In this document: positions 1-64,000 of the stretch, in pieces | How the letters are laid out: each line of letters begins with the position of its first letter | How positions within the stretch are numbered: position 1 is the stretch's first letter | Origin: Hyphomicrobium denitrificans ATCC 51888 | Lineage (GTDB): Bacteria; Pseudomonadota; Alphaproteobacteria; Rhizobiales; Hyphomicrobiaceae | Assembly (NCBI RefSeq): GCF_000143145.1 | Contig: NC_014313.1 | Coordinates: 2,666,001 to 2,730,000, forward strand | DNA: 64,000 nucleotides | Reading direction: 5' to 3' | The notes under the pieces: model-generated | What the model was told of the DNA's origin: nothing | Database searches by the model: none | What the model saw: the letters and a program-made list of their open reading frames with translations, nothing else | Made by a program: the position numbers and the translations under genes

Positions 1-447
1 GACGTACCAGTAGTAGCCATAGGCGTGGAGCGAGAAGAAGTCCGCGACGCCGCCGAGACGCAGGCGGTCGATGGCGTTACCGACCGCACCGCCAATGATC
101 AGTCCGAGTCCGATCGACATCAGGCGGCTGGCGCCGGAGCGATTGAGCCAAAGCCAGAGACATGTGCTCGCGAAGAGCGCGAACCCCGTCAACAAATACT
201 GGCCGATCGGGCTTTCCTGATTGAACAGCGAATAGCTGATGCCGATGTTCTTGACATACGTGATGTCGAAGAACGGAAAGATCTGCACACGGCCTTTATT
301 GGCGATGTCGTAGACGGACAGCATCCACCACTTGTGGAGTTGGTCGATGGCGACGATCGCGACGATGATGGCGAGCGCCAGCGGCGCGGTGCGGCCCCAG
401 ATAAAGCTGTTCGGACGCTGCACCTGAGGAACAGGCTCGACGTTCAT
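1..447 (-). CDS. lspA: Lipoprotein signal peptidase (signal peptidase II), partial
   Basis: Cleaves the signal peptide from diacylated prolipoproteins in the inner membrane. The gene runs off the left edge, so only about the N-terminal 149 codons are present. It starts at the ATG at 445-447. Reading minus, I see an N-terminal membrane segment (LALAIIVAIVAIDQL) carrying the early Asp, then the family motif GGAVGNAIDRL followed by GGVADFFSLHA. These contain the two catalytic aspartates (motifs GNxxDR and VxDF). It lies downstream of ileS on the same strand, as in many proteobacteria (ribF-ileS-lspA order), but 364 bp containing two repeats separate the two genes. Confidence 0.93.
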   Translation of the reverse strand, partial: MNVEPVPQVQRPNSFIWGRTAPLALAIIVAIVAIDQLHKWWMLSVYDIANKGRVQIFPFFDITYVKNIGISYSLFNQESPIGQYLLTGFALFASTCLWLWLNRSGASRLMSIGLGLIIGGAVGNAIDRLRLGGVADFFSLHAYGYYWYV

Positions 448-610
448 GATGCTGCTCCTGCTGGCTCGACATTGTTTTGCCGTCGCACGCTGGCGGAGAT
501 GCTGCGCGCGAGGCGACCGGCTAAGCTGATTTCACGCCGGGAGAATGGCAGAGTTCGGAATATGCCCGGCCGATGATTGCGATAAAGCGCGCGATCGCGC
601 TTGGTGCGAT

Positions 611-648
611 CCCCCCACCCCCGACCCCTCCCCGCGAGGGGGAGGGGA
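611..648 (+). repeat. GC-rich palindromic repeat, family A, copy 1
   Basis: C-rich arm followed by CCCCTCCCC, a short centre and GGGGGAGGGG, forming a hairpin. It matches copies at 761-799 (opposite orientation), 17179-17215 and 18848-18885. Together with the 761 copy it forms an inverted doublet that fills much of the ileS-lspA gap. Otherwise the 448-811 gap shows no credible gene. Confidence 0.85.
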
Positions 649-760
649 GACGTGGGGGAATGCATCGCCTTGATTGGCGACGTGGAGTGCTCACTCGCAA
701 CGAGATCGTGTGCGGAGTGGTCGATCGGTGCGTGCAAACAATGAGGGGCAGCGCGCGCGT

Positions 761-799
761 TCCCCTCCCCTTGACGGGGAGGGGTTAGGGGTGGGGTGA
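761..799 (-). repeat. GC-rich palindromic repeat, family A, copy 2 (inverted relative to copy 1)
   Basis: CCCCTCCCC-TTGA-CGGGGAGGGG followed by a G-rich arm. It is the reverse complement of the family A consensus. It ends about 12 bp beyond the ileS stop, so it could act as a processing or termination hairpin for ileS mRNA. That role is inference. Confidence 0.85.
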
Positions 800-811
800 C
801 GGCGGATGCCA

Positions 812-3800
812 TCACGCGACGGCCTCGGCGTCGAGTTCGCGGACTGCGGCGGCGTCCCGGGCCGAGAGATCGGGATAGGCGGGGTCGGACCCGACGTCGT
901 TCGTGATGCGCCAGGAGCGCGCGCACTTCTTGCCTTCCGCGCGTTTGACGACGACGCCGACGCCGTCCTCGTTCGGCAGCGTGAACGCTCCGGCAGGCAC
1001 AGCTTTATCCGAGATCGAAATATCCGACGTGATGCAGACCTCGGCCATGTCGACGCCTTCGAGGCCAGACATCAGATCGGCATCGGTGACGTAGACTTCG
1101 GGCGCCGCTTCGAGCGATGAGCCGATTTTCTTGTTGGCGCGTTCGATCTCGAGCGCTCCCGTCACGACGCTGCGGACTTCCTTCACGCGATCCCACTTGG
1201 CGGCGAGATTGTCGTCACGCCATTCGCGCGGGATTTTCGGGAACGGCAACAGGTGGATGCTCTCGCCGCCGTTCGGGCGATACTGCAGCCACGCTTCCTC
1301 CGCCGTGAACGACAGGATCGGCGCAAGCCATTTGAGCAGCGTATCGCAAAGCTTGTCGATGACCGTCAGCGCGGCTTTGCGCTTCAGGCTTGACGGCGGC
1401 TCGCAATAAAGCGTGTCCTTGCGGATATCGAAATAGAACGCGGAAAGCTCCGTGTTCATGAACTGCGTGAGCAAGCCCACGATCTTGCGATAGTCGTAAG
1501 TCTCGTAGGCTCTGCGAACGTCGTGGTCGAGTTCGGCAAGCCGGTGCAGCATCAGACGCTCGAGCTCGAACGGCTTCATGTCCTTGAACGCGACCGCGTC
1601 GCTTGGCTTGAAGTGCGCGAGCGCGCCGAGCATCCAGCGCAGCGTATTCCGCAGCTTGCGGTAGGTTTCCGAAAACGTCTTCAGGATTTCCGGTCCGATG
1701 CGGAGATCGTCGGAATAGTCCGAGGCCGCAACCCAAAGGCGCAGAATGTCGGCGCCGGACTTCGCGATCACATCCTGAGGCGCGACGACATTGCCCAGGG
1801 ACTTCGACATCTTCTGCCCCTTCTCGTCGAGGACGAAGCCGTGCGTCAGCACGACGTCATAGGGGGCGTCGCCACGCGTACCGCACGACTCGAGCAGCGA
1901 AGAATGGAACCAGCCGCGATGCTGGTCCGAGCCTTCGAGATACATGACGCGATCCTGGCCGCCGTCGCGCTTGCGGCGCAGACCTTTGAAGCCGGGAAAC
2001 GCAACCGGATCTTCGAGCGTGAAGGCGTGCGTCGATCCTGAATCGAACCAGACGTCGAGCACGTCCTTGACCTGTTCCCACTTCGCCAGATCCTTGTCGG
2101 CGACGAGGCCTTTCAGGAAGCGCTCTTTCGCGCCTTCCTCGAACCAGACGTCGGCGCCCTTTTCGGCGAACGCTTTTTCGATGCGCGCGGCGAGTTCGTT
2201 GGACTTCTTGAACTCTGGACCCGGGATGACCTGATCCGTTTCGACATTGCGGAAAACAGTGATCGGCACACCCCACGCACGCTGGCGCGACACGACCCAA
2301 TCGGGGCGGTTCTCGATCATGCCGGTGATGCGGTTCTCGCCCGCCGCCGGCACCCATTCGACGCGCTTGATTTCATCGAGGGCGAGATGGCGGAGCGTCG
2401 GAGAATTATCCTCTGCGCTCGGCGGCCGGCTCCCCGCAGGGGAGTCGCCGAGCGCCAACTTAGTGTCCATCGAAATGAACCACTGTGGCGTGTTGCGGAA
2501 GATGACCGGCTTCTTTGAGCGCCACGAATGCGGGTACTGATGCTTCAAGCGTCCGCGCGCGATGATGTTGCCCGCTTCGGCCAGCGCCTTGATGACCGCG
2601 TCGTTGGCATCGCCCTTGTCGCCGTTCTCCTTCAGCACGCGTTTGCCTTCGAAGCCCGGCGCGGACTTCGTCAGCACGCCGTCGGCGTCGACAGTGAACG
2701 GAACCTCCGTGTCGATGCCGCGGTCGCGCAGCGCCTTCTGGTTTTTTGTCCAGATGTTGTAGTCGTCGGCGCCGTGACCGGGCGCGGTGTGCACGAAGCC
2801 CGTGCCGGTATCGTCGGTGACGTGATCGCCGTCGAGCAGCGGAACGTCGAAGGTGTAGCCGAGCGATGCGAGCGGGTGCTCGCAGACGAGGTGGCGAAGC
2901 TCGAACGCGTTGACGCTCCAGCGCTTCTCGTAGGCTTCGACCTTCGCCGCTTTCATCACGTCGGCGGCAAGCTTGTCGGCGAGGATGTAGCGATCGCCAA
3001 CCTTCGCCCAATTGTTTTCGGGCGCGGCCGTGACTTCATACAAACCGTAGGCGATGCGCGAGGAAAAGCTAATGGCGCGGTTGCCCGGGATCGTCCACGG
3101 AGTCGTCGTCCAGATGACGACCGACGCGCCCTCTAAGTTTTCCGGCGTCAATTCAGGGTGCAGTTCCGGCGGGATATCTTTCGTTGCCGGCTCCTCGTTC
3201 GGCGACAGCGGCTTCACCGGAAACTTCACCCAGATCATGTCGGACTGGTGGTCCTGGTATTCGACCTCGGCCTCGGCGAGCGCCGTTTTTTCGACGACGC
3301 TCCACATCACCGGCTTCGAGCCGCGATAGAGCAAGCCGCTTTCCGCGAACTTCATCACCTCGCGTGCAATGATGGCTTCGGCGTTGTAGGCCATCGTCGA
3401 ATAGGGATGCGCCCAGTCACCGACGACGCCGAGACGTTTGAATTCCTCGCGCTGCACGTCGAGCCAGTGCGCGGCGAACTTGCGGCATTCATCGCGGAAG
3501 GCGTTGATCGCGACCGGATCGAGGAAGTTCGGCTTCTCCTTGCCCTTGGCGCGATACTGCTCCTCGATCTTCCATTCGATCGGCAGGCCGTGGCAATCCC
3601 AGCCGGGCACGTAGTTGGAATCGTGGCCGAGCATCTGCTGCGATTTGACGACAAGGTCCTTCAGGATCTTGTTCAGCGCGTGCCCGATGTGGATGTTGCC
3701 GTTCGCATAGGGCGGGCCGTCGTGCAGTGTGAATTTCACGCGGCCTTTCGATTCCGCACGCAGCTTTTCATAGAGACCGATGTCGGCCCAGCGCTTCAGG

Positions 3801-3964
3801 AGCTTCGGCTCAAGCTCGGGCAATCCGGCGCGCATGGGAAAGTCGGTCTGGGGCAGAAACAGCGTCTTGCTCCAGTCGCGGCCCGTGGCTTCGGCGGCTG
3901 GCGCGCTGGCAGCGCCCGATTTGGCGGCACCCGGCTTGGTGGCGGCCTTCTGGTCTTTCGACAT
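812..3964 (-). CDS. ileS: Isoleucyl-tRNA synthetase
   Basis: Charges tRNA-Ile in the cytoplasm; class I synthetase with an editing domain. About 1050 residues. The HIGH signature appears as [10 protein letters not shown] near residue 95, and the KMSKS signature as [10 protein letters not shown] in the second half. I start at the ATG at 3962-3964 (MSKDQKAA) because GAAGGAAAG lies just upstream; a longer reading from 4048 lacks this site. Two oddities. An extra loop at about residues 503-520 is encoded by a near-perfect DNA palindrome (separate entry). The C-terminal zinc-binding CxxC typical of bacterial IleRS reads KKCARSWR with no later Cys pair, so that zinc site looks lost. Downstream on the same strand is lspA. 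Confidence 0.97.
2415..2455 (-). repeat. Palindromic element inside ileS, translated in frame
   Basis: GCGCTCGGCG (2415-2424) pairs with CGCCGAGCGC (2446-2455), and an inner CTCCCC/GGGGAG stem (2430-2435/2439-2444) closes a GCA loop. Read in the ileS frame it encodes roughly [14 protein letters not shown], a segment that ordinary IleRS lacks between the WFISMD motif and the [14 protein letters not shown] block. Both reading frame and synthetase motifs continue intact on each side, so it is a tolerated insertion. Confidence 0.75.
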
Positions 3965-4163
3965 CGGATGAATCTTTCCTTCAAAATCAGCGGGCGTTCT
4001 AGCAATTGCGCCGCGCCTTAGCAAAGCGGCATGGGGAGCCTTTGCCACACCGGCGGAGCGCCGTTTCGGGAGGACAAACCGGCGCGGTCCGCGGGAAGCG
4101 GATTTTTCGTCTTTATCAGCCGCCCATTTATGCTAGACGCGGGGCGAACAACGGAGATTTCCC

Positions 4164-4274
4164 ATGCAGATGACAGATTCCCGCCGCCGCCAGATCCAGG
4201 CACGGCAGCGCAAGGCCAAGAACGCAGCAAAGCGCGCCGCGAAGATCGCAAAGCGCGAGCGCAACCAAGCTTAA
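4164..4274 (+). CDS. Very small Lys/Arg-rich protein, 36 residues
   Basis: An ATG-to-TAA frame begins MQMTDSRRRQIQ and continues with Arg/Lys/Ala repeats (KAKNAAKRAAKIAKRERNQA). GGAG lies 7 nt upstream of the ATG. Nearly half the residues are basic, and the rest is Ala/Gln-rich, so it should form a cationic helix. Nucleic-acid or ribosome binding is a guess. It sits on the plus strand between the divergently read starts of ileS and the end of ribF (both minus), so it has its own promoter or none. I recall similar tiny basic ORFs annotated as hypothetical in Hyphomicrobiales but cannot verify that here. Confidence 0.55.
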   Translation: MQMTDSRRRQIQARQRKAKNAAKRAAKIAKRERNQA

Positions 4275-4301
4275 CGCAAGCACACGCGGGCGGATGTCGG
4301 C

Positions 4302-5228
4302 TCAGTTGGCCGACAACACCGCTTTCGCCTGCGCGATATCGGCTTCCATCTGCACGACCAGCTCTTCGGCCGAGCGAAACCGGCGATCGCTCCGGATAAA
4401 GTCGATGAACTCGACTTCGATCTCGCGGCCATAGATGTCGCCGTTGAAGTCGAACAGGAACACCTCCAGCACCGGATGACCGTCGTCGAACGTCGGGCGC
4501 GTACCGAGATACGCCGCTGCGTCGTACGTCTGGTCGTCAAGATGCGTGCGAACGGCGTAAATGCCGTGGCCGAGCGTCGTGCCTTTCGGCATCGGAATGT
4601 TGGCGGTCGGATATCCCATGCCGGTGCCGCGCTTGGCGCCGCCGATCACGCGGCCGGAGACGCGCCACGGCTCACCAAGCATGTGCGTCACGCCTTTGAC
4701 GTCGCCCTGCGCCAGATGCAGGCGAACGCCCGAAGATGAAAAGACCGCGCCGTCTTCGGCAATCGGCGGCATGACAGTGACGCCGAAGCCAAGCTCCTCG
4801 CCCGACCTTACCATCAGCTCCGGATTGCCGCCGCGCTTGTGGCCGAAATAAAAATCGTAACCGATGACGACGTGCGCCGCGCCGAGGCCGGCAACAAGCA
4901 CGCGCTCGATAAAGGCTTCGCCGGGAAGCGCTGCCAAATCGGCATCGAAAGGCTCGACGAACACCAGATCGAGGCCAAGCTTCTCGAAAATCGCGAGCTT
5001 GCGGTTGAGAGTCGTCAGACGGAACTGCACTTCGTTCGGCTGGAAGAACTCGCGCGGATGCGGTTCGAAAACCATCGCCGCCGATGCCGTGCCCTTCTCC
5101 CGCGCCTTGGCCTTCGCCTCGCGGATCAGCGCGCGATGACCGCGATGAACGCCGTCGAAGTTGCCGATCGCGATCGACGCGCCGCGATGTTCCGGCGGCA
5201 CATGCTTATGGCCGTGAATGACGTGCAT
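4302..5228 (-). CDS. ribF: Bifunctional riboflavin kinase / FAD synthetase
   Basis: Phosphorylates riboflavin to FMN and adenylates FMN to FAD. 308 residues, the usual length. The N-terminal nucleotidyltransferase domain shows GNFDGVHRGH at residues 22-31. The C-terminal kinase domain shows GYPTANIPM near residue 210, then GHGIYAVRT and LEVFLFDFNGDIYG. The start is the ATG at 5226-5228. It is on the same strand as ileS but separated by the small plus-strand ORF. Confidence 0.97.
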   Translation of the reverse strand: MHVIHGHKHVPPEHRGASIAIGNFDGVHRGHRALIREAKAKAREKGTASAAMVFEPHPREFFQPNEVQFRLTTLNRKLAIFEKLGLDLVFVEPFDADLAALPGEAFIERVLVAGLGAAHVVIGYDFYFGHKRGGNPELMVRSGEELGFGVTVMPPIAEDGAVFSSSGVRLHLAQGDVKGVTHMLGEPWRVSGRVIGGAKRGTGMGYPTANIPMPKGTTLGHGIYAVRTHLDDQTYDAAAYLGTRPTFDDGHPVLEVFLFDFNGDIYGREIEVEFIDFIRSDRRFRSAEELVVQMEADIAQAKAVLSAN

Positions 5229-5286
5229 GCACCGCGCGTTCCTTCAATCCCGACGCTGCCTGAAGACCTTCGAGCCTACCCTGCTC

Positions 5287-5724
5287 TCACCTCGGACGCG
5301 AGGGAACCATCAGGACGGCTTCGCCCGTGAGGACCGGTTTGCCCGCGACCGTGCAGACACAATCGAACCGCGCCCGCTTCTTATCGGGGATCAGCTCGAT
5401 AATGCGAACGAGCGACTCGACGCGATCGTCGATCTTCACCGGGCCTTTGAAGAACAGGGACTGCGACACGTAGATTGCGCCGGGGCCCGGCAGTTTCATG
5501 CCGAACAGAGCGGAGATGTAGCCCGCCGAAAGAATGCCGTGCGCGATGCGTTCCTTGAAGATCGTCCCTGACGCGTAATCGGCGTCGAGGTGCACCGGGT
5601 TGTAGTCACCCGACAGCGCCGCGTAGGCGACGATATCCGCCTCGGTGACGATGCGCGACATCGAGGCTTCCTGACCGACCTCCAAGTCCTCGAAATATTT
5701 GGTTCGACCGGCTGTCGCGAGCAT
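5287..5724 (-). CDS. MaoC-family (R)-hydratase / dehydratase
   Basis: Hot-dog fold enoyl-CoA hydratase type protein of 145 residues. The hydratase motif is visible as YAALSGDYNPVHLDADYA, with the catalytic Asp and His. I chose the ATG at 5722-5724 (MLATAGRTKYFEDLEVG) because GAGGA lies about 9 nt upstream; a longer frame to 5778 has no such site. Family members hydrate 2-enoyl-CoA with R stereochemistry in fatty-acid or PHB-linked metabolism. The exact substrate cannot be read from sequence. It lies 58 bp upstream of ribF on the same strand, so co-transcription is possible. Confidence 0.9.
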   Translation of the reverse strand: MLATAGRTKYFEDLEVGQEASMSRIVTEADIVAYAALSGDYNPVHLDADYASGTIFKERIAHGILSAGYISALFGMKLPGPGAIYVSQSLFFKGPVKIDDRVESLVRIIELIPDKKRARFDCVCTVAGKPVLTGEAVLMVPSRPR

Positions 5725-5876
5725 CCCATTGTCCTCGTTGCATTTACTAGGCCGTAGGTCGCCGTAATGTCGCCCCAAACCTGCCGCGCGACACTAACGC
5801 TTCATAAACGCTTGCCGCAACTCTATGACCGCTCTTGAGGCTGCGGCGTTCTTGCATGGTGGAAACCATTCCAGCC

Positions 5877-5905
5877 TTGCGTCGGATGACGCGAAAGCGT
5901 TATAA
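5877..5905 (+). promoter_or_regulatory. Putative sigma-70-type promoter for trcR
   Basis: TTGCGT (5877-5882), a 17-bp spacer and TTATAA (5900-5905) lie 72 bp upstream of the trcR start, in the right orientation. Only a motif match. Confidence 0.4.
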
Positions 5906-5976
5906 GCCGCTATTCCCTTCAATTTACCTTTGCACTGGCTCTCGCGGACGCGCGGGGGACCGAAAGAGGATTATCC

Positions 5977-6768
5977 ATGAGCGACCGCCGCCCCCTGATG
6001 CCGAAAGCCACCGCCGTCTGGCTGGTGGAGAACACGGCGTTGTCATTCGACCAGATCGCCGAGTTCTGCGGGCTGCATCCTCTGGAAGTCAAAGGCATCG
6101 CCGACGGCGAGGTCGCCCAGGGCATCAAGGGCATGGACCCGGTCACGAACGGTCAGCTGACGCGCGATGAAATCGCGAAGGCGGAAAAGGATTCGTCGCA
6201 CAAGCTGCAGCTCGCGGAGAGCAAGGTTCAGCTGCCGCCGCTGCCGCAGACCCGCAAGGGGCCGCGCTATACGCCCGTCTCGCGCCGTCACGACCGGCCG
6301 AATGCCGTGCTCTGGCTGCTTCGCAATCATCCGGAACTCAAAGACAGCCAGATCATGCGCCTCGTCGGCACGACGAAGCCGACCATCGCGCAGATCCGCG
6401 ACCGCACGCACTGGAACTCGGCGCAGCTGACGCCGCAGGACCCGGTCACGCTCGGGCTTTGCTCTCAGATCGACCTCGATGCCGAGGTGAAGAAGGCGGC
6501 GAAGCGCACCGAGCGCGATCGCAAGGATTCGGGTCTCGATCAGGAAAAGGCCGGAACGCTGCTGCCGGCTTCGGAAACGACGGCCTCCTCGACGACGGCT
6601 CAGATCCTGGCGCCCAAGGCCGCCGAGGAAGCTCCGGAGGAAACTCCCGAGCAGGAACAGGCGCGCGTCTTTGCGAAGCTCAAGGGCATGACGTCTCCGA
6701 AGGCAGAAGAAGAGACCGACGAAGACGACAGCAAGCCCGAGGACAGCAAAGAGCCGGACGGCGAGTAA
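5977..6768 (+). CDS. trcR: DUF1013 / TrcR-like cell-cycle transcriptional regulator
   Basis: 263 residues; begins MSDRRPLMPKATAVWLVENTALSFDQIAEFCGLH, the hallmark of the DUF1013 family restricted to Alphaproteobacteria. It contains two helix-turn-helix-like repeats: TALSFDQIAEFCGLHPLEVKGIADG near residues 19-45 and NHPELKDSQIMRLVGTTKPTIAQIRD near residues 115-145. The C-terminal 80 residues are acidic and low complexity (EEAPEETPEQEQ, then EEETDEDDSK). Databases call the family a cell-cycle transcriptional regulator (TrcR), and I rely on memory for that. The gene is alone on the plus strand and convergent with the SulP gene, 9 bp away. Confidence 0.85.
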   Translation: MSDRRPLMPKATAVWLVENTALSFDQIAEFCGLHPLEVKGIADGEVAQGIKGMDPVTNGQLTRDEIAKAEKDSSHKLQLAESKVQLPPLPQTRKGPRYTPVSRRHDRPNAVLWLLRNHPELKDSQIMRLVGTTKPTIAQIRDRTHWNSAQLTPQDPVTLGLCSQIDLDAEVKKAAKRTERDRKDSGLDQEKAGTLLPASETTASSTTAQILAPKAAEEAPEETPEQEQARVFAKLKGMTSPKAEEETDEDDSKPEDSKEPDGE

Positions 6769-6777
6769 CGCCCCCGC

Positions 6778-8496
6778 CTAGCCTTCTTGTGTTGGAGCGC
6801 TCTCGCGGGCTGCGGCGAGCGCGTCCTCCAGTGTCGCCGCGTAGTGGATCAGCGGTCTGCGCAAGCCGGCGTTCAACAGCGTGCGCCGGACTTGTTTGCT
6901 CGTCGACGTGAAGTAGACCGTCGTACCCGCACGATTGAGCTTCTTCGCGAAGCCTTCGAGCGACTTGGCGGCGGTGCTGTCGACGAAGGGCACCTCGGAA
7001 AAGTCGAGAATGAATGCTTTCGGGTGCGCGCCGATGCGGTCGAGCACGGCGCCTACGGTTGCCGTCGCACCGAAAAAGAAAGCGCCGGAAATCCGGTAGA
7101 CCATGACGCCTTCGTCGGTGACGCGGGGCATCTCCGTTCCGTCGCCTTCGGCGCTGTCGGCCTGATCGTCGGCTATCAGCACGCTGCCTGTCTCGACTTC
7201 GACGGCTTCGGCCATGCGATGCAGAAACAGGAACGCGCCGAGCGTGACGCCGACGGCGATCGCGATGGTCAGTTCGACGAAAATCGTCAGCAGGAATGTC
7301 GCGAGCAAAACGGCTGCGTCGCCGCGTGACGACCGGATCAGGCTGAGAAATTCGCGCTTTTCGGCCATGTTCCACGCCACGACCGCGAGGACGCCGCCGA
7401 GCCCGGCGAGCGGGATGTAGATCGCGAGCGGCGCCGCGACCAGCATGAACAGCAAGACGAAGCCCGCGTGCAGCATTCCCGATACGGGTCCGTGCGCTCC
7501 GGCGCGGACGTTGGTCGCGGTGCGCGCGATCGTGCCGGTCACGCACATTCCACCGAAGACGACAGCGGCGCAATTGGCGAAGCCTTGGGCGACGAGTTCG
7601 CAATTCGACCGGTGCTTGCGGCCCGTCATTCCGTCGGCGACGACCGCCGAAAGGAGGCTTTCGATTGCACCGAGAAGCGCGATCGAAAGCGCATCGGGAA
7701 CGGCTGCCTGAATTTTCGCGAGGGTGATTTCGGGAAAGGCGGGTGCCGGCAACATGCGCGGAACGCCGCCGAAGCGCGATCCGATCGTCGCGACATCGAG
7801 ATGCAGAAACGCTGTCAGAGCCGCCGTCACGCCGACCGCGATGAGCATGCCAGGCCAATTCGGCCTCAAACGCCGGATGCCGAGAATGATGGCGATCGAG
7901 AGAAGCGATATGAAGACGGTCGACGGGCGGATCGAGCCGATTGCCGAGGCGATCGCCTCGATTTTCGGGATGAGCGCGGCCGGCTCGTGCGCGATGTCGA
8001 GGCCGAGCATGTCCTTCACCTGGCTGGCGAAGATGATGACGGCGATGCCGGTGGTGAAGCCGACCGTGACGGGAAACGGGATGTATTTGATGTATGTCCC
8101 GATGCGTAGATAACCGGCAGCGATCATGATGATCCCGGCCATCGCGGTCGCGATCACCAGGCCTTCATAACCCGCGCGTTCGACGATCGACGCGATCAGG
8201 ACGATGAAAGCTCCGGCCGGGCCACCGATCTGAAACCGGCTGCCACCAAGAGCCGAAATCAGAAAACCTCCGACGACGGCGGTAAACAGGCCTTTCTCCG
8301 GCGACAGGCCGGAACCGATCGCGATCGCCATCGACAGCGGCAACGCCACGATCGCAACGGTGAGACCGGCGACTGCGTCGGCGCGAAGCGCGGCCAAGCC
8401 GTAACCTTCGCGCAGAACCGTCACGAGCTTCGGCGTGAAAAGCTCCGCAAGGCTCGGCGTCGCGCGCTTCGTTGCAGTCGTCGTGGACGCAGACAT
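6778..8496 (-). CDS. SulP-family anion permease with C-terminal STAS domain
   Basis: Inner-membrane transporter of the SulP/SLC26 family, about 572 residues. The membrane domain begins near residue 35 with LRADAVAGLTVAIVALPLSMAIAIG and contains GGPAGAFIVLIASIV; further hydrophobic segments run to about residue 420. The C-terminal STAS domain shows FILDFSEVPFVDSTAAKSLEGF. Substrate (sulfate, bicarbonate or dicarboxylate) cannot be decided. I start at the ATG at 8494-8496 (MSASTTTATKR), preceded by GAGAGAATGAG. A TTG at 8550 overlapping the XRE stop is possible but weaker. It lies 50 bp downstream of the XRE gene on the same strand. Confidence 0.9.
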   Translation of the reverse strand: MSASTTTATKRATPSLAELFTPKLVTVLREGYGLAALRADAVAGLTVAIVALPLSMAIAIGSGLSPEKGLFTAVVGGFLISALGGSRFQIGGPAGAFIVLIASIVERAGYEGLVIATAMAGIIMIAAGYLRIGTYIKYIPFPVTVGFTTGIAVIIFASQVKDMLGLDIAHEPAALIPKIEAIASAIGSIRPSTVFISLLSIAIILGIRRLRPNWPGMLIAVGVTAALTAFLHLDVATIGSRFGGVPRMLPAPAFPEITLAKIQAAVPDALSIALLGAIESLLSAVVADGMTGRKHRSNCELVAQGFANCAAVVFGGMCVTGTIARTATNVRAGAHGPVSGMLHAGFVLLFMLVAAPLAIYIPLAGLGGVLAVVAWNMAEKREFLSLIRSSRGDAAVLLATFLLTIFVELTIAIAVGVTLGAFLFLHRMAEAVEVETGSVLIADDQADSAEGDGTEMPRVTDEGVMVYRISGAFFFGATATVGAVLDRIGAHPKAFILDFSEVPFVDSTAAKSLEGFAKKLNRAGTTVYFTSTSKQVRRTLLNAGLRRPLIHYAATLEDALAAARESAPTQEG

Positions 8497-8546
8497 CTCA
8501 TTCTCTCGAAATCTGTTCGCCGGGGTCAATGCGCGTGGTGCGGCGA

Positions 8547-8867
8547 TCAATCGGCCGTTCGCGGCAAGCTCCGCTTTTTGCCGACCGTCGGAGGCGCGGA
8601 CATCGCGACCGGAACCGCTGCCCGCTCTTTCATGCGAACGCCGCGGCCCTGTCCGGTGCTCGGCGTGGTCTCGCCGATCAATTCGACGCCGGCTGCTTCG
8701 AAGGCCCCGACGACCTTCATCAGCGTGGCGACGATGCCCCGCACGTTGCCTTCACTTGCTTCCATGCGCTGGATGGTCGGCAGCGAAACGCCCGCAAGCT
8801 CGGCCAGGGTCTGCTGGTCGATGCCGAGAAGAGCCCTCGCGGCTCGCATTTGCGCTGCTGTGATCAT
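8547..8867 (-). CDS. XRE-family helix-turn-helix regulator
   Basis: 106 residues. The N-terminal 65 residues form a Cro/CI-type HTH: QMRAARALLGIDQQTLAELAGVSLPTIQRMEAS. A basic, Pro-rich tail follows. It lies immediately upstream of the SulP gene on the same strand, so it probably controls that operon and itself. An AT-rich promoter region with two dyads (8904-8920, 8940-8956) precedes it. The target and effector are unknown. Confidence 0.87.
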   Translation of the reverse strand: MITAAQMRAARALLGIDQQTLAELAGVSLPTIQRMEASEGNVRGIVATLMKVVGAFEAAGVELIGETTPSTGQGRGVRMKERAAVPVAMSAPPTVGKKRSLPRTAD

Positions 8868-8903
8868 CGTCGCATATCGGGTGCAAGCGTGAGCTTTAAC
8901 TTA

Positions 8904-8920
8904 TGATGTTTTATACATCA
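8904..8920. promoter_or_regulatory. Dyad TGATGT-N5-ACATCA, likely XRE operator
   Basis: Perfect 6-bp arms around TTTAT within an unusually AT-rich stretch, 37 bp upstream of the XRE start. XRE regulators commonly bind such dyads in their own promoters. Assignment is by position only. Confidence 0.5.
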
Positions 8921-8939
8921 ATATATACTTTTGAAGCAT

Positions 8940-8956
8940 GATACGAGAGTCGTATC
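8940..8956. promoter_or_regulatory. Second dyad GATACGA-N3-TCGTATC
   Basis: Perfect 7-bp arms around GAG, 19 bp beyond the first dyad, in the 308-bp divergent region between the XRE gene and the acyl-CoA synthetase. The sequence differs from the first dyad, so a different protein may bind, or it is a hairpin. The rest of the gap has no gene I can support. Confidence 0.45.
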
Positions 8957-9175
8957 CCGGACCCGGCTGAAACACAGCAAATGCAGCGTACAAAGCGGCG
9001 GCTTACCTGCCGTTGATGCGGGTCCGCGCGCTATAAGGCGTCCCCGGCTTGCGGGTGCTAATCCGGGATTGCTGCGGCAGGGTGCATTCGGTAGCGTCGC
9101 ATCGGTGTCGAATTGCATGCGGCGAAAGCGCGATCAGCGCCGGCCGTTACATTGAAATTTTTCGGGGCAACACAC

Positions 9176-10801
9176 GTGTCGAATCCTTTCGAGCAGAACC
9201 TTGATAAGAATTCCGCCAACTACCAGCCGCTGACGCCGCTCTCATTTCTCGCCCGCACGGCGCTCGCCGCCCCTGAGCACATCGCGATCATTCACGGCAA
9301 GACGCGCGTTTCGTACGCCGAGTTCTATAAGCGCTGCCGTCAGCTCGCGAGCGCGCTTGCGGCGCGCGGCATCGGTCCGGGCGACACCGTTTCCGTGATG
9401 CTTGCGAACACGCCGGCGATGCTCGAAGCCCACTTCGGCGTGGCGATGACGGGCGCCGTGCTCCATACCATCAACACCCGGCTCGACGCGGCGATCGTCG
9501 CCTTTCAGCTCGATCACGCGGATACTAAGCTGCTCATCACCGATCGCGAATTCTCCGCCACGATGAGCGCTGCCCTGGCGCTCGCGAAAGCGAAGCCAAT
9601 CATCATCGATTACGATGACCCGGAATTTCCGCAGACGGGCGAGGCGCTGTCGTCCGACGATTACGAGGCGTTCGTTTCAAGCGGCGATCCCGAATTCGCG
9701 TGGCGCTGGCCGGAAGACGAGTGGGAGGCGATCTCGCTCAATTACACGTCAGGCACGACGGGCAATCCGAAGGGCGTCGTCTATCATCATCGCGGCGCGG
9801 CGCTGATGTGCTACGCGAATACGATTTCGACCGGGATGACGCGGTTCCCCGTGTACCTCTGGACGCTGCCGATGTTTCACTGCAACGGCTGGTGCTTTCC
9901 GTGGTCTGTCACCATGGCGCAGGGTACGCACGTCTGCCTTCGCTGGGTGCGCGCGAAAGCGATGTATGACGCGATCGTCGATCATAAAGTGACGCATCTT
10001 TCCGGCGCGCCGATCGTGATGGCGACGCTGCTCAACACGCCGGCCGAGGAGAAGCGTCCGATTTCACATGTCGTCGCATTCAATCACGCGGCCGCGCCGC
10101 CGCCAGCGGCTGTCATCTCGGCGATGACGGATGCTGGTTTCGAGCTGACGCATCTCTATGGCCTGACCGAAACGTATGGGCCCGCGACGATCAACGAATG
10201 GGACCCGTCGTGGAACGATCTTCCCGCGCCGGACCGAAGCGCGAAACGTATTCGCCAAGGCATTCGCTACGTGGCGCTCGAAGCGCTGACCGTCATGGAC
10301 CCGGAGACGATGACGGAAGTCCCGGCCGACGGCGAGACGCTTGGCGAAGTCATGTTCCGCGGCAACATCGTGATGAAGGGTTACCTCAAGAACCCGAAGG
10401 CAACGGGAGAAGCCTTTGCCGGAGGCTGGTTCCATTCGGGCGACCTCGGCGTTATGCATCCCGACGGTTACATTCAGCTCAAGGACCGGTCGAAAGACAT
10501 CATCATTTCGGGAGGCGAGAATATCTCGTCAATCGAGGTCGAGGAGGTTCTTTACAAGCATCCCGGCGTCGCATTCTGCGCGGTCGTCGCCAAGCCGGAC
10601 GAGAAATGGGGCGAGACGCCGTGCGCGTTCATCGAGCTTCGCCCTGGCGCTTCGGCGACGGAAGAAGAAATCCTCGAATGGTGTCGGCAGGGGCTGGCGC
10701 GCTTCAAGGTTCCGCGTCGCGTGGTCTTCGCCGAAGTACCGAAAACATCGACCGGCAAAATCCAAAAATTCAAACTTCGGGAAATGGCCAAGGACGTGTG
10801 A
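9176..10801 (+). CDS. Acyl-CoA synthetase (AMP-binding enzyme, DmdB-like)
   Basis: Activates a carboxylic acid to its CoA thioester via an acyl-adenylate. About 541 residues from GTG at 9176 (VSNPFEQNLDKN). The start is uncertain because no strong ribosome site is visible, and an ATG at 9113 would add 21 residues. Motifs: P-loop YTSGTTGNPKG near residue 190, FHCNGWCFPW, adenylate-binding GLTETYGPAT, the hinge region SGDLGVMHPDGYIQLKDRSKDIIISGGENISS, and the C-terminal catalytic Lys in KTSTGKIQKF. The FHCNGWCFPW pattern is typical of the group containing 3-methylmercaptopropionyl-CoA ligase and medium-chain ligases. Substrate unknown. Confidence 0.92.
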   Translation: MSNPFEQNLDKNSANYQPLTPLSFLARTALAAPEHIAIIHGKTRVSYAEFYKRCRQLASALAARGIGPGDTVSVMLANTPAMLEAHFGVAMTGAVLHTINTRLDAAIVAFQLDHADTKLLITDREFSATMSAALALAKAKPIIIDYDDPEFPQTGEALSSDDYEAFVSSGDPEFAWRWPEDEWEAISLNYTSGTTGNPKGVVYHHRGAALMCYANTISTGMTRFPVYLWTLPMFHCNGWCFPWSVTMAQGTHVCLRWVRAKAMYDAIVDHKVTHLSGAPIVMATLLNTPAEEKRPISHVVAFNHAAAPPPAAVISAMTDAGFELTHLYGLTETYGPATINEWDPSWNDLPAPDRSAKRIRQGIRYVALEALTVMDPETMTEVPADGETLGEVMFRGNIVMKGYLKNPKATGEAFAGGWFHSGDLGVMHPDGYIQLKDRSKDIIISGGENISSIEVEEVLYKHPGVAFCAVVAKPDEKWGETPCAFIELRPGASATEEEILEWCRQGLARFKVPRRVVFAEVPKTSTGKIQKFKLREMAKDV

Positions 10802-10859
10802 CGTTTGACGCGCGCCGCCGGTCGCGACCGCGAGACTATCGGACGTTGAGAGGCGCTCG

Positions 10860-11132
10860 CTATTTCACGAGCACACGCTTCTGGCATTCGAGCCAATGCG
10901 AGATCACGCTCCGGTCGTGGAACTGGATCGCGCCGCAGTTCTGGCAGACGATCATCAGCACGTTGACTGGCGCCTTCGAATCCGGATCGGCGCGTTGGCA
11001 CGTCAGCGTGTGAACGTCCACATCGCATTGCGAGCGAAAGCGGCCACAAACCGGACAACCGGTAATGTGCTTGCCGAACAGGAAGCGATCGACCTCGGCT
11101 TTTGAGATTGGCTGAGTGCAGGTTTCCGTCAT
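10860..11132 (-). CDS. Small protein with two CPxCG/CxxCG zinc-ribbon knuckles
   Basis: About 90 residues, no family recognised. Two Cys pairs, CPVCG in the first third and CQNCG in the second, are separated by about 36 residues, as in a zinc ribbon. Additional Cys/His residues (CDVDVHTLTC, HWLEC) could bind a second metal. There is no signal peptide or membrane segment, so it is probably cytoplasmic. The ATG at 11130-11132 is my choice; a GTG three codons upstream (11141) is possible. It is divergent from the Zur-box GTPase gene. A perfect 17-bp palindrome sits just upstream of its start, suggesting tight repression. Confidence 0.75.
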   Translation of the reverse strand: MTETCTQPISKAEVDRFLFGKHITGCPVCGRFRSQCDVDVHTLTCQRADPDSKAPVNVLMIVCQNCGAIQFHDRSVISHWLECQKRVLVK

Positions 11133-11152
11133 CAGATTCACCGTGTGACAGG

Positions 11153-11169
11153 CCCTTATTCAATAAGGG
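11153..11169. promoter_or_regulatory. Perfect 17-bp palindrome CCCTTATT-C-AATAAGGG
   Basis: Eight-bp arms around one central base, 20 bp upstream of the zinc-ribbon start. On the minus strand it overlaps a candidate -10 (TTGCCA, 17 bp, TACCCT), which is where a repressor would sit. No T-run follows, so it is more likely an operator than a terminator. Confidence 0.6.
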
Positions 11170-11385
11170 TAAGATGCGCCGGAGTGCGTGGCAAGGCGCG
11201 CGAACCAGCGACACGTAAGAATTGATCACCCCAAAGATTAAAAAGAAATGCTGCAGATCAATTGTGCGCTGCGGATGTTGCGTCGCGAAAATTTCGCGTC
11301 GTGATCGTTCGCTGACGAAGCCCTCGTCCGTCGCTTTCCTTCTCCCGGCTCTCGCAATTCAATTGCCATTTGCGCAGCTGCATTG

Positions 11386-11405
11386 ACGGATATTATAACA
11401 TCCGT
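11386..11405. promoter_or_regulatory. Zur box upstream of the CobW-type GTPase
   Basis: ACGGATATTATAACATCCGT is a 20-bp palindrome with one mismatched pair. Its core (GATGTTATAATATC on the other strand) closely follows the proteobacterial Zur consensus TGTTATAATATAACA. It lies 36 bp upstream of the chosen GTPase start, a position suited to repression under zinc sufficiency. Confidence 0.8.
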
Positions 11406-11441
11406 TATTTGAACCGCTCGATCGGATCGGGAGACATGTGG

Positions 11442-12701
11442 ATGGACGAGAACATCAAGGCGCACTTGCGGGCGGAAGCGGCGAAGAAAGACGAGCGGCT
11501 TCCCGTAACGGTTCTGTCCGGATTTCTCGGCGCCGGAAAAACCACTCTGCTCAATCATGTTTTGAATAACCGCGAGGGCTTGAAGGTTGCGGTTATCGTC
11601 AACGACATGAGCGAGGTGAATATCGATGCCGATCTCATCGCCAAGGGCGGTGCCGATCTCTCGCGCACCGATGAGGCTCTGGTCGAAATGTCGAACGGCT
11701 GCATCTGCTGCACGTTGCGCGACGATCTGCTGAAGGAAGTTCATCGCCTCGCTGCGGAGCGCCGCTTCGACTACCTGCTGATCGAGTCGACCGGCATCGC
11801 CGAGCCTCTTCCCGTTGCCGCGACATTCGAGTTCCGCGATGAGGCGGGCAAGAGCTTGTCCGACGTCGCGCGTCTCGACACCATGGTCACGGTGGTCGAC
11901 GCGGCGCATCTGCTCAAGGACTATTCATCCGTCGATTTCCTGAGAGACCGCGGCGATGTCGCGGGCGACGACGACGAGCGTTCGCTTGTCGGATTGCTTG
12001 TCGAGCAGATCGAATTTGCCGATGTCGTCGTCATCAACAAGGTCGACATCGCGACCCGAAGCCAGGTTGCAGCAGCGCGCGCCATCGTTCGCGCGCTTAA
12101 TGCCGACGCGCGCATCATCGAGACAAGCCATGCGCACGTTTCCCCGCGAGATATCCTCGATACGGGGCTCTTTGATTTCGACGATGCGCATCGTCATCCG
12201 ACATGGTTCAAGGAATTGAATGGGTTCGCGGAGCATTCGCCCGAGACGGACGAATATGGGATTTCGAGCTTCGTCTATCGGGCGCGCGGGCCGTTCGAGC
12301 CGGAAAAGCTGCATGCGTTTTTCAATACGTCCTGGCCCGGCGTCATTCGCGCGAAAGGATTTTTCTGGCTGGCGACGCGGCCGCAGTGGGTGGGCGAAGT
12401 CAGCCAGGCGGGCGCGCTCGTGCGGCACGAGGCGATCGGTTACTGGTGGGCGGCTGTGCCGAAGACGAACTGGCCGGATGACGAGCGCCTTATCGATCGC
12501 ATCAACAAAGGTTGGCACACAACGTGGGGCGATCGACGCCAGGAGATCGTGTTCATCGGCTCGCGCGACATGGATAAGGCTTCCATTATCGAGCAGCTTG
12601 ATGCCTGCTTGCTTCATACAGTTCCCAATACCGCCATCGATACAACGGCGTGGCGCGATCTTCCGGATCCGTTTCCGAATTGGCGGCGCGATGCGGCCTG
12701 A
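11442..12701 (+). CDS. CobW/COG0523-family GTPase, zinc-starvation metallochaperone type (ZTPase)
   Basis: About 419 residues. G3E GTPase features: Walker [10 protein letters not shown] (residues 27-35), metal-binding CICC at residues 87-90 ([12 protein letters not shown]), then [10 protein letters not shown] and NKVD. A CobW C-terminal domain follows ([27 protein letters not shown]). COG0523 members insert or deliver metal, and those under Zur control act in zinc starvation. I start at the ATG at 11442 because GGGAG lies 7-8 nt upstream; the ATG at 11436 is too close to it. The Zur box at 11386-11405 supports the zinc assignment over cobalamin or nitrile hydratase roles. Confidence 0.9.
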
Positions 12702-12793
12702 TCGCGTGGCGCGGGCTCTGCCCGATAATTAGTCAATAGCTTCACCTTGCCGTTGCAGAAAGTGCGTAGCAAATTGCTGCGCCGCTTGGCCAA

Positions 12794-12818
12794 ATGCGCA
12801 ATTGTAACGATTGCGCAT
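12794..12818. promoter_or_regulatory. Inverted repeat ATGCGCAAT-N7-ATTGCGCAT
   Basis: Perfect 9-bp arms 83 bp upstream of the catalase-like gene. No T-run follows. Best read as an operator for that gene; the regulator is unknown. Confidence 0.5.
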
Positions 12819-12901
12819 GCGAAATCGAAAGCGCAAGGGCAGGACAATTCGGCGGCCTGTCTATCTGCAATCATCACCACAGCAACGTGAAGGATCGCAC
12901 C

Positions 12902-13882
12902 ATGATCTTCAAACGGCTCGTTCCTGCCGCGATGTTCGTCGCGGCTTTCTCTCTTCCGGCTGCAGTCCCGGCGCATGCGGAAGCGGACGCGGAAAGTCTG
13001 GTCAACGCGCTTAACGCGGTCTTCGGTGCGCATGATGGCGTTCGCGCGGCCCACACGCATGGCTTCTGCGTCAAAGGCAACTTTACGCCGACAGCCGAGG
13101 CGGCGAGCTTGTCGAAAGCACCGCATTTCAATTCCAAGACACCGGTCAATCTGATCGGCCGCTTTTCGATGGGCGGCGGAAATCCTGCCGCGCCGGATTT
13201 CCAGAAGGACAATGTCCGCGGCATCGCGCTGCATTTCGACATCGGAAACGGCAATACGACAGATCTACTGATGATTTCGGCTCCGGTTTTCGTCGCCAAA
13301 GATCCGGATCAATTCCTGTCGTTGCTCACAGCCGTCGCAACAAAGGACAAGGAGAAGATCGGCGCATTCTTCCAGGCCAATCCGAATTCGACGCGGCAAG
13401 CGCAGTGGCTCAATGCGCGCCCCGTTCCCGCGAGCTTCGCGACGGTCAACTATTGGGGCATCCACGCCTTCACGTTCACGAATGCCGAAGGCAAGACGCA
13501 GGTCATCAAATACAAAGCGCTGCCGGTTGCCGGCGAAGTCGGCCTGACCGACGAGGAAGCCAAAGCGAAGGACCCGGATTTCTATCGCCCCGAACTTGCC
13601 GAGCGGCTGGCGAAGGGGCCGGTCCAGTTCACGCTTACAGCAATTCTCGGAGAGCCCGGCGATCCCGTCGACAATCCGACGGAGCTATGGCCGGAAGACC
13701 AACGCAAGTCGGTAACGCTCGGCACGATTTCGATCACGGGCACCGAGGACGACAAGACGTGCGATGCGGGCATTTTCGATCCGACGCTTGTGGTCGATGG
13801 CATCGAAGGCCCGGCGAACGATACGATCTTTCCGATGCGCTCGGCCGCGTATGCCGTCTCATTCGGACGGCGAGCGAAGTAG
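12902..13882 (+). CDS. Exported catalase-family haem peroxidase (SrpA-like)
   Basis: 326 residues, starting at ATG 12902 with GAAGGA upstream. Signal peptide MIFKRLVPAAMFVAAFSLPAAVPAHA with AHA cleavage, so the protein is periplasmic. It keeps catalase-core features on a shortened scaffold: distal R48-x-x-H51 (VRAAHTHG), VKGNFTP, NYWGIHAF, and a C-terminal R313-x-x-x-Y317 (MRSAAY) matching the proximal haem ligand. This fits the minimal-catalase or peroxidase group rather than full catalases, which exceed 480 residues. It follows the Zur-box GTPase by 200 bp but has its own likely operator (12794-12818). Confidence 0.88.
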   Translation: MIFKRLVPAAMFVAAFSLPAAVPAHAEADAESLVNALNAVFGAHDGVRAAHTHGFCVKGNFTPTAEAASLSKAPHFNSKTPVNLIGRFSMGGGNPAAPDFQKDNVRGIALHFDIGNGNTTDLLMISAPVFVAKDPDQFLSLLTAVATKDKEKIGAFFQANPNSTRQAQWLNARPVPASFATVNYWGIHAFTFTNAEGKTQVIKYKALPVAGEVGLTDEEAKAKDPDFYRPELAERLAKGPVQFTLTAILGEPGDPVDNPTELWPEDQRKSVTLGTISITGTEDDKTCDAGIFDPTLVVDGIEGPANDTIFPMRSAAYAVSFGRRAK

Positions 13883-13949
13883 CTCGAGCGACTCCTATTG
13901 GATGACATCCTCGGCAACGCGACCGAGGGTGTCATCCGAAAGCGCTCGG

Positions 13950-14456
13950 CTACGATTTTCGGCGGTCCGACGGCCCTGCGATGTGCGCGAGCTGTTCGCC
14001 GAGCTGGTCGAAACATTCCTTCCAGCCGCCGGCCATTCCATCGCGCGAGGCGATGGAATCGAAGCCTTCCTGGCGAAACGTCATCTTCGTGTTTTTGCCT
14101 TCGTCCTCGAGCACGATGGTGATCAGCGTTTCGTGTCCAGGCTTGCCCTTTTCGTCGAGCCATGCGTGCGTCAGCACGATGCGGCTGCCTTCGACGATCT
14201 CAACGTAGTGGCCCTGCACGCGGAAGTCGGCGCCGCCCAGCGAGAGCATGCGGGCATACCAGCTGCCGCCTTCCCGGAAATCGGTTCGAGCCGCCGGTAT
14301 CGCGTAACCCCTCGGCGCCGACCATTTCGCGAGATGATCCGGCGTCGACCACATGCGATAAACGAGCATGCGCGGTGCGTTATAGACGCGCTCGATTTCG
14401 ACCGACAGCGCCGACCGTTGTTCATCACGCTGATCACTTGCTTTTAGTTGGACCAC
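13950..14456 (-). CDS. SRPBCC/AHSA1-domain protein paired with ArsR regulator
   Basis: About 168 residues. The helix-grip fold is visible from VERVYNAPRMLVYRMWSTPDHLAKW through REGGSWYARM to the closing helix GMAGGWKECFDQLGEQLA. I place the start at the GTG at 14454-14456, with GGAG 8 nt upstream, giving a 23-bp overlap with the ArsR stop and implying translational coupling. ArsR-SRPBCC pairs are common in bacteria. The SRPBCC partner is thought to bind a hydrophobic ligand, and the ligand here is unknown. Confidence 0.87.
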   Translation of the reverse strand: MVQLKASDQRDEQRSALSVEIERVYNAPRMLVYRMWSTPDHLAKWSAPRGYAIPAARTDFREGGSWYARMLSLGGADFRVQGHYVEIVEGSRIVLTHAWLDEKGKPGHETLITIVLEDEGKNTKMTFRQEGFDSIASRDGMAGGWKECFDQLGEQLAHIAGPSDRRKS

Positions 14457-14790
14457 GCTTTTTCTCCGTTGCCTGCGGCTCGCGCGAACCCGCATCGAGC
14501 CGCTCGAATTCTTGCTCCCAGAATTTCCGGTATTGTCCCATCCACTCGTTGGCATCCTTCAGCGCGGACGCTTCGAGACGGCATGGCCGCCATTGCGCCG
14601 AGCGCCCGCGCGCGATGAGACCCGCGCGTTCGAGAACTTTCAGATGCTTCGAGATGGCGGGGAGGCTCATGTCGAAAGGTTCGGCCAATTCCGATACCGA
14701 CGTTTCGCCGTGGGTCAGTCGCGCAAGGATTGCGCGCCGGGTCGGGTCCGCGAGAGCGGAGAACGTTTCGCTGAGGCGATCGGAGGCCAT
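14434..14790 (-). CDS. ArsR-family winged-helix regulator
   Basis: 118 residues. Family signature FSALADPTRRAILARL followed by the recognition region FDMSLPAISKHLKVLERAGLI. There is no Cys pair of the arsenic-sensing type, so it is not a metalloid sensor. It belongs to the group that partners an SRPBCC protein, whose gene overlaps its 3' end. It probably represses its own operon through the AT-rich promoter just upstream. Confidence 0.92.
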   Translation of the reverse strand: MASDRLSETFSALADPTRRAILARLTHGETSVSELAEPFDMSLPAISKHLKVLERAGLIARGRSAQWRPCRLEASALKDANEWMGQYRKFWEQEFERLDAGSREPQATEKKRGPTKSK

Positions 14791-14812
14791 CTTACTTATC
14801 CATTAAGTTAAA

Positions 14813-14826
14813 TAACTATATAGCTA
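14813..14826. promoter_or_regulatory. AT-rich near-palindrome, candidate ArsR operator
   Basis: TAACTATATAGCTA has a perfect CTATATAG core and sits 23 bp upstream of the ArsR start in a TTA-rich stretch (14797-14830). Placement suits autoregulation; no biochemical evidence. Confidence 0.4.
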
Positions 14827-14953
14827 AATAAGGACGCGTGACCCTGCCGTCAAAGGTTCAAAACGAAAAGCACCGATCCGGACTGGCAATATCGGAAGCG
14901 AAACTTCAAAGCCAAGTGCTCGCACGACAAAACACGCGGGAAATCGTGCCGGT

Positions 14954-15007
14954 AAAAATGCAAAAGCCCCGCTCGGCGGGCGCACAAGCGCTCCGCGGGC
15001 AGGGCTT
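14954..15007 (-). terminator. Rho-independent terminator after the minus-strand YdcH-like gene
   Basis: On the minus strand AAGCCC...GGGGCTTTTGCATTTTT forms a stem of about nine pairs with an irregular apex, followed by T-runs, 32 bp past the stop at 15039. The rest of the 14791-15038 gap holds nothing else I can support. Confidence 0.75.
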
Positions 15008-15038
15008 CATATATGAATTGTCTGGGTTTCTCGGTTGG

Positions 15039-15215
15039 CTAGTGTCGCGTTTCGCGTCTCAGCCGTTCGATCTCGTCTTTTAGTCTCAACTTCTCTTGTT
15101 TCAGTCGGCGGATCTCGATGTCGTCCGAACCTGGACCCGCGACCACCTGATCGATCCGCTCTTCAAGGACCCGGTGCTTTTCCGCGAGTTCTGCAAGATG
15201 AGCCGTAATCGCCAT
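15039..15215 (-). CDS. DUF465 (YdcH-like) small coiled-coil protein
   Basis: 58 residues: starts MAITAHLAELAEKHRVLEERI and contains KLRLKDEIERLRR. This is the DUF465/YdcH pattern of two helices with a KxxKLxLKDEI core. GGAGG lies 6 nt upstream of the ATG at 15213-15215; an adjacent ATG at 15218 is also possible. The function of the family is unknown. It is divergent from a second family member at 15468. Confidence 0.85.
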   Translation of the reverse strand: MAITAHLAELAEKHRVLEERIDQVVAGPGSDDIEIRRLKQEKLRLKDEIERLRRETRH

Positions 15216-15467
15216 CATTTGCCTCCAAAAGAGATTGCAGATGTAAGAATCCTGCCACACGTTTCGAAGGTTGTCCAACGCCTCGGAGCATTGATTTGGA
15301 AGATTTGAACTCCATTGCATAGCAATCGTCCGTGTGCGCGTTAGAGATTTGTGAAATAGTTTCACGCGATTAGAGTCATCCTTGAGGCATCTCGCGTTTG
15401 CCAGTTGCCAGATCAAAAGCAATCGCCCAAAACGCTTCGAGCGACTGGGCGGGGTAGGGCATTTGCG

Positions 15468-15674
15468 ATGGAGCGGCGCGACGAACGCGAGCTCAGGGAA
15501 GAGTTGGTGAACTTGCGGGCCGAGCACAGAAAGCTCGACTGCGAGATCGTGTCACTTGAAGACAACCCTCTGGCCGACCAACTTCTTGTCAAACGGCTGA
15601 AGAAAAAGAAGCTCGTCTTGAAGGATCGCATTACACAGATCGAAGACAAGCTGCTTCCCGACATCATTGCCTAA
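15468..15674 (+). CDS. DUF465 (YdcH-like) small coiled-coil protein
   Basis: 68 residues with the same layout as its divergent neighbour: LREELVNLRAEHRKLDCEI, a short turn, then LLVKRLKKKKLVLKDRITQIEDKL. Start at the ATG at 15468 (MERRDER); an upstream TTG at 15405 would add 21 residues. The ribosome site is weak. Function unknown. The gap between the two genes (15216-15467) should hold both promoters. Confidence 0.8.
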   Translation: MERRDERELREELVNLRAEHRKLDCEIVSLEDNPLADQLLVKRLKKKKLVLKDRITQIEDKLLPDIIA

Positions 15675-15730
15675 GCGGCCGGATCGTCAGGCTGGCGAGG
15701 CAGTTTCGAGGCCTTGCGCGTTAGTTCTTC

Positions 15731-16750
15731 ATGAGTTCGACATTTCCTCCGGTTGATAGCTGGCTCTATCCGAGCGAGGCCGGTCTCTTTTGCGAGCCCG
15801 GAGGTTTTTATATCGACCCGCACCGGTCGGTGGATCGCGCGATCATCACGCACGGTCACAGCGACCATGCGCGCTCCGGCCACGGCGCAGTGCTCGCGAC
15901 GCACGAAACGATCGAAATCATGAAAGTGCGCTATGGCGAAAATTGCGCCGGCGCATTCCAGCCGCTCAAGCTCGGTGAGATGATCACGATCAATGGCGTC
16001 GGCGTGCGTCTTGCGCCGGCGGGGCACATTCTGGGATCCGCGCAGGTCGTCCTCGAGTGGGCCGGAAAGCGCGCGGTCATCTCGGGCGACTACAAACGCG
16101 CGACCGATCCGACGTGCACCCCCTTTGAGCTCGTGCCGTGCGATGTCTTCGTGACCGAGGCGACGTTCGCGCTACCCGTGTTCCGCCACGAGAAAGCTGC
16201 GCACGAGGTCGAAAAGCTCTTAGGCTCGATGGCGGCGGAGCCGGATCGCCCGCATCTCATCGGCGCGTACAATCTCGGCAAATGCCAGCGCATGATCCGC
16301 GTCATCCGTGACGCCGGATATTCCGAGCCGATCTATCTGCACGGCGCCGTCATCGCGTTGACCGAGCTGTACAAGCGACTAGGTGTCGATCTCGGAGACG
16401 TGCGGCCCGCCACGACGGAAGATGCGAAATCGCTCAGCGGCGGCATCGTGATGTGTCCGCCGTCGGCGCTCGGCGATCGCTGGTCGCGGCGTTTCGGCGA
16501 TCCGGTCAACGCGTTTGCGAGCGGCTGGATGCGCGTTCGCGGGCGAGCGCGCCAGCACGGCGTCGAGCTGCCTCTCGTCGTTTCCGATCACGTCGATTGG
16601 CCGGAGCTGATCGCGACTGTGACGGACGTCGGCGCGGAAGAAATCTGGGTGACGCACGGCCGCGAAGATGCGCTCGTCCACTATCTCGCGACGCGAGGCA
16701 TCAAGGCCCGCGCGCTGGCGCTGGTCGGGCGCGAGGAGGAGGCCGAATAG
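15731..16750 (+). CDS. Ligase-associated exonuclease, metallo-beta-lactamase/beta-CASP fold
   Basis: 339 residues. Metal-binding motif ITHGHSDHAR near residues 38-47, then AGHILGSAQV, SGDYKRATDPTC, and late VVSDHVDWPEL and VTHGRED motifs. This matches the COG1236-like exonuclease that travels with an ATP-dependent DNA ligase (ligase-associated DNA damage response set). The gene stops 2 bp before the ligase ATG, so the two are an operon. It probably trims DNA ends in repair; this is inferred from the family. Confidence 0.92.
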   Translation: MSSTFPPVDSWLYPSEAGLFCEPGGFYIDPHRSVDRAIITHGHSDHARSGHGAVLATHETIEIMKVRYGENCAGAFQPLKLGEMITINGVGVRLAPAGHILGSAQVVLEWAGKRAVISGDYKRATDPTCTPFELVPCDVFVTEATFALPVFRHEKAAHEVEKLLGSMAAEPDRPHLIGAYNLGKCQRMIRVIRDAGYSEPIYLHGAVIALTELYKRLGVDLGDVRPATTEDAKSLSGGIVMCPPSALGDRWSRRFGDPVNAFASGWMRVRGRARQHGVELPLVVSDHVDWPELIATVTDVGAEEIWVTHGREDALVHYLATRGIKARALALVGREEEAE

Positions 16751-16752
16751 CC

Positions 16753-18732
16753 ATGCGCGCTTTCGCCCGCCTGCTCGACTGTCTCGTCTATACGCAAAGC
16801 CGCAATCGCAAGACGGCGCTGCTCGCGCGTTATTTCCGGTCGACGCCTGATCCGGATCGCGGCTGGGCCTTGGCGGCGCTGACGGACGGAATTCCGATCC
16901 GATTGCCGCTGCGGCGCATGGTGGGCGATCTCACCGGTCGTTTCATCGATCCCATTCTGTATCAGCTCTCACGGGATTACGTCGGCGACACGGCGGAGAC
17001 CGTCGCGCTGCTCTGGCCGGACGAGCCGGTGGATTTGATGCGCGTTGAAACTACCTCCTCCGATCCTTCACCGCAGGGAGTGGAACGAGAGGAGGAATCC
17101 GCTGTCCCCTCGACGACGAGGGGGCGGGCGCGGCGTGAAAAGCTCGACGATAAATCGCGGCAACTGTCTCTGGATTTCACCCCCACCCCTGACCCCTCCC
17201 CGCGAGGGGGAGGGGAAAATGAGACAGCGCCTTTAGCGCGCAAAGAACATAAGCAGGAGCGTCGCGCGATCGCTGTGAACGTGGATGATCGCCGATCGCA
17301 AGACGACACCCGTTCAGCTTCTCAACCCCGCTCGGAGATCACAGATCGGGCGCGGAGCGACGTCGGGCACAATTCGGGAGAGCCGGCGTATCTTTCGCTT
17401 GGAAACATCATCGGCGAAATGGCGAACGGGACGGCGGCCGAACGCACCGTGCGTCTCGGGCAGTTCCTGAATGCACTCGATGCCTCTGGGCGATGGGCGC
17501 TTCTGAAGTTGCTCGGCGGCGCTCCGCGTGTCGGCGTTTCGGCGCGTCTCGCACGCACGGCGCTGGCGGAAGCCTACGGACGCGACGTTTCCGAGATCGA
17601 GGAAATCTGGCACGCGCTGGAGCCGCCGTATCTCGATCTCTTCGCGTGGCTCGACGGCAAAGCCGAGCGTCCCGATCCCGGTTCGAAGCCGGTGTTTCGT
17701 CCCGTCATGCTCGCGCATCCGGTCGAGGAAGAGGATTGGCCGAAGCTCGCGCCGGAAGATTTCATCGCGGAATGGAAATGGGACGGCATCCGCGTGCAGA
17801 TTTCGGCGCGCGGCGGCGACGTGCGCATGTTCTCGCGCCAGGGCGACGACATCTCGGGGACTTTTCCGGAAATTCGCAGCGCCTTCGAAGGGCACGATTG
17901 CGTCGTGGACGGAGAATTGCTGATCATGCGCGATGGCGAGATCGCGCCGTTCAACGACTTGCAGCAGCGTCTCAACCGCAAAGTCGTGACGGCGAAAATG
18001 ATGACGGCCTTCCCGCCGCACGTCAGGCTGTACGATCTGCTGTTCGATGGGCCGGAGGATTTACGCGCGCTGCCGTTCAGCGAGCGCCGGGCGCGGCTCG
18101 AGACGTGGCATGCGCGAGAGCATCCGCGATTGACCGACGTGTCGCCGCTCGTCGGCTTCACCACGTTCGACGATCTCAACGTGCTTTGGTCGTCGTCGCG
18201 CGCCGAGGGCATCGAAGGCCTGATGCTGAAGCGTCGCGACAGCGCGTATCAAGCGGGCCGGATCAAGGGCCAATGGTGGAAATGGAAGCGCGCCGCGCTG
18301 ACGCTCGATTGCGTGCTGATGTACGCGCAGCGGGGCTCCGGCAAGCGGTCGTCGTACTATTCCGACTACACGTTCGGCGTCTGGCAGGAGGATACCGGCG
18401 GAGAGCGTCAGCTCGTGCCCGTCGGCAAGGCGTATTCCGGCTTCACCGACGAAGAGCTGCTGCTTCTCGACCGTTGGATCAGAAACAACACCGTCGAGAC
18501 TTTTGGGCCGGTTCGCGCCGTCGCGCCGGGTATCGTGTTCGAGGTGGCGTTCGATGCGGTGCATGTGTCGACGCGGCACAAGTCGGGTGTGGCGATGCGC
18601 TTTCCGCGTATTCATCGCATCCGCTGGGATAAGCCCGCGGCGGAAGCCGACACGCTGGAGACGGTTCTTCGCCTCGTGAGTGGCGGTGCCGAGGTTACCG
18701 CTGAAGGCTCAGCTGACATCGAGGAACGCTGA
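16753..18732 (+). CDS. ATP-dependent DNA ligase (ligase-associated repair type) with inflated linker
   Basis: 659 residues from the ATG at 16753; relatives are usually near 530. Residues 1-90 are the N-terminal DNA-binding segment start (MRAFARLLDCLVYTQSRNRKT). After about residue 205 come GQFLNALDASGRWALLKLL and the adenylation domain with the catalytic Lys342 in EWKWDGIR, then DGELLIM, EGLMLKRRDS and KGQWWKWKR, and an OB-fold end (HKSGVAMRFPRIHRIRWDK). The intervening residues 98-205 are low-complexity and partly encoded by palindromic repeats. It is translationally adjacent to the exonuclease. No Lhr-type helicase or PdeM-type phosphoesterase, the usual companions, is beside it. Confidence 0.93.
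   Translation: MRAFARLLDCLVYTQSRNRKTALLARYFRSTPDPDRGWALAALTDGIPIRLPLRRMVGDLTGRFIDPILYQLSRDYVGDTAETVALLWPDEPVDLMRVETTSSDPSPQGVEREEESAVPSTTRGRARREKLDDKSRQLSLDFTPTPDPSPRGGGENETAPLARKEHKQERRAIAVNVDDRRSQDDTRSASQPRSEITDRARSDVGHNSGEPAYLSLGNIIGEMANGTAAERTVRLGQFLNALDASGRWALLKLLGGAPRVGVSARLARTALAEAYGRDVSEIEEIWHALEPPYLDLFAWLDGKAERPDPGSKPVFRPVMLAHPVEEEDWPKLAPEDFIAEWKWDGIRVQISARGGDVRMFSRQGDDISGTFPEIRSAFEGHDCVVDGELLIMRDGEIAPFNDLQQRLNRKVVTAKMMTAFPPHVRLYDLLFDGPEDLRALPFSERRARLETWHAREHPRLTDVSPLVGFTTFDDLNVLWSSSRAEGIEGLMLKRRDSAYQAGRIKGQWWKWKRAALTLDCVLMYAQRGSGKRSSYYSDYTFGVWQEDTGGERQLVPVGKAYSGFTDEELLLLDRWIRNNTVETFGPVRAVAPGIVFEVAFDAVHVSTRHKSGVAMRFPRIHRIRWDKPAAEADTLETVLRLVSGGAEVTAEGSADIEER
17106..17123. repeat. Palindrome CCCCTCG-ACGA-CGAGGGG inside the ligase linker
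   Basis: Seven-bp perfect arms, translated in frame as part of SAVPSTTRGRA. Lies 55 bp before the family A repeat and 40 bp after another weaker imperfect dyad (17050-17095), so the linker holds three hairpin-forming segments in a row. Confidence 0.6.
17179..17215 (+). repeat. GC-rich palindromic repeat, family A, copy 3, within the DNA ligase CDS
   Basis: Same core as the intergenic copies: ACCCCTGACCCCTCCCC, a CGCGA centre and GGGGGAGGGG. Translated in frame as about TPTPDPSPRGGGE (residues 143-155 of the ligase), without a stop or frameshift. Confidence 0.85.
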
Positions 18733-18847
18733 TCGCTTCGTCATAGTCGGCGAAGGTCGGCACCGAGCCAAGCCTGTCGAAGGCGCGATATTGAGCCTTC
18801 TCGATCCGCAAAAATTCGACCGTCGCTTAAATCACGCCTGGTTCGCT

Positions 18848-18885
18848 CCCCCCGCCCCTAACCCCTCCCCGCCAGGGGGAGGGGA
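18848..18885 (+). repeat. GC-rich palindromic repeat, family A, copy 4
   Basis: CGCCCCTAACCCCTCCCC, a GCCA centre and GGGGGAGGGG, 115 bp after the ligase stop. The 18733-19136 gap otherwise holds only a palindrome near purE; short frames there lack ribosome sites or family resemblance. Confidence 0.85.
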
Positions 18886-19091
18886 ATTGGAGTGGAGAGG
18901 GAAAGACACGGGGGGGGCGCTAGCGTCTAGCTGCGTCAGGCATCATATGAAGCGTATGGGCTTCAGGACGGGCTTCACTTCGGGCCTCGCGGTGGCCGAA
19001 AAACTGGATAATCCTTGTAAATACGGGTTTTCTGCTGTACCGACGCGCTTTCCCTGATTTACGGATTCCGTTAATTCCGATGCGTAATTAG

Positions 19092-19103
19092 GATTACGTA
19101 ATC
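19092..19103. promoter_or_regulatory. Perfect palindrome GATTACGTAATC ahead of purE
   Basis: Twelve-bp perfect dyad 33 bp upstream of the purE start in an AT-richer patch. It could be an operator; no purine regulator site known to me matches it exactly. Confidence 0.4.
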
Positions 19104-19136
19104 GGTCCCGAATTTCCCCTTTGCGAGCCGTGACTT

Positions 19137-19631
19137 ATGACCAAAGCCAAGCCGTTAGTCGGAATCATCATGGGCAGCCAGTCGGACTGGCCGACGATGA
19201 AACACGCCGCCGACGTGCTGGGCGATCTCGGCGTTGCCTATGAGACGAAGATCGTGTCGGCGCATCGGACGCCCGAGCGGCTCTATTCGTTCGCTAAGGG
19301 CGCGAAGGCGGCGGGTCTCAAAGTGATCATCGCGGGTGCGGGCGGCGCGGCGCATCTGCCCGGCATGACCGCTTCAATGACGACGCTTCCGGTGCTCGGC
19401 GTTCCGGTCGAGAGCAAGGCGCTCAAAGGCCAGGACAGCCTCTATTCGATCGTTCAAATGCCGGCCGGCGTGCCCGTCGGAACGCTCGCGATCGGTGACG
19501 CCGGCGCGAAAAACGCCGGACTGCTCGCGGCGCAGATTCTGGCGTTGGCCGACGAAGCGCTGGCGGGGCGGCTTGAAGACTGGCGGCGGCGGCATACCTC
19601 GGAAGTTGCCGAGACGCCGGCGCAAGGATGA
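19137..19631 (+). CDS. purE: N5-carboxyaminoimidazole ribonucleotide mutase, class I
   Basis: Converts N5-CAIR to CAIR in purine synthesis. 164 residues, the standard length. The N-terminal [13 protein letters not shown], then [16 protein letters not shown] with the catalytic His, [15 protein letters not shown] and GVPVESKAL are all present. The stop overlaps the purK start by 4 bp (ATGA), so the two are translationally coupled. Confidence 0.97.
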
Positions 19632-20737
19632 CAGCCAACGCCATGACTGCACTTCCTCCCGGCTCGACGATCGGAATCCTCGGCGGCGGACAACTCGGCC
19701 GCATGCTGGCGATGGCCGCGGCGCGGCTCGGATTCAGATCGCACATCTACGCGCCGGAAGCCGACAGCCCAGCGTTCGAGGTCGCGACGGCGCATACGAT
19801 CGCCGCCTACGAAGATGAAGCCCAACTCGCGGCATTCGCGAAGGCTATCGACGTCGCGACGTATGAGTTCGAAAACATCCCTGTTGCAACAGTCGAGTTC
19901 CTGTCGCGGCAGATCCCTGTTCGGCCGGGCGCGAAAGCTTTGGCGTGTGCGCAGGACCGGCTCAACGAAAAGTCGCTGGCACGCGAGCTTGGCGCGGTAA
20001 CGGCGGAATTCGCAACGATCGACAGCCTCGCCGATCTTGAAAAAGCACTCGACGGCGGGTTCGCCATTCCGTCCGTTTTGAAGACGCGCCGCTTCGGCTA
20101 CGACGGCAAGGGGCAGGCAAAAATCCTCGCGCGCAAAGATGCGGCCGCAGCGTGGGCCGCGATGCGCGATGCGCCGTCGATCCTCGAGTCGTTCGTCGAC
20201 TTTCGCGCGGAAGTTTCGATTGTCGCGGCGCGCGCAGCCGACGGAACGTTCGCGGCTTTCGACGTCACCGAGAACGAGCATCGCAATCACATCCTGCATC
20301 GCTCGGTCGCTCCGGCGCGGCTTGCGCCGGATGTCGCCGATGAGGCGATCGTGACGACGCGGAAGATTGCGGAGCGGCTCGATTACGTCGGCGTGTTCGC
20401 GATCGAATTCTTCGTCGTTTCCGACAACGATCGCGACCGTCTGTTCGTGAACGAGATGGCACCGCGCGTGCACAATTCCGGACACTGGACGATCGACGGG
20501 GCGCTAACCTCGCAGTTCGAACAGCATATCCGCGCCGTCGCCGGCTGGCCGCTGGGAGCGACCGATCTCAAGGCAGCTGGCGCCGAGATGATCAACCTGA
20601 TCGGCGATGACATTCTGGCGTGGTCGGAGATTGCGGCCACGCCCGGCTCGTTCTTTCATCATTACGGAAAGAGGGACGTCCGCCCGGGCCGCAAGATGGG
20701 GCACGTCAACAGGCTCCTGACCGCCGCTCCGGGCTGA
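19628..20737 (+). CDS. purK: N5-carboxyaminoimidazole ribonucleotide synthase
   Basis: Makes N5-CAIR from AIR, bicarbonate and ATP, feeding PurE. 369 residues. ATP-grasp features: [17 protein letters not shown] near the N-terminus, [20 protein letters not shown] and [17 protein letters not shown] with metal ligands. It overlaps purE by 4 bp. A second Met seven codons in (MTALPPGST) is an alternative start. Confidence 0.97.
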
Positions 20738-20862
20738 GCAAGCCTGCAGCCAGCCAGCCGGGGCCAGGCAAAAACGGCCCTGGTCATCGCTGCGCCCTCC
20801 GGCCTTTCGCCCGATTGCCAATCTTCACCGTGTTTGCTAGAAGGGCTGAAGAAATCCACGCT

Positions 20863-20896
20863 AGCTCTGGTGGCGAAGCCCCGGAGCTGGTGTTTT
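20863..20896 (+). terminator. Probable terminator after purEK
   Basis: AGCTCTGG-T-GGC, loop GAA, GCC-CCGGAGCT: eleven pairs with one bulged T, followed by GGTGTTTTTG. It lies 126 bp past purK and just before the rpsU promoter region. Confidence 0.55.
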
Positions 20897-20938
20897 TGTG
20901 CATTCAAACCGTCGAAATTCTATAGAGGATACAACCGC

Positions 20939-21331
20939 TTGCAGGTTCTCGTTCGCGATAACAATGTTGATCAGGCTCTGAAGGCGCTCAAGAAAAAGCT
21001 GCAGCGCGAGGGCGTCTTCCGTGAAATGAAGCTTCGCGGACATTTCGAGAAACCTTCCGAGAAGAGAGCGCGCGAAAAGGCGGAAGCCGTGCGCCGCGCC
21101 CGCAAGCTGGCTCGCAAGAAACTGCAGCGCGAAGGTCTTCTGCCGAGCAAGCCCGCAACGGCTCGCGGTGGTCCGGGCGGCAAGGGCGGTCCGGGTGCCG
21201 GTCGTGGTCCGGGTGCCGGTGGCGCGGGCGGCGGTTTCCGCGGCGGCCAGTCGGGCGGCGGATTTAACAGCGGCAGCGGCGGCGGTTTCAATAGCGGTAG
21301 CGGAAGCAGCAGCGGCGGCAGCAGCTTCTAA
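20939..21331 (+). CDS. rpsU: 30S ribosomal protein bS21 with long Gly/Ser-rich C-terminal tail
   Basis: 130 residues from a TTG start at 20939, chosen because the family N-terminus (M/L)[19 protein letters not shown] begins there and GAGG lies 10 nt upstream. The ribosomal core runs to about residue 75 ([26 protein letters not shown]). The last 50 or so residues are repetitive Gly/Ser/Asn/Arg (GGGFNSGSG twice). bS21 normally ends near residue 70-75, though some alphaproteobacteria carry extensions. No Cys. The gene stands alone with its own terminator. Confidence 0.93.
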
Positions 21332-21363
21332 GACGTCCGGTATTTCTGTGCGGAATTTGAAAA

Positions 21364-21390
21364 GGCTCGCGATGTTTCGCGGGCCTTTTT
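21364..21390 (+). terminator. Rho-independent terminator of rpsU
   Basis: GGCTCGCGA / TCGCGGGCC (nine pairs, one G-T) with a four-base loop, followed by TTTTT, 32 bp beyond the rpsU stop. Confidence 0.88.
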
Positions 21391-21415
21391 CATTTGGCGC
21401 TCAATTATTTTGCGC

Positions 21416-22234
21416 TCATTCCGCGGCGGTCGCCTGCGCTGCGCGCAACTTGTCGATCCAGCCGTTGATGATCGCAAACGTCGTCTCGTCGTGCACCGCA
21501 TGTCCGACACCCGGAAGCGTGACGATTTCCTTCGGCTCGTTGGCGGCCGCGAACACACGCCGGCCCATCCCGACCGGCACGACGTCGTCGGCTTCGCCGT
21601 GCACGACGAAGATCGGCGCGTGGACGTCGCGGATGTAGCGCAGCGACTCGTATCGATCCTTCAGCAGCAAGCTGACCGGCAGCCACGGATAGAATTGCTC
21701 GGCGAGATCCACCATCGACGTGAAGGGGCTGTCGAGGATCACGCCCGAGACTTTTTTGTCGGTCGCGACCTGCGCGGCGACGCCGGTACCGAGCGACTCT
21801 CCATAAAGAATGACGTCGCGCGGGCTGACGCCTTCGTTGAGCAGCGCATCGTAAGCGAGCTTGGCGTCCGCGATGTTCGCCACTTCCGACGGCAATCCGG
21901 TCGAGCCGCTATAGCCGCGATAGGACAGCATGAAGATGCCGCGTCCGCGGTTGAGATAGCGGCGGATGCTGACACTTCGGTATTCGAGCGCGCCGCCGTT
22001 GCCGTGAAAATAGAGAAGCGTCGGCTGTCCGGGCTGCGCCTTGCCGTACCAGGCGATCAGCTTTTCGCCGTCAGGCGTCGTGAGGATGCGCTCTGCAACA
22101 TCGGGAAGCCCGGCCGCCTGCGGAAGCGTGCGGGATGGCTCCGGGAAATAGATGAAGCGGCGTTGGGCATAGTACATCACTGCAGAGGCGACCGCGTAAA
22201 GTCCAACGCCGATGATGATGATGGTCTTGAGCAA
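21416..22234 (-). CDS. Membrane-anchored alpha/beta hydrolase (Bem46/ABHD13-like)
   Basis: 272 residues from a TTG start at 22232-22234, with GAGG 8 nt upstream. An N-terminal hydrophobic segment (TIIIIGVGLYAVASAVMYYA) is likely an uncleaved anchor. The QRRFIYFPEP motif follows, typical of the Bem46 group. Catalytic features: oxyanion YFHGNGG, nucleophile elbow GESLG, an Asp in GEADDVVP, and the His in GVGHAVHD. Substrate unknown. It is convergent with rpsU. Confidence 0.88.
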   Translation of the reverse strand: MLKTIIIIGVGLYAVASAVMYYAQRRFIYFPEPSRTLPQAAGLPDVAERILTTPDGEKLIAWYGKAQPGQPTLLYFHGNGGALEYRSVSIRRYLNRGRGIFMLSYRGYSGSTGLPSEVANIADAKLAYDALLNEGVSPRDVILYGESLGTGVAAQVATDKKVSGVILDSPFTSMVDLAEQFYPWLPVSLLLKDRYESLRYIRDVHAPIFVVHGEADDVVPVGMGRRVFAAANEPKEIVTLPGVGHAVHDETTFAIINGWIDKLRAAQATAAE

Positions 22235-22298
22235 GACTGCGCCTCAGGCTGTCGCAGCGCGGAATTCAAGTTCAGATCGTCGGTGTTCACAAAGTGTC

Positions 22299-23678
22299 CT
22301 AGCGCACCAAATATCCGATGCGGTTTCCGCAACGCTCGCGAATGGCTTCCAGTGCCGCAAATATATCGAGACCATGCATCGGTACGCCGGTTTCGATGAC
22401 CTGTTGCTGATTTTGACGTTGCAGTTCGAGATAGATCGGTTCGGCGGTTTTGTGAAGCATCGCGACGACGGCGACGGTTTTCCGCGGCATGTTCGAGGGG
22501 ACGCGCGGGAACACCGACGATAGCGTCTGCTTCGCGCCTTCGGAGAAATGCGAGGAAAAGCGCCCGAGCAACGCCACAAGCTTGATCGCGGAGGTTTCTT
22601 CGAAGCGATAGTTGTAGCGCTCCATCCACTCGAAAATCTTGTCCATCGTGAAATCCTGCAGCCTGATGTTGGCTGTCTCACGATAGTCCTGCCATTCGGC
22701 GACGAGGTCGAAGCTCGATTCCATGTCGATGTCGGCGGGCGCGAAGGTCATATCGGTTGCAACGCCGACGCGATCGAGAAAATCGCGGTTCTTGCGGCCG
22801 ATGTGCGTCGGATACTTCGGTAGAATAACGCTGCCTTCGCTCGCCTGCGAAAACGCCAGCCGCACCAGCTTCGAGCAGAAGAGATTGCGTGTCTCGTCCG
22901 TGCGCATCGAGAAGTCGTACAGGATGCGCTTGCCACCTCTGACGCGCGAGGCCGCGACGTAATCGAAAATCGATTTTGCCGCGCGCGCCGCGAAGTCGGC
23001 GTCGCGATTGCGGTAAAGCACGGCGCGCACGATGTGGTGGTCGAGCGACTTGCCGAGCGCGTTGATGATCGCGCCGTCCTCGATCAGGCTTTCCACCATC
23101 CAGTGGCTGCCCTGCTCGTCGATGTGAACGATGCCGATATGGCTGAACTGGCTGTCGACGTCGCCGATGCGTGCGATGGCGGCGCTGTTGTGCGCGCGCC
23201 CGCGAACGAGAATGACGTCGCCCGACTGGAACGCCACCGACCTGCCGTCGCGATAGAATGCGTAGTTGATCAGGGTGTTGTTTTCTTCGCCCGTGAAGCC
23301 GCGCAGCAGATAGCCCGGATCGCTGGTATTCGGCTCCATGCTCGCGATTTCGCCGAGCATGTCCGACACATAGCGCAGCACGCGGAAGACGTCGCGAAAG
23401 CCCTGGACGGCGGCGGGCGTCATCAGGCCCAGCATTTCGTAATGCGCCAGTTTCTCGCGCAGGCCGACGCGCAGGTCGAAGATCCGGTACATGACCGCGG
23501 GCGCGACTCTGGCGATGCTTACGACGTCATAGTCGTCGAAGCGGGCGGCGGCGGCCTGTTCGTAGATGCAGTTCAGGTTGCGTTCGAGGAGCGCCGAACT
23601 GGTGACAGGCGAAGCAGCGAGGATCTCGATTCGCTCAAGATCATTTTCAAATGACGACGACGCCACGGGAGCCAACAC
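22299..23678 (-). CDS. YiiX/YebB-type permuted papain-like cysteine hydrolase
   Basis: 459 residues; the start is taken as the GTG at 23676-23678 with GAGGG upstream and is uncertain. The middle carries the permuted NlpC/P60 arrangement: FQSGDVILVRGR, FSHIGIVHIDEQGSHWMVES (catalytic His, acidic partner), and later RNLFCSKLVRLAFSQA with the likely catalytic Cys. Flanking regions are helical and family-specific. Such proteins are thought to cleave amide or thioester bonds of lipids or peptides. There is no signal peptide. It follows pntB by 119 bp on the same strand. Confidence 0.78.
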   Translation of the reverse strand: MLAPVASSSFENDLERIEILAASPVTSSALLERNLNCIYEQAAAARFDDYDVVSIARVAPAVMYRIFDLRVGLREKLAHYEMLGLMTPAAVQGFRDVFRVLRYVSDMLGEIASMEPNTSDPGYLLRGFTGEENNTLINYAFYRDGRSVAFQSGDVILVRGRAHNSAAIARIGDVDSQFSHIGIVHIDEQGSHWMVESLIEDGAIINALGKSLDHHIVRAVLYRNRDADFAARAAKSIFDYVAASRVRGGKRILYDFSMRTDETRNLFCSKLVRLAFSQASEGSVILPKYPTHIGRKNRDFLDRVGVATDMTFAPADIDMESSFDLVAEWQDYRETANIRLQDFTMDKIFEWMERYNYRFEETSAIKLVALLGRFSSHFSEGAKQTLSSVFPRVPSNMPRKTVAVVAMLHKTAEPIYLELQRQNQQQVIETGVPMHGLDIFAALEAIRERCGNRIGYLVR

Positions 23679-23797
23679 GCAAAACCCTCAACCACGGAAT
23701 GCTGCGCTTATAGCAGACCAAGACAGCTGTCGCGCAGGGTGTGCAGCGATGGCTGCACACCTGTTGCAGATCAGCCCCGGACGGCGCGCAGAAGGTC

Positions 23798-25213
23798 CTA
23801 ATGGGCGAGCGCTTTAACAATCTCTTCCGTCATTTTCTTGGCGTCGCCAAGGACCATGACGGTATTGTCGCGGTAGAAGACCGGGTTGTCGATACCCGCA
23901 TAGCCGGACGCCAGCGAGCGCTTGTTGAAGAACACGGTCCCGGCTTTCCAGACCTGCAGGACGGGCATTCCGTAGATCGGAGAGGTCTTGTCCTCTTCCG
24001 CCGCTGGGTTGACCACGTCGTTGGCGCCGATGACGTAGACGGCGTCGGCCTGGGAGAACTCGCTGTTGATGTCTTCTAGCTCGAAGACCTCATCGTAGGG
24101 GACGTTGGCTTCCGCCAGCAGCACGTTCATGTGGCCCGGCATACGTCCCGCGACCGGGTGGATGGCGTATTTGACCTCGACACCCTTCTTCTTCAGGGCA
24201 TCGGCCATTTCGCGAAGGGCGTGCTGGGCCTGAGCGACCGCCATGCCGTAGCCCGGGACGATGATGACCTTGCCGGCGTTGCCGAGCACGTAGGCGGCGT
24301 CTTCGGCCGATCCGAGCTTGACGGGTTTCTGCTCGCCGCCACCTGCGGCCGCTGCCGTCTCGCCGCCGAAGCCACCGGCGATCACCGACAGGAACTGGCG
24401 GTTCATGCCCTTACACATGATGTAGGACAGGATGGCGCCGGACGAGCCGACGAGCGCGCCGGTGATGATGAGCGCGATGTTGCCGAGCGTGAAGCCGATG
24501 CCGGCGGCGGCCCAGCCCGAATAGGAGTTCAGCATCGAGATGACGACCGGCATGTCGGCGCCGCCGATCGGGATGATGATCAGGATGCCGACCAGCAAGG
24601 AGAGCAGCACGATCAGCCAGAACAGGAACGCCGATCCGCCGGACTGGATGAAGCTGTAGATCACGAAGATCAGGATCAGGCCCAGCGCCGCATTGATGAG
24701 ATGACGCGCGGGGAGAAGGATCGGCTTGCCGGACATACGTCCAGACAGCTTGGCGAACGCGATAACCGAGCCCGTGAACGTGATGGCGCCGATGGCGACA
24801 CCGAGCGCCATTTCGAACAGGCTACCGCCCTTGATGCCGAGCGCGGGATTGGCCGGATCGACCAAAATACCGAACGCCGACGGCGCGTAGAGGGCGCTGG
24901 CCGCAACGAACACGGCGGCAAGACCGACGAGCGAATGGAAGGCCGCGATCAGCTCGGGCATCATCGTCATCGGGATTTCGCGCGCCGTCTTGGCGCCGAT
25001 GAAGCCGCCGATGCCGAGGCCGAGAACGATCAAGATCCAGGATGTCGCCGTCGGCGCCGCGAGACCGAGCGTCGTCAGGATAGCGAGCGTCATGCCGATG
25101 ATGCCGAACAGGTTGCCCTGTCGCGATGTCGCCGGGCTCGACAAGCCTCTCAGCGCCAGAATGAAGAGCACGCCCGCGGCGAGGTAGGATAATGCGGCGA
25201 CGTTGGCGCTCAT
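23798..25213 (-). CDS. pntB: Proton-translocating NAD(P)+ transhydrogenase subunit beta
   Basis: 471 residues. The N-terminal half has multiple membrane helices (ALSYLAAGVLFILALRGLS onwards). The C-terminal domain III binds NADP(H): KVIIVPGYGMAVAQAQHALREM, HPVAGRMPGHMNVLLAEANVPYD and YVIGANDVVNPAA are the standard motifs. It works with PntAA and PntAB to drive NADPH formation with the proton gradient. AAGGAT lies 7 nt upstream of the ATG. An unrelated exported-protein gene separates it from pntAB. Confidence 0.97.
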   Translation of the reverse strand: MSANVAALSYLAAGVLFILALRGLSSPATSRQGNLFGIIGMTLAILTTLGLAAPTATSWILIVLGLGIGGFIGAKTAREIPMTMMPELIAAFHSLVGLAAVFVAASALYAPSAFGILVDPANPALGIKGGSLFEMALGVAIGAITFTGSVIAFAKLSGRMSGKPILLPARHLINAALGLILIFVIYSFIQSGGSAFLFWLIVLLSLLVGILIIIPIGGADMPVVISMLNSYSGWAAAGIGFTLGNIALIITGALVGSSGAILSYIMCKGMNRQFLSVIAGGFGGETAAAAGGGEQKPVKLGSAEDAAYVLGNAGKVIIVPGYGMAVAQAQHALREMADALKKKGVEVKYAIHPVAGRMPGHMNVLLAEANVPYDEVFELEDINSEFSQADAVYVIGANDVVNPAAEEDKTSPIYGMPVLQVWKAGTVFFNKRSLASGYAGIDNPVFYRDNTVMVLGDAKKMTEEIVKALAH

Positions 25214-25265
25214 GACGGTATCCTTTGACGGCAGGGGATTTCGGAGTTCATGGCGGAGGTGCGCA

Positions 25266-25820
25266 TCAGTTCAGCGCCTCCGTGCGGCTCTCGGGAAATT
25301 CTTCAGCGACAAAATTCGGGTAAGCTTCGCGCAGAAGCGCGATCTGCTGCTGTTCGCTGACCCGCACGAGATACCAGGTCTCGTCGTCGATCAGCGCCAG
25401 GGTGTGCGTTGAGACTTTGAAGCGCTTGCCATCGATGGCGAGCGCAACCTCGGTCGGGATCAGAGCATAGGGCTCGCCTTGCGGCGTCTCTTTGAACGCA
25501 GCGTTCTGGACGTCCATGCTGAACGCTTCGAACGGAGCTTCCTCCAGCGCCGATTTCAGCAGTTGCAGCATCGTTTCGCGAATGACGGCGGCATCGACAT
25601 TGGACTTCTTGGCGAGAAGGTCGAAAATTCTCGGCGGCACGGTTTGCGAAATGCGGTCAATGTTGGCGGACTTGATGGCACCGTTGAAATCGCTGACCGT
25701 CGCCGAAAGCGACGCCTTCTCGGCATCGTTCAGCCCGCGCGCATGACTTGCGCCAGCCAGCGCCAGCGTGAAGGCGATGGCCGCGCCGAAGATGCGGAAA
25801 ATCGCGCCGAGCCCGGTCAT
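25266..25820 (-). CDS. Exported protein of unknown function inside the pnt operon
   Basis: 184 residues. The N-terminus [23 protein letters not shown] is a signal peptide with a likely SHA cleavage, so the protein is periplasmic. The remainder is soluble alpha/beta: a helical part ([28 protein letters not shown]), then strands ([29 protein letters not shown]), reminiscent of an NTF2-like cone fold though I cannot confirm that. Its ATG overlaps the pntAB stop by 4 bp and it ends 52 bp before pntB, so it is translated as part of the transhydrogenase operon. I know of no transhydrogenase role for such a protein. Confidence 0.8.
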
Positions 25821-26245
25821 TTCTTCGGGGCGTCTTTCTTCTTGTACATGGAGAGCATGCGATTGGTGACGAGGAAGCCGCCGAAGATGTTCACGGACGC
25901 CATCATCAGTGCGAGGAAACCGAAAATCTTGGCTACCACGCTGTCGGCGGCCGTCAGCGAGACGCCGACAGCCAGCAAGGCACCGACGACGATGACGGAA
26001 GAAATCGCGTTGGTGACGCTCATCAACGGCGTGTGCAGCGCGGGGGTCACCGACCAGACCACGTAGTAGCCGACGAAGATCGCGATCACGAAGACCATGA
26101 ATTCATAGACCGCGGGGCTGACGAGACCGCCGCCCTCCGATGCGAAGGCCGCGGTCGGCAGCAACAGCGCCGCGATCAGCGCGGGAAGAAAAGCGCGCCC
26201 TTTGGGGGTTGGGTGAAGCGCCTGGAGAGATGGTCCCTTCGGCAT
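25817..26245 (-). CDS. pntAB: NAD(P)+ transhydrogenase subunit alpha 2 (membrane part)
   Basis: 142 residues. Membrane segment of the split alpha subunit: helices [41 protein letters not shown] and [26 protein letters not shown]. The [13 protein letters not shown] motif is diagnostic. It carries an N-terminal extension of about 35 residues that looks like a signal sequence ([19 protein letters not shown]), which is longer than in many relatives. It lies between pntAA and the exported-protein gene, overlapping the latter by 4 bp. Confidence 0.95.
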
Positions 26246-26349
26246 TTTGACACTCCAAATGATCGTTCGAACAGCGTGTTTCGTAGCGTTTGAGCCCTTG
26301 GCCGAGCCCTCGCCGCGAAAGCGAAGGACTTACGGCGGCGGCTCGAGTT

Positions 26350-27492
26350 CTAGCTTGCTTGCGTCTGCAGGTTGGGATGGACGATCTGGCCGCCCTTGGC
26401 GACGAGCGTGCCCCTGATCAGCTCGTCGTCCCAGTTGACCGCCAGCGTCTTTTCTTTCTTGTCGAACATCGTGCCGTCGAGGAAGGCCAAGAGGTTCTTG
26501 GCGTAGAGGCTCGAGGCGTTGACGGCGATGCTGCCCGCCAGATTGAGCGGCGCGAAAATCCTGACGCCGTTCGGCGTCTCGATCGTCTTGCCGGGCTCAG
26601 TCAGCTCGGTGTTGCCGCCACGCTCGGCCGCGAGGTCGACGATCACGGCGCCGGGCTTCATGCTCTCGATCATGGCACGCGAAATGAGTTTCGGCGCCGG
26701 GCGACCGGGGATCAGCGCGGTGGTGATGACGAGATCCTGGTTCTTGACGTGCTGCGCGACGAGCTCGGCCTGCTTGGCCTGATATTCCGGGCTCATCGGC
26801 TTGGCGTAACCGGCTGCGGTCTGCGCCTGCTTGAACTCTTCGTCCTCGACCGCGATGAACTTCGCGCCGAGCGACTGCACCTGCTCTTTGGTTGCAGGTC
26901 GAACGTCCGTTGCCGTCACCTGGGCACCGAGGCGGCGCGCGGTGGCGATCGCCTGCAGACCGGCGACGCCGACGCCCATGATGAACGCCTTCGCTGCCGG
27001 CACCGTACCGGCGGGCGTCATCATCATCGGCAAGGCCTGTCCGAACATCGCCGCGCCGTCGACGACGGCCTTGTAGCCGGCGAGGTTCGCCTGGCTGGAG
27101 AGCACGTCCATCGACTGGGCGCGCGTCGTTCTCGGCATGAATTCCATCGAGAAGACCGTCGCGCCGGTGCCCGCGAGCGCCGCCAGCGCCGAGCGATCTC
27201 CGTAGGGATCAATCATCGCGGCAACGATGGCGCCGGGCTTCAATGCGGCGACATCCTCGATACTCGGCCGACGAACGGCGAGGAGAATGTCGGCGCCGTG
27301 AATGGCTTCCGATCGCGTTACGACATCTGCCCCAGCGGCCCGATAGGCGTCATCGGAGAAGCGCGATCTCGCTCCGGCACCCGATTCGATACGCACCTTG
27401 GCGCCAAGAGCGGTGAGTTTCTTCACCGTATCGGGCGAAACCGCAATGCGCGGTTCGTCCGCCGATTCACTGGTGACAGCTATCGTGACCAT
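26350..27492 (-). CDS. pntAA: NAD(P)+ transhydrogenase subunit alpha 1 (NAD-binding domain I)
   Basis: 380 residues, soluble domain I that binds NAD(H). Motifs: PDTVKKLTALGAKVRIESGAG near residues 20-40, the Rossmann signature MGVGVAGLQAIATARRLGAQVTATDVR, and SPEYQAKQAELVAQH. The start is the ATG at 27490-27492, with only a weak ribosome site. It precedes pntAB by 104 bp on the same strand. A terminator-like hairpin lies between it and the small cytochrome oxidase gene upstream. Confidence 0.96.
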   Translation of the reverse strand: MVTIAVTSESADEPRIAVSPDTVKKLTALGAKVRIESGAGARSRFSDDAYRAAGADVVTRSEAIHGADILLAVRRPSIEDVAALKPGAIVAAMIDPYGDRSALAALAGTGATVFSMEFMPRTTRAQSMDVLSSQANLAGYKAVVDGAAMFGQALPMMMTPAGTVPAAKAFIMGVGVAGLQAIATARRLGAQVTATDVRPATKEQVQSLGAKFIAVEDEEFKQAQTAAGYAKPMSPEYQAKQAELVAQHVKNQDLVITTALIPGRPAPKLISRAMIESMKPGAVIVDLAAERGGNTELTEPGKTIETPNGVRIFAPLNLAGSIAVNASSLYAKNLLAFLDGTMFDKKEKTLAVNWDDELIRGTLVAKGGQIVHPNLQTQAS

Positions 27493-27533
27493 GTCTCAGC
27501 CCAATTGAAGTGATGTGGCCGGAAGCCGGGATC

Positions 27534-27563
27534 AAAAAGGGCAGAACCCGCGAGAGCCTGCCC
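27534..27563 (-). terminator. Rho-independent terminator between coxIV-like gene and pntAA
   Basis: On the minus strand GGGCAG, a 13-nt loop, CTGCCC, then TTTTT. It sits 32 bp after the stop at 27596 and 42 bp before pntAA, so it either ends the short upstream transcript or attenuates readthrough into pnt. Confidence 0.75.
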
Positions 27564-27595
27564 TGCATGAATTCTCTTGGGTGGCCGGATGGGCC

Positions 27596-27739
27596 TCACA
27601 CCAAGAAGATTTTCATGCCGAGAAGCACAAGCGCCGCAGCTATGACGGCATACTTCGCGAAACGAAGGAAACCGGCGTAGGTTTTCTGATGCTCGGCGTA
27701 GTCCATGGCAGAGTGGCCGTTTGTATAGTCGACACTCAC
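27596..27739 (-). CDS. aa3-type cytochrome c oxidase subunit IV (small membrane protein)
   Basis: 47 residues from a GTG at 27737-27739, preceded by GGGGAG 7 nt upstream. The sequence contains MDYAEHQKTYAGFLRFAKY followed by one hydrophobic helix (AVIAAALVLLGMKIFLV). This matches the bacterial aa3 oxidase subunit IV family, a one-helix subunit found upstream of pntAA in many alphaproteobacteria. An internal ATG (27706-27708) would give a 36-residue version. The oxidase's main subunits are not in the window. Confidence 0.85.
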   Translation of the reverse strand: MSVDYTNGHSAMDYAEHQKTYAGFLRFAKYAVIAAALVLLGMKIFLV

Positions 27740-27910
27740 GTTTCGTCTCCCCAGATGCGGTTCGCCAAATTTGTTATCCGGTTGGTACCTTAAGACACCG
27801 TAGGCTTCAAGTCGCCCCGGCCCCTGACTTTCGGTCCATACCCCAGTCCGGCGTCAACGTGGGGTAAAAACAGCCATGGATCGAATAGACGCCCTCAATA
27901 CCGGGCCATT

Positions 27911-29821
27911 CTAGATTGCGACCTGGGTCCCGACCTCGACGACCCGGTCGGTCGGGATCTGGAAGTACGTCGTCGCGTCCTCCGCGCTGGCGGCCAGGAC
28001 GATGAACAGGCGCTCCTGCCAGCGCGGCAACTCGGACTTGGGCGTCTTGCGTAGCGACCGGCGCGAAAGGAAGAACGAGGTCGCGCCGATGTCGATGTTG
28101 CAGTCCTTGCGACGGGCGTGCTCGAGGATCTTCGGCACGCTGGGCGTTTCCATGAAGCCGTAGCGGGCAACGATCCGGATGAAGTGATCGGAAACGCGCT
28201 CGATCGTAATCCGCTCGTGACGCGCGACGCGCGGCGTTTCCACCGTGCGAATGGAGAGCAGAATATTGCGCTCGTGCATGACGCGGTTGTGCTTCAGGTT
28301 GTGCATCATCGACGTCGGAGCGGCGTAAGGATCGCCGGTCAGGAACACCGCCGTTCCAGGAACGCGGTGCGGAGGCTTGGCTTCCAGCTTGCGGACGAGC
28401 CAATCGAGATCGGCCTCGTTGCGTTTCGTCAGCTTGGCCAGCAGCCTCGTGCCCTTGACCCAACTGAACATGATGATCGCCAGCATCGCGGCGATGACGA
28501 GGGGCACCCAGCCGCCTTCGAACAGCTTCAGCAGGTTGGCCGAGAAGAATGCCTGCTCGATCATCAGCAGCGGAATGACGACCAGGGCGACGCGCCAGAG
28601 CGGCCACCGCCAGCACTTCCAGATCACGAAGAAGGCCATCAGCGTGTCGATGACCATCGCGGCCGTAACCGACACGCCGTAAGCCGCGGCGAGATTGGAC
28701 GACGTGCGGAACGCGAAGATGACCATCACGACGAAGATGAAAAGTATCCAGTTGACGCGGGGAATATAGATCTGGCCCGCGACGCTCTCTGACGTGTGGC
28801 GGATCTCGAAGCGTGGGATGAGGCCGAGCTGAATGGCCTGCCGCGTCAACGAGAAAGCGCCCGTAATGACGGCCTGACAGGCGATCACGGTCGCGAACGT
28901 CGACAGGATCAGCATCGGGACAAGCGCGTATTGCGGATAGAGCCGGTAGAACGGATTTTCGATCGCATTGGCGTCGTTCATGACGAGCGCGCCTTGACCG
29001 AAGTAGTTCAGGATCAGCGCCGGCATCACGAAATAAAGCCATGACACCGTGATCGGACGGCGGCCGAAATGGCCAAGGTCGGCGTAAAGCGCTTCGGCGC
29101 CGGTGCAGGCCAGAAACACGAGGCCCATGACTGTCAGCCCGAGCACGCCGTTGGAATAAACGAATTCGATGCCGTAGAGCGGATTGAGAGCCAGAAGAAC
29201 GCTCAGGTTGTCGGCGATGTGCATCAGGCCGCCGAGCGCCAGCACCGCGAACCACAGCGCCATCACGGGTCCGAAGAACCGGGCGACGCGCGCCGTGCCG
29301 TGCGACTGCATCCAGAACAGTCCGGTCAGCACGACCAGAGCCGCCGGAATGATGGCGACCTCTAACTGCGGCGCGATGAGCCGCAAGCCTTCGACGGCTG
29401 AGAGAACCGAAATGGCGGGCGTGATCACCGCATCGCCGTAAAAGAACGAGGCGCCGGCGATGCCGAGGGCTCCGAGCAAGGGAGCGCTGCGGCGGGCCAC
29501 GGTCTGGCCGAGGGCCATCAGGGCGAACATGCCACCCTCGCCCTTGTTATCGGCGTGCAGCAGCAGAAGCACGTACTTGATCGTGACGACCAAGGTCATG
29601 CTCCAGAAGATCAGCGACAGCACGCCCAGCGTCGCCTCGGCGACTGTGCCGTGATGCGACGCCGCCGTAATCGCTTCCTTGAAGGCGTACAGCGGACTCG
29701 TTCCAATGTCGCCGAAGACGACGCCAACGGAGCCTAAAGCCAACGCCCAGAAGTTCTTGTTGTCGTGGCCCTCTGCCGAACCAAAATCCACGGCGGGAAG
29801 AGAGGCTTGCGGTTGTGCCAT
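27911..29821 (-). CDS. kup: Low-affinity potassium uptake protein Kup
   Basis: 636 residues, the usual size for KUP/HAK/KT permeases. The N-terminal signature ALGSVGVVFGDIGTSPLYAFKE is diagnostic, followed by about 12 membrane helices (for example TLVVTIKYVLLLLHADNKGEGG). The C-terminal cytoplasmic region begins near residue 460. It imports K+ with H+ at the inner membrane. It is a single gene with 171 bp downstream and 184 bp upstream free of other genes; I see no clear regulatory site there. Confidence 0.96.
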   Translation of the reverse strand: MAQPQASLPAVDFGSAEGHDNKNFWALALGSVGVVFGDIGTSPLYAFKEAITAASHHGTVAEATLGVLSLIFWSMTLVVTIKYVLLLLHADNKGEGGMFALMALGQTVARRSAPLLGALGIAGASFFYGDAVITPAISVLSAVEGLRLIAPQLEVAIIPAALVVLTGLFWMQSHGTARVARFFGPVMALWFAVLALGGLMHIADNLSVLLALNPLYGIEFVYSNGVLGLTVMGLVFLACTGAEALYADLGHFGRRPITVSWLYFVMPALILNYFGQGALVMNDANAIENPFYRLYPQYALVPMLILSTFATVIACQAVITGAFSLTRQAIQLGLIPRFEIRHTSESVAGQIYIPRVNWILFIFVVMVIFAFRTSSNLAAAYGVSVTAAMVIDTLMAFFVIWKCWRWPLWRVALVVIPLLMIEQAFFSANLLKLFEGGWVPLVIAAMLAIIMFSWVKGTRLLAKLTKRNEADLDWLVRKLEAKPPHRVPGTAVFLTGDPYAAPTSMMHNLKHNRVMHERNILLSIRTVETPRVARHERITIERVSDHFIRIVARYGFMETPSVPKILEHARRKDCNIDIGATSFFLSRRSLRKTPKSELPRWQERLFIVLAASAEDATTYFQIPTDRVVEVGTQVAI

Positions 29822-30005
29822 TCAGGCGAAACCTGTCGAAAAGCTGCAACGCAGCATAAAGTGGCGGGGTGTCTACTCCGACAGGGTGTGAATGGGAAGC
29901 GACAAATTCGACCGCTCCCCGCCTGCGACAGGTTGACAATACGCCGGGCCTCAGATTCGTTTCCCTCGCTTTCTCAATTTCCCCGCCCGCGTGCCTAATC
30001 TGCAC

Positions 30006-31853
30006 TCACGCCATGGTTTCAAGCTCGTCGATCATGCCCTCGATGACCTTCAGCCCCTTGTTCCAGAATTCCGGGTCGCGGGCGTCCAGTCCGAACGGAG
30101 CGAGCAATTCCGAGTGGTGCTTGGAGCCGCCGGCTTTGAGCAGGTCGAAGTATTTCGCGACGAACCCCGGGTGTGCTTCGGCGTAGAGGCCATAAAGCGA
30201 GTTCACGAGGCAGTCGCCGAAGGCGTAGGCGTAAACGTAGAACGGCGAATGGATGAAGTGCGGGACGTACGTCCAGAACACTTCATATCCGGGCTTGAGT
30301 TCGATCGCCGGTCCCAGACTCTCTCCCTGGATTTCGAGCCAGATGGCGTTGATGCGATCGGACGTCAGCTCACCCTGGCGCCGCTCCTCATGGACCTTGC
30401 GCTCGAATGTGTAGAACGCGACCTGACGCACGACCGTGTTGAGCATGTCCTCGACCTTGCCCGCGATCATCGCCTTGCGTTCGCGCTTATCCTTCGTCTC
30501 GGCGAGGATGGCCTTGAACGTCAGCATCTCGCCGAACACCGATGCGGTCTCGGCGAGCGTCAGCGGCGTCGGCGCGAGGAGCGGACCCTGGGCGCGCGCC
30601 AGCCACTGATGCACGCCGTGGCCAAGCTCATGCGCGAGCGTCATCACATCGCGCGGCTTTCCGAGATAGTTCATCATCACATACGGATGCACGGACGGGA
30701 CCGTCGAGGCGGAAAACGCGCCCGGCGCCTTGCCCGGCTTCACCGCTGCATCGATCCAGTTCTTGTCGAAAAACTGCTTCGCGATCGTGGCCATTTCCGG
30801 CGCGAAATTGCCGTAGGCCTTGAGCACGATCTTCTCGGCTTCGGCCCACGTGATGGTGCGCTCGGGCTTGTCGGGAAGCGGCGCGTTGCGATCCCAGGAC
30901 GCGAGCTTCTTCTTACCGAGCCACTTGGCCTTCATGGCGTAGTAGCGATGCGAAAGCTGCGGATAGGCGGCGCGGACGCTTGTCACGAGCGCGTCGACGA
31001 CCGGGCCTTCGACACGGTTCGCGAGATTGCGGCTGTCGGCAACGTCCTTGAAGTTGCGCCAGCGGTCGGAGATTTCCTTGTCCTTCGCCAGCGTGTTCGT
31101 GATCAGCGTGAACAGCGGCAGATTGGCCTTGAAAACCTTGCTCAAGGCTTCCGACGCGGCCTTGCGCTTTTTCTCATCGGGGCTCGACAGGAAATTCAGC
31201 GTCGGCTCCAACGTCAGTGGCGTTTTCTCGCCTTTGACGTCGAATTTCAGCGCCGACATCGTCTCGTCGAAGAGCCGGTTCCAGGCGCTGCGGCTGGTCT
31301 GCGATTTCTCCGTGAAAAGGCGTTCGAGCTTTTCATCGAGCTGATGCGGCTTTTCCTTGCGCAGGTCCTCGAGCCAAGGCTTGTAGCGCTTCACGTCCTT
31401 ATGTTTGAGCGCGCCGTCCATCGTCGCGTCGTCGATCTGATTCAGCTCGAGTTCGAAGAAGATCAGGTCCGTGTAGAGTTTGGTCAGCGCCTCGGACACG
31501 TCGCCGTTGAATTTTGCCCGCACCGGATCGGTCTGATCGAGCACGTAGTAGAGTCCCGAGTACGATCCGAGCTTGCCGACCAGATCCGACAGCTTTTCGT
31601 AGTCCTTGATCGCGCCCGCAAGCTTGCCGCCGTCTTTCGCGAGGTCGGCGAGGCGGCCTTGATAGGCCGTCTTGATGCGCGCCGCTTCCTTGGCCGCGGC
31701 CTTCAGATCACGTTGCACCTCGGGCGCGTCCGGCGCGGCGTAGAGATCGCTCAGGTCCCATTCCGGCATCGCGCCAAGCCGCGGCGTTTTGGTCGATCGG
31801 CTGGTTGTGGCGCGCAGCGCGGACGACGATTTGCGGGAAGGTTCGCGGCTCAT
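30006..31853 (-). CDS. pepF: Oligoendopeptidase F (M3 family)
   Basis: 615 residues. Zinc site HELGHGVHQW with the downstream Glu in LAETASVFGEML, both standard for M3B peptidases. The N-terminal SDLYAAPDAPEVQRDL is typical of PepF. Start at the ATG at 31851-31853 with AAGGAA 5 nt upstream; the first 28 residues are Ser/Arg-rich. Degrades cytoplasmic oligopeptides. It is a stand-alone gene. Confidence 0.94.
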   Translation of the reverse strand: MSREPSRKSSSALRATTSRSTKTPRLGAMPEWDLSDLYAAPDAPEVQRDLKAAAKEAARIKTAYQGRLADLAKDGGKLAGAIKDYEKLSDLVGKLGSYSGLYYVLDQTDPVRAKFNGDVSEALTKLYTDLIFFELELNQIDDATMDGALKHKDVKRYKPWLEDLRKEKPHQLDEKLERLFTEKSQTSRSAWNRLFDETMSALKFDVKGEKTPLTLEPTLNFLSSPDEKKRKAASEALSKVFKANLPLFTLITNTLAKDKEISDRWRNFKDVADSRNLANRVEGPVVDALVTSVRAAYPQLSHRYYAMKAKWLGKKKLASWDRNAPLPDKPERTITWAEAEKIVLKAYGNFAPEMATIAKQFFDKNWIDAAVKPGKAPGAFSASTVPSVHPYVMMNYLGKPRDVMTLAHELGHGVHQWLARAQGPLLAPTPLTLAETASVFGEMLTFKAILAETKDKRERKAMIAGKVEDMLNTVVRQVAFYTFERKVHEERRQGELTSDRINAIWLEIQGESLGPAIELKPGYEVFWTYVPHFIHSPFYVYAYAFGDCLVNSLYGLYAEAHPGFVAKYFDLLKAGGSKHHSELLAPFGLDARDPEFWNKGLKVIEGMIDELETMA

Positions 31854-32116
31854 GAAATTCCTTTCGGGGGACCTGGTGGCGTGAGCGAGGAAGCGTCAGC
31901 ACGCCCCCGCGCGCAGGCAAATTTGGCGATCGGATGCGTGGCGCGCAAGGCCCTACAGGGGGCCGTCCCCGTCTTCGAAGCCACACGCGCGGCTGATTAT
32001 CGGCCGGAGCGCACGCTTTTCATGGTGTTTTAACTCGCTCAAAAAATGCGGCACGCGGAAACGATCCATTTACTCAAATACGTCACTGTCGCCCCTGTTG
32101 CGTTATTTGCCGGTCA

Positions 32117-32151
32117 CCGAATGTCAGAAGCTGGGTCAAATCCCAGTTCGG
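32117..32151 (+). promoter_or_regulatory. Leader hairpin ahead of the sigma-54 regulator
   Basis: CCGAA...CTGGG-TCAAAT-CCCAG-TTCGG forms a bulged stem, 51 bp before the start codon, in the 349-bp gap between pepF and the regulator. No T-run follows. A structural observation only; the rest of the gap shows nothing I can name. Confidence 0.35.
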
Positions 32152-32202
32152 CGCCAGGGGGAGACGGCACCCAGTGTCAGTTATTGTAAAGTTGCGTGCC
32201 AC

Positions 32203-33711
32203 ATGTCCAAGCGTGTTCTGATCGTTGATGACGATCCCGCCCAGCGTCGTATTCTCGAAGAGACGGTCAAGCGTTTCGGTTTTGAAACCAAGACCTGCGG
32301 CTCGGGCGAGCAGGCCCTCCAAATTCTCGAATCCCAGGAGCGCGACCCGATCGCGCTGGTGATCCTCGATCTCGTCATGCCCGGCGTCGACGGCATGGCC
32401 GTCCTTGAGCGCGTCGGTCATGCGCAGGGGATGCCTCCGATCATCGTGCAGACCGCTCATGGCTCAATCGAGACGGCGATCAATGCGATGCGCCGCGGCG
32501 CCGTCGATTTCGTCGTCAAGCCGGCCTCGCCGGAGCGGCTCGAAGTTTCGATCAAGAGCGCTTTGAAGATTGAAGCGCTCGCGGGTGAAATCAACCGCAT
32601 CAAGAAGAAGGTCGAAGGCACGCTGACGTTCGGCGACCTCGTCATGCGCGGCGACGCGATGAAGCGCGTGATTTCGCTCGGCAAGCGTGCGGCTGCGTCG
32701 ACCATCCCGGTTCTGATCGAAGGCGAGAGCGGCGTCGGCAAGGAATTGATCGCCCGCGCCATCCAGGGCGAGAGCGAACGCGTTGGCCGTCCGTTCATCA
32801 CCGTCAACTGCGGCGCGATCCCCGAGAACCTCGTGGAAAGCATTCTCTTCGGGCATGAAAAGGGCGCCTTCACCGGCGCCGTCGACAAGCGCATCGGCAA
32901 ATTCCAGGAAGCCGACGGCGGAACGCTGTTCCTCGACGAAGTCGGCGAACTGCCGCTCGACGCGCAGGTGAAGCTGCTGCGCGCGCTGCAGGAAGGCGAG
33001 ATCGATCCCGTCGGATCGAAGAAGCCCGTGAAGGTCAACTTCCGGCTGATCTCGGCGACGAACCGCGACATGATCCAGCTGGTCAAGGACGGCAAGTTCC
33101 GCGAAGACCTCTATTACCGGCTGAACGTGTTCCCGATCTTCGTGCCGCCGCTGCGCGAGCGCATTGATGACGTTCCGGAACTTGCACGTCATTTCGCGGC
33201 TCGCTTCGCTGCCGAAGAAGGTAAGCGCGTCGCCGCGATTTCCGAGCGCGCCATGGCGCTACTGCAGGCCTACTCGTGGCCGGGCAACGTGCGTCAGCTC
33301 GAGAATACGATTTTCCGCGCCGTCGTTCTTGCCGATGGGCCGGAGTTGACGGTCGCGGAATTCCCGCAGATCGCCGCGCACGTCGATGGGTTCGAAGCGG
33401 AGATTCCGGCAGCACCGGCCGCTGTGCAGAAGCAGCCCGCTTACACGGGACCGGCGCTCATCGGCGCGGAGAACACGGTGCCGCATACCGTCGAAATAAA
33501 ATCTACGGCATCGGGCAGCTCGCTCGGCATTCAGGCCGTCGCGGAAGACGGAGAGATCCGTTCGCTCGAAGCGATCGAAGCCGACATGATCCGCCTGGCG
33601 CTCGGCCGTTATCGCGGACACATGACGGAAGTCGCCAAGAGGTTGAATATCGGCCGCTCGACACTTTATCGTAAAATGCAGGAATACGGTCTCGAACCGA
33701 GGCCGAACTGA
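32203..33711 (+). CDS. NtrC-type sigma-54-dependent response regulator
   Basis: 502 residues. Receiver domain 1-120 with D9-D10-D11 and phospho-acceptor Asp56 (VILDLVMPG). AAA+ domain: Walker A GESGVGKE, the sigma-54 contact loop GAFTGA, Walker B GGTLFLDEVGELP, and the arginine-finger region. A Pro/Ala linker precedes a Fis-type HTH at the end (MTEVAKRLNIGRSTLYRKMQEYGL). I start at ATG 32203 (MSKRVLIVDDDP). The frame stays open for 35 codons upstream, but these resemble no family sequence. No sensor kinase is adjacent, so its signal is unknown. Confidence 0.93.
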   Translation: MSKRVLIVDDDPAQRRILEETVKRFGFETKTCGSGEQALQILESQERDPIALVILDLVMPGVDGMAVLERVGHAQGMPPIIVQTAHGSIETAINAMRRGAVDFVVKPASPERLEVSIKSALKIEALAGEINRIKKKVEGTLTFGDLVMRGDAMKRVISLGKRAAASTIPVLIEGESGVGKELIARAIQGESERVGRPFITVNCGAIPENLVESILFGHEKGAFTGAVDKRIGKFQEADGGTLFLDEVGELPLDAQVKLLRALQEGEIDPVGSKKPVKVNFRLISATNRDMIQLVKDGKFREDLYYRLNVFPIFVPPLRERIDDVPELARHFAARFAAEEGKRVAAISERAMALLQAYSWPGNVRQLENTIFRAVVLADGPELTVAEFPQIAAHVDGFEAEIPAAPAAVQKQPAYTGPALIGAENTVPHTVEIKSTASGSSLGIQAVAEDGEIRSLEAIEADMIRLALGRYRGHMTEVAKRLNIGRSTLYRKMQEYGLEPRPN

Positions 33712-33870
33712 GGTTTCTGTTCGTGTAACAGCGGACGGAAATGCATGTGCGCGGGTCCGGTGGGACGGCCGCGCGCAACCGGAGCGCATCCGTGCCACCA
33801 CCACACCCCTGTAGGCTCGACATCACTCTGTCGATCCGGAGCGAGTGCGAACCCCTGTCGCTCTCGACGC

Positions 33871-33905
33871 AAAAGCCTCGGCTGCATCCGGGGCTTTTGC
33901 ATTTT
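33871..33905 (+). terminator. Rho-independent terminator of the sigma-54 regulator gene
   Basis: AAAAGCC-T-CGG / CCG-G-GGCTTTT stem with a six-base loop (CTGCAT), then TTTTGCATTTT. It lies 160 bp after the stop, in the 328-bp gap before the L,D-transpeptidase gene. Confidence 0.8.
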
Positions 33906-34039
33906 CCAGGCGTCAGAAGCGCAACACTTTCGCCATAGCTTCGTGCAATACAGTTATCCAGCGGCCGGGCTGGTCAGGCATAGAAGCGGCGGCTATCAGT
34001 AAAATTTGCAAGCTCCGACGGTGGAAGGTGAAATTCGTA

Positions 34040-36004
34040 ATGCGGGTGTCGTATTTCGTTGCAGTCGGGCTGTTGCTGAGCTGCAGTGCCATTTCCACCG
34101 CGTACGCGGCGAACACCGACGAAACTTCGGAGCCTTCGCCCGCAGTGGCGGTCGGCACCGAAACCGCGATGCAGCCTCAATCGCATGCCGCTCCCGCCGA
34201 GACGGCGCCGGCGCCTATCGCGGCCGAACCGGAACGAGCCGCTGAACCCGCTCCCACCGTCGCGGTCACGGATCATCTGGTCTATACGCAGGTCGGCCGC
34301 TACCTGGAGGCGAACAAGAAGAAGCTGTTCGCCTCTGCCGATATCGGCGATCGCGAGGCGCTGACGCAATTTTATGCGGCTCGGATGGGCGCGGCGCTTT
34401 GGGTCGACAAGAACGGCTATACGGCGGACGCACAGAGCGTGATGTCGGCTCTGAGGGATGCCGACAACTGGGGCCTGCGCTCGCAGGACTACAAAATTCC
34501 TGATCTCAAGGCTGCGCCGGATGGCAGCTATAGCCTCGACGATCTGACCGATGCCGAAACGCGCCTGTCGCTCAGCGCGCTCGCCTATGCACGCGATGCC
34601 CGTGGCGGCCGGATCGTCAATCCGCCGGAGCAGCTTTCGGCCTATCTCGATCGCAAGCCGCAGCCGATCGCGCCGCGCACGGTGATCGATACGCTTGCGA
34701 CGGCGACGGACAAGGGCGCTTATCTCAAGTCGCTGCAGCCGAAACACAAGCAGTTCGAGTTGCTGCGGCAGAAGCTGCTGGCGCTGAGATCGGGCGGCAA
34801 TGGCGAAACGATCAACATTCCGGGCGGCGCGAACATCGCGCCGGGCAAGCGCAGTCCGCAGATTGCGCTGATCCGTAAAGCTCTGAAGGTGACGCCGCCG
34901 CAGGCCGGCCCCGACGGGAAGCCTTTCGACGAGACCTTTTACGACGACGATCTGGCGCGCGCGGTCAAAGCCTACAAGGTTGAAAAGGGCATCGATCCGC
35001 CGACACCGACGATCACGACGGCGCTTCGCCGCTCGCTGAACGGAGACGACGGCATCAGCGAAGCAAAGCTGCTCGCCAACATGGAAGAGTGGCGCTGGAT
35101 GCCGGACGACCTCGGCGACTTCTACGTCACGGTCAACATTCCCGACTTCAAAGTCCGCGTCGTGAAGGACGGCGAAGTCGTCTTCGACGAACGCATCGTG
35201 ACCGGCAGCGTCAACCGCCAGACGCCGGTCTTCTCCGACATGATGCGCACCATTGTTTTCCAGCCGCGCTGGAACGTGCCGGATTCGATCAAGGTCAAGG
35301 AATTGCTGCCAGGCCTTCGCGCCGGTGGCGATCCTCTGCGCCGGCAAGGTCTGGTGATGGAGCGCAACGGCCGCCGCATCAGCGCGACCAGCATAAACTG
35401 GTATCGCAGCGATATTCGGAACTTCCACGTCTATCAGCCGCCGAGCGGCGGAAACGCGCTTGGCGTCGTCAAATTCCTGTTCCCGAATGCGCACGCCGTC
35501 TATCTGCACGACACGCCGAGCAAGGGGCTGTTCAACGAGAGCATCCGCGCCTTCAGCCACGGTTGCATGCGCGTGCGTAATCCGGTGCAGCTTGCCGAAG
35601 TCGTCCTTGCTCAGGACAAGGGCTGGGACAAGATCGCCGTCAACGATCTCCTTAAAAACGGGCCGGAAGAAAACGAGATCGCGCTCGATCGGCCGATCCC
35701 GGTGCACATCACCTATTTCACCGCGCGCGCAGGTGACGACGGCGCCATCGAAAGCTTCGGTGACATCTACGGCCACGAGAAGCGCATCACGCTGGCGCTT
35801 GCAGGCAAATGGAAACAGATCGACGTCACCAAGGAACCGAAGGTTACGCCGGACGATATCGGTTTCGACGAATACGCCGACAGCCGCCGCCGCAATAACG
35901 ACGACTGGTTCGGCGTGAGTTCCAATGACGATCGCCCGAAGCGCGGCAAGAAGTACGACGGCGGGCTCAATAACTTCTTCCAGAAAGTTCTAGGCGGGCT
36001 CTGA
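34040..36004 (+). CDS. L,D-transpeptidase (YcbB/LdtD-like)
   Basis: 654 residues from ATG 34040 with GGAAGG about 11 nt upstream. Signal peptide (VSYFVAVGLLLSCSAISTAYA) followed by an Ala/Pro/Glu-rich linker to about residue 75. The large middle domain has LTQFYAARMGAALWVDKNGYTADA and a peptidoglycan-binding-like region (IALIRKALKV, DLARAVKAYKVEKGIDPP). The YkuD catalytic domain ends with the signature FSHGCMRVRNPVQLAE, whose Cys is the nucleophile. It forms 3-3 peptidoglycan crosslinks in the periplasm. Neighbour at 36229 is also a murein-related protein. Confidence 0.93.
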   Translation: MRVSYFVAVGLLLSCSAISTAYAANTDETSEPSPAVAVGTETAMQPQSHAAPAETAPAPIAAEPERAAEPAPTVAVTDHLVYTQVGRYLEANKKKLFASADIGDREALTQFYAARMGAALWVDKNGYTADAQSVMSALRDADNWGLRSQDYKIPDLKAAPDGSYSLDDLTDAETRLSLSALAYARDARGGRIVNPPEQLSAYLDRKPQPIAPRTVIDTLATATDKGAYLKSLQPKHKQFELLRQKLLALRSGGNGETINIPGGANIAPGKRSPQIALIRKALKVTPPQAGPDGKPFDETFYDDDLARAVKAYKVEKGIDPPTPTITTALRRSLNGDDGISEAKLLANMEEWRWMPDDLGDFYVTVNIPDFKVRVVKDGEVVFDERIVTGSVNRQTPVFSDMMRTIVFQPRWNVPDSIKVKELLPGLRAGGDPLRRQGLVMERNGRRISATSINWYRSDIRNFHVYQPPSGGNALGVVKFLFPNAHAVYLHDTPSKGLFNESIRAFSHGCMRVRNPVQLAEVVLAQDKGWDKIAVNDLLKNGPEENEIALDRPIPVHITYFTARAGDDGAIESFGDIYGHEKRITLALAGKWKQIDVTKEPKVTPDDIGFDEYADSRRRNNDDWFGVSSNDDRPKRGKKYDGGLNNFFQKVLGGL

Positions 36005-36030
36005 CCGCCGAGCTTCCATCCTCTGACGCT

Positions 36031-36065
36031 AAAGGGCCGGCCGGCGATCGGACCGGCCCTTTTTC
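36031..36065 (+). terminator. Rho-independent terminator of the L,D-transpeptidase gene
   Basis: AAAGGGCCGG / CCGGCCCTTT perfect ten-pair stem with a 12-nt loop followed by TTTTT, 26 bp past the stop. Confidence 0.9.
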
Positions 36066-36228
36066 TAGGCGCGAGCACCCCCGCCCTTTTGTCGCCCATT
36101 CCCCGTCGTTAGATGCAAAGCATCGCATAGTTACTGCGTCTTAACGAATTGGGGTTTACCCAATTGGGAGCCGAGCATTGTCGGCCCCAGTCGGGCTCGG
36201 GGGTTTTGCGTAGGGACGGGGGAATTTC

Positions 36229-37773
36229 GTGGTTCTTCGCCGCTCAGGCGTCGTGTTTGGTGTTGCTGCGCTTTTTGCGGCAGCCTGTCTGCACGCCGAT
36301 AGCATCACGGCGGCCGGCCAAGCCAATGAACGCACGATCTCATTCTATCACATTCATACGCACGAGCGCCTGACGGTCACGTACAAGCGCGGCACACAAT
36401 ATGATCCCGCGGCACTGAAGCAGATCAATTGGATCATGCGCGACTGGCGCAAGAACGAGGTGAAGGAGATTTCTCCGGCGACCATCGACCTCGCCTGGGA
36501 AATGCACGAGGAACTCGGCTCCAAGGAACCGATCAGTATCATTTGCGGCTTTCGCTCGTCGGGTACGAACGAGATGCTGCGGCAGACGCGCGGTGGGCAG
36601 GCCAAGGCCAGCCAGCACATCACCGGCAAAGCCATCGACATCACCTTCCCCGATGTGCCGCTGAAAAAAATGCGCTACTCGGCATTGATCCGCGAGCGGG
36701 GCGGCGTCGGTTACTATCCGACCTCGGGCATTCCTTTCGTTCACGTCGATACTGCGAACGTCCGCATGTGGCCGCGCATGCCGCGCTACGAGCTGGCGCT
36801 GCTGTTCCCCAACGGCCGTTCCAAATACGTGCCGACCGACGGACGCCCGATCACGCCCAGCGACGTTCAGGTTGCGCAAAGCAAGCATCGCGAACTGGCG
36901 ATCCAGGTCGCGGATTTCTTCCGCGCGCGCGTGACGCCCGGTTCGCGCACGATGGTGGCTTCGGCAGAACTCGGGACCGGCGGCGGCAAGCGCCTCTCCG
37001 TCGTTGCGTCTCTCGGAGGTGGCGGATCGACACGGCGCAACGTCAATCTGACGACGGAGCCTGATCCGGCGGTCAAGGATCCGAAGCCGTTCGCGCCTGC
37101 GCGTGTCGCGTCTCTATCGCCGCCTGCCATTGACGAAGGCGCACCGCATCTCGTGTCCGCGCCGCGCGCCGTCGAACGTCCGTCGCGCTTTACGCCGAGC
37201 CCGTCGAAAGCCGATCGCACCAAGCTCGATGCCCTTGTGACGGCCGCCGCTTCGATGCCGATGCCGGAACTCGTCTCCGGTCCGAAGCGGGCCGTGCGTC
37301 CGCAAAAGGCGCTTGCCGCCGCTGCGCTGGCTGAATCCGGTCATGCGCCGAAAGCCCAGCCGACCGCGCGCGTCGCCAGCCTCGATCCGGCGGCCGCAGC
37401 GAGCGTCACCGATATGAATCCGAACGGTCTCGGCAACGGCTGGGCGGAAGCCCCGGCATTCGACGACGATCACCCGGAAGAACTCGCGTACCGCCCGTTC
37501 CCGCTGGCGCCGCTGCTGACCGATAACGCGGAAGCGCGCGATGCGCCGTTGGCGGATTTGCAGCGTCCGGACGTGGCGGCGACGCTCGATGCGCTCGACG
37601 ACGCAGGCCGCATTCCGCCGATGAAGTTCCGGCCGGGCCAACAGGTCGCCGAGCAAATGTGGGCGCAGCAGTTCCAGGGCAAGGCTGTCCATGCCGAAGC
37701 GCTCATGGAACTGTCGCAACGTCCGCCGCCTGCGGGCATAGAGAACCGGTCCGTCCAGACCAGCGCGCGCTGA
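36229..37773 (+). CDS. DUF882 / YcbK-like M15 murein endopeptidase with long Ala/Pro-rich tail
   Basis: 514 residues from GTG 36229 with GGGGGAA 6 nt upstream. Signal peptide at residues 1-29, then the DUF882 domain to about residue 190: SFYHIHTHERLTV, ICGFRSSGTNEMLRQ, and the zinc-ligand pattern SQHITGKAIDITF...PFVHVDTANVRMW. The remaining 300 residues are low complexity, with no domain I recognise, so the protein is far longer than MepK/YcbK-type relatives (about 180-200). The domain is expected to cut peptide crosslinks in peptidoglycan. It is next to the L,D-transpeptidase but has a separate transcript, given the terminator between them. Confidence 0.88.
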   Translation: MVLRRSGVVFGVAALFAAACLHADSITAAGQANERTISFYHIHTHERLTVTYKRGTQYDPAALKQINWIMRDWRKNEVKEISPATIDLAWEMHEELGSKEPISIICGFRSSGTNEMLRQTRGGQAKASQHITGKAIDITFPDVPLKKMRYSALIRERGGVGYYPTSGIPFVHVDTANVRMWPRMPRYELALLFPNGRSKYVPTDGRPITPSDVQVAQSKHRELAIQVADFFRARVTPGSRTMVASAELGTGGGKRLSVVASLGGGGSTRRNVNLTTEPDPAVKDPKPFAPARVASLSPPAIDEGAPHLVSAPRAVERPSRFTPSPSKADRTKLDALVTAAASMPMPELVSGPKRAVRPQKALAAAALAESGHAPKAQPTARVASLDPAAAASVTDMNPNGLGNGWAEAPAFDDDHPEELAYRPFPLAPLLTDNAEARDAPLADLQRPDVAATLDALDDAGRIPPMKFRPGQQVAEQMWAQQFQGKAVHAEALMELSQRPPPAGIENRSVQTSAR

Positions 37774-37809
37774 ATGACCGTACAATAAGCGCTTCGGATG
37801 CGCGCCTGC

Positions 37810-38739
37810 TCAGGCCTGCATCGCGATCGCGCCGCGCTTCAAAGACGCCTGCCACGCGACGGAAATCAGCTTCGAAAGAGCCAGGAAGTCATCGCGTCTC
37901 GGGCTCGAACGGCGCCATGCGAGACCGATGGCGCGCGACGGCTCCGGTTCGACGAAGCGCATGACTTTGATTTCGCGATTGCGGCCTTCGACGCCGACGC
38001 AAATCTCCGGCAGCAGCGTGATCCCCAGACCGGCAGAGACCATCTCGACGATCGTCGACAGGCTCGACGCGCCGAACGTGCTGACGGCATCGACCTGCCT
38101 CAGGCTGCAATACGTCAGCGCCTGATCGCGGAGGCAATGACCTTCTTCGAGCAGCAGCAAGCGATCACCCTCGACCATGTCCTTGGTCGCGCGCACGCGA
38201 CCCGACAGCTTTTTCGATTTCGGAACCGCGAGCAGAAAGCGGTCGTCGAAGATCGACAGCGTTTCGACGTCGGGATTTTTGATCGGCAGAGCGAGCAGCA
38301 GGACGTCGAGCTTGCCCTCGACCAGTTCGTCGGTCAGCACCTGCGTCTGCGTTTCCCGGACGTGCAGTTCAAGGTCGGGGTATTTATCTTTCAGAAGCGG
38401 CAGAAGCGGCGGCAGCAGATACGGCGCGACCGACGGGATGACGCCGAGACGCAGCACGCCCGACAGGATGCCGCCGGCGTGTTGGGCGTAGTCGATCAAG
38501 TTGCGCACATCATTCAGCAGTCGCTGCGCACGGCTGGCGATTTCCTCGCCCTTGGCCGTCAGCTTGACGCCGTTCCGCGTGCGTTCGACGAGCGAGATCC
38601 CGAGCGAGGCTTCGAGGTCCTGGATCTGCATCGAGAGCGCGGGCTGGGTCACGGCGCACGCGTCCGCCGCCCGGCCGAAATGCTGCTCGCGCGCCAGGGC
38701 ATCGAAGTACCGCAACTGTTTGAGCGTAACGTGTGCCAT
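37810..38739 (-). CDS. oxyR: OxyR, hydrogen-peroxide-sensing LysR regulator
   Basis: 309 residues. N-terminal LysR HTH: LKQLRYFDALAREQHFGRAADACAVTQPALSMQIQDLE. The redox pair is visible as EEGHCLRDQALTYC, matching the peroxidatic and resolving Cys spacing of OxyR (GHCLRDQ), so it is OxyR rather than a generic LysR protein. It activates peroxide defence genes when oxidised. Two candidate OxyR sites lie in its own upstream region. No katG or ahpC is adjacent; it converges with the DUF882 gene. Confidence 0.95.
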   Translation of the reverse strand: MAHVTLKQLRYFDALAREQHFGRAADACAVTQPALSMQIQDLEASLGISLVERTRNGVKLTAKGEEIASRAQRLLNDVRNLIDYAQHAGGILSGVLRLGVIPSVAPYLLPPLLPLLKDKYPDLELHVRETQTQVLTDELVEGKLDVLLLALPIKNPDVETLSIFDDRFLLAVPKSKKLSGRVRATKDMVEGDRLLLLEEGHCLRDQALTYCSLRQVDAVSTFGASSLSTIVEMVSAGLGITLLPEICVGVEGRNREIKVMRFVEPEPSRAIGLAWRRSSPRRDDFLALSKLISVAWQASLKRGAIAMQA

Positions 38740-38764
38740 CAGCTACTCTAATGCCCAGGACAAG

Positions 38765-38801
38765 AAATCGCGATTTGTCCTTATCATAGGCTGCGCCTAT
38801 G
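38765..38801. promoter_or_regulatory. Two dyads about 22 bp apart, candidate OxyR binding region
   Basis: CATAGGC-TGC-GCCTATG (38785-38801) contains ATAG-N7-CTAT, the OxyR half-operator pattern. AAATCGCGATTT (38765-38776) is a perfect palindrome centred about 22 bp away, as expected for an OxyR tetramer contacting successive grooves. Located 26-62 bp upstream of oxyR, consistent with autoregulation. Confidence 0.6.
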
Positions 38802-38950
38802 TTGCCAGCATTGGATGCGCGCGGAGAGGATCACATTTCTGAGCGCATCCGCCGAAAAGGTGGCCGTGAGGCCGCCGTCCAGCGCCGCCTGACCCTAGCG
38901 CCGAATAGGGACAAGCGGCGCTGGTTTTGTGTCCGGTCACCAAGTGCACG

Positions 38951-38990
38951 AAAAAACGAGCCGCAGCGACACTTGCCGCGCGGCCCGTTC
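38951..38990 (-). terminator. Rho-independent terminator of the UPF0335 gene
   Basis: On the minus strand ACGGGCCGCG ... TGCGGCTCGT pairs over ten positions (two G-T), followed by TTTTTT. Lies 50 bp after the stop at 39040. Confidence 0.75.
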
Positions 38991-39039
38991 GAATATCTCA
39001 ATTTTTCATTCAAACCGGGCGCAGCGCCCGGCAGACCGC

Positions 39040-39333
39040 CTATTCGGCGGCGATCATCGCGTCGACCACGTGCTCCGCCGGCGCCTGCTCGAGCATGCCC
39101 AGCGCGTGCATGTAGACTTCCAGGATGCTTTCTTCTTCCTCGCGCTCCTGGTTCGATTTCTTGCGCAGGCGCACGATCTGGCGGAGCGCCTTGACGTCGA
39201 AGCCGACAGCTTTCGCCTCCGTGTACTTGTCGCGGATGTCGCTTGCGATCTGCTTCTTTTCCTCTTCCAGGCGTTCGATCTGCTCGACGAACTGCCGCAA
39301 CTGATTTTGCGCCGAGGCCTGAAGCGTACTCAT
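39040..39333 (-). CDS. UPF0335 / DUF2312 family protein
   Basis: 97 residues. Alphaproteobacterial family signature: [48 protein letters not shown]. Predicted helical; the N-terminal half resembles a coiled coil. A DNA-binding or cell-cycle role has been suggested for the family but I cannot support it here. It is monocistronic with its own terminator. Confidence 0.93.
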
Positions 39334-39480
39334 GGAGGCTCCTTGCTGAATTCAAGCTTTGCCGGAAGCTATCGGCGCGGACTGGGCGCAGCAAGGCGAT
39401 AACGGAAGCAATCCATAGGGATATGTCAGAGGATGGGCTTGACGTCGCGAATGCCGCGCACCGACTCAGTGTTCGCGGCT

Positions 39481-39508
39481 CGTCGTGGATGGCCGCCTCC
39501 GCGGCCAT
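39481..39508 (-). repeat. Short palindromic repeat, family B, copy 1
   Basis: CGTCGTGGATGGCCGCC, then TCCGCGGCCAT; internal GGCCGC/GCGGCC hairpin. Inverted relative to the copy at 39576, giving a doublet in the 304-bp gap between UPF0335 and DUF1244. Confidence 0.85.
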
Positions 39509-39575
39509 AGCGGGAGAGTTGATGGATCAGGGCTCACTTCGACGCCGCAGCTTTTGTTTCGACTTTCCCTCACAT

Positions 39576-39604
39576 CGTCATGGCCGCGCAGGCGGCCATC
39601 CACG
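39576..39604 (+). repeat. Short palindromic repeat, family B, copy 2
   Basis: CGTCATGGCCGCGCAGGCGG, then CCATCCACG. Same element as at 39481 in the opposite orientation, about 67 bp away. Further copies at 43495 and 43553. Confidence 0.85.
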
Positions 39605-39637
39605 CGCCATCGGGCATCCCGGCCGGGACCGGACAGA

Positions 39638-39946
39638 CTAGTGGCTGTGCGGATGCGATTTCGCCAACGCCGCCTTTTGCTCTGGCGTTGCTTCTTTCTG
39701 ATATTTGGCCTGCCATTCGCGATAAGGCATGCCGTAGACGATCTCGCGGGCTTCGTCCTTCGACAGCGCGAGGCCCTTGGCGGACGCGGCCTCAGCCATC
39801 CAGTTCGACAGGCAGTTGCGGCAGAAACCGGCGAGATTCATCAAATCGATGTTCTGGACGTCCGTTCGCTCGCGGAGATGTTCGACAAGACGCCGGAAGG
39901 CTGCCGCCTCCAATTCGAGCGTCGTCTGAGCATCGAAAGACTTCAT
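39638..39946 (-). CDS. DUF1244 family protein
   Basis: 102 residues. Family signature FRRLVEHLRERTDVQNIDLMNLAGFCRNCLSNWM with the conserved FCRNC motif, then AREIVYGMPYREWQAKY. A His-rich end (KSHPHSH) and the Cys pair suggest possible metal binding, which is inference. GAGGAG precedes the ATG. Function unknown; widespread in proteobacteria. Confidence 0.92.
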   Translation of the reverse strand: MKSFDAQTTLELEAAAFRRLVEHLRERTDVQNIDLMNLAGFCRNCLSNWMAEAASAKGLALSKDEAREIVYGMPYREWQAKYQKEATPEQKAALAKSHPHSH

Positions 39947-40129
39947 CGTGATCTCCTCGCGAACGTGCCGGATCGGCCGGGCCTCGCCCTTGAAGATAGG
40001 CCGGAAACGGGCTGAGGCACAGGGCTGGCGGGCCTTCTATAACCCTGCGGCCGATGATGCCTTGACGGGCGGAAGGCGATTGCGCAAATCACAACGATAA
40101 ACACACAATTCCAATGGCTGGGGATGCAT

Positions 40130-41425
40130 ATGGCAGACGGAACGAACGGCAGCGCTCGCCAGACACTCGGCGCGCTGTTTGAGGCCGCCTACACCACCGC
40201 GCATCCCTCGACGTGCCTGCCGCCCCACCTGCCGCCCGTGCCGGCCGGCGGACGCATCATCGTTATCGGCGGCGGCAAGGGTTCGGCGGCAATGGCCGTC
40301 GCAGCCGAAGAGCATTACATCGCGACCGGCGCCGCCGACGGCATTTCGGGGCTCATCTCGACGCGTCATGGCTTTGGGCTGCCGACGAAGATCATCAAAA
40401 TCCTGGAAGCCGGTCACCCGGTGCCCGACGCGAACTCGGTCGTCGGCGCGCAGAAAGCCATCGAGCTCGCGAAGAGCGCCGGGCCGAACGATCTGGTTTT
40501 ATGCCTGCTCTCGGGCGGCGCATCGGCGATCTGGGCCGCGCCGGTTCAGGGCGTCAGCTTCGAAGCCAAGCAGGCGCTAACCAAGCAGCTCTTGAAATCC
40601 GGCGCGCCGATCTCCGAAATGAACTGTGTGCGGAAACACATCTCGCAAATCAAAGGCGGCAAGCTCGCAGCAGCCGTCTATCCGGCGAAGCTGCTGACGC
40701 TTTCGATCTCGGACGTGCCGGGCGACAATCCGGACGAAATCGGTTCGGGGCCGACCGTTGCCGATCGCTCGACGCTGGCCGACGCACGCGCGGTTCTCGC
40801 GAAATGGAAAATCACGCCCGATCCCGAAATCGCGCGCGCTTTGGACGATGCGCAGAACGAGACGCTCAAGGCAGGCGATCCGAAGCTAGCGAATTCCAGC
40901 TACGTCATCGTCGCCGCGCCGAAAGCGTCGATCGAGACCGCGGGGCGCATCGCCAGCGAACGCGGCTATCGTGTCATCATGCTCGGCGACGACCTTGAGG
41001 GCGAAGCGCGGGAAGTTGCGCGCAAGCACGCGGAAATGGCGCTCGACGCCAAGCGCCGCGGCGAGAAAATCGCCATCATGTCGGGCGGCGAACTGACCGT
41101 CACCGTGCGCGGCAACGGCTCGGGCGGACCGAATCAAGAGTACGCGCTCGGGCTTGCGATCGCGCTCGACGGCGAGCCTGGTATTTTCGGACTCGCGGGC
41201 GATACCGACGGCATCGATGGCGGCGGCGGCAATGCCGGCGATCCGGCCGGTGCGATGGTCTTCCCCGACACATTGAAACGCGCGGAAGCCTTCAACCTCA
41301 ATGCTGCCAGGATGCTGGAGAACAACGACTCGACGGGCTTCTTCCGCCCTCTTGGCGACCTCATCCTGTGCGGACCGACGCAGACCAACGTCAACGATTT
41401 CAGGGTCATCCTCGTCGATCCGTAG
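40130..41425 (+). CDS. gckA: Glycerate 2-kinase, MOFRL family
   Basis: 431 residues from ATG 40130, with GGGG 7 nt upstream; an ATG two codons earlier at 40124 is possible. N-terminal DUF4147 domain: VIGGGKGSAAMAVAAEEH, CLLSGGASAIWAAP. C-terminal MOFRL domain: IMSGGELTVTVRGNGSGGPNQEYALGLA and AGDTDGIDG. The family makes 2-phosphoglycerate from glycerate; in serine-cycle methylotrophs it closes the serine-to-phosphoglycerate branch, and relatives act in tartrate or glycerate use. Pyruvate kinase two genes downstream consumes the same pool. Assignment to the serine cycle rests on the inferred organism. Confidence 0.9.
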   Translation: MADGTNGSARQTLGALFEAAYTTAHPSTCLPPHLPPVPAGGRIIVIGGGKGSAAMAVAAEEHYIATGAADGISGLISTRHGFGLPTKIIKILEAGHPVPDANSVVGAQKAIELAKSAGPNDLVLCLLSGGASAIWAAPVQGVSFEAKQALTKQLLKSGAPISEMNCVRKHISQIKGGKLAAAVYPAKLLTLSISDVPGDNPDEIGSGPTVADRSTLADARAVLAKWKITPDPEIARALDDAQNETLKAGDPKLANSSYVIVAAPKASIETAGRIASERGYRVIMLGDDLEGEAREVARKHAEMALDAKRRGEKIAIMSGGELTVTVRGNGSGGPNQEYALGLAIALDGEPGIFGLAGDTDGIDGGGGNAGDPAGAMVFPDTLKRAEAFNLNAARMLENNDSTGFFRPLGDLILCGPTQTNVNDFRVILVDP

Positions 41426-41494
41426 GCGAGGCCGCCGTCGGCGCGCGCTTTTCGCGCGCTTCCGAAACGGACCTGATGCAGACGGAGAGCAAAC

Positions 41495-41941
41495 TTGCCG
41501 CAGTACTTCAATTCGCGCGCCGCTATGCATCTTCTGGCGCTGTCGTTCGGTCTCCTTCTCTCGGCCAATGTCGCGCATGCCGATCTGAAGCTATGCAATA
41601 TCACTTCGAGCCGAGTTGGCGTTGCAATCGGCTATCAGGATAAAACCGGCTGGGCCACCGAAGGCTGGTGGAACATCGCCTCGCAGACGTGCGAAACACT
41701 GCTCAAGGGTGCGCTGCCAAGCCGCTATGTTTACGTTCACGCCGTCGACTACGATCGCGGCGGCGAATGGGGCGGCAAGAACGATATGTGCACCAATGAA
41801 AAGTCGTTCGCCATCCGGGGGGTTCAGGATTGCGAAAAACGCGGATATAAGCGCACGGGATTTTTTGAAGTCGATACCGGAGAGGCGAAGGAATGGACCA
41901 TCCGCCTCACTGATCCGGGGCAAGGAAAAGCTGAAAAATGA
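41495..41941 (+). CDS. DUF1036 exported protein
   Basis: 148 residues from TTG 41495, with GGAG 7 nt upstream; the ATG at 41525 has no visible site. Signal peptide core MHLLALSFGLLLSANVAHA. The mature part is a DUF1036 domain: LKLCNITSSRVGVAIGYQDKTGWATEGWWNIASQTCETLLKG, with conserved Cys residues likely forming disulphides in the periplasm. Function unknown. Its stop overlaps the pyk start by 4 bp, so the two are translationally coupled. Confidence 0.88.
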   Translation: MPQYFNSRAAMHLLALSFGLLLSANVAHADLKLCNITSSRVGVAIGYQDKTGWATEGWWNIASQTCETLLKGALPSRYVYVHAVDYDRGGEWGGKNDMCTNEKSFAIRGVQDCEKRGYKRTGFFEVDTGEAKEWTIRLTDPGQGKAEK

Positions 41942-43383
41942 GACGTAACCGGCGGGTCAAGATCGTTGCAACGCTTGGCCCCGCATCTGCCGCTCCGGAG
42001 ATGGTGGAACGTCTTTTCATCGCGGGCGTCGACGTTTTCCGCATCAACATGAGCCACTCGTCACACGACGGCTCGAAGGCGCTTTACAATACGGTACGCG
42101 CGTGCGCGGCACGCCATCGCCACCCGATCGGCATCCTCGCCGACCTGCAGGGGCCGAAGTTCCGCATCGGCAATTTCGAAACCGGCCGCGTGCAGGTCAA
42201 GACCGGCTCGATCTTCAAATTCGATCTCGATGAGACGCTCGGGACCGGCGAGCGGGTTTATCTGCCGCATACGCAGATTTTCGACGCCATCAAGCCGGGA
42301 CACATGCTGGTGCTCGACGACGGCAAGCTCCGGATGCGCGTCGTCGAAGCCTCAAAAGTTCAAATCCGTGCGGAAGTGACGACCGGCGGCATGCTCGCGA
42401 GCCGCAAGGGCATTTCGATGCCCGATACGCTTCTGCCGATCAGCCCGCTGACCGAGAAAGACAAGGCCGACCTCGCCCACGCGCTCAAGCTCGGCGTCGA
42501 CTGGGTGGCGCTGTCGTTCGTGCAGCGCGCCGAAGACATTCACGAAGTGCGCAACCTTATCGGCACGCGCGCCGCGATCCTGTCGAAGATCGAGAAGCCG
42601 TCGGCGGTTGCCGATCTCGAGAACGTCATTGCGGCGTCCGACGCCATCATGGTGGCGCGCGGCGACCTTGGCGTCGAGATGCCGGTCGAGCGCGTGCCGG
42701 GCATCCAGAAAAAGATGACGCGCATGGCGCGTGCGGCGGGCAAGCCCGTCATCATCGCGACGCAGATGCTCGAAAGCATGATTTCGTCGCCGATGCCGAC
42801 GCGCGCCGAAGTTTCCGACGTCGCCAATGCCGTGTTCGACGGCGCGGATGCGATCATGCTGTCGGCGGAAAGCGCGGTCGGACAATATCCGGTCGAAGCG
42901 ATCCAGATGATGGACAAGATCGCGATCGAGGTCGAACACGATCCGATCTACGAGCCGATGCTTTATGCGACGCAGACCGAGCCGCAGCCGACCGGCGCCG
43001 ACGCCATCGCCGCCGCCGCCTCGGCAATCGCCGATACGGTGAAGCTCGGCGCCATCGTGTGCTATACGGCGACCGGTTCGACGGTCCTTCGCGTCACGCG
43101 CGAACGGCCGGGCATTCCGGTCATCGGACTGACGCCGATTGAGTCGACGGCGCGGCGCTTATCGCTCGTCTGGGGTGTGCAGACGATCCTGACCGGCGAT
43201 CCGGAAAACCTTTCGCACATGGTGCGCAAAGCGTGCCGCATCGCGTTCGAGGAAGGGCTCGTCAAAGCGCGCGAAGGCGTGCTCATCACGGCCGGTATTC
43301 CTCTCGGCAGCCCCGGCACGACCAACATGATCCGCATCGCATTCGTGGATGAATCCGGCGCGCCGATCGCGGAAGAAGTTTAG
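41938..43383 (+). CDS. pyk: Pyruvate kinase
   Basis: 481 residues. Converts PEP and ADP to pyruvate and ATP. Motifs: KIVATLGPAS at the N-terminus, FRINMSHSSHDG, LADLQGPKFRIG, the active-site block ILSKIEKPSAV with the catalytic Lys, MVARGDLGVEMP, and IIATQMLESM. The C-terminal regulatory domain is present (GAIVCYTATGSTVLRVTRERP). It overlaps the DUF1036 stop by 4 bp and sits in a likely gckA-DUF1036-pyk transcript. Confidence 0.97.
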   Translation: MRRNRRVKIVATLGPASAAPEMVERLFIAGVDVFRINMSHSSHDGSKALYNTVRACAARHRHPIGILADLQGPKFRIGNFETGRVQVKTGSIFKFDLDETLGTGERVYLPHTQIFDAIKPGHMLVLDDGKLRMRVVEASKVQIRAEVTTGGMLASRKGISMPDTLLPISPLTEKDKADLAHALKLGVDWVALSFVQRAEDIHEVRNLIGTRAAILSKIEKPSAVADLENVIAASDAIMVARGDLGVEMPVERVPGIQKKMTRMARAAGKPVIIATQMLESMISSPMPTRAEVSDVANAVFDGADAIMLSAESAVGQYPVEAIQMMDKIAIEVEHDPIYEPMLYATQTEPQPTGADAIAAAASAIADTVKLGAIVCYTATGSTVLRVTRERPGIPVIGLTPIESTARRLSLVWGVQTILTGDPENLSHMVRKACRIAFEEGLVKAREGVLITAGIPLGSPGTTNMIRIAFVDESGAPIAEEV

Positions 43384-43394
43384 AAGAACTTTTT

Positions 43395-43488
43395 GATTGG
43401 CATTGCCGACTCTCCTTCGTCGAGCCGGCCGGCAATGCCGTCGTGATTGGCATCTCCGCTCGCCTTCATCGAGCTGCCCGCAACTGCA
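43395..43488. repeat. Diverged tandem direct repeat with strong hairpin after pyk
   Basis: Two units beginning GATTGGCAT and containing CTTCxTCGAGC and CGGCAA/CCGCAA blocks, about 49 bp apart. The first unit also contains a ten-bp inverted repeat, GGCATTGCCG (43399-43408) with CGGCAATGCC (43430-43439), which may end the pyk transcript although no T-run follows. Confidence 0.5.
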
Positions 43489-43494
43489 CACTCA

Positions 43495-43523
43495 CGTCAT
43501 GGCCGCGGAGGCGGCCATCCACG
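43495..43523 (+). repeat. Short palindromic repeat, family B, copy 3
   Basis: CGTCATGGCCGCGGAGGCGG, then CCATCCACG; near-identical to 39576-39604. Confidence 0.85.
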
Positions 43524-43552
43524 CCGCAAGCAGCGAGCGGTTCGCACGTTGT

Positions 43553-43581
43553 CGTGGACGGCCGCCTGCGCGGCCGTGACG
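43553..43581 (-). repeat. Short palindromic repeat, family B, copy 4 (inverted)
   Basis: CGTGGACGGCCGCCTGCGCG, then GCCGTGACG; reverse complement of the family B consensus, 29 bp from copy 3, forming the second inverted doublet. The doublet plus the tandem repeat account for most of the 301-bp gap between pyk and the TPR gene. Confidence 0.85.
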
Positions 43582-43684
43582 GTTAGAGGATGGAAATTGC
43601 GTGTAGGCGAGTCCCCGGGGGCGTGACGGTGCTGCGGGATTTCTGACGCGCCTCTGCCGAAGCGGTGGAGATGCCGGGAGTGAC

Positions 43685-44404
43685 CTAGATCCCTTGCCCT
43701 TCGACGGCTTTCTTAAGTTCGTCGCGGGCGGTTTCGGCGCCTTCGATGTTCGGGTGGATCTTCAGAAGCTGATCGTAGGCTTCGAGCGCGGCTTTCTTCT
43801 CGCCCATCTGCGTCAGGATCTTCGCCATGCCGTCGAGGGCGCGGAAGTGGTTCGGGTCGAGCGCCAGAGCGCGCCGCAAGTCGCCCAGCGCCGCCGGATA
43901 GTTGTTCAGGCGATATTCGATGTAGGCGCGATGGCTCCAAGCCTCGGCGTAGTCGGGCGCGAGATCGACCGCCGCGTCGAGCAGCGGCAGGGCCTTGTCG
44001 TTTTCGTTCTTGGAAGAGAACAGCTCGGCGCGATCGATCAGCAGGTTGACCGTGTCGCCGCCGCAAAGCCGCCAGAGCCGCTCGATGGAGGCGCCGATCT
44101 CACCGCCGAGGCGATGATCGTCCGTCGTCGCGAGGAACGCATAGAGATTGCTGAGGGTCTTGGAGGCTTCCTCGGGAGATTTCGGCCAGGGCAGGCCCAT
44201 CATGCCGGGATCGCCGTGTTCGGCCGTGCGCGGCGCAGTTGGTGGCGGCGTCTCGCGCTTCTGCGACGGTGGAGGCGGCGGCTGTGCCGGCACCTGCTTT
44301 TCGGGGAAAGGCTGGGTCTTTAGAAGCTCGTCGTCAGCCGCCGCAGGCGCGATGCCCGCAGCCAAAGCAAGTCCGACAACCAAAATGCGCGCGTTGGCTC
44401 TCAT
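43685..44404 (-). CDS. Exported tetratricopeptide-repeat protein
   Basis: 239 residues. Signal peptide MRANARILVVGLALAAGIAPAAA, then a Pro-rich stretch (PAQPPPPPSQK) to about residue 65. At least three TPR units from about residue 115: NLLIDRAELFSSKNENDKALPLLDAAVDLAP, DYAEAWSHRAYIEYRLNNYPAALGDLRRALALDP, and NHFRALDGMAKILTQMGEKKAALEAYDQLLKIHP. Probably a periplasmic scaffold; partner unknown. Monocistronic. Confidence 0.88.
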   Translation of the reverse strand: MRANARILVVGLALAAGIAPAAADDELLKTQPFPEKQVPAQPPPPPSQKRETPPPTAPRTAEHGDPGMMGLPWPKSPEEASKTLSNLYAFLATTDDHRLGGEIGASIERLWRLCGGDTVNLLIDRAELFSSKNENDKALPLLDAAVDLAPDYAEAWSHRAYIEYRLNNYPAALGDLRRALALDPNHFRALDGMAKILTQMGEKKAALEAYDQLLKIHPNIEGAETARDELKKAVEGQGI

Positions 44405-44488
44405 GCGCCGACCGTATCGATCGGCGGCACAACGGTCAAAACGAGTCTCGTGAATTCGCAGTAACGTCCAAGGGCGCCAAAACGGGCA

Positions 44489-44614
44489 TCAGCCCTGGCG
44501 CGCCTTGAACCTGCGATGCGTCTTGTTGATCACGTAGACGCGACCCTTGCGACGGACGACGCGATTATCGCGGTGTCGCGAACGAAGGGATTTCAAAGAG
44601 TTTCTAACTTTCAT
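44489..44614 (-). CDS. rpmJ: 50S ribosomal protein bL36, zinc-free form
   Basis: 41 residues, starting [17 protein letters not shown] and ending [10 protein letters not shown]. The four zinc-ligand positions of the classical bL36 are not Cys/His here, so this is the C-minus form. Many alphaproteobacteria carry only this version. It lies 20 bp beyond tRNA-Val on the same strand. Confidence 0.95.
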
Positions 44615-44633
44615 AACGACACCGGTTAAAAGA

Positions 44634-44708
44634 TGGTGGGCACTAGAGGGATCGAACCTCTGACCCCTACCATGTCAAGGTAGTGCTCTACCGCTGAGCT
44701 AAGTGCCC
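44634..44708 (-). tRNA. tRNA-Val (anticodon GAC)
   Basis: The minus strand folds as a full cloverleaf: acceptor GGGCACT/AGTGCCC, D arm GCTC...GAGC, anticodon stem CTACC/GGTAG with loop TTGACAT, and T arm CAGAGG-TTCGATC-CCTCT with G-U tolerance. The 3' CCA is encoded at 44634-44636. Confidence 0.96.
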
Positions 44709-44797
44709 GAAGAAGCGAGCTTCTAGGGGGATTGATCCCTCTTGGTCAAGCCCTGAACGAGGGGTTTCTTGAATTATGCTGAGGTTGCCGCAGCAGA

Positions 44798-45184
44798 TCA
44801 TGCCGCAAGCAGGCGATCGACCTCCCGAACGAGGTCCTTGAGGTGGAAGGGTTTTGACAGCACGCGGGCCTCTTTCGGAGGCTGGTTCTCGCTGTTGAGC
44901 ACCACCGCTGCAAAGCCCGTTATGAACATAATCTTGAGATCGGGATCGATCTCGCTGGCGCGACGGGCAAGCTCGATGCCGTCCATCTTCGGCATCACGA
45001 TGTCCGTCAGCAGCAGCGTGAACGGCTCGCGCTTCAGACGCTCGTAAGCTTCTTCGCCGTTTTCGAAAGCAACGACGTCGTAGTTGGCTTTTTCCAGCGC
45101 TTTAACGAGAAAACCGCGCATCGAATCGTCATCCTCAGCAAGCAGGATGCGGCGCAGCGGTAGACTTGAGGGCTTAACAGGCAT
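44798..45184 (-). CDS. cpdR: CpdR, single-domain cell-cycle response regulator
   Basis: 128 residues, receiver domain only. Sequence RRILLAEDDDSMRGFLVKALEKANYDVV with acidic pocket D18-D20 and phospho-acceptor D61 (LLLTDIVMPKMDG), then FITGFAAVVLNSENQPPKEARVLSKPFHLKDLV, which is characteristic of CpdR. It ends in LLAA. In Caulobacter, unphosphorylated CpdR recruits ClpXP substrates such as CtrA; phosphorylation by the CckA-ChpT relay turns this off. Start ATG 45182-45184. It is divergent from the N-formylglutamate amidohydrolase gene, an arrangement common in this group. Confidence 0.94.
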   Translation of the reverse strand: MPVKPSSLPLRRILLAEDDDSMRGFLVKALEKANYDVVAFENGEEAYERLKREPFTLLLTDIVMPKMDGIELARRASEIDPDLKIMFITGFAAVVLNSENQPPKEARVLSKPFHLKDLVREVDRLLAA

Positions 45185-45449
45185 GGGAACTCTGTGATGA
45201 AGCGGAGCTTGAACGTAACCAATACTGCACAGTCCGTCTGGCGCAAACTTGGCCCGAGTTTGGTAAACGTTGCATGAAATTGTGGAGAGTTGCAGCCAAG
45301 CCGCGATTCGAGAACTTCTCGGAACGCAGTGCGTTATCAGCTGCAGCATAGCCGAAGTCACGCATGGACTTCCCAGTCGCACGTTGGCAGAGTGTCGAAC
45401 CTTTCATCGTCAATTTGTCGCGGAAGCAATCGAAGGCACACGTTCCCGA

Positions 45450-46346
45450 ATGTCCGATGCCCACCTTCACAGCGTGCCGTCCGCCTTCTTTCCATCTTTC
45501 GATGTTCTTTCGCCGCGTCAGCAAACTGCGCCTTTCGTTTTTTCTTCGCCGCACTCAGGACGGCTTTATCCGCCCGAATTTCTTGCGATTTCGCGGCTCG
45601 ATCCGAAAACGCTGAGGCGATCGGAAGACTGCTTCGTCGATAAGCTGTTCGAGCCTGTCGCCGAGATGGGTGCGCCGCTGATCAGCGCGCGCTTTCCGCG
45701 CGCTTACCTCGATCTCAACCGCGAACCCTACGAGATCGATCCGGAACTCGTTGAAGACGTTCCCGCGCACGCCAACACGCAATCCGTTCGCGTCGCCGGC
45801 GGGCTCGGAACCGTGGCTCGCATCGTCGCCGACGGCGAAGATATTTATCCGAACCGGCTGAGCATCGAGAGCGTGCTGTCGCGCATCGAGCAACTCTATT
45901 TTCCGTTCCATGCCGAGCTATCGCGGCTCATTGCTCAGACCTGCGAAACGTTTGGCTATGCCGTTCTGATCGACTGTCACTCGATGCCCTCGGCAGCGAT
46001 GGCGCCAGGTGGCGCGCTCAGGCCCGACATCGTGATTGGCGACCGCTTCGGGGCTTCGTCCGATCCGCGGCTGACGCTGCTCGTGCGGGACGAATTCCAG
46101 CGGCGAGGTTTCAAGGTGCAGCTGAACCGGCCCTACGCGGGCGGGTACATCACCGAGCACCACGGCCGTCCGGCCCATGGCACGCATGCCATCCAGCTCG
46201 AGATCAATCGCGGGCTTTACATCAACGAGATGACGTTCCAGCCGAATAAAGGCTACGTCGCGCTCACTGCCGCGCTCCGGGAGATCGCTCAGCATCTCTT
46301 CGCGGAAGTGCCGGGGCTGCTCGATTTTCGCGCTGCAGCAGAGTAA
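45450..46346 (+). CDS. N-formylglutamate amidohydrolase
   Basis: 298 residues from ATG 45450 (MSDAHLHSVP); no strong ribosome site. Motifs: FVFSSPHSGRLYPPEF, FPRAYLDLNREPYEIDP, VLIDCHSMPS with metal ligands, YAGGYITEHHGRPAHGTHAIQLEINRGLY. The family hydrolyses N-formyl-L-glutamate to formate and glutamate at the end of a histidine-degradation branch, but no hut genes are nearby, so another amide substrate is possible. Confidence 0.92.
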   Translation: MSDAHLHSVPSAFFPSFDVLSPRQQTAPFVFSSPHSGRLYPPEFLAISRLDPKTLRRSEDCFVDKLFEPVAEMGAPLISARFPRAYLDLNREPYEIDPELVEDVPAHANTQSVRVAGGLGTVARIVADGEDIYPNRLSIESVLSRIEQLYFPFHAELSRLIAQTCETFGYAVLIDCHSMPSAAMAPGGALRPDIVIGDRFGASSDPRLTLLVRDEFQRRGFKVQLNRPYAGGYITEHHGRPAHGTHAIQLEINRGLYINEMTFQPNKGYVALTAALREIAQHLFAEVPGLLDFRAAAE

Positions 46347-46402
46347 GTGCCTCCGCGCGCGCATTAACCGTCCGCGCACGCTTTGGCGTACGACCGGCCA
46401 AG

Positions 46403-46480
46403 AAAAAAGGGCCGTTCAATCCGAACGGCCCAAGTCTAGGGAGGAAACGCCCAAGGAGGGCTGCGAAGCGCGAGCACAAG
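46403..46480 (-). ncRNA. mmgR / alpha-r8 (Rfam suhB motif)-like small RNA, copy 1
   Basis: Read on the minus strand: hairpin GCCC-TCCTT-GGGC (46449-46461), the unpaired conserved TTTCCTCCCTAGACTT, then terminator hairpin GGGCCGTTC/GAACGGCCC (46409-46431) with six Ts. This hairpin, CU-rich heptamer and terminator order is what I recall of the mmgR/alpha-r8 RNAs of Hyphomicrobiales. The 5' end is a guess from a typical size near 77 nt. The CCUCCC segment is anti-Shine-Dalgarno-like and could base-pair with mRNA leaders. Confidence 0.8.
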
Positions 46481-46601
46481 CTCGCATATCGCACTGCACA
46501 AAATAACGGTGCATTGCATCAACGACAATTGCGATTTATGCAGGTCTGAGAGGTGGAAAGTGCGGATCTCGCATACCTCCCCGCGGCGCACAATGCCGCA
46601 T

Positions 46602-46680
46602 AAAGAAAGGCCGTTCGTAAGAACGGCCCAAGTCTAGGGAGGAAACGCCCAAATTGGGCAGCGATTGCGATAGAAGCGTG
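46602..46680 (-). ncRNA. mmgR / alpha-r8-like small RNA, copy 2 (tandem)
   Basis: Same orientation as copy 1 and 198 bp upstream of it in the transcribed direction. Hairpin GCCC-AATTT-GGGC (46647-46659), the conserved TTTCCTCCCTAGACTT identical to copy 1, and terminator GGCCGTTC/GAACGGCC (46609-46628) followed by TTTCTTTA. The regions upstream of the two copies differ, so each probably has its own promoter. Together the copies occupy the 543-bp gap between the amidohydrolase and hisN; an AT-rich stretch at 46760-46850 is likely the hisN promoter. Confidence 0.8.
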
Positions 46681-46889
46681 TTCACACAACCGCATTACGA
46701 AGATGGTATGCTTCGGCGCCGCTCGCAATCTCCACGAGTATTGAGATAGCGCATTCACGAATAGATGTATCTAGCGCGCCACAACTTAGGTTACTTGGAT
46801 ATAACTATTTTAATATTGTACCTTGTTCTCGATAGATTTGCTCATTTTGCGCAATCACAGTTCAACAACCGCAGTTACGGGGTGAGCAC

Positions 46890-47702
46890 GTGTCCGGGTC
46901 GTTACCCGCAGCAGAATTTCAGGCCATCGTGCGCGTGGCCCATGAACTCGCCGACATTTCGGGGCCGGTGATCCTCAAGCACTTCCGCAAGGTAGTCCCT
47001 GTGGAAAACAAAGCCGCGGGCGGCGCCTTTGACCCCGTCACCAAGGCTGACAGGGGTGCGGAGAAGGCGATCGTCCAGGCGCTGGCGGCCAAAATGCCGA
47101 ACGATGGTGTCATCGGCGAGGAATTCGGCACCAAGGCCGGCACAAGCCCCTATCAGTGGGTCATCGATCCGATCGACGGGACGCGCTCGTTCATCATCGG
47201 CTCGCCACTCTGGGGCACGCTGATTGGCGTGCTTCGGGACGCAAAGCCGTTCTTCGGATTGATGGATCAGCCGTTCACCGGGGAGCGCTTCTGGTCCGGC
47301 GATCGCGCGTCCTATCACAGCGTCGGCGGCGGGCGGCCCCAGCGCCTCAAGACGCGGCCGTGCGCAAACCTCGAAGATGCCGTGCTGGCGTCGACGCATC
47401 CCGATCTCTTCGAAGGCGACATGCAGATCGGGGCGCTCAACCGGGTGAAGGCCACGGCACGGCTGACCCGATACGGCGGCGATTGTTACAATTACTGCCT
47501 GCTTGCCGCGGGGTTCATCGATCTGGTGCTCGAAACCAATCTGAAGCCCTATGACATCGTCGCGCTCATCCCGATCATCGAGCGGGCGGGCGGGCGTGTC
47601 ACGACGTGGTCGGGCGGCGATCCGGCGAGCGGCGGCGATATCATCGCGTGCGGCGACGCGCGCCTGCACGAAGCCGTGCTGACGCTGATCAACAACGCCT
47701 AG
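46890..47702 (+). CDS. hisN: Histidinol-phosphatase, inositol-monophosphatase family
   Basis: 270 residues from GTG 46890, with GGGGTGAG 5 nt upstream. Li+-sensitive phosphatase motifs: GEEFGTKAG, WVIDPIDGTRSFI, and GGDCYNYCLLAAGFIDLVLE with PYDIVALIPIIERAGG. The RYGGDCYNY block is typical of HisN rather than SuhB, so histidine synthesis is the best role; inositol monophosphatase activity is the alternative. The two small RNAs are divergent upstream, matching the Rfam motif name given for RNAs near suhB-like genes. The stop overlaps the convergent hydrolase. Confidence 0.9.
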   Translation: MSGSLPAAEFQAIVRVAHELADISGPVILKHFRKVVPVENKAAGGAFDPVTKADRGAEKAIVQALAAKMPNDGVIGEEFGTKAGTSPYQWVIDPIDGTRSFIIGSPLWGTLIGVLRDAKPFFGLMDQPFTGERFWSGDRASYHSVGGGRPQRLKTRPCANLEDAVLASTHPDLFEGDMQIGALNRVKATARLTRYGGDCYNYCLLAAGFIDLVLETNLKPYDIVALIPIIERAGGRVTTWSGGDPASGGDIIACGDARLHEAVLTLINNA

Positions 47703-48667
47703 GCCTTCTCCGGCGACGCCGTGGTAATTCCCATGTAGGCGTCGAAGGCCGCCCAGAAGCGCTGCCGCACGGCGTCGGTTTCCTGCAGGATCTCGTGACG
47801 CGATCCCGGCATCAGGATGTGCGCGCCGAACTTCAGATCGACGGCGAAATCTTCGATCGCCTGGGTCGAGACGACCTTGTCGGCCCCGGCCGCGAACAGG
47901 ATCATCGGGACGCACACATACTTCGGATATTCGGGCCGAAGCAGCATCGCCGTGCTTCGGAGCGCGGCTCTCAGCCAGCCGACCGTCGGCGAGCCGGTCG
48001 CGAGTTCCGGCGCGGCTTCGATGATCGCCTTGTTGCGCGACCAGCGCACATGGTCCGACGTCAGGCGGTTCGTTTCGAAATCCTTGAAGTCGTCCGGCTC
48101 GTCGCCGCCGCCTCGGACATACGTCCCGGCGAACCCGAAAAGACATGCGATATTCGCGTAGGCGCGCGCGATGCCGGGGCTGACGCCGAGCATATTTTCG
48201 TGGATCGCGATCATCGGCGCCATCAGAACCATGCGGGCGAACGGACTCGCCTCGTCCTGGGCGTTGCGAAGCAGGATATTGCCGCCGAGCGAATGACCGA
48301 GCCCGATCAGCGGCTGCGGCAGCGCCGGCTTGACGATTTCGTCGATGAAGATCGCGAGGTCGCGATCGTATTCGGTGAAGGCGAGCACATGGCCTTTGCG
48401 CGGGTTCGACAGCAGCCGCTCGGAGCCGCCCTGGCCGCGAAGATCGAAGGTCGCGACGGCAAAGCCGCGGCGGCGAAGATCAGCGATGACCTCGAAATAT
48501 TTTTCGATGAATTCGCCGCGCCCTTGCACGATGCAGACGGTGCCGCGCACCGGACCCCGCGTCGGCTCCCACAGCGCGTAACGCAGCTTGAGGCCGTCGT
48601 AGCCGTCGAACTCGGAAACCGTCGCGCCGCTCGGCACTGGATTGATCGAGAGTGATACGAGTTTCAT
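47699..48667 (-). CDS. Alpha/beta hydrolase, lysophospholipase / monoacylglycerol lipase-like
   Basis: 322 residues. Serine-aminopeptidase S33 fold: TVCIVQGRGEFIEKYFEVIADLRRRGFAVATFDLRGQGGSER, nucleophile elbow GLGHSLGGN, Asp in FAAGADKVVS, and His in PGSRHEIL. The VQGRGEFIEKY block is typical of PldB-like lysophospholipases. No signal peptide. Its stop codon overlaps hisN's by 2 bp in a tail-to-tail arrangement. Confidence 0.9.
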   Translation of the reverse strand: MKLVSLSINPVPSGATVSEFDGYDGLKLRYALWEPTRGPVRGTVCIVQGRGEFIEKYFEVIADLRRRGFAVATFDLRGQGGSERLLSNPRKGHVLAFTEYDRDLAIFIDEIVKPALPQPLIGLGHSLGGNILLRNAQDEASPFARMVLMAPMIAIHENMLGVSPGIARAYANIACLFGFAGTYVRGGGDEPDDFKDFETNRLTSDHVRWSRNKAIIEAAPELATGSPTVGWLRAALRSTAMLLRPEYPKYVCVPMILFAAGADKVVSTQAIEDFAVDLKFGAHILMPGSRHEILQETDAVRQRFWAAFDAYMGITTASPEKA

Positions 48668-48778
48668 GGCGCTCTCTGAATTCCCGACGCAGCATTAACA
48701 ATTCTAGCGCGGCGAGGGCGCGCTTGCAGCCTGTCGTCGGACCTCTTGAAGTGGAATTTGGTCTTCCTACCTGTCTGT

Positions 48779-48864
48779 TGCGGTTGCCGCGAAGCGGGGC
48801 CGCACTCAAAGAGCCGGACTCGATCGCCGGGCCGGCTCACATGTCGCTTCTCTAGGAGGATATG
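48779..48864 (+). promoter_or_regulatory. ROSE-type RNA thermometer in the hsp20 leader
   Basis: The last hairpin pairs CATGTC-G-CTTC (48840-48850) with GGAGGATATG (48855-48864), with one bulged G, burying the Shine-Dalgarno AGGAGG. The TCGCT (UYGCU) motif at 48844-48848 opposite the site is the ROSE hallmark. Two upstream hairpins are present: GAGCCGG/CCGGCTC (48811-48838) and TGCGG..CCGC/GCGG..CCGCA (48779-48804). Heat should open it and release the ribosome site. Confidence 0.82.
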
Positions 48865-48867
48865 TTC

Positions 48868-49320
48868 ATGCGACACACTGAATTTGCTCCCTTCTATCGT
48901 TCCGCAATCGGCTTTGACCGCCTGTTCCAGATGCTGGACCAGTCGACGGGCTTCGATAGCGAATCGACTTATCCGCCGTACAATATCGAGCGGACTGGCG
49001 AAAATGCGTATCGCATCTCTCTCGCGGTCGCCGGTTTTTCGCCTGAGGAGCTGAAAATCGAAGTCAAGGAGCAGACGCTGTCTGTCTCCGGTGAGAAAGC
49101 TGCCGAAACGGAAGGCAAGACGTTCTTGCACCGTGGGATCGCAGCGCGTGCCTTCGAGCGGCGCTTCCAGCTTGCCGACCACGTCGACGTGACGGGCGCC
49201 AAGTTCGAGAATGGCTTGCTCCACGTCGATCTCGTCCGCAACGTTCCGGAAAGCAAAAAGCCGCGGACGATCGCGATCGGTTCGAGCGACGCGAAGCAGC
49301 TTGAGGCGAAAGCGGCCTAA
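48868..49320 (+). CDS. Small heat-shock protein, Hsp20/IbpA type
   Basis: 150 residues from ATG 48868, 8 nt after AGGAGG; an ATG at 48862 is too close to the site and lies in the thermometer stem. Alpha-crystallin domain from YNIERTGENAYRISLAVAGFSPEELKIEVKEQTLSVSGEK to FERRFQLADHVDVTGAKFENGLLHVDLVRNVPE. N-terminal RHTEFAPFYRSAIGFDRLF is typical of class A rhizobial sHSPs. An ATP-independent chaperone holding unfolded protein. Expression is likely set by the ROSE element. Confidence 0.95.
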   Translation: MRHTEFAPFYRSAIGFDRLFQMLDQSTGFDSESTYPPYNIERTGENAYRISLAVAGFSPEELKIEVKEQTLSVSGEKAAETEGKTFLHRGIAARAFERRFQLADHVDVTGAKFENGLLHVDLVRNVPESKKPRTIAIGSSDAKQLEAKAA

Positions 49321-49920
49321 GCCCGCCGAGTTTCGAAATTCGTTCGAAGTTATTGAAAATGCTTGGCAGCCGCGCCCCCCCGGACGCGGCTGCTTCGTCG
49401 TGCCAACACGCAATGACCAGGCCGTCGTGGCCGACTGCGCCGCCATAACGGCGATCGGGCAGATTTCGCTCAGGATGCTGGCGATTGCTCGTCGCCAGAC
49501 GGAGCGCGAACGCCAAAAAAACATCGTACAAAAGATGTGCGCTTTTCTACTTGTGCGACGAATGCAAATCTGTATGATGCAGCACATAGGTCAGCATTAC
49601 TGACCTTTATTGGAACGCCGATGTTGCACTCGAAAGCACGTCCGCCAGATGTCCGGTCGCCCTACACGGCGGCCGCGATGAAACGTATGCGTCGAAAATC
49701 GACGCGATAATCGTCACGGCCGCTCGCGCACTTTTCCGGCACTCCTTGGGCAGCCTTTCGCCTGGGACAAAGTTTCGCCGACACATGAGAGCGCAATCCG
49801 GCGGCACCGCCGCCACTCACACAGAAATGCAAGCGCGGCTGGCTCTCATGGGCGAACCGCGCGACCCGACCCCGACAGACATTCGCAGAGAGGCCCGACG
49901 GGCCTGACGAGGCAAAGAAG
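49321..49920. other. 600-bp gap with two dyads and no supportable gene
   Basis: Contains AGCCGCG/CGCGGCT (49368-49374/49385-49391), possibly the hsp20 transcript end; AGGTCAG-CATTA-CTGACCT (49588-49606), perfect 7-bp arms in an AT-richer patch; and AGGCCCG-A-CGGGCCT (49891-49905) just 15 bp before gltB. Short frames here lack ribosome sites and family resemblance. It probably holds the gltBD promoter and leader. Confidence 0.5.
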
Positions 49921-54645
<4,725 letters not shown>

Positions 54646-54692
54646 TCGAAATCGCGACCGGTCAACGGAACGAACAGAAAGACGGAATAGAA

Positions 54693-56132
54693 ATGGGCAA
54701 GCCGACGGGTTTTCTCGAAATCGATCGCGCCGAGCGCACATACCGGCCGGTCGAGGAGCGTCTGAAGCACTGGAAGGAGTTCGTCGAGCCGCTGGCGGAA
54801 GCGAACATCAAAGGCCAGGCGGCGCGCTGCATGGACTGCGGGATTCCGTATTGTCACAACGGCTGTCCGGTGAACAACCAGATCCCCGACTGGAATGATC
54901 TGGTCTATCACGGCGACTGGAAGACGGCGGCGCAGAACCTCTATTCGACGAATAACTTTCCGGAAGTGACGGGCCGCATTTGCCCGGCGCCGTGCGAAGC
55001 ATCGTGCACGCTCAATATCGACGACAAGCCGGTGACGATCAAAAGCATCGAGTGCGCGATCGCCGATCGCGCCATCGAGGAAGGATGGTTGCAGCCGCAG
55101 CCTCCGCACAAGAAGACCGGCAAGAAGGTCGCGATCATCGGGTCAGGCCCGGCTGGGCTTGCGGCCGCGCAGCAGCTGGCGCGCGCCGGTCACGACGTGC
55201 ACGTCTATGAGAAGAACGCGCGTCCCGGCGGGCTGCTCGTTTACGGCATTCCGGATTTCAAAATGGAAAAGACCGTGATCGCGCGGCGCGTGAAGCAGAT
55301 GGAGGCCGAGGGCGTCACGTTCCATTGCGGCATTCATGTCGGGCAGGATCTGTCCGCGAAGTATCTCGAAGGCAAGCACGACGCCGTGCTGCTCGCGCTC
55401 GGCTCGGAAACGCCGTTCGACCTTTTTGCCCAATCACCAGGCCGCGATCTCGAAGGCCTGCACTATGCGATGGATTTCCTGCCGCAGCAGAACCGGCGCA
55501 ATGCCGGCGAACCGCAAAAGCCCAAGACGGAAGAGATTTCGGCGAAGGGCAAGCACGTGATCGTCATCGGCGGCGGCGATACCGGTTCCGACTGCATCGG
55601 CACGTCGTTCCGGCAGGGCGCCAAGAGCGTCACGCAGCTCGAAATCATGCCGGTTCCGCCGACGAAGGAAAACAAAGCTTTGTCGTGGCCGCACTGGCCA
55701 CTGAAGCTGCGCATCTCGACGTCGCAGGCCGAGGGCGCGACGACCGAGTATTCGATTTCGACGACGGGCTTCTCGGGCGAAAAAGGCAAGGTGAAGAAGC
55801 TTCATTATACGCGCGTCAACGGAAACCTGCAGCCGATCAAGGGCACCGAAGGCGCGCTCGACGCCGATCTCGTGTTGTTCGCGATGGGCTTTTCCGGGCC
55901 GGTCGAGGGCGACGTGGTCAAGGAACTGCAGGTTCCGGTCGTGGCGCGCGGCCGCTTCAAGGGTCTCGATGCGACGGATCGCGATTACAAGCTTGGGACT
56001 TCGCCGAAGCTGTTCTGCGCCGGTGACGTTCGGCGCGGGCAATCGCTTGTCGTGTGGGCGATCCGCGAAGGCCGCCAAGCCGCGCACGCGATCGACAAGT
56101 TCCTGATGGGTTCGACGGAGCTTCCGCGCTAA
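54693..56132 (+). CDS. gltD: Glutamate synthase (NADPH) small subunit
   Basis: 479 residues. Supplies electrons from NADPH through FAD and two 4Fe-4S clusters. N-terminal Cys motifs: [22 protein letters not shown] and [15 protein letters not shown] site [37 protein letters not shown] site [17 protein letters not shown]. It closes with APGIVFE-type FAD contact ([29 protein letters not shown]). Operon with gltB. Confidence 0.98.
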
Positions 56133-56148
56133 ACGCGGAATGCTTCGT

Positions 56149-56982
56149 TCACCCGAGACGGAGCGCGATTGCGCCGAGCACGATGATGCACGCCGCGGCC
56201 AGCCGCGACGTACCAACGTTTTCCTTCAAGATCACAGCCGAGATGACAGTTCCGAACAGGATTGACGTCTCGCGCAGTGCTGCAACGATTGCGACGGGCG
56301 CGGCCATCATCGCCCAAAGGACAAGACTATAGGCGGCGAGCGTCGCGAGACCGCCGAGCATTCCAACGCGCCAATCCAATCCCGCGCGAACGAACGCCGT
56401 CTTGCCGTGCCGGGCCATGACCCATGCCGCGAGCGGGATTCCTGTCAGCATAAAGACCCACAGCGTATATCCGGCGGGTGATCCGGAAAGCCGGACGCCG
56501 TGGCCATCGACGAGCGTGTAGGCGGCGATGACTGCAGCATTGCAGAGTGCGATCGCGACGCCCTTGCCGTCGCCGCTGCGCCTGAGGCCAACCATGCTCA
56601 AGACGCCGAACGAGATCAGGCTGATGCCGATCCAGGCGGCCGGCGAAAGTGGTTCTCCGAGCGCAAGCGCACCAACGAGCGCCACCAGAAACGGCGCCGT
56701 TCCACGCATCAATGGATAGGTCTGGCTCATGTCGGCGTGGTGGTAGGCGAGCGCGACGAGCGTGAAATAGGCGACGTGGATCAGCGCCGAGGCCAGAATG
56801 TATCGCCAGCTTTCAGCATCGGGTTGCGGGAGAAACGGCAGCGCGACCGCGGCCAAAAACGCGGCCGATGACGCGACCATGATCGTCATCAGGAACTTGT
56901 CGGCAGCACTTTTGACGAGTGCGTTCCAGGCGGCGTGAAGAAACGCTGCGAACAGAACCGCTGTGAAGACGATAGCGCTCAT
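56149..56982 (-). CDS. DMT-superfamily (EamA) permease
   Basis: 277 residues, about ten hydrophobic helices in two EamA repeats. Starts SAIVFTAVLFAAFLHAAWNALVKSAADKFLM; the HAAWNALVK pattern is typical of the subgroup once called 4-amino-4-deoxyarabinose-flippase-like or phosphonate-associated EamA proteins. The second repeat ends VAIVAALRETSILFGTVISAVILKENV. Inner-membrane exporter or importer of a small metabolite, not identifiable. Convergent with gltD, 16 bp apart. Confidence 0.88.
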   Translation of the reverse strand: MSAIVFTAVLFAAFLHAAWNALVKSAADKFLMTIMVASSAAFLAAVALPFLPQPDAESWRYILASALIHVAYFTLVALAYHHADMSQTYPLMRGTAPFLVALVGALALGEPLSPAAWIGISLISFGVLSMVGLRRSGDGKGVAIALCNAAVIAAYTLVDGHGVRLSGSPAGYTLWVFMLTGIPLAAWVMARHGKTAFVRAGLDWRVGMLGGLATLAAYSLVLWAMMAAPVAIVAALRETSILFGTVISAVILKENVGTSRLAAACIIVLGAIALRLG

Positions 56983-57056
56983 CTCATGACTTTAACCCGC
57001 CGACGCGCAGAGGCCGCGGCGCATCGCAGGGGCAACGTTCGTCTGCTACGGCGGAA

Positions 57057-58409
57057 TTAACCGCGCGGCACCGGGTCCGCCGGTTTTGCATCGGTGGTCG
57101 AGTCATTCTTCGGCGGCCAGGATACGTCATCGGCGCGGCCGGGCTTCGGCTGCAGGCGCTCGCCCTTGACGAGCAAGCGGAAGTACGGCGCCTGCGTCGG
57201 TGACAGACGCCCGCGATCACGGTTGCCGGGCGGCGTGATCGAGCTCATCAATGTCAGACCGCCGCCGATCTGGTCGACGACGAGATCGCCGCGCGGCACC
57301 GAGCCTTCGCGCCGCGCCATCAAGGCGACCACGGACGCCGGGATCGCCGGGCGGAGAACTTCGATCGTTTGGGTCTCCTCGCGTCCGTTGCTGCCGATGA
57401 GCCGCAGCGTGATCTTGCCGTTGTCGGCCTTCTGATCGCCCGACGCTGCGCTCGTTTGAGACGGCGGCGTGCCGTCGGTCGCGGTGTTGCGAACGACGGG
57501 GACTTTCGCGTTCGCAGACGCGGCGTCAGCAACGGGCGACGACGGCGCCGGTGTTTTGACCGCGTTGCCGGGATTGATCTTTTCCTGTTCGGCTTCGGCT
57601 CCGAGCAGCGGGACGTTGCGATTGCTCTTGGCTTGCGTCAGATCCGAGCGCAGCTCTTTCTCGACGAAATGCGCCAGCCTGCGATTGCCCGCCGCCGTGA
57701 AATTCACCCCATCGCGCACGCGCAACAGCCGGATCGCGCCTTCGAGGTCAGGCCCGTATGCGGAATATGCGCCGTTTTCGTCGGCGAAGCCCTGATACAC
57801 GTCGATGTACTTATAGCCGTTGAGATAGGCGCGCTCGCGAATGACGTCGTTCATGCGCTGCGCCAGCTCGTTGGCGTCGCCGCGCGCGAAGTTCGGCAGG
57901 CCGACCCAATAGACGCTGGCGTTCTTGCGCTTGAAGGCGCGCATCAGCCTGTCGATGCGCCGCGTGTATTCGGTGATCCAGGCATCGGTGCCGACCTGGA
58001 TGCGCTTGCTGTCGGGATTGCGGAACGGATTGCGGTCATCCTCGCCCGTCATCACGATGGCGATGTTGAGCGGCTGCTCGGAGATCTTCTGTTCCAGCGC
58101 GGCCGTCTTGCCTTCGAAGTCCCACGTCGGGATGTTGGCGATCGGCGTGATCTGGCGCTGAATGTTGAGACGGACGTCGGAGCCGAATGCCTGCACGAGG
58201 CCGCCGAGCAAGCCTTCCGCGAAGCCGTCGCCGAAAACGGTCACCTGGTAGATGTCGTTGTCGGGGAACGGCGACAGGAAGGTCGTGTTCTGCTCCATGT
58301 CGACGGCGTTTGCCGGGACCGGCACGGCCGCGCCAAGCGCGAGCACGAGCGCGACCAGAGGCGCAATCGCCGCGAACGAACGCCGGAGTTTCTGCCAAGC
58401 ATCAGCCAT
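57057..58409 (-). CDS. DUF459 / SGNH-hydrolase-like exported protein
   Basis: About 450 residues from ATG 58407-58409 (MADAWQKLRRSF), chosen because it gives a normal signal peptide ending VPANA and has GAAGG 10 nt upstream. An ATG at 58472 would add 21 residues. The SGNH-like domain runs from VTVFGDGFAEGLLGGL (the GDS position reads GDG) through VYWVGLPNFARGDANELAQRMNDVI to VRDGVNFTAAGNRRLAHFVEKEL, whose Asp and His positions fit the family. The Pro/Ala/Ser-rich C-terminal half is low complexity. The catalytic Ser looks replaced by Gly, so hydrolase activity is doubtful. Follows the lytic transglycosylase gene on the same strand. Confidence 0.82.
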   Translation of the reverse strand: MADAWQKLRRSFAAIAPLVALVLALGAAVPVPANAVDMEQNTTFLSPFPDNDIYQVTVFGDGFAEGLLGGLVQAFGSDVRLNIQRQITPIANIPTWDFEGKTAALEQKISEQPLNIAIVMTGEDDRNPFRNPDSKRIQVGTDAWITEYTRRIDRLMRAFKRKNASVYWVGLPNFARGDANELAQRMNDVIRERAYLNGYKYIDVYQGFADENGAYSAYGPDLEGAIRLLRVRDGVNFTAAGNRRLAHFVEKELRSDLTQAKSNRNVPLLGAEAEQEKINPGNAVKTPAPSSPVADAASANAKVPVVRNTATDGTPPSQTSAASGDQKADNGKITLRLIGSNGREETQTIEVLRPAIPASVVALMARREGSVPRGDLVVDQIGGGLTLMSSITPPGNRDRGRLSPTQAPYFRLLVKGERLQPKPGRADDVSWPPKNDSTTDAKPADPVPRG

Positions 58410-58514
58410 TCGTGCGCGTGCCTTCGCCTCTCCGAAACGCGGTTCAATCTTCAGCGATTCCTGCCGGACCATAGCGCGTCGGCGGCCACTCTCCAACGTC
58501 TCGGCGCGCGAGGC

Positions 58515-59768
58515 TCAGCGATTTGCCTGCGCATTTGCCGAGGCGAGCACCGAATCCGAGGGCCAGCAGTCGATTTTGATGCGCGCAGCCTTCTGATAGA
58601 GCCCGATCTGCTTGCGCGTGTTGGAGCCGATCTTGCCGTCGATCTTGTCCATCGGGTAGCCGAGTTTCTGCAGCTGGACCTGGAGATTGTGAACGGTCGT
58701 CGTTCGCGGCTGCGCAAAGTTCTTCCACGGCGTCACGAAGTTGCCGCCGCCGCGGATGCGGTCGGAAAGGTTGCCGACGAACAGCGCATAGAGGTCGGAT
58801 GTGTTGTAGAGCCGAATGACGCGGAAATTCTGCCCCGCCAGGAACGCCGGACCGTAGGCGCCGCCCGGCATCATCAGATAGGCTTCCTGCTGAAGCTCAT
58901 CGCGCGAGAATGGTTTGCCGCCGGCGCGTTTGAACCCCATGCGTACCCAATCGGCGATGGGACGCGCGTCGGGCGGGCCTTCGAGCGAGCAGTCGGCGTG
59001 ATCCGGCGCGATCACCTCGTAACCCCAGCGCGCGCCGCGTACCCAGCCTTTGCCCTCGAGCTGCTTCGCGGTGAAGGCGAGCGCGTCAGCGACCGAGCGC
59101 CAGATGTCAATCTTGCCGTCGCCATCGCCGTCGATCGCGAACTGCAGATATTCGGTCGGCATCGCCTGCGTCAGTCCGACGGCGCCTGCCCACGACGATC
59201 GCATGTCCGAACGCGGCACGCCCATCTGAAGCATTTTCAAAGCCGCGACCAGCTCCTCGCGAAACTTGTCCTTGCGCTTGCCGGTGTAGGCAAGCGTTGC
59301 GAGCATGCGGATCGCGTCCTTCGGCGGATGATACGAGCCATAGGCCGTCTCGCGTCCCCAGATCGCGACCAGCGTAAAGCGGTCGACGCTGGTCAGCGCT
59401 TCGATGCGCTTCAGCGCCGCTTCGTGATCCTTGAGAAAGGCGCGACCTTGAACACCAAGCTTTTCGAGATAGGGCGCTGACAGATAATCGGCGGCGGTTT
59501 TTGTGAACTCGGCCTGGCCGCTGTTGTCGATCTTCGGGCGGTCGGGAAGATCGAGGTCGGGAATTGTGTAATCGGGCTCGACGCCTTTAAAGGCCGCGTC
59601 GAAGGTTTTGCGGCTGACGCCTGCGGCCTTCGCATCCGGCCAGACACCTTCGACGAACGTCTTGAAGTCTGTCGCCGGGCGCGCGGTGGCCGCCTGACCC
59701 CCGACTATAACTGCGAGGCCGAGGGCGAGCGTTGTGGCAAAACCCTGGATCAATCTGCTCAGCCGCAT
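58515..59768 (-). CDS. Lytic murein transglycosylase, MltB family, with peptidoglycan-binding domain
   Basis: 417 residues. Signal peptide MRLSRLIQGFATTLALGLAVIVGGQAATA. Catalytic domain with the Glu in IWGRETAYGSYHP, then SSWAGAVGLTQAMPTEYLQFAIDGDGDG, which is the MltB signature. C-terminal peptidoglycan-binding domain near residues 345-400: VHNLQVQLQKLGYPMDKIDGKIGSNTRKQIGLYQ. Cleaves the glycan chain to anhydromuropeptides. Its downstream neighbour is the DUF459 protein, suggesting a shared envelope role. Confidence 0.94.
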   Translation of the reverse strand: MRLSRLIQGFATTLALGLAVIVGGQAATARPATDFKTFVEGVWPDAKAAGVSRKTFDAAFKGVEPDYTIPDLDLPDRPKIDNSGQAEFTKTAADYLSAPYLEKLGVQGRAFLKDHEAALKRIEALTSVDRFTLVAIWGRETAYGSYHPPKDAIRMLATLAYTGKRKDKFREELVAALKMLQMGVPRSDMRSSWAGAVGLTQAMPTEYLQFAIDGDGDGKIDIWRSVADALAFTAKQLEGKGWVRGARWGYEVIAPDHADCSLEGPPDARPIADWVRMGFKRAGGKPFSRDELQQEAYLMMPGGAYGPAFLAGQNFRVIRLYNTSDLYALFVGNLSDRIRGGGNFVTPWKNFAQPRTTTVHNLQVQLQKLGYPMDKIDGKIGSNTRKQIGLYQKAARIKIDCWPSDSVLASANAQANR

Positions 59769-60037
59769 CTCGCCGTTATTCTCCCTGATCGGGCATTGTT
59801 CCGATGATGACCCCGATGCTCGGATTTAAGGGCATTTTTGCGGCTCCGCCCGGCTGCCGTCGTTCGAGTTTTATAGGCACATTGATTGCAGCGGCCCGTT
59901 GCGTCTACCCGCGGCGGCAAATTGGCGCTAACAGTCGCCGCCGCCGCGTTTTCCGCACGTCCGCGCGTTAACGGCAGCCGGCACGCTCGATCCATGAGAC
60001 CGCGCTGGCAGCAGATTGATTTTTCCCGGAGCAAGAC

Positions 60038-60931
60038 ATGAACGCCGCGATCAGGCCCATTCGCAAAGCCGTGTTTCCCGTCGCAGGACTGGGGACGCGT
60101 TTTCTTCCGGCAACGAAGGCCGTACCGAAGGAAATGCTGACGGTCGTCGACCGGCCGGTGCTGCAGCACGTCGTCGACGAAGCGCGCGCCGCGGGTATCG
60201 AGCACTTCATCTTCGTCACCGGGCGCAACAAGGCCGTGATCGAAGATCACTTCGACAATCAGTTCGAACTCGAAGCAACGCTGGCGTCGCGGAACAAGAC
60301 GAAAGAGCTCGAGGCTCTGGCGCGCGATCTTCCCGCTGCAGGGCAGACGAGCTTTACGCGCCAGCAAGCGCCGTTGGGGCTCGGCCACGCCGTCTGGTGC
60401 GCGCGCGAGATCGTCGGCAATGAACCGTTCGCTCTCTTGCTTCCCGACATGATCCATCACGGCCGGACGTCGTGTCTCGCGGACATGATAGCGGCTTACA
60501 ACAAGCATGGCGGCAATCTCGTCGCCGTCGCGCCGGTGCCCGAGGATCAGACGCATCAGTACGGGATCGTCGGCGTGAAGGACGCTAAGGCCGACGTTTC
60601 CACGATTACCGGAATGGTCGAGAAGCCGAAGCCCGGAACGGCGCCGTCCAATCTTCACATCACGGGACGCTATATTCTGCAGCCCGACATTTTCTCGCTG
60701 CTGGAGAAGCAGGAGCGCGGCGCGGGCGGCGAAATTCAGCTCACCGACTCCATGATCCGGCTGATGCAGGACGGCAAGCAGCCGTTCCACGCCGTGCGCT
60801 TCAACGGCACGATTTACGACTGCGGTTCGAAGCTCGGATTCCTGACCGCGAACGTGGCGTTGGCGCTGGAGCGCGAGGAGCTTGCGGGCGACTTCAAGCG
60901 CGAGGTTCAGCGGTTGCTCGACGGAGCTTAG
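60038..60931 (+). CDS. galU: UTP--glucose-1-phosphate uridylyltransferase
   Basis: 297 residues from ATG 60038 with GGAG 7 nt upstream. Makes UDP-glucose for exopolysaccharide, LPS and other glycans. Nucleotide-binding motif KAVFPVAGLGTRFLPATKAVPKEMLTVVDRPVLQHVVDEA; later LPDMIHHG, GIVGVKDAKADVSTITGMVEKPKP and GEIQLTDSM. Convergent with the outer-membrane barrel gene 6 bp away. Confidence 0.97.
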   Translation: MNAAIRPIRKAVFPVAGLGTRFLPATKAVPKEMLTVVDRPVLQHVVDEARAAGIEHFIFVTGRNKAVIEDHFDNQFELEATLASRNKTKELEALARDLPAAGQTSFTRQQAPLGLGHAVWCAREIVGNEPFALLLPDMIHHGRTSCLADMIAAYNKHGGNLVAVAPVPEDQTHQYGIVGVKDAKADVSTITGMVEKPKPGTAPSNLHITGRYILQPDIFSLLEKQERGAGGEIQLTDSMIRLMQDGKQPFHAVRFNGTIYDCGSKLGFLTANVALALEREELAGDFKREVQRLLDGA

Positions 60932-60937
60932 TTAAGG

Positions 60938-62605
60938 TCAGCGGCGGAGCCTTACGCCGACGTGGATCTCGTCGCCGACGTAGTCGTTCGGGATGCCGAT
61001 GCCGTCGAAGTTGACGTGCTCGTAGCGGCCGTAGAGCACGGTGTTGCGGTCGGCGAAGTATTCGATACCAAGGATTTCGCGGAACTCGTTGTCGCTGATG
61101 ACGCCGTCCTGCGAATCCTGGTTCGAATAATTGAAGGCGGCGGAGACGACGAGATAGCTTCTTAGCTGGTGGCGAATGCCGATGCTCGCCGAGCGGTAGA
61201 ATGCGCCGCCGACGTCGGCTGTTGTCGTTTCGGATACGTCCGACATGGCGTTGAACAGGATCGACGTCAGCGGCGTGATGCGCCACGTCGCGTTGGCGTC
61301 GATAATCAGGCCATCAACGGGATGCAGTCGGCGATCGCTCGGCGTCTGGACGCCGTAGCCGAGGCTGACTTCGCCGCGCACGATATCGCCGTCGTTGCCG
61401 AATGAAATGCCGAAGCGATAGCGCTCGCCATTTGACGTGCGATTGATGCCGTCGGACTGCGCGGCCTCCGCATAGTCGCGATGATTGACGGCGACTTCGA
61501 AGAACGGCGAAAGCTGCGGCTTCAGCTCCCACATGACGCGCGCGGCTTCCTCGTACTGAGTGTAGTCGCGATCCTGGTTGTTCGTCGTCACGCCTAAGTC
61601 TTGGGTCGAGCCGTAGGTGTAGTCGCTAATGCTGCCGCGCAGCTGCAGCGACAGGCGATTGAACCGCTGATTGTAGGCCGCCTCAGCGCGATCTTCGATG
61701 ATCTTGGCGCGCGTGCCGACCGAACTCGCGTCGAGCGCGGAGCGGTCTTCGAACGATTGCTGACGCGAGATCAGTGCCTGAATGTTGGCGCGGCTCGTGA
61801 TGTCAAGGCGGCCGCGCGCTTCGAGCTGATAGTCGCGATCGTCTTCCGTCGTGTAGTCGTTATAGAAGCTCAAGATGCCGGTGGCGCTGAATTCCAGTGC
61901 ATGGCGCGACCAGTTCGAAACGAGACGCGCCGATGGCACGACATCGAACGCGACATCCGATTTCGCCGAGGGAGCGTGGAAGACATTCGAATAGTAGGAC
62001 GCTCCGAGGTCCAGCTCCGGGAACAGAACGAAGCTGCCGATCCTGATGCCGACTGGATCGTAAGGCTCCTGGCGAAATAGGCGCGCCGTCGTCCGGTTAT
62101 CGGTGATCGGGTTCAGATCCTCGATTTGATAGAGCAGCGGATCGCGGCGCGCGGCGCGCTGATCTGGCAAGTCGATTTCGGCTGGATCGCGCGCGCTTGC
62201 GGAAGAGACGTCGATGCCTTGCGGCGGCGTCAGAGGCTCGCCGTTGGCGAGGTCGCCGGGGTTGGCCTCGCCCGGGTCGCGCGTGCCAGCTTGCGGCGGG
62301 CTTTCTTCGGCATCGTTTTGGTCAGCGGACGAATTCGTGTCGTCCGGGTCGCTCGTATCGTCCGTCGCGGCCGGGTTGCCGTCAGCGTCGGTCGGAGCTG
62401 CGGAAGTGGGATCGCCGCTCTCGCTGCCGTCGGAATTGGCGTCGTCCGATCCGGGCTCGGATGCGTCAGAGGCGGCGGGGTCTTCGATGTTGGTCAGATT
62501 TTGCCGGGCTGCGCTTTGGGCATGCGCGAACCGCGCGCCGGCGGGCACTAAAAGTACCGCTACGACCAAGCTCCAATAAAACCAGCCATGACGCCGGTCG
62601 CTCAT
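60938..62605 (-). CDS. Outer-membrane beta-barrel protein with long acidic N-terminal region
   Basis: 555 residues from ATG 62603-62605 (MSDRRHGWFYW). Signal peptide with cleavage near AHAQ, then about 110 residues rich in Asp, Ser, Glu and Pro (DASEPGSDDANSDGSESGD), then a barrel from about residue 185. Alternating strands and aromatic girdles repeat, for example PELDLGASYYSNVFHA and EFSATGILSFYNDYTTEDDRDYQLEARGRLDI, and it ends with VGDEIHVGVRLRR. This resembles the BBP2 outer-membrane family linked to polysaccharide export. Flanked by galU and kdsD, both envelope-sugar genes. No direct evidence of the substrate. Confidence 0.85.
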   Translation of the reverse strand: MSDRRHGWFYWSLVVAVLLVPAGARFAHAQSAARQNLTNIEDPAASDASEPGSDDANSDGSESGDPTSAAPTDADGNPAATDDTSDPDDTNSSADQNDAEESPPQAGTRDPGEANPGDLANGEPLTPPQGIDVSSASARDPAEIDLPDQRAARRDPLLYQIEDLNPITDNRTTARLFRQEPYDPVGIRIGSFVLFPELDLGASYYSNVFHAPSAKSDVAFDVVPSARLVSNWSRHALEFSATGILSFYNDYTTEDDRDYQLEARGRLDITSRANIQALISRQQSFEDRSALDASSVGTRAKIIEDRAEAAYNQRFNRLSLQLRGSISDYTYGSTQDLGVTTNNQDRDYTQYEEAARVMWELKPQLSPFFEVAVNHRDYAEAAQSDGINRTSNGERYRFGISFGNDGDIVRGEVSLGYGVQTPSDRRLHPVDGLIIDANATWRITPLTSILFNAMSDVSETTTADVGGAFYRSASIGIRHQLRSYLVVSAAFNYSNQDSQDGVISDNEFREILGIEYFADRNTVLYGRYEHVNFDGIGIPNDYVGDEIHVGVRLRR

Positions 62606-62809
62606 TTGCGAGCGCCCCCATGAAAGAATCACGTGAACGCAAACAATTGAACGCGTTCACCGTAGAAACCGTTGGTTAATGTGCCTTTAAAGCCGGGGGT
62701 AAAGCGCGGCTCCGGCATGGCGGCGTCGGCGCGGAATTGATAAGATCAGGGCATGTTTTGCGGGCTCGGCTCAGGACGCGCCTCAACGGGGGAAGGACTC
62801 GTCTCACCA

Positions 62810-63841
62810 ATGACCAAAGTGGTCCCGTTCCGCGGTTCCAGCGCCCGGCCTGCTGCTTCGAGCACAAAGTCAGGCCTCAAAGCCAGTGTCGCTTCGGCGG
62901 TGAGGACGCTCAACCTCGAGTCGGAAGGGCTCGTTCAGCTCGCCAGCGAACTGAACGGCGATCTCGCCGGACCATTCGAGGAGGCGATGCGCCGTCTCGT
63001 TGCGGTCAAGGGACGCGTCATCGTCACCGGCATCGGCAAGAGCGGCCACGTTGGGCAGAAGATCGCGGCCACGTTCGCATCGACCGGGACGCCCGCATTT
63101 TTCGTGCATCCGAGCGAAGCGTCGCACGGCGATCTCGGGATGGTCACGCGCTCGGACTTGATCCTGGCGTTGTCGTGGTCGGGCGAGACGGTCGAGCTCA
63201 AGCCGATCATCACGTATTCGCGCCGCTTTGCCGTGCCGCTGATCGCGATCACGTCGCAGGCGAAGTCGGCGCTCGGCGAACAGGCCGATGTCGTTCTGCT
63301 TCTGCCGCGCACGAAGGAGGCCTGCCCGCACGGGCTCGCGCCGACGACGTCGACGACGATGCAGCTCGCGCTCGGCGACAGCCTCGCGATCGCCCTACTC
63401 GAAGCCCGCGGATTCACCGCGCACGACTTCAAGATTTTCCATCCCGGCGGGTCGCTCGGCGCAAACCTCAAGTACGTCTCGGACATCATGCACAAGGGCG
63501 AACGGCTGCCGCTGATCAAGAGCGGCGAGACGATGGCCAATGCGCTGGTCACGATGACCGAGAAGAGCTTCGGCTGCGTCGGCGTCGTCGAAAAGCGCGG
63601 CCGACTCATCGGGGTCATCACCGACGGCGACTTGCGCCGGCATATGGGCGCTGATCTCGTCCGGGCCAGCGTCGATCAGATCATGACGGCGAAGCCGAAA
63701 ACGATTTCGCCGACGATGCTCGCTTCAGCGGCGCTCGAACTCATCAACGCGTCGTCGATCACGGCGCTGTTCGTGGTCGAGAAGCAGAAGCCGGTTGGCC
63801 TCGTGCACATTCACGACCTGCTGCGTCTCGGAGTCGCTTGA
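62810..63841 (+). CDS. kdsD: Arabinose-5-phosphate isomerase, KpsF/GutQ family
   Basis: 343 residues from ATG 62810; the frame is open to an ATG at 62753 and neither start has an ideal ribosome site. Converts ribulose-5-phosphate to arabinose-5-phosphate, the first step to KDO. SIS domain: GRVIVTGIGKSGHVGQKIAATFASTGTPAFFVHPSEASHGDLGM, then SWSGETVELKPI. Two CBS domains follow (LPLIKSGETMANALVTMTEKSFGCVGVVEKRGRLIGVITDGDLRRH and a second at the end). Confidence 0.95.
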   Translation: MTKVVPFRGSSARPAASSTKSGLKASVASAVRTLNLESEGLVQLASELNGDLAGPFEEAMRRLVAVKGRVIVTGIGKSGHVGQKIAATFASTGTPAFFVHPSEASHGDLGMVTRSDLILALSWSGETVELKPIITYSRRFAVPLIAITSQAKSALGEQADVVLLLPRTKEACPHGLAPTTSTTMQLALGDSLAIALLEARGFTAHDFKIFHPGGSLGANLKYVSDIMHKGERLPLIKSGETMANALVTMTEKSFGCVGVVEKRGRLIGVITDGDLRRHMGADLVRASVDQIMTAKPKTISPTMLASAALELINASSITALFVVEKQKPVGLVHIHDLLRLGVA

Positions 63842-63874
63842 ACGGCGCGGCGTAAGCGGGATCGACGACGGCTG

Positions 63875-64000
63875 TCAGATCCAGCCTTGCAACTCACGCC
63901 GCACAACCGCCTCGATGACGTCTATGCCTTCGGGGCTGTCGTTGAGCGCCGGCAGATAGGCGAATTTCTCGCCCCCGTTCGATTCAAAGTAATGCCGGTT
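63875..64000 (-). CDS. hemH: Ferrochelatase, C-terminal fragment (cut by the window edge)
   Basis: The last 41 codons and the stop are visible. The sequence (FESNGGEKFAYLPALNDS, then a DVIEAVVRRELQGW ending) matches the C-terminus of alphaproteobacterial ferrochelatase, which carries a GGExFxxIPxLNDS block. Ferrochelatase inserts Fe2+ into protoporphyrin IX. Convergent with kdsD, 33 bp apart. Confidence 0.8.
   Translation of the reverse strand, partial: NRHYFESNGGEKFAYLPALNDSPEGIDVIEAVVRRELQGWI

Follow-up and report, generated by a model that had tools for sequence, protein, structure and literature searches.

The minus strand of Hyphomicrobium denitrificans ATCC 51888 carries two small RNA units of the alpha-r8 family, with hisN on one side and an N-formylglutamate amidohydrolase-type gene on the other. 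The unit on the hisN side is named U (first copy) and the unit on the amidohydrolase side D (second copy); their features are collected in Table 1, where positions are those of the window, the whole stretch of 64 kb of DNA that was analyzed. Comparison with related genomes suggests, with a probability that we put at roughly 0.7, that U and D are an old tandem pair kept because one seed sits under two controls, with D tied to PHB status through PhaR. The identity of the units, the age of the pair, its RNA structure and the split between its promoters are the parts of this explanation that are read directly from sequence.

Identity and layout of the two units

An Rfam scan of the window matched RF00519 (suhB/MmgR/alpha-r8) at 46394-46468 for D (72.1 bits) and at 46593-46666 for U (61.1 bits), against a cut-off of 41, with each match covering model positions 1-77. 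Because the E values of the two matches over the entire 64-kb window were 6e-13 and 3.9e-10, chance is excluded. The identity of U and D as alpha-r8 RNAs is near certain, and the first-pass annotation, which had named the units mmgR/alpha-r8-like and proposed a suhB covariance search as a check, was borne out by these scores. In the 3.64-Mb genome, only U and D scored above the RF00519 cut-off. The best match below the cut-off (25.6 bits) was considered as a third copy and rejected, as it has no core and lies on the strand opposite an open frame rich in lysine and alanine; nine weaker matches rank below it. Neither unit was recognized as SorY (RF02651), for which the scores were 29.2 and 24.9 bits against a cut-off of 111.

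The sequence features that had been described for the locus were recovered. The 16-mer TTTCCTCCCTAGACTT is present in both units on the minus strand, with a GCCC/GGGC hairpin ahead of it and a rho-independent terminator behind it; a terminator scan of 46340-46900 returned only two terminators, both on the minus strand and one at each unit. As claimed, the hairpin loops, terminator loops and flanks of U and D differ from each other. The placement upstream of hisN was also right, the units being divergent from hisN and convergent with the amidohydrolase-type gene. The interval of 46403 to 46680 that had been given for the pair was well placed and slightly short in extent, since the U RNA is predicted to reach 46693 and its promoter 46728.

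Most species are reported to have one alpha-r8 copy beside an N-formylglutamate amidohydrolase gene (PMC12559287, citing Lagares 2016). This typical linkage is present here, though the profile match of the amidohydrolase-type gene is below the curated cut-off; the true start of this gene is probably further in than 45270. A tRNA-Val gene (anticodon gac) was found near the locus on the minus strand, at 44634-44708 of the window.

Table 1. Features of the tandem alpha-r8 locus (window positions)
Feature	Position	Strand	Basis and remarks
hisN, histidinol-phosphatase	46890..47702	+	TIGR02067 equivalog, 295.8 bits against a cut-off of 275.15; landmark, divergent from the units
N-formylglutamate amidohydrolase-type gene	45270..46346	+	TIGR02017, 105 bits, below the cut-off of 278.75; landmark, convergent with the units
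Unit U, predicted alpha-r8 sRNA, ~92 nt from SL1 to T-run	46602..46693	-	RF00519; first copy at this place in 22/22 genus loci
U putative promoter, TTGCGA-N17-CATCTT with element TTG-N10-CGAA-N6-CAY	46702..46728	-	Conservation; second hexamer ends at 46700
U SL1, 5' stem-loop GCGGTTGTG...CGCAATCGC, lying 5' of the hairpin modeled by Rfam	46661..46693	-	Folds, covariation
U SL2, GCCC-AATTT-GGGC, without the CCTCCTT of D	46647..46659	-	
U core TTTCCTCCCTAGACTT, putative anti-Shine-Dalgarno seed	46630..46645	-	Identical in 22/22 genus U copies
U terminator (SL3), interrupted T-run TTTCTTT	46602..46629	-	Terminator scan
Unit D, predicted alpha-r8 sRNA, ~95 nt	46403..46497	-	RF00519
D PhaR/AniA-type palindrome TGCAATGCACC	46508..46518	-	Between putative -35 TTGTCG (46523-46528) and -10 TTATTT (46501-46506)
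D SL1, TGCGA..TGCGAGC-TTGT-GCTCGCG..TCGCA	46462..46493	-	Folds, covariation
D SL2, GCCC-TCCTT-GGGC, with a second anti-Shine-Dalgarno-like CCTCCTT	46449..46461	-	22/22 genus and 25/31 other-family second copies
D core TTTCCTCCCTAGACTT	46432..46447	-	
D terminator (SL3), GGGCCGTTC...GAACGGCCC TTTTTT	46403..46431	-	Terminator scan

Age and spread of the tandem pair

RF00519 was searched in a sample of 100 genomes, made up of the organism's own genome, 21 further genomes from its genus, 38 further ones from its family and 40 from its order. Matches at E <= 0.001 were obtained in 94 of these genomes, and 89 had matches above the cut-off. The loci compared include at least one per genome for all 22 genomes of the genus and all 36 family genomes that had a match. 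Copies were counted as occurrences of the 16-base core, allowing at most two mismatches; all counts among relatives given here take related genomes as independent. Two or more adjacent copies were found in 22/22 genus genomes and in 31 of the 38 other family genomes. The first copy is strongly diverged in two of these 31 loci (L078 and L075). Among the seven remaining family genomes, five had single copies only in the loci fetched and two had no RF00519 match. The gene order of hisN, units and amidohydrolase recurs in those relatives' loci that contain both genes and a core. At the order level, 28 loci from 22 of the 40 genomes were read; by the 16-base rule no core was present in three of them (L035, L196 and L197) and two cores were present in L077, while in one order genome (G097) a distance of 293 bases separates two Rfam matches. 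The tandem arrangement looks like a family trait that has been lost from, or is absent in, some genera.

To compare the copies by descent, classes were defined as first or second position, excluding L078 and third copies. Over the promoter and SL1, the nearest neighbor from another genus belonged to the same class for 51/52 second copies and 42/52 first copies, and over SL2 and the terminator this was so for 50/52 and 39/52, respectively. Since nearest neighbors across genera mostly share their class, the comparison favors a single old duplication after which the copies descended separately, although there are exceptions. The separation is visible only in the nearest-neighbor test and in the motifs described below: mean identities over the promoter and SL1 fail to separate the classes, at 0.609 for U-U, 0.665 for D-D and 0.597 for U-D between genera, and 0.615 for U-D within genomes. 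The case for an old tandem module is strong, and the earlier proposal of an old duplication in which the CU-rich segment was held fixed agrees with the tandem counts in the genus and family.

Three copies in a row were observed in seven family loci (L013, L019, L041, L056, L058, L064 and L071), and four of the seven third copies have a D-type SL2 loop. A recent further duplication or conversion is suggested by L013 and L041, where one terminator stem-loop is common to the second and third copies.

RNA structure

The Rfam suhB model begins seven bases before SL2, so that SL1, a hairpin found directly upstream of SL2 in nearly every unit compared, falls outside it. A best SL1 hairpin of -8 kcal/mol or lower was predicted for 22/22 first and 22/22 second copies in the genus, 28/31 first and 31/31 second copies in the rest of the family, 9/9 family single copies and 25/26 order-level units. 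When each unit was set against its own shuffles (8 per unit), SL1 fell below the shuffle mean in 21/22 first and 21/22 second genus copies, 30/31 first and 31/31 second other-family copies, 8/9 family single copies and 24/26 order-level units, with median energies about 3 to 10 kcal/mol under the shuffled means. Covariation within the genus was assessed with structures predicted on the same alignments and with shuffles that take the sequences as unrelated. For U, 98.2% of SL1 cells were paired compared to 90.4% in shuffles, with 11 both-side changes compared to 2.8. For D, the paired share exceeded that of shuffles only slightly (95.7% and 93.3%), with 5 both-side changes against 0.8; sliding the D structure by +1 also gave 5 both-side changes, but with 25.6% of cells paired and a covariation score of 0.040 against 0.219. 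SL1 pairs are maintained partly via G-U pairs. Since three stem-loops have already been described for MmgR (PMC7143759), SL1 is a gap in the Rfam model and not a new trait, and the model would become sharper if it were extended by this 5' stem-loop. The 5' ends of U and D given here are predicted and could lie inside SL1.

The core 10-mer UUUCCUCCCU is identical in U and D and lies between a weak hairpin and the terminator, unpaired in both consensus structures and mostly unpaired in single-sequence folds. The CCUCCUU of the D-type SL2 loop, present in most second copies (Table 1), was also found in 16/26 order-level units; among first copies it occurs in 0/22 of the genus and 1/31 of the rest of the family. 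A candidate U-specific SL1 loop motif, C[AG]CTTC, was discarded, since it is found in 18/22 genus first copies but also in 15/22 genus second copies, and in 8/31 other-family first copies. The T-run behind the U terminator is interrupted in 21/22 genus U copies, which might mean weaker termination or Hfq binding.

A PhaR-type palindrome in the D promoter

Upstream of SL1, a TTG-type -35 is followed by a palindrome of the form TGCRNYGCA and then an AT-rich -10 in D and in many order-level copies. A scan of 46340-46900 with the sigma-70 consensus returned no promoter, and the -35 and -10 assignments of both U and D were made purely by conservation. Palindromes were counted over 65 bases in core-containing loci, excluding the single copies found in G040 and G056. 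TGCRNYGCA was found before 21/22 genus second copies (1.7 expected in shuffles), 26/31 other-family second copies (2.2 expected), 17/26 order-level units (1.0 expected), 4/7 third copies and 3/3 family single copies. Before first copies, it was found in 0/22 of the genus (0.5 expected) and 2/31 of the rest of the family (0.4 expected). The relaxed form YGCRNYGCR occurs in 4/22 genus first copies against 2.5 expected, and no PhaR site was assigned to U.

In D, TGCAATGCACC together with the next base fits 11 of the 12 positions of the PhaR/AniA consensus TGCRNYGCASMA reported for B. diazoefficiens (PMC6201568). The S. meliloti PhaR motif is given as approximately YGCRNYGCR, and the mmgR promoter site is listed as efficiently PhaR-bound in vitro (PMC12542648). 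Because 17/26 order-level units have the strict palindrome, the data suggest that PhaR control of alpha-r8, known from S. meliloti, may be old in the order.

The PhaR domain (PF07879) occurs once in the genome. The single Phasin_2 gene (L234, G000 C1 3403323-3403613) is preceded by two palindromes 19 bases apart, the strict form at -103 and the relaxed form at -122 relative to its start codon; by the coordinates in PMC12542648, the two PhaR copies at S. meliloti phaP1 are 18 bases apart. There are 37 phasin-domain matches in the genus, in 21/22 genomes, and 22 of the 37 loci were taken for analysis (one per genome and two of G006), of which 21 could be scored. TGCRNYGCA was present 90 to 118 bases before the phasin start codon in all 21, and because the palindrome precedes every scored phasin gene, the PhaR motif is, judging from its placement, alive in the genus. 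Across the whole genome, the bare 12-mer shows no strong enrichment, with 72 matches compared to 50 for the reversed pattern.

We consider it unlikely that the D palindrome belongs to another regulator such as NtrC, or that the SL1 repeats are DNA operators and not RNA stems. The NtrC half-site, which we take to be TGCACC, is contained in the D palindrome. In S. meliloti, mmgR is repressed by AniA and also activated by NtrC (PMC7143759), and palindromes alone cannot tell DNA from RNA. However, the same palindrome stands before the scored genus phasin genes and fits the published PhaR consensus (PMC6201568, PMC12542648), and the use of G-U pairs in SL1 suits an RNA stem.

A separate element in the U promoter

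First copies have a different element, TTG-N10-CGAA-N6-CA[TC], which was found in 21/22 genus and 22/31 other-family first copies and is missing from the other 9/31. It is present in 0/22 genus and 0/31 other-family second copies and in 0/26 order-level units. As the element was defined on the same alignments in which it was counted, the evidence is the contrast between the classes and not the raw count. A looser form, CGAA-N3to6-CAT, also matches 1/22 genus second copies. The element was rejected as the mark of a regulon, with 3 genome matches including U itself compared to 4 for the reversed control pattern. Two promoters with different conserved elements lend support to the earlier suggestion that the duplicates respond to different signals, and it is likely that U and D are controlled differently, with PhaR acting at D only. 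No description of this promoter split in Hyphomicrobiaceae was found in the literature searched, Lagares 2016 and Ceizel Borella 2018 lying outside its scope.

If the pair were kept for dosage, the U and D RNAs would be functionally equivalent and their promoter differences would be drift. The core and the terminator stem are much alike in U and D, and redundant tandem siblings such as OmrA/OmrB do exist (PMC12559287), but we find this explanation improbable, as both promoter classes keep a fixed geometry and are conserved from genus to genus, SL2 differs consistently between the copies, and drift would not hold 21/22 and 22/31 U promoters alike. Still less plausible is a reading in which D is the sole working gene and U, auxiliary or decaying, has a weak promoter and a weak terminator (TTTCTTT) that lets transcription run on into D. 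The lower score of U (61.1 compared to 72.1 bits), its T-run, interrupted across nearly all of the genus, and the divergence or absence of first copies in some family genomes would fit decay. Yet the U core is identical throughout the genus, its SL1 covaries and its promoter element is conserved, and decay would leave neither that element nor the constraint on core and SL1.

Seed and targets

The Caulobacter siblings SisA-D have UUUCCUCCCU in common; SisA uses this 10-mer to pair with 5' UTRs and acts as a repressor of a set of mRNAs, and the SisA-D siblings are in turn sponged by CrfA (PMC12559287). The idea that the CU-rich core of U and D acts as an anti-Shine-Dalgarno seed gains support from this analogy. 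The exact seed complement AGGGAGGAAA was found at 7 places in the genome, 2 of which are the units' own cores, and the reversed control pattern at 0; GGGAGGAAA was found at 14 places compared to 2 for its control. A search for targets carrying the seed complement near start codons had been proposed, and with starts 4-40 bases from the site and frames of >40 codons, none of the 5 non-core places precedes a convincing start. One of them precedes a TTG-started frame of 162 codons, with longer open frames on the opposite strand.

Two further candidates were rejected. Phasin was dismissed as a direct target because none of its leaders passes 0.05 against its own shuffles: for 21 genus leaders, the fraction of mononucleotide shuffles pairing at least as well was 0.07-0.63. 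In 18/21 cases the leader was slightly stronger than the shuffled mean, which might hold for any ribosome-binding site. The second candidate, a cis sponge in the spacer between U and D (GGGGAGGT in the window), is not conserved in the genus alignment. The different SL2 loops are the one hint that U and D might divide targets, as had also been raised.

Proposed function of the pair

We infer transcription, Hfq dependence, PhaR action and target repression for U and D as follows. Each unit would give a trans-acting RNA of ~92-95 nt, in which the covarying SL1 at the 5' end is followed by the small SL2, then the seed UUUCCUCCCUAGACUU in single-stranded form and finally SL3 as the terminator. Pairing of this seed with Shine-Dalgarno regions would block translation, and from what is known of SisA and MmgR, Hfq presumably takes part. 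The promoter of D would be the ancestral one, its -35 and -10 separated by a PhaR/AniA operator. By analogy with the published repression and binding of S. meliloti mmgR, free PhaR may keep D repressed, with relief once PHB granules titrate this repressor. U lacks such an operator and would run on its other conserved promoter element. We see about even odds that the pair consists of a long-lived PHB-sensing copy with a PhaR operator and a PHB-blind copy with an element of its own, and that the CCUCCUU SL2 loop has been kept mainly in the PHB-sensing copy. If this is true, the pair would supply the same seed whether or not the cell is in a storage state, and the strength on targets would be partly different.

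Why bacteria keep several near-identical alpha-r8 sRNAs has been described as an open question (PMC12559287). The copies in this locus adjoin and carry one and the same seed, and three conserved features set them apart, namely the PhaR site, the element of the U promoter and the loop of SL2; this makes the question of copy retention cleanly testable.

Comparison with known systems

Multi-copy and adjacent alpha-r8 genes are already in print, and the pair is no new kind. Many genera are reported to have several copies, some of them adjacent (PMC12559287, citing Lagares 2016). The first-pass annotation had implied that duplicates are more unusual than they are: B. japonicum was reported in 2005 to have five copies and C. 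crescentus four (PMC1273637). The annotation's statement that S. meliloti mmgR is a single gene with a role in PHB was accurate according to PMC12559287 and PMC7143759, which give it as the sole alpha-r8 gene there. The H. denitrificans units resemble S. meliloti MmgR in the core 10-mer, SL2, the terminator, the three stem-loops, the PhaR site (D only) and the presence of PhaR in the genome. In contrast to MmgR, which is a sole copy of 77 nt, they are two tandem copies with a longer SL1, one of which lacks a PhaR site. With SisA-D of Caulobacter crescentus, they have in common the family, the anti-Shine-Dalgarno 10-mer, an amidohydrolase-adjacent copy and an unrelated promoter for each sibling; the four Caulobacter copies, however, are at separate places, whereas the two copies here are in tandem.

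The A. tumefaciens suhB motif, as described in 2005, is transcribed opposite a COG0483 gene with its own promoter and terminator, although the motif is stated not to be associated with specific neighbors (PMC1273637). Here too the units lie opposite a phosphatase gene, hisN, which belongs to a group related to COG0483, but they form a tandem pair, and promoter classes do not figure in the description given in PMC1273637. AbcR1/AbcR2 (alpha-r15) are likewise tandem, CU-rich sRNAs with three stem-loops and partial RF00519 homology, 114-120 nt long in S. meliloti and adjoining lsrB (PMC7143759), but it is most improbable that U and D are AbcR RNAs, as their neighbors are hisN and the amidohydrolase-type gene and not lsrB/vtlR, their full-length suhB matches are well above the cut-off in a scan that reports the best match per clan, and both contain the exact alpha-r8 10-mer. 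To these systems, the comparison across relatives adds the apparent age of the pair, a covarying SL1 outside the Rfam model and the predicted promoter split.
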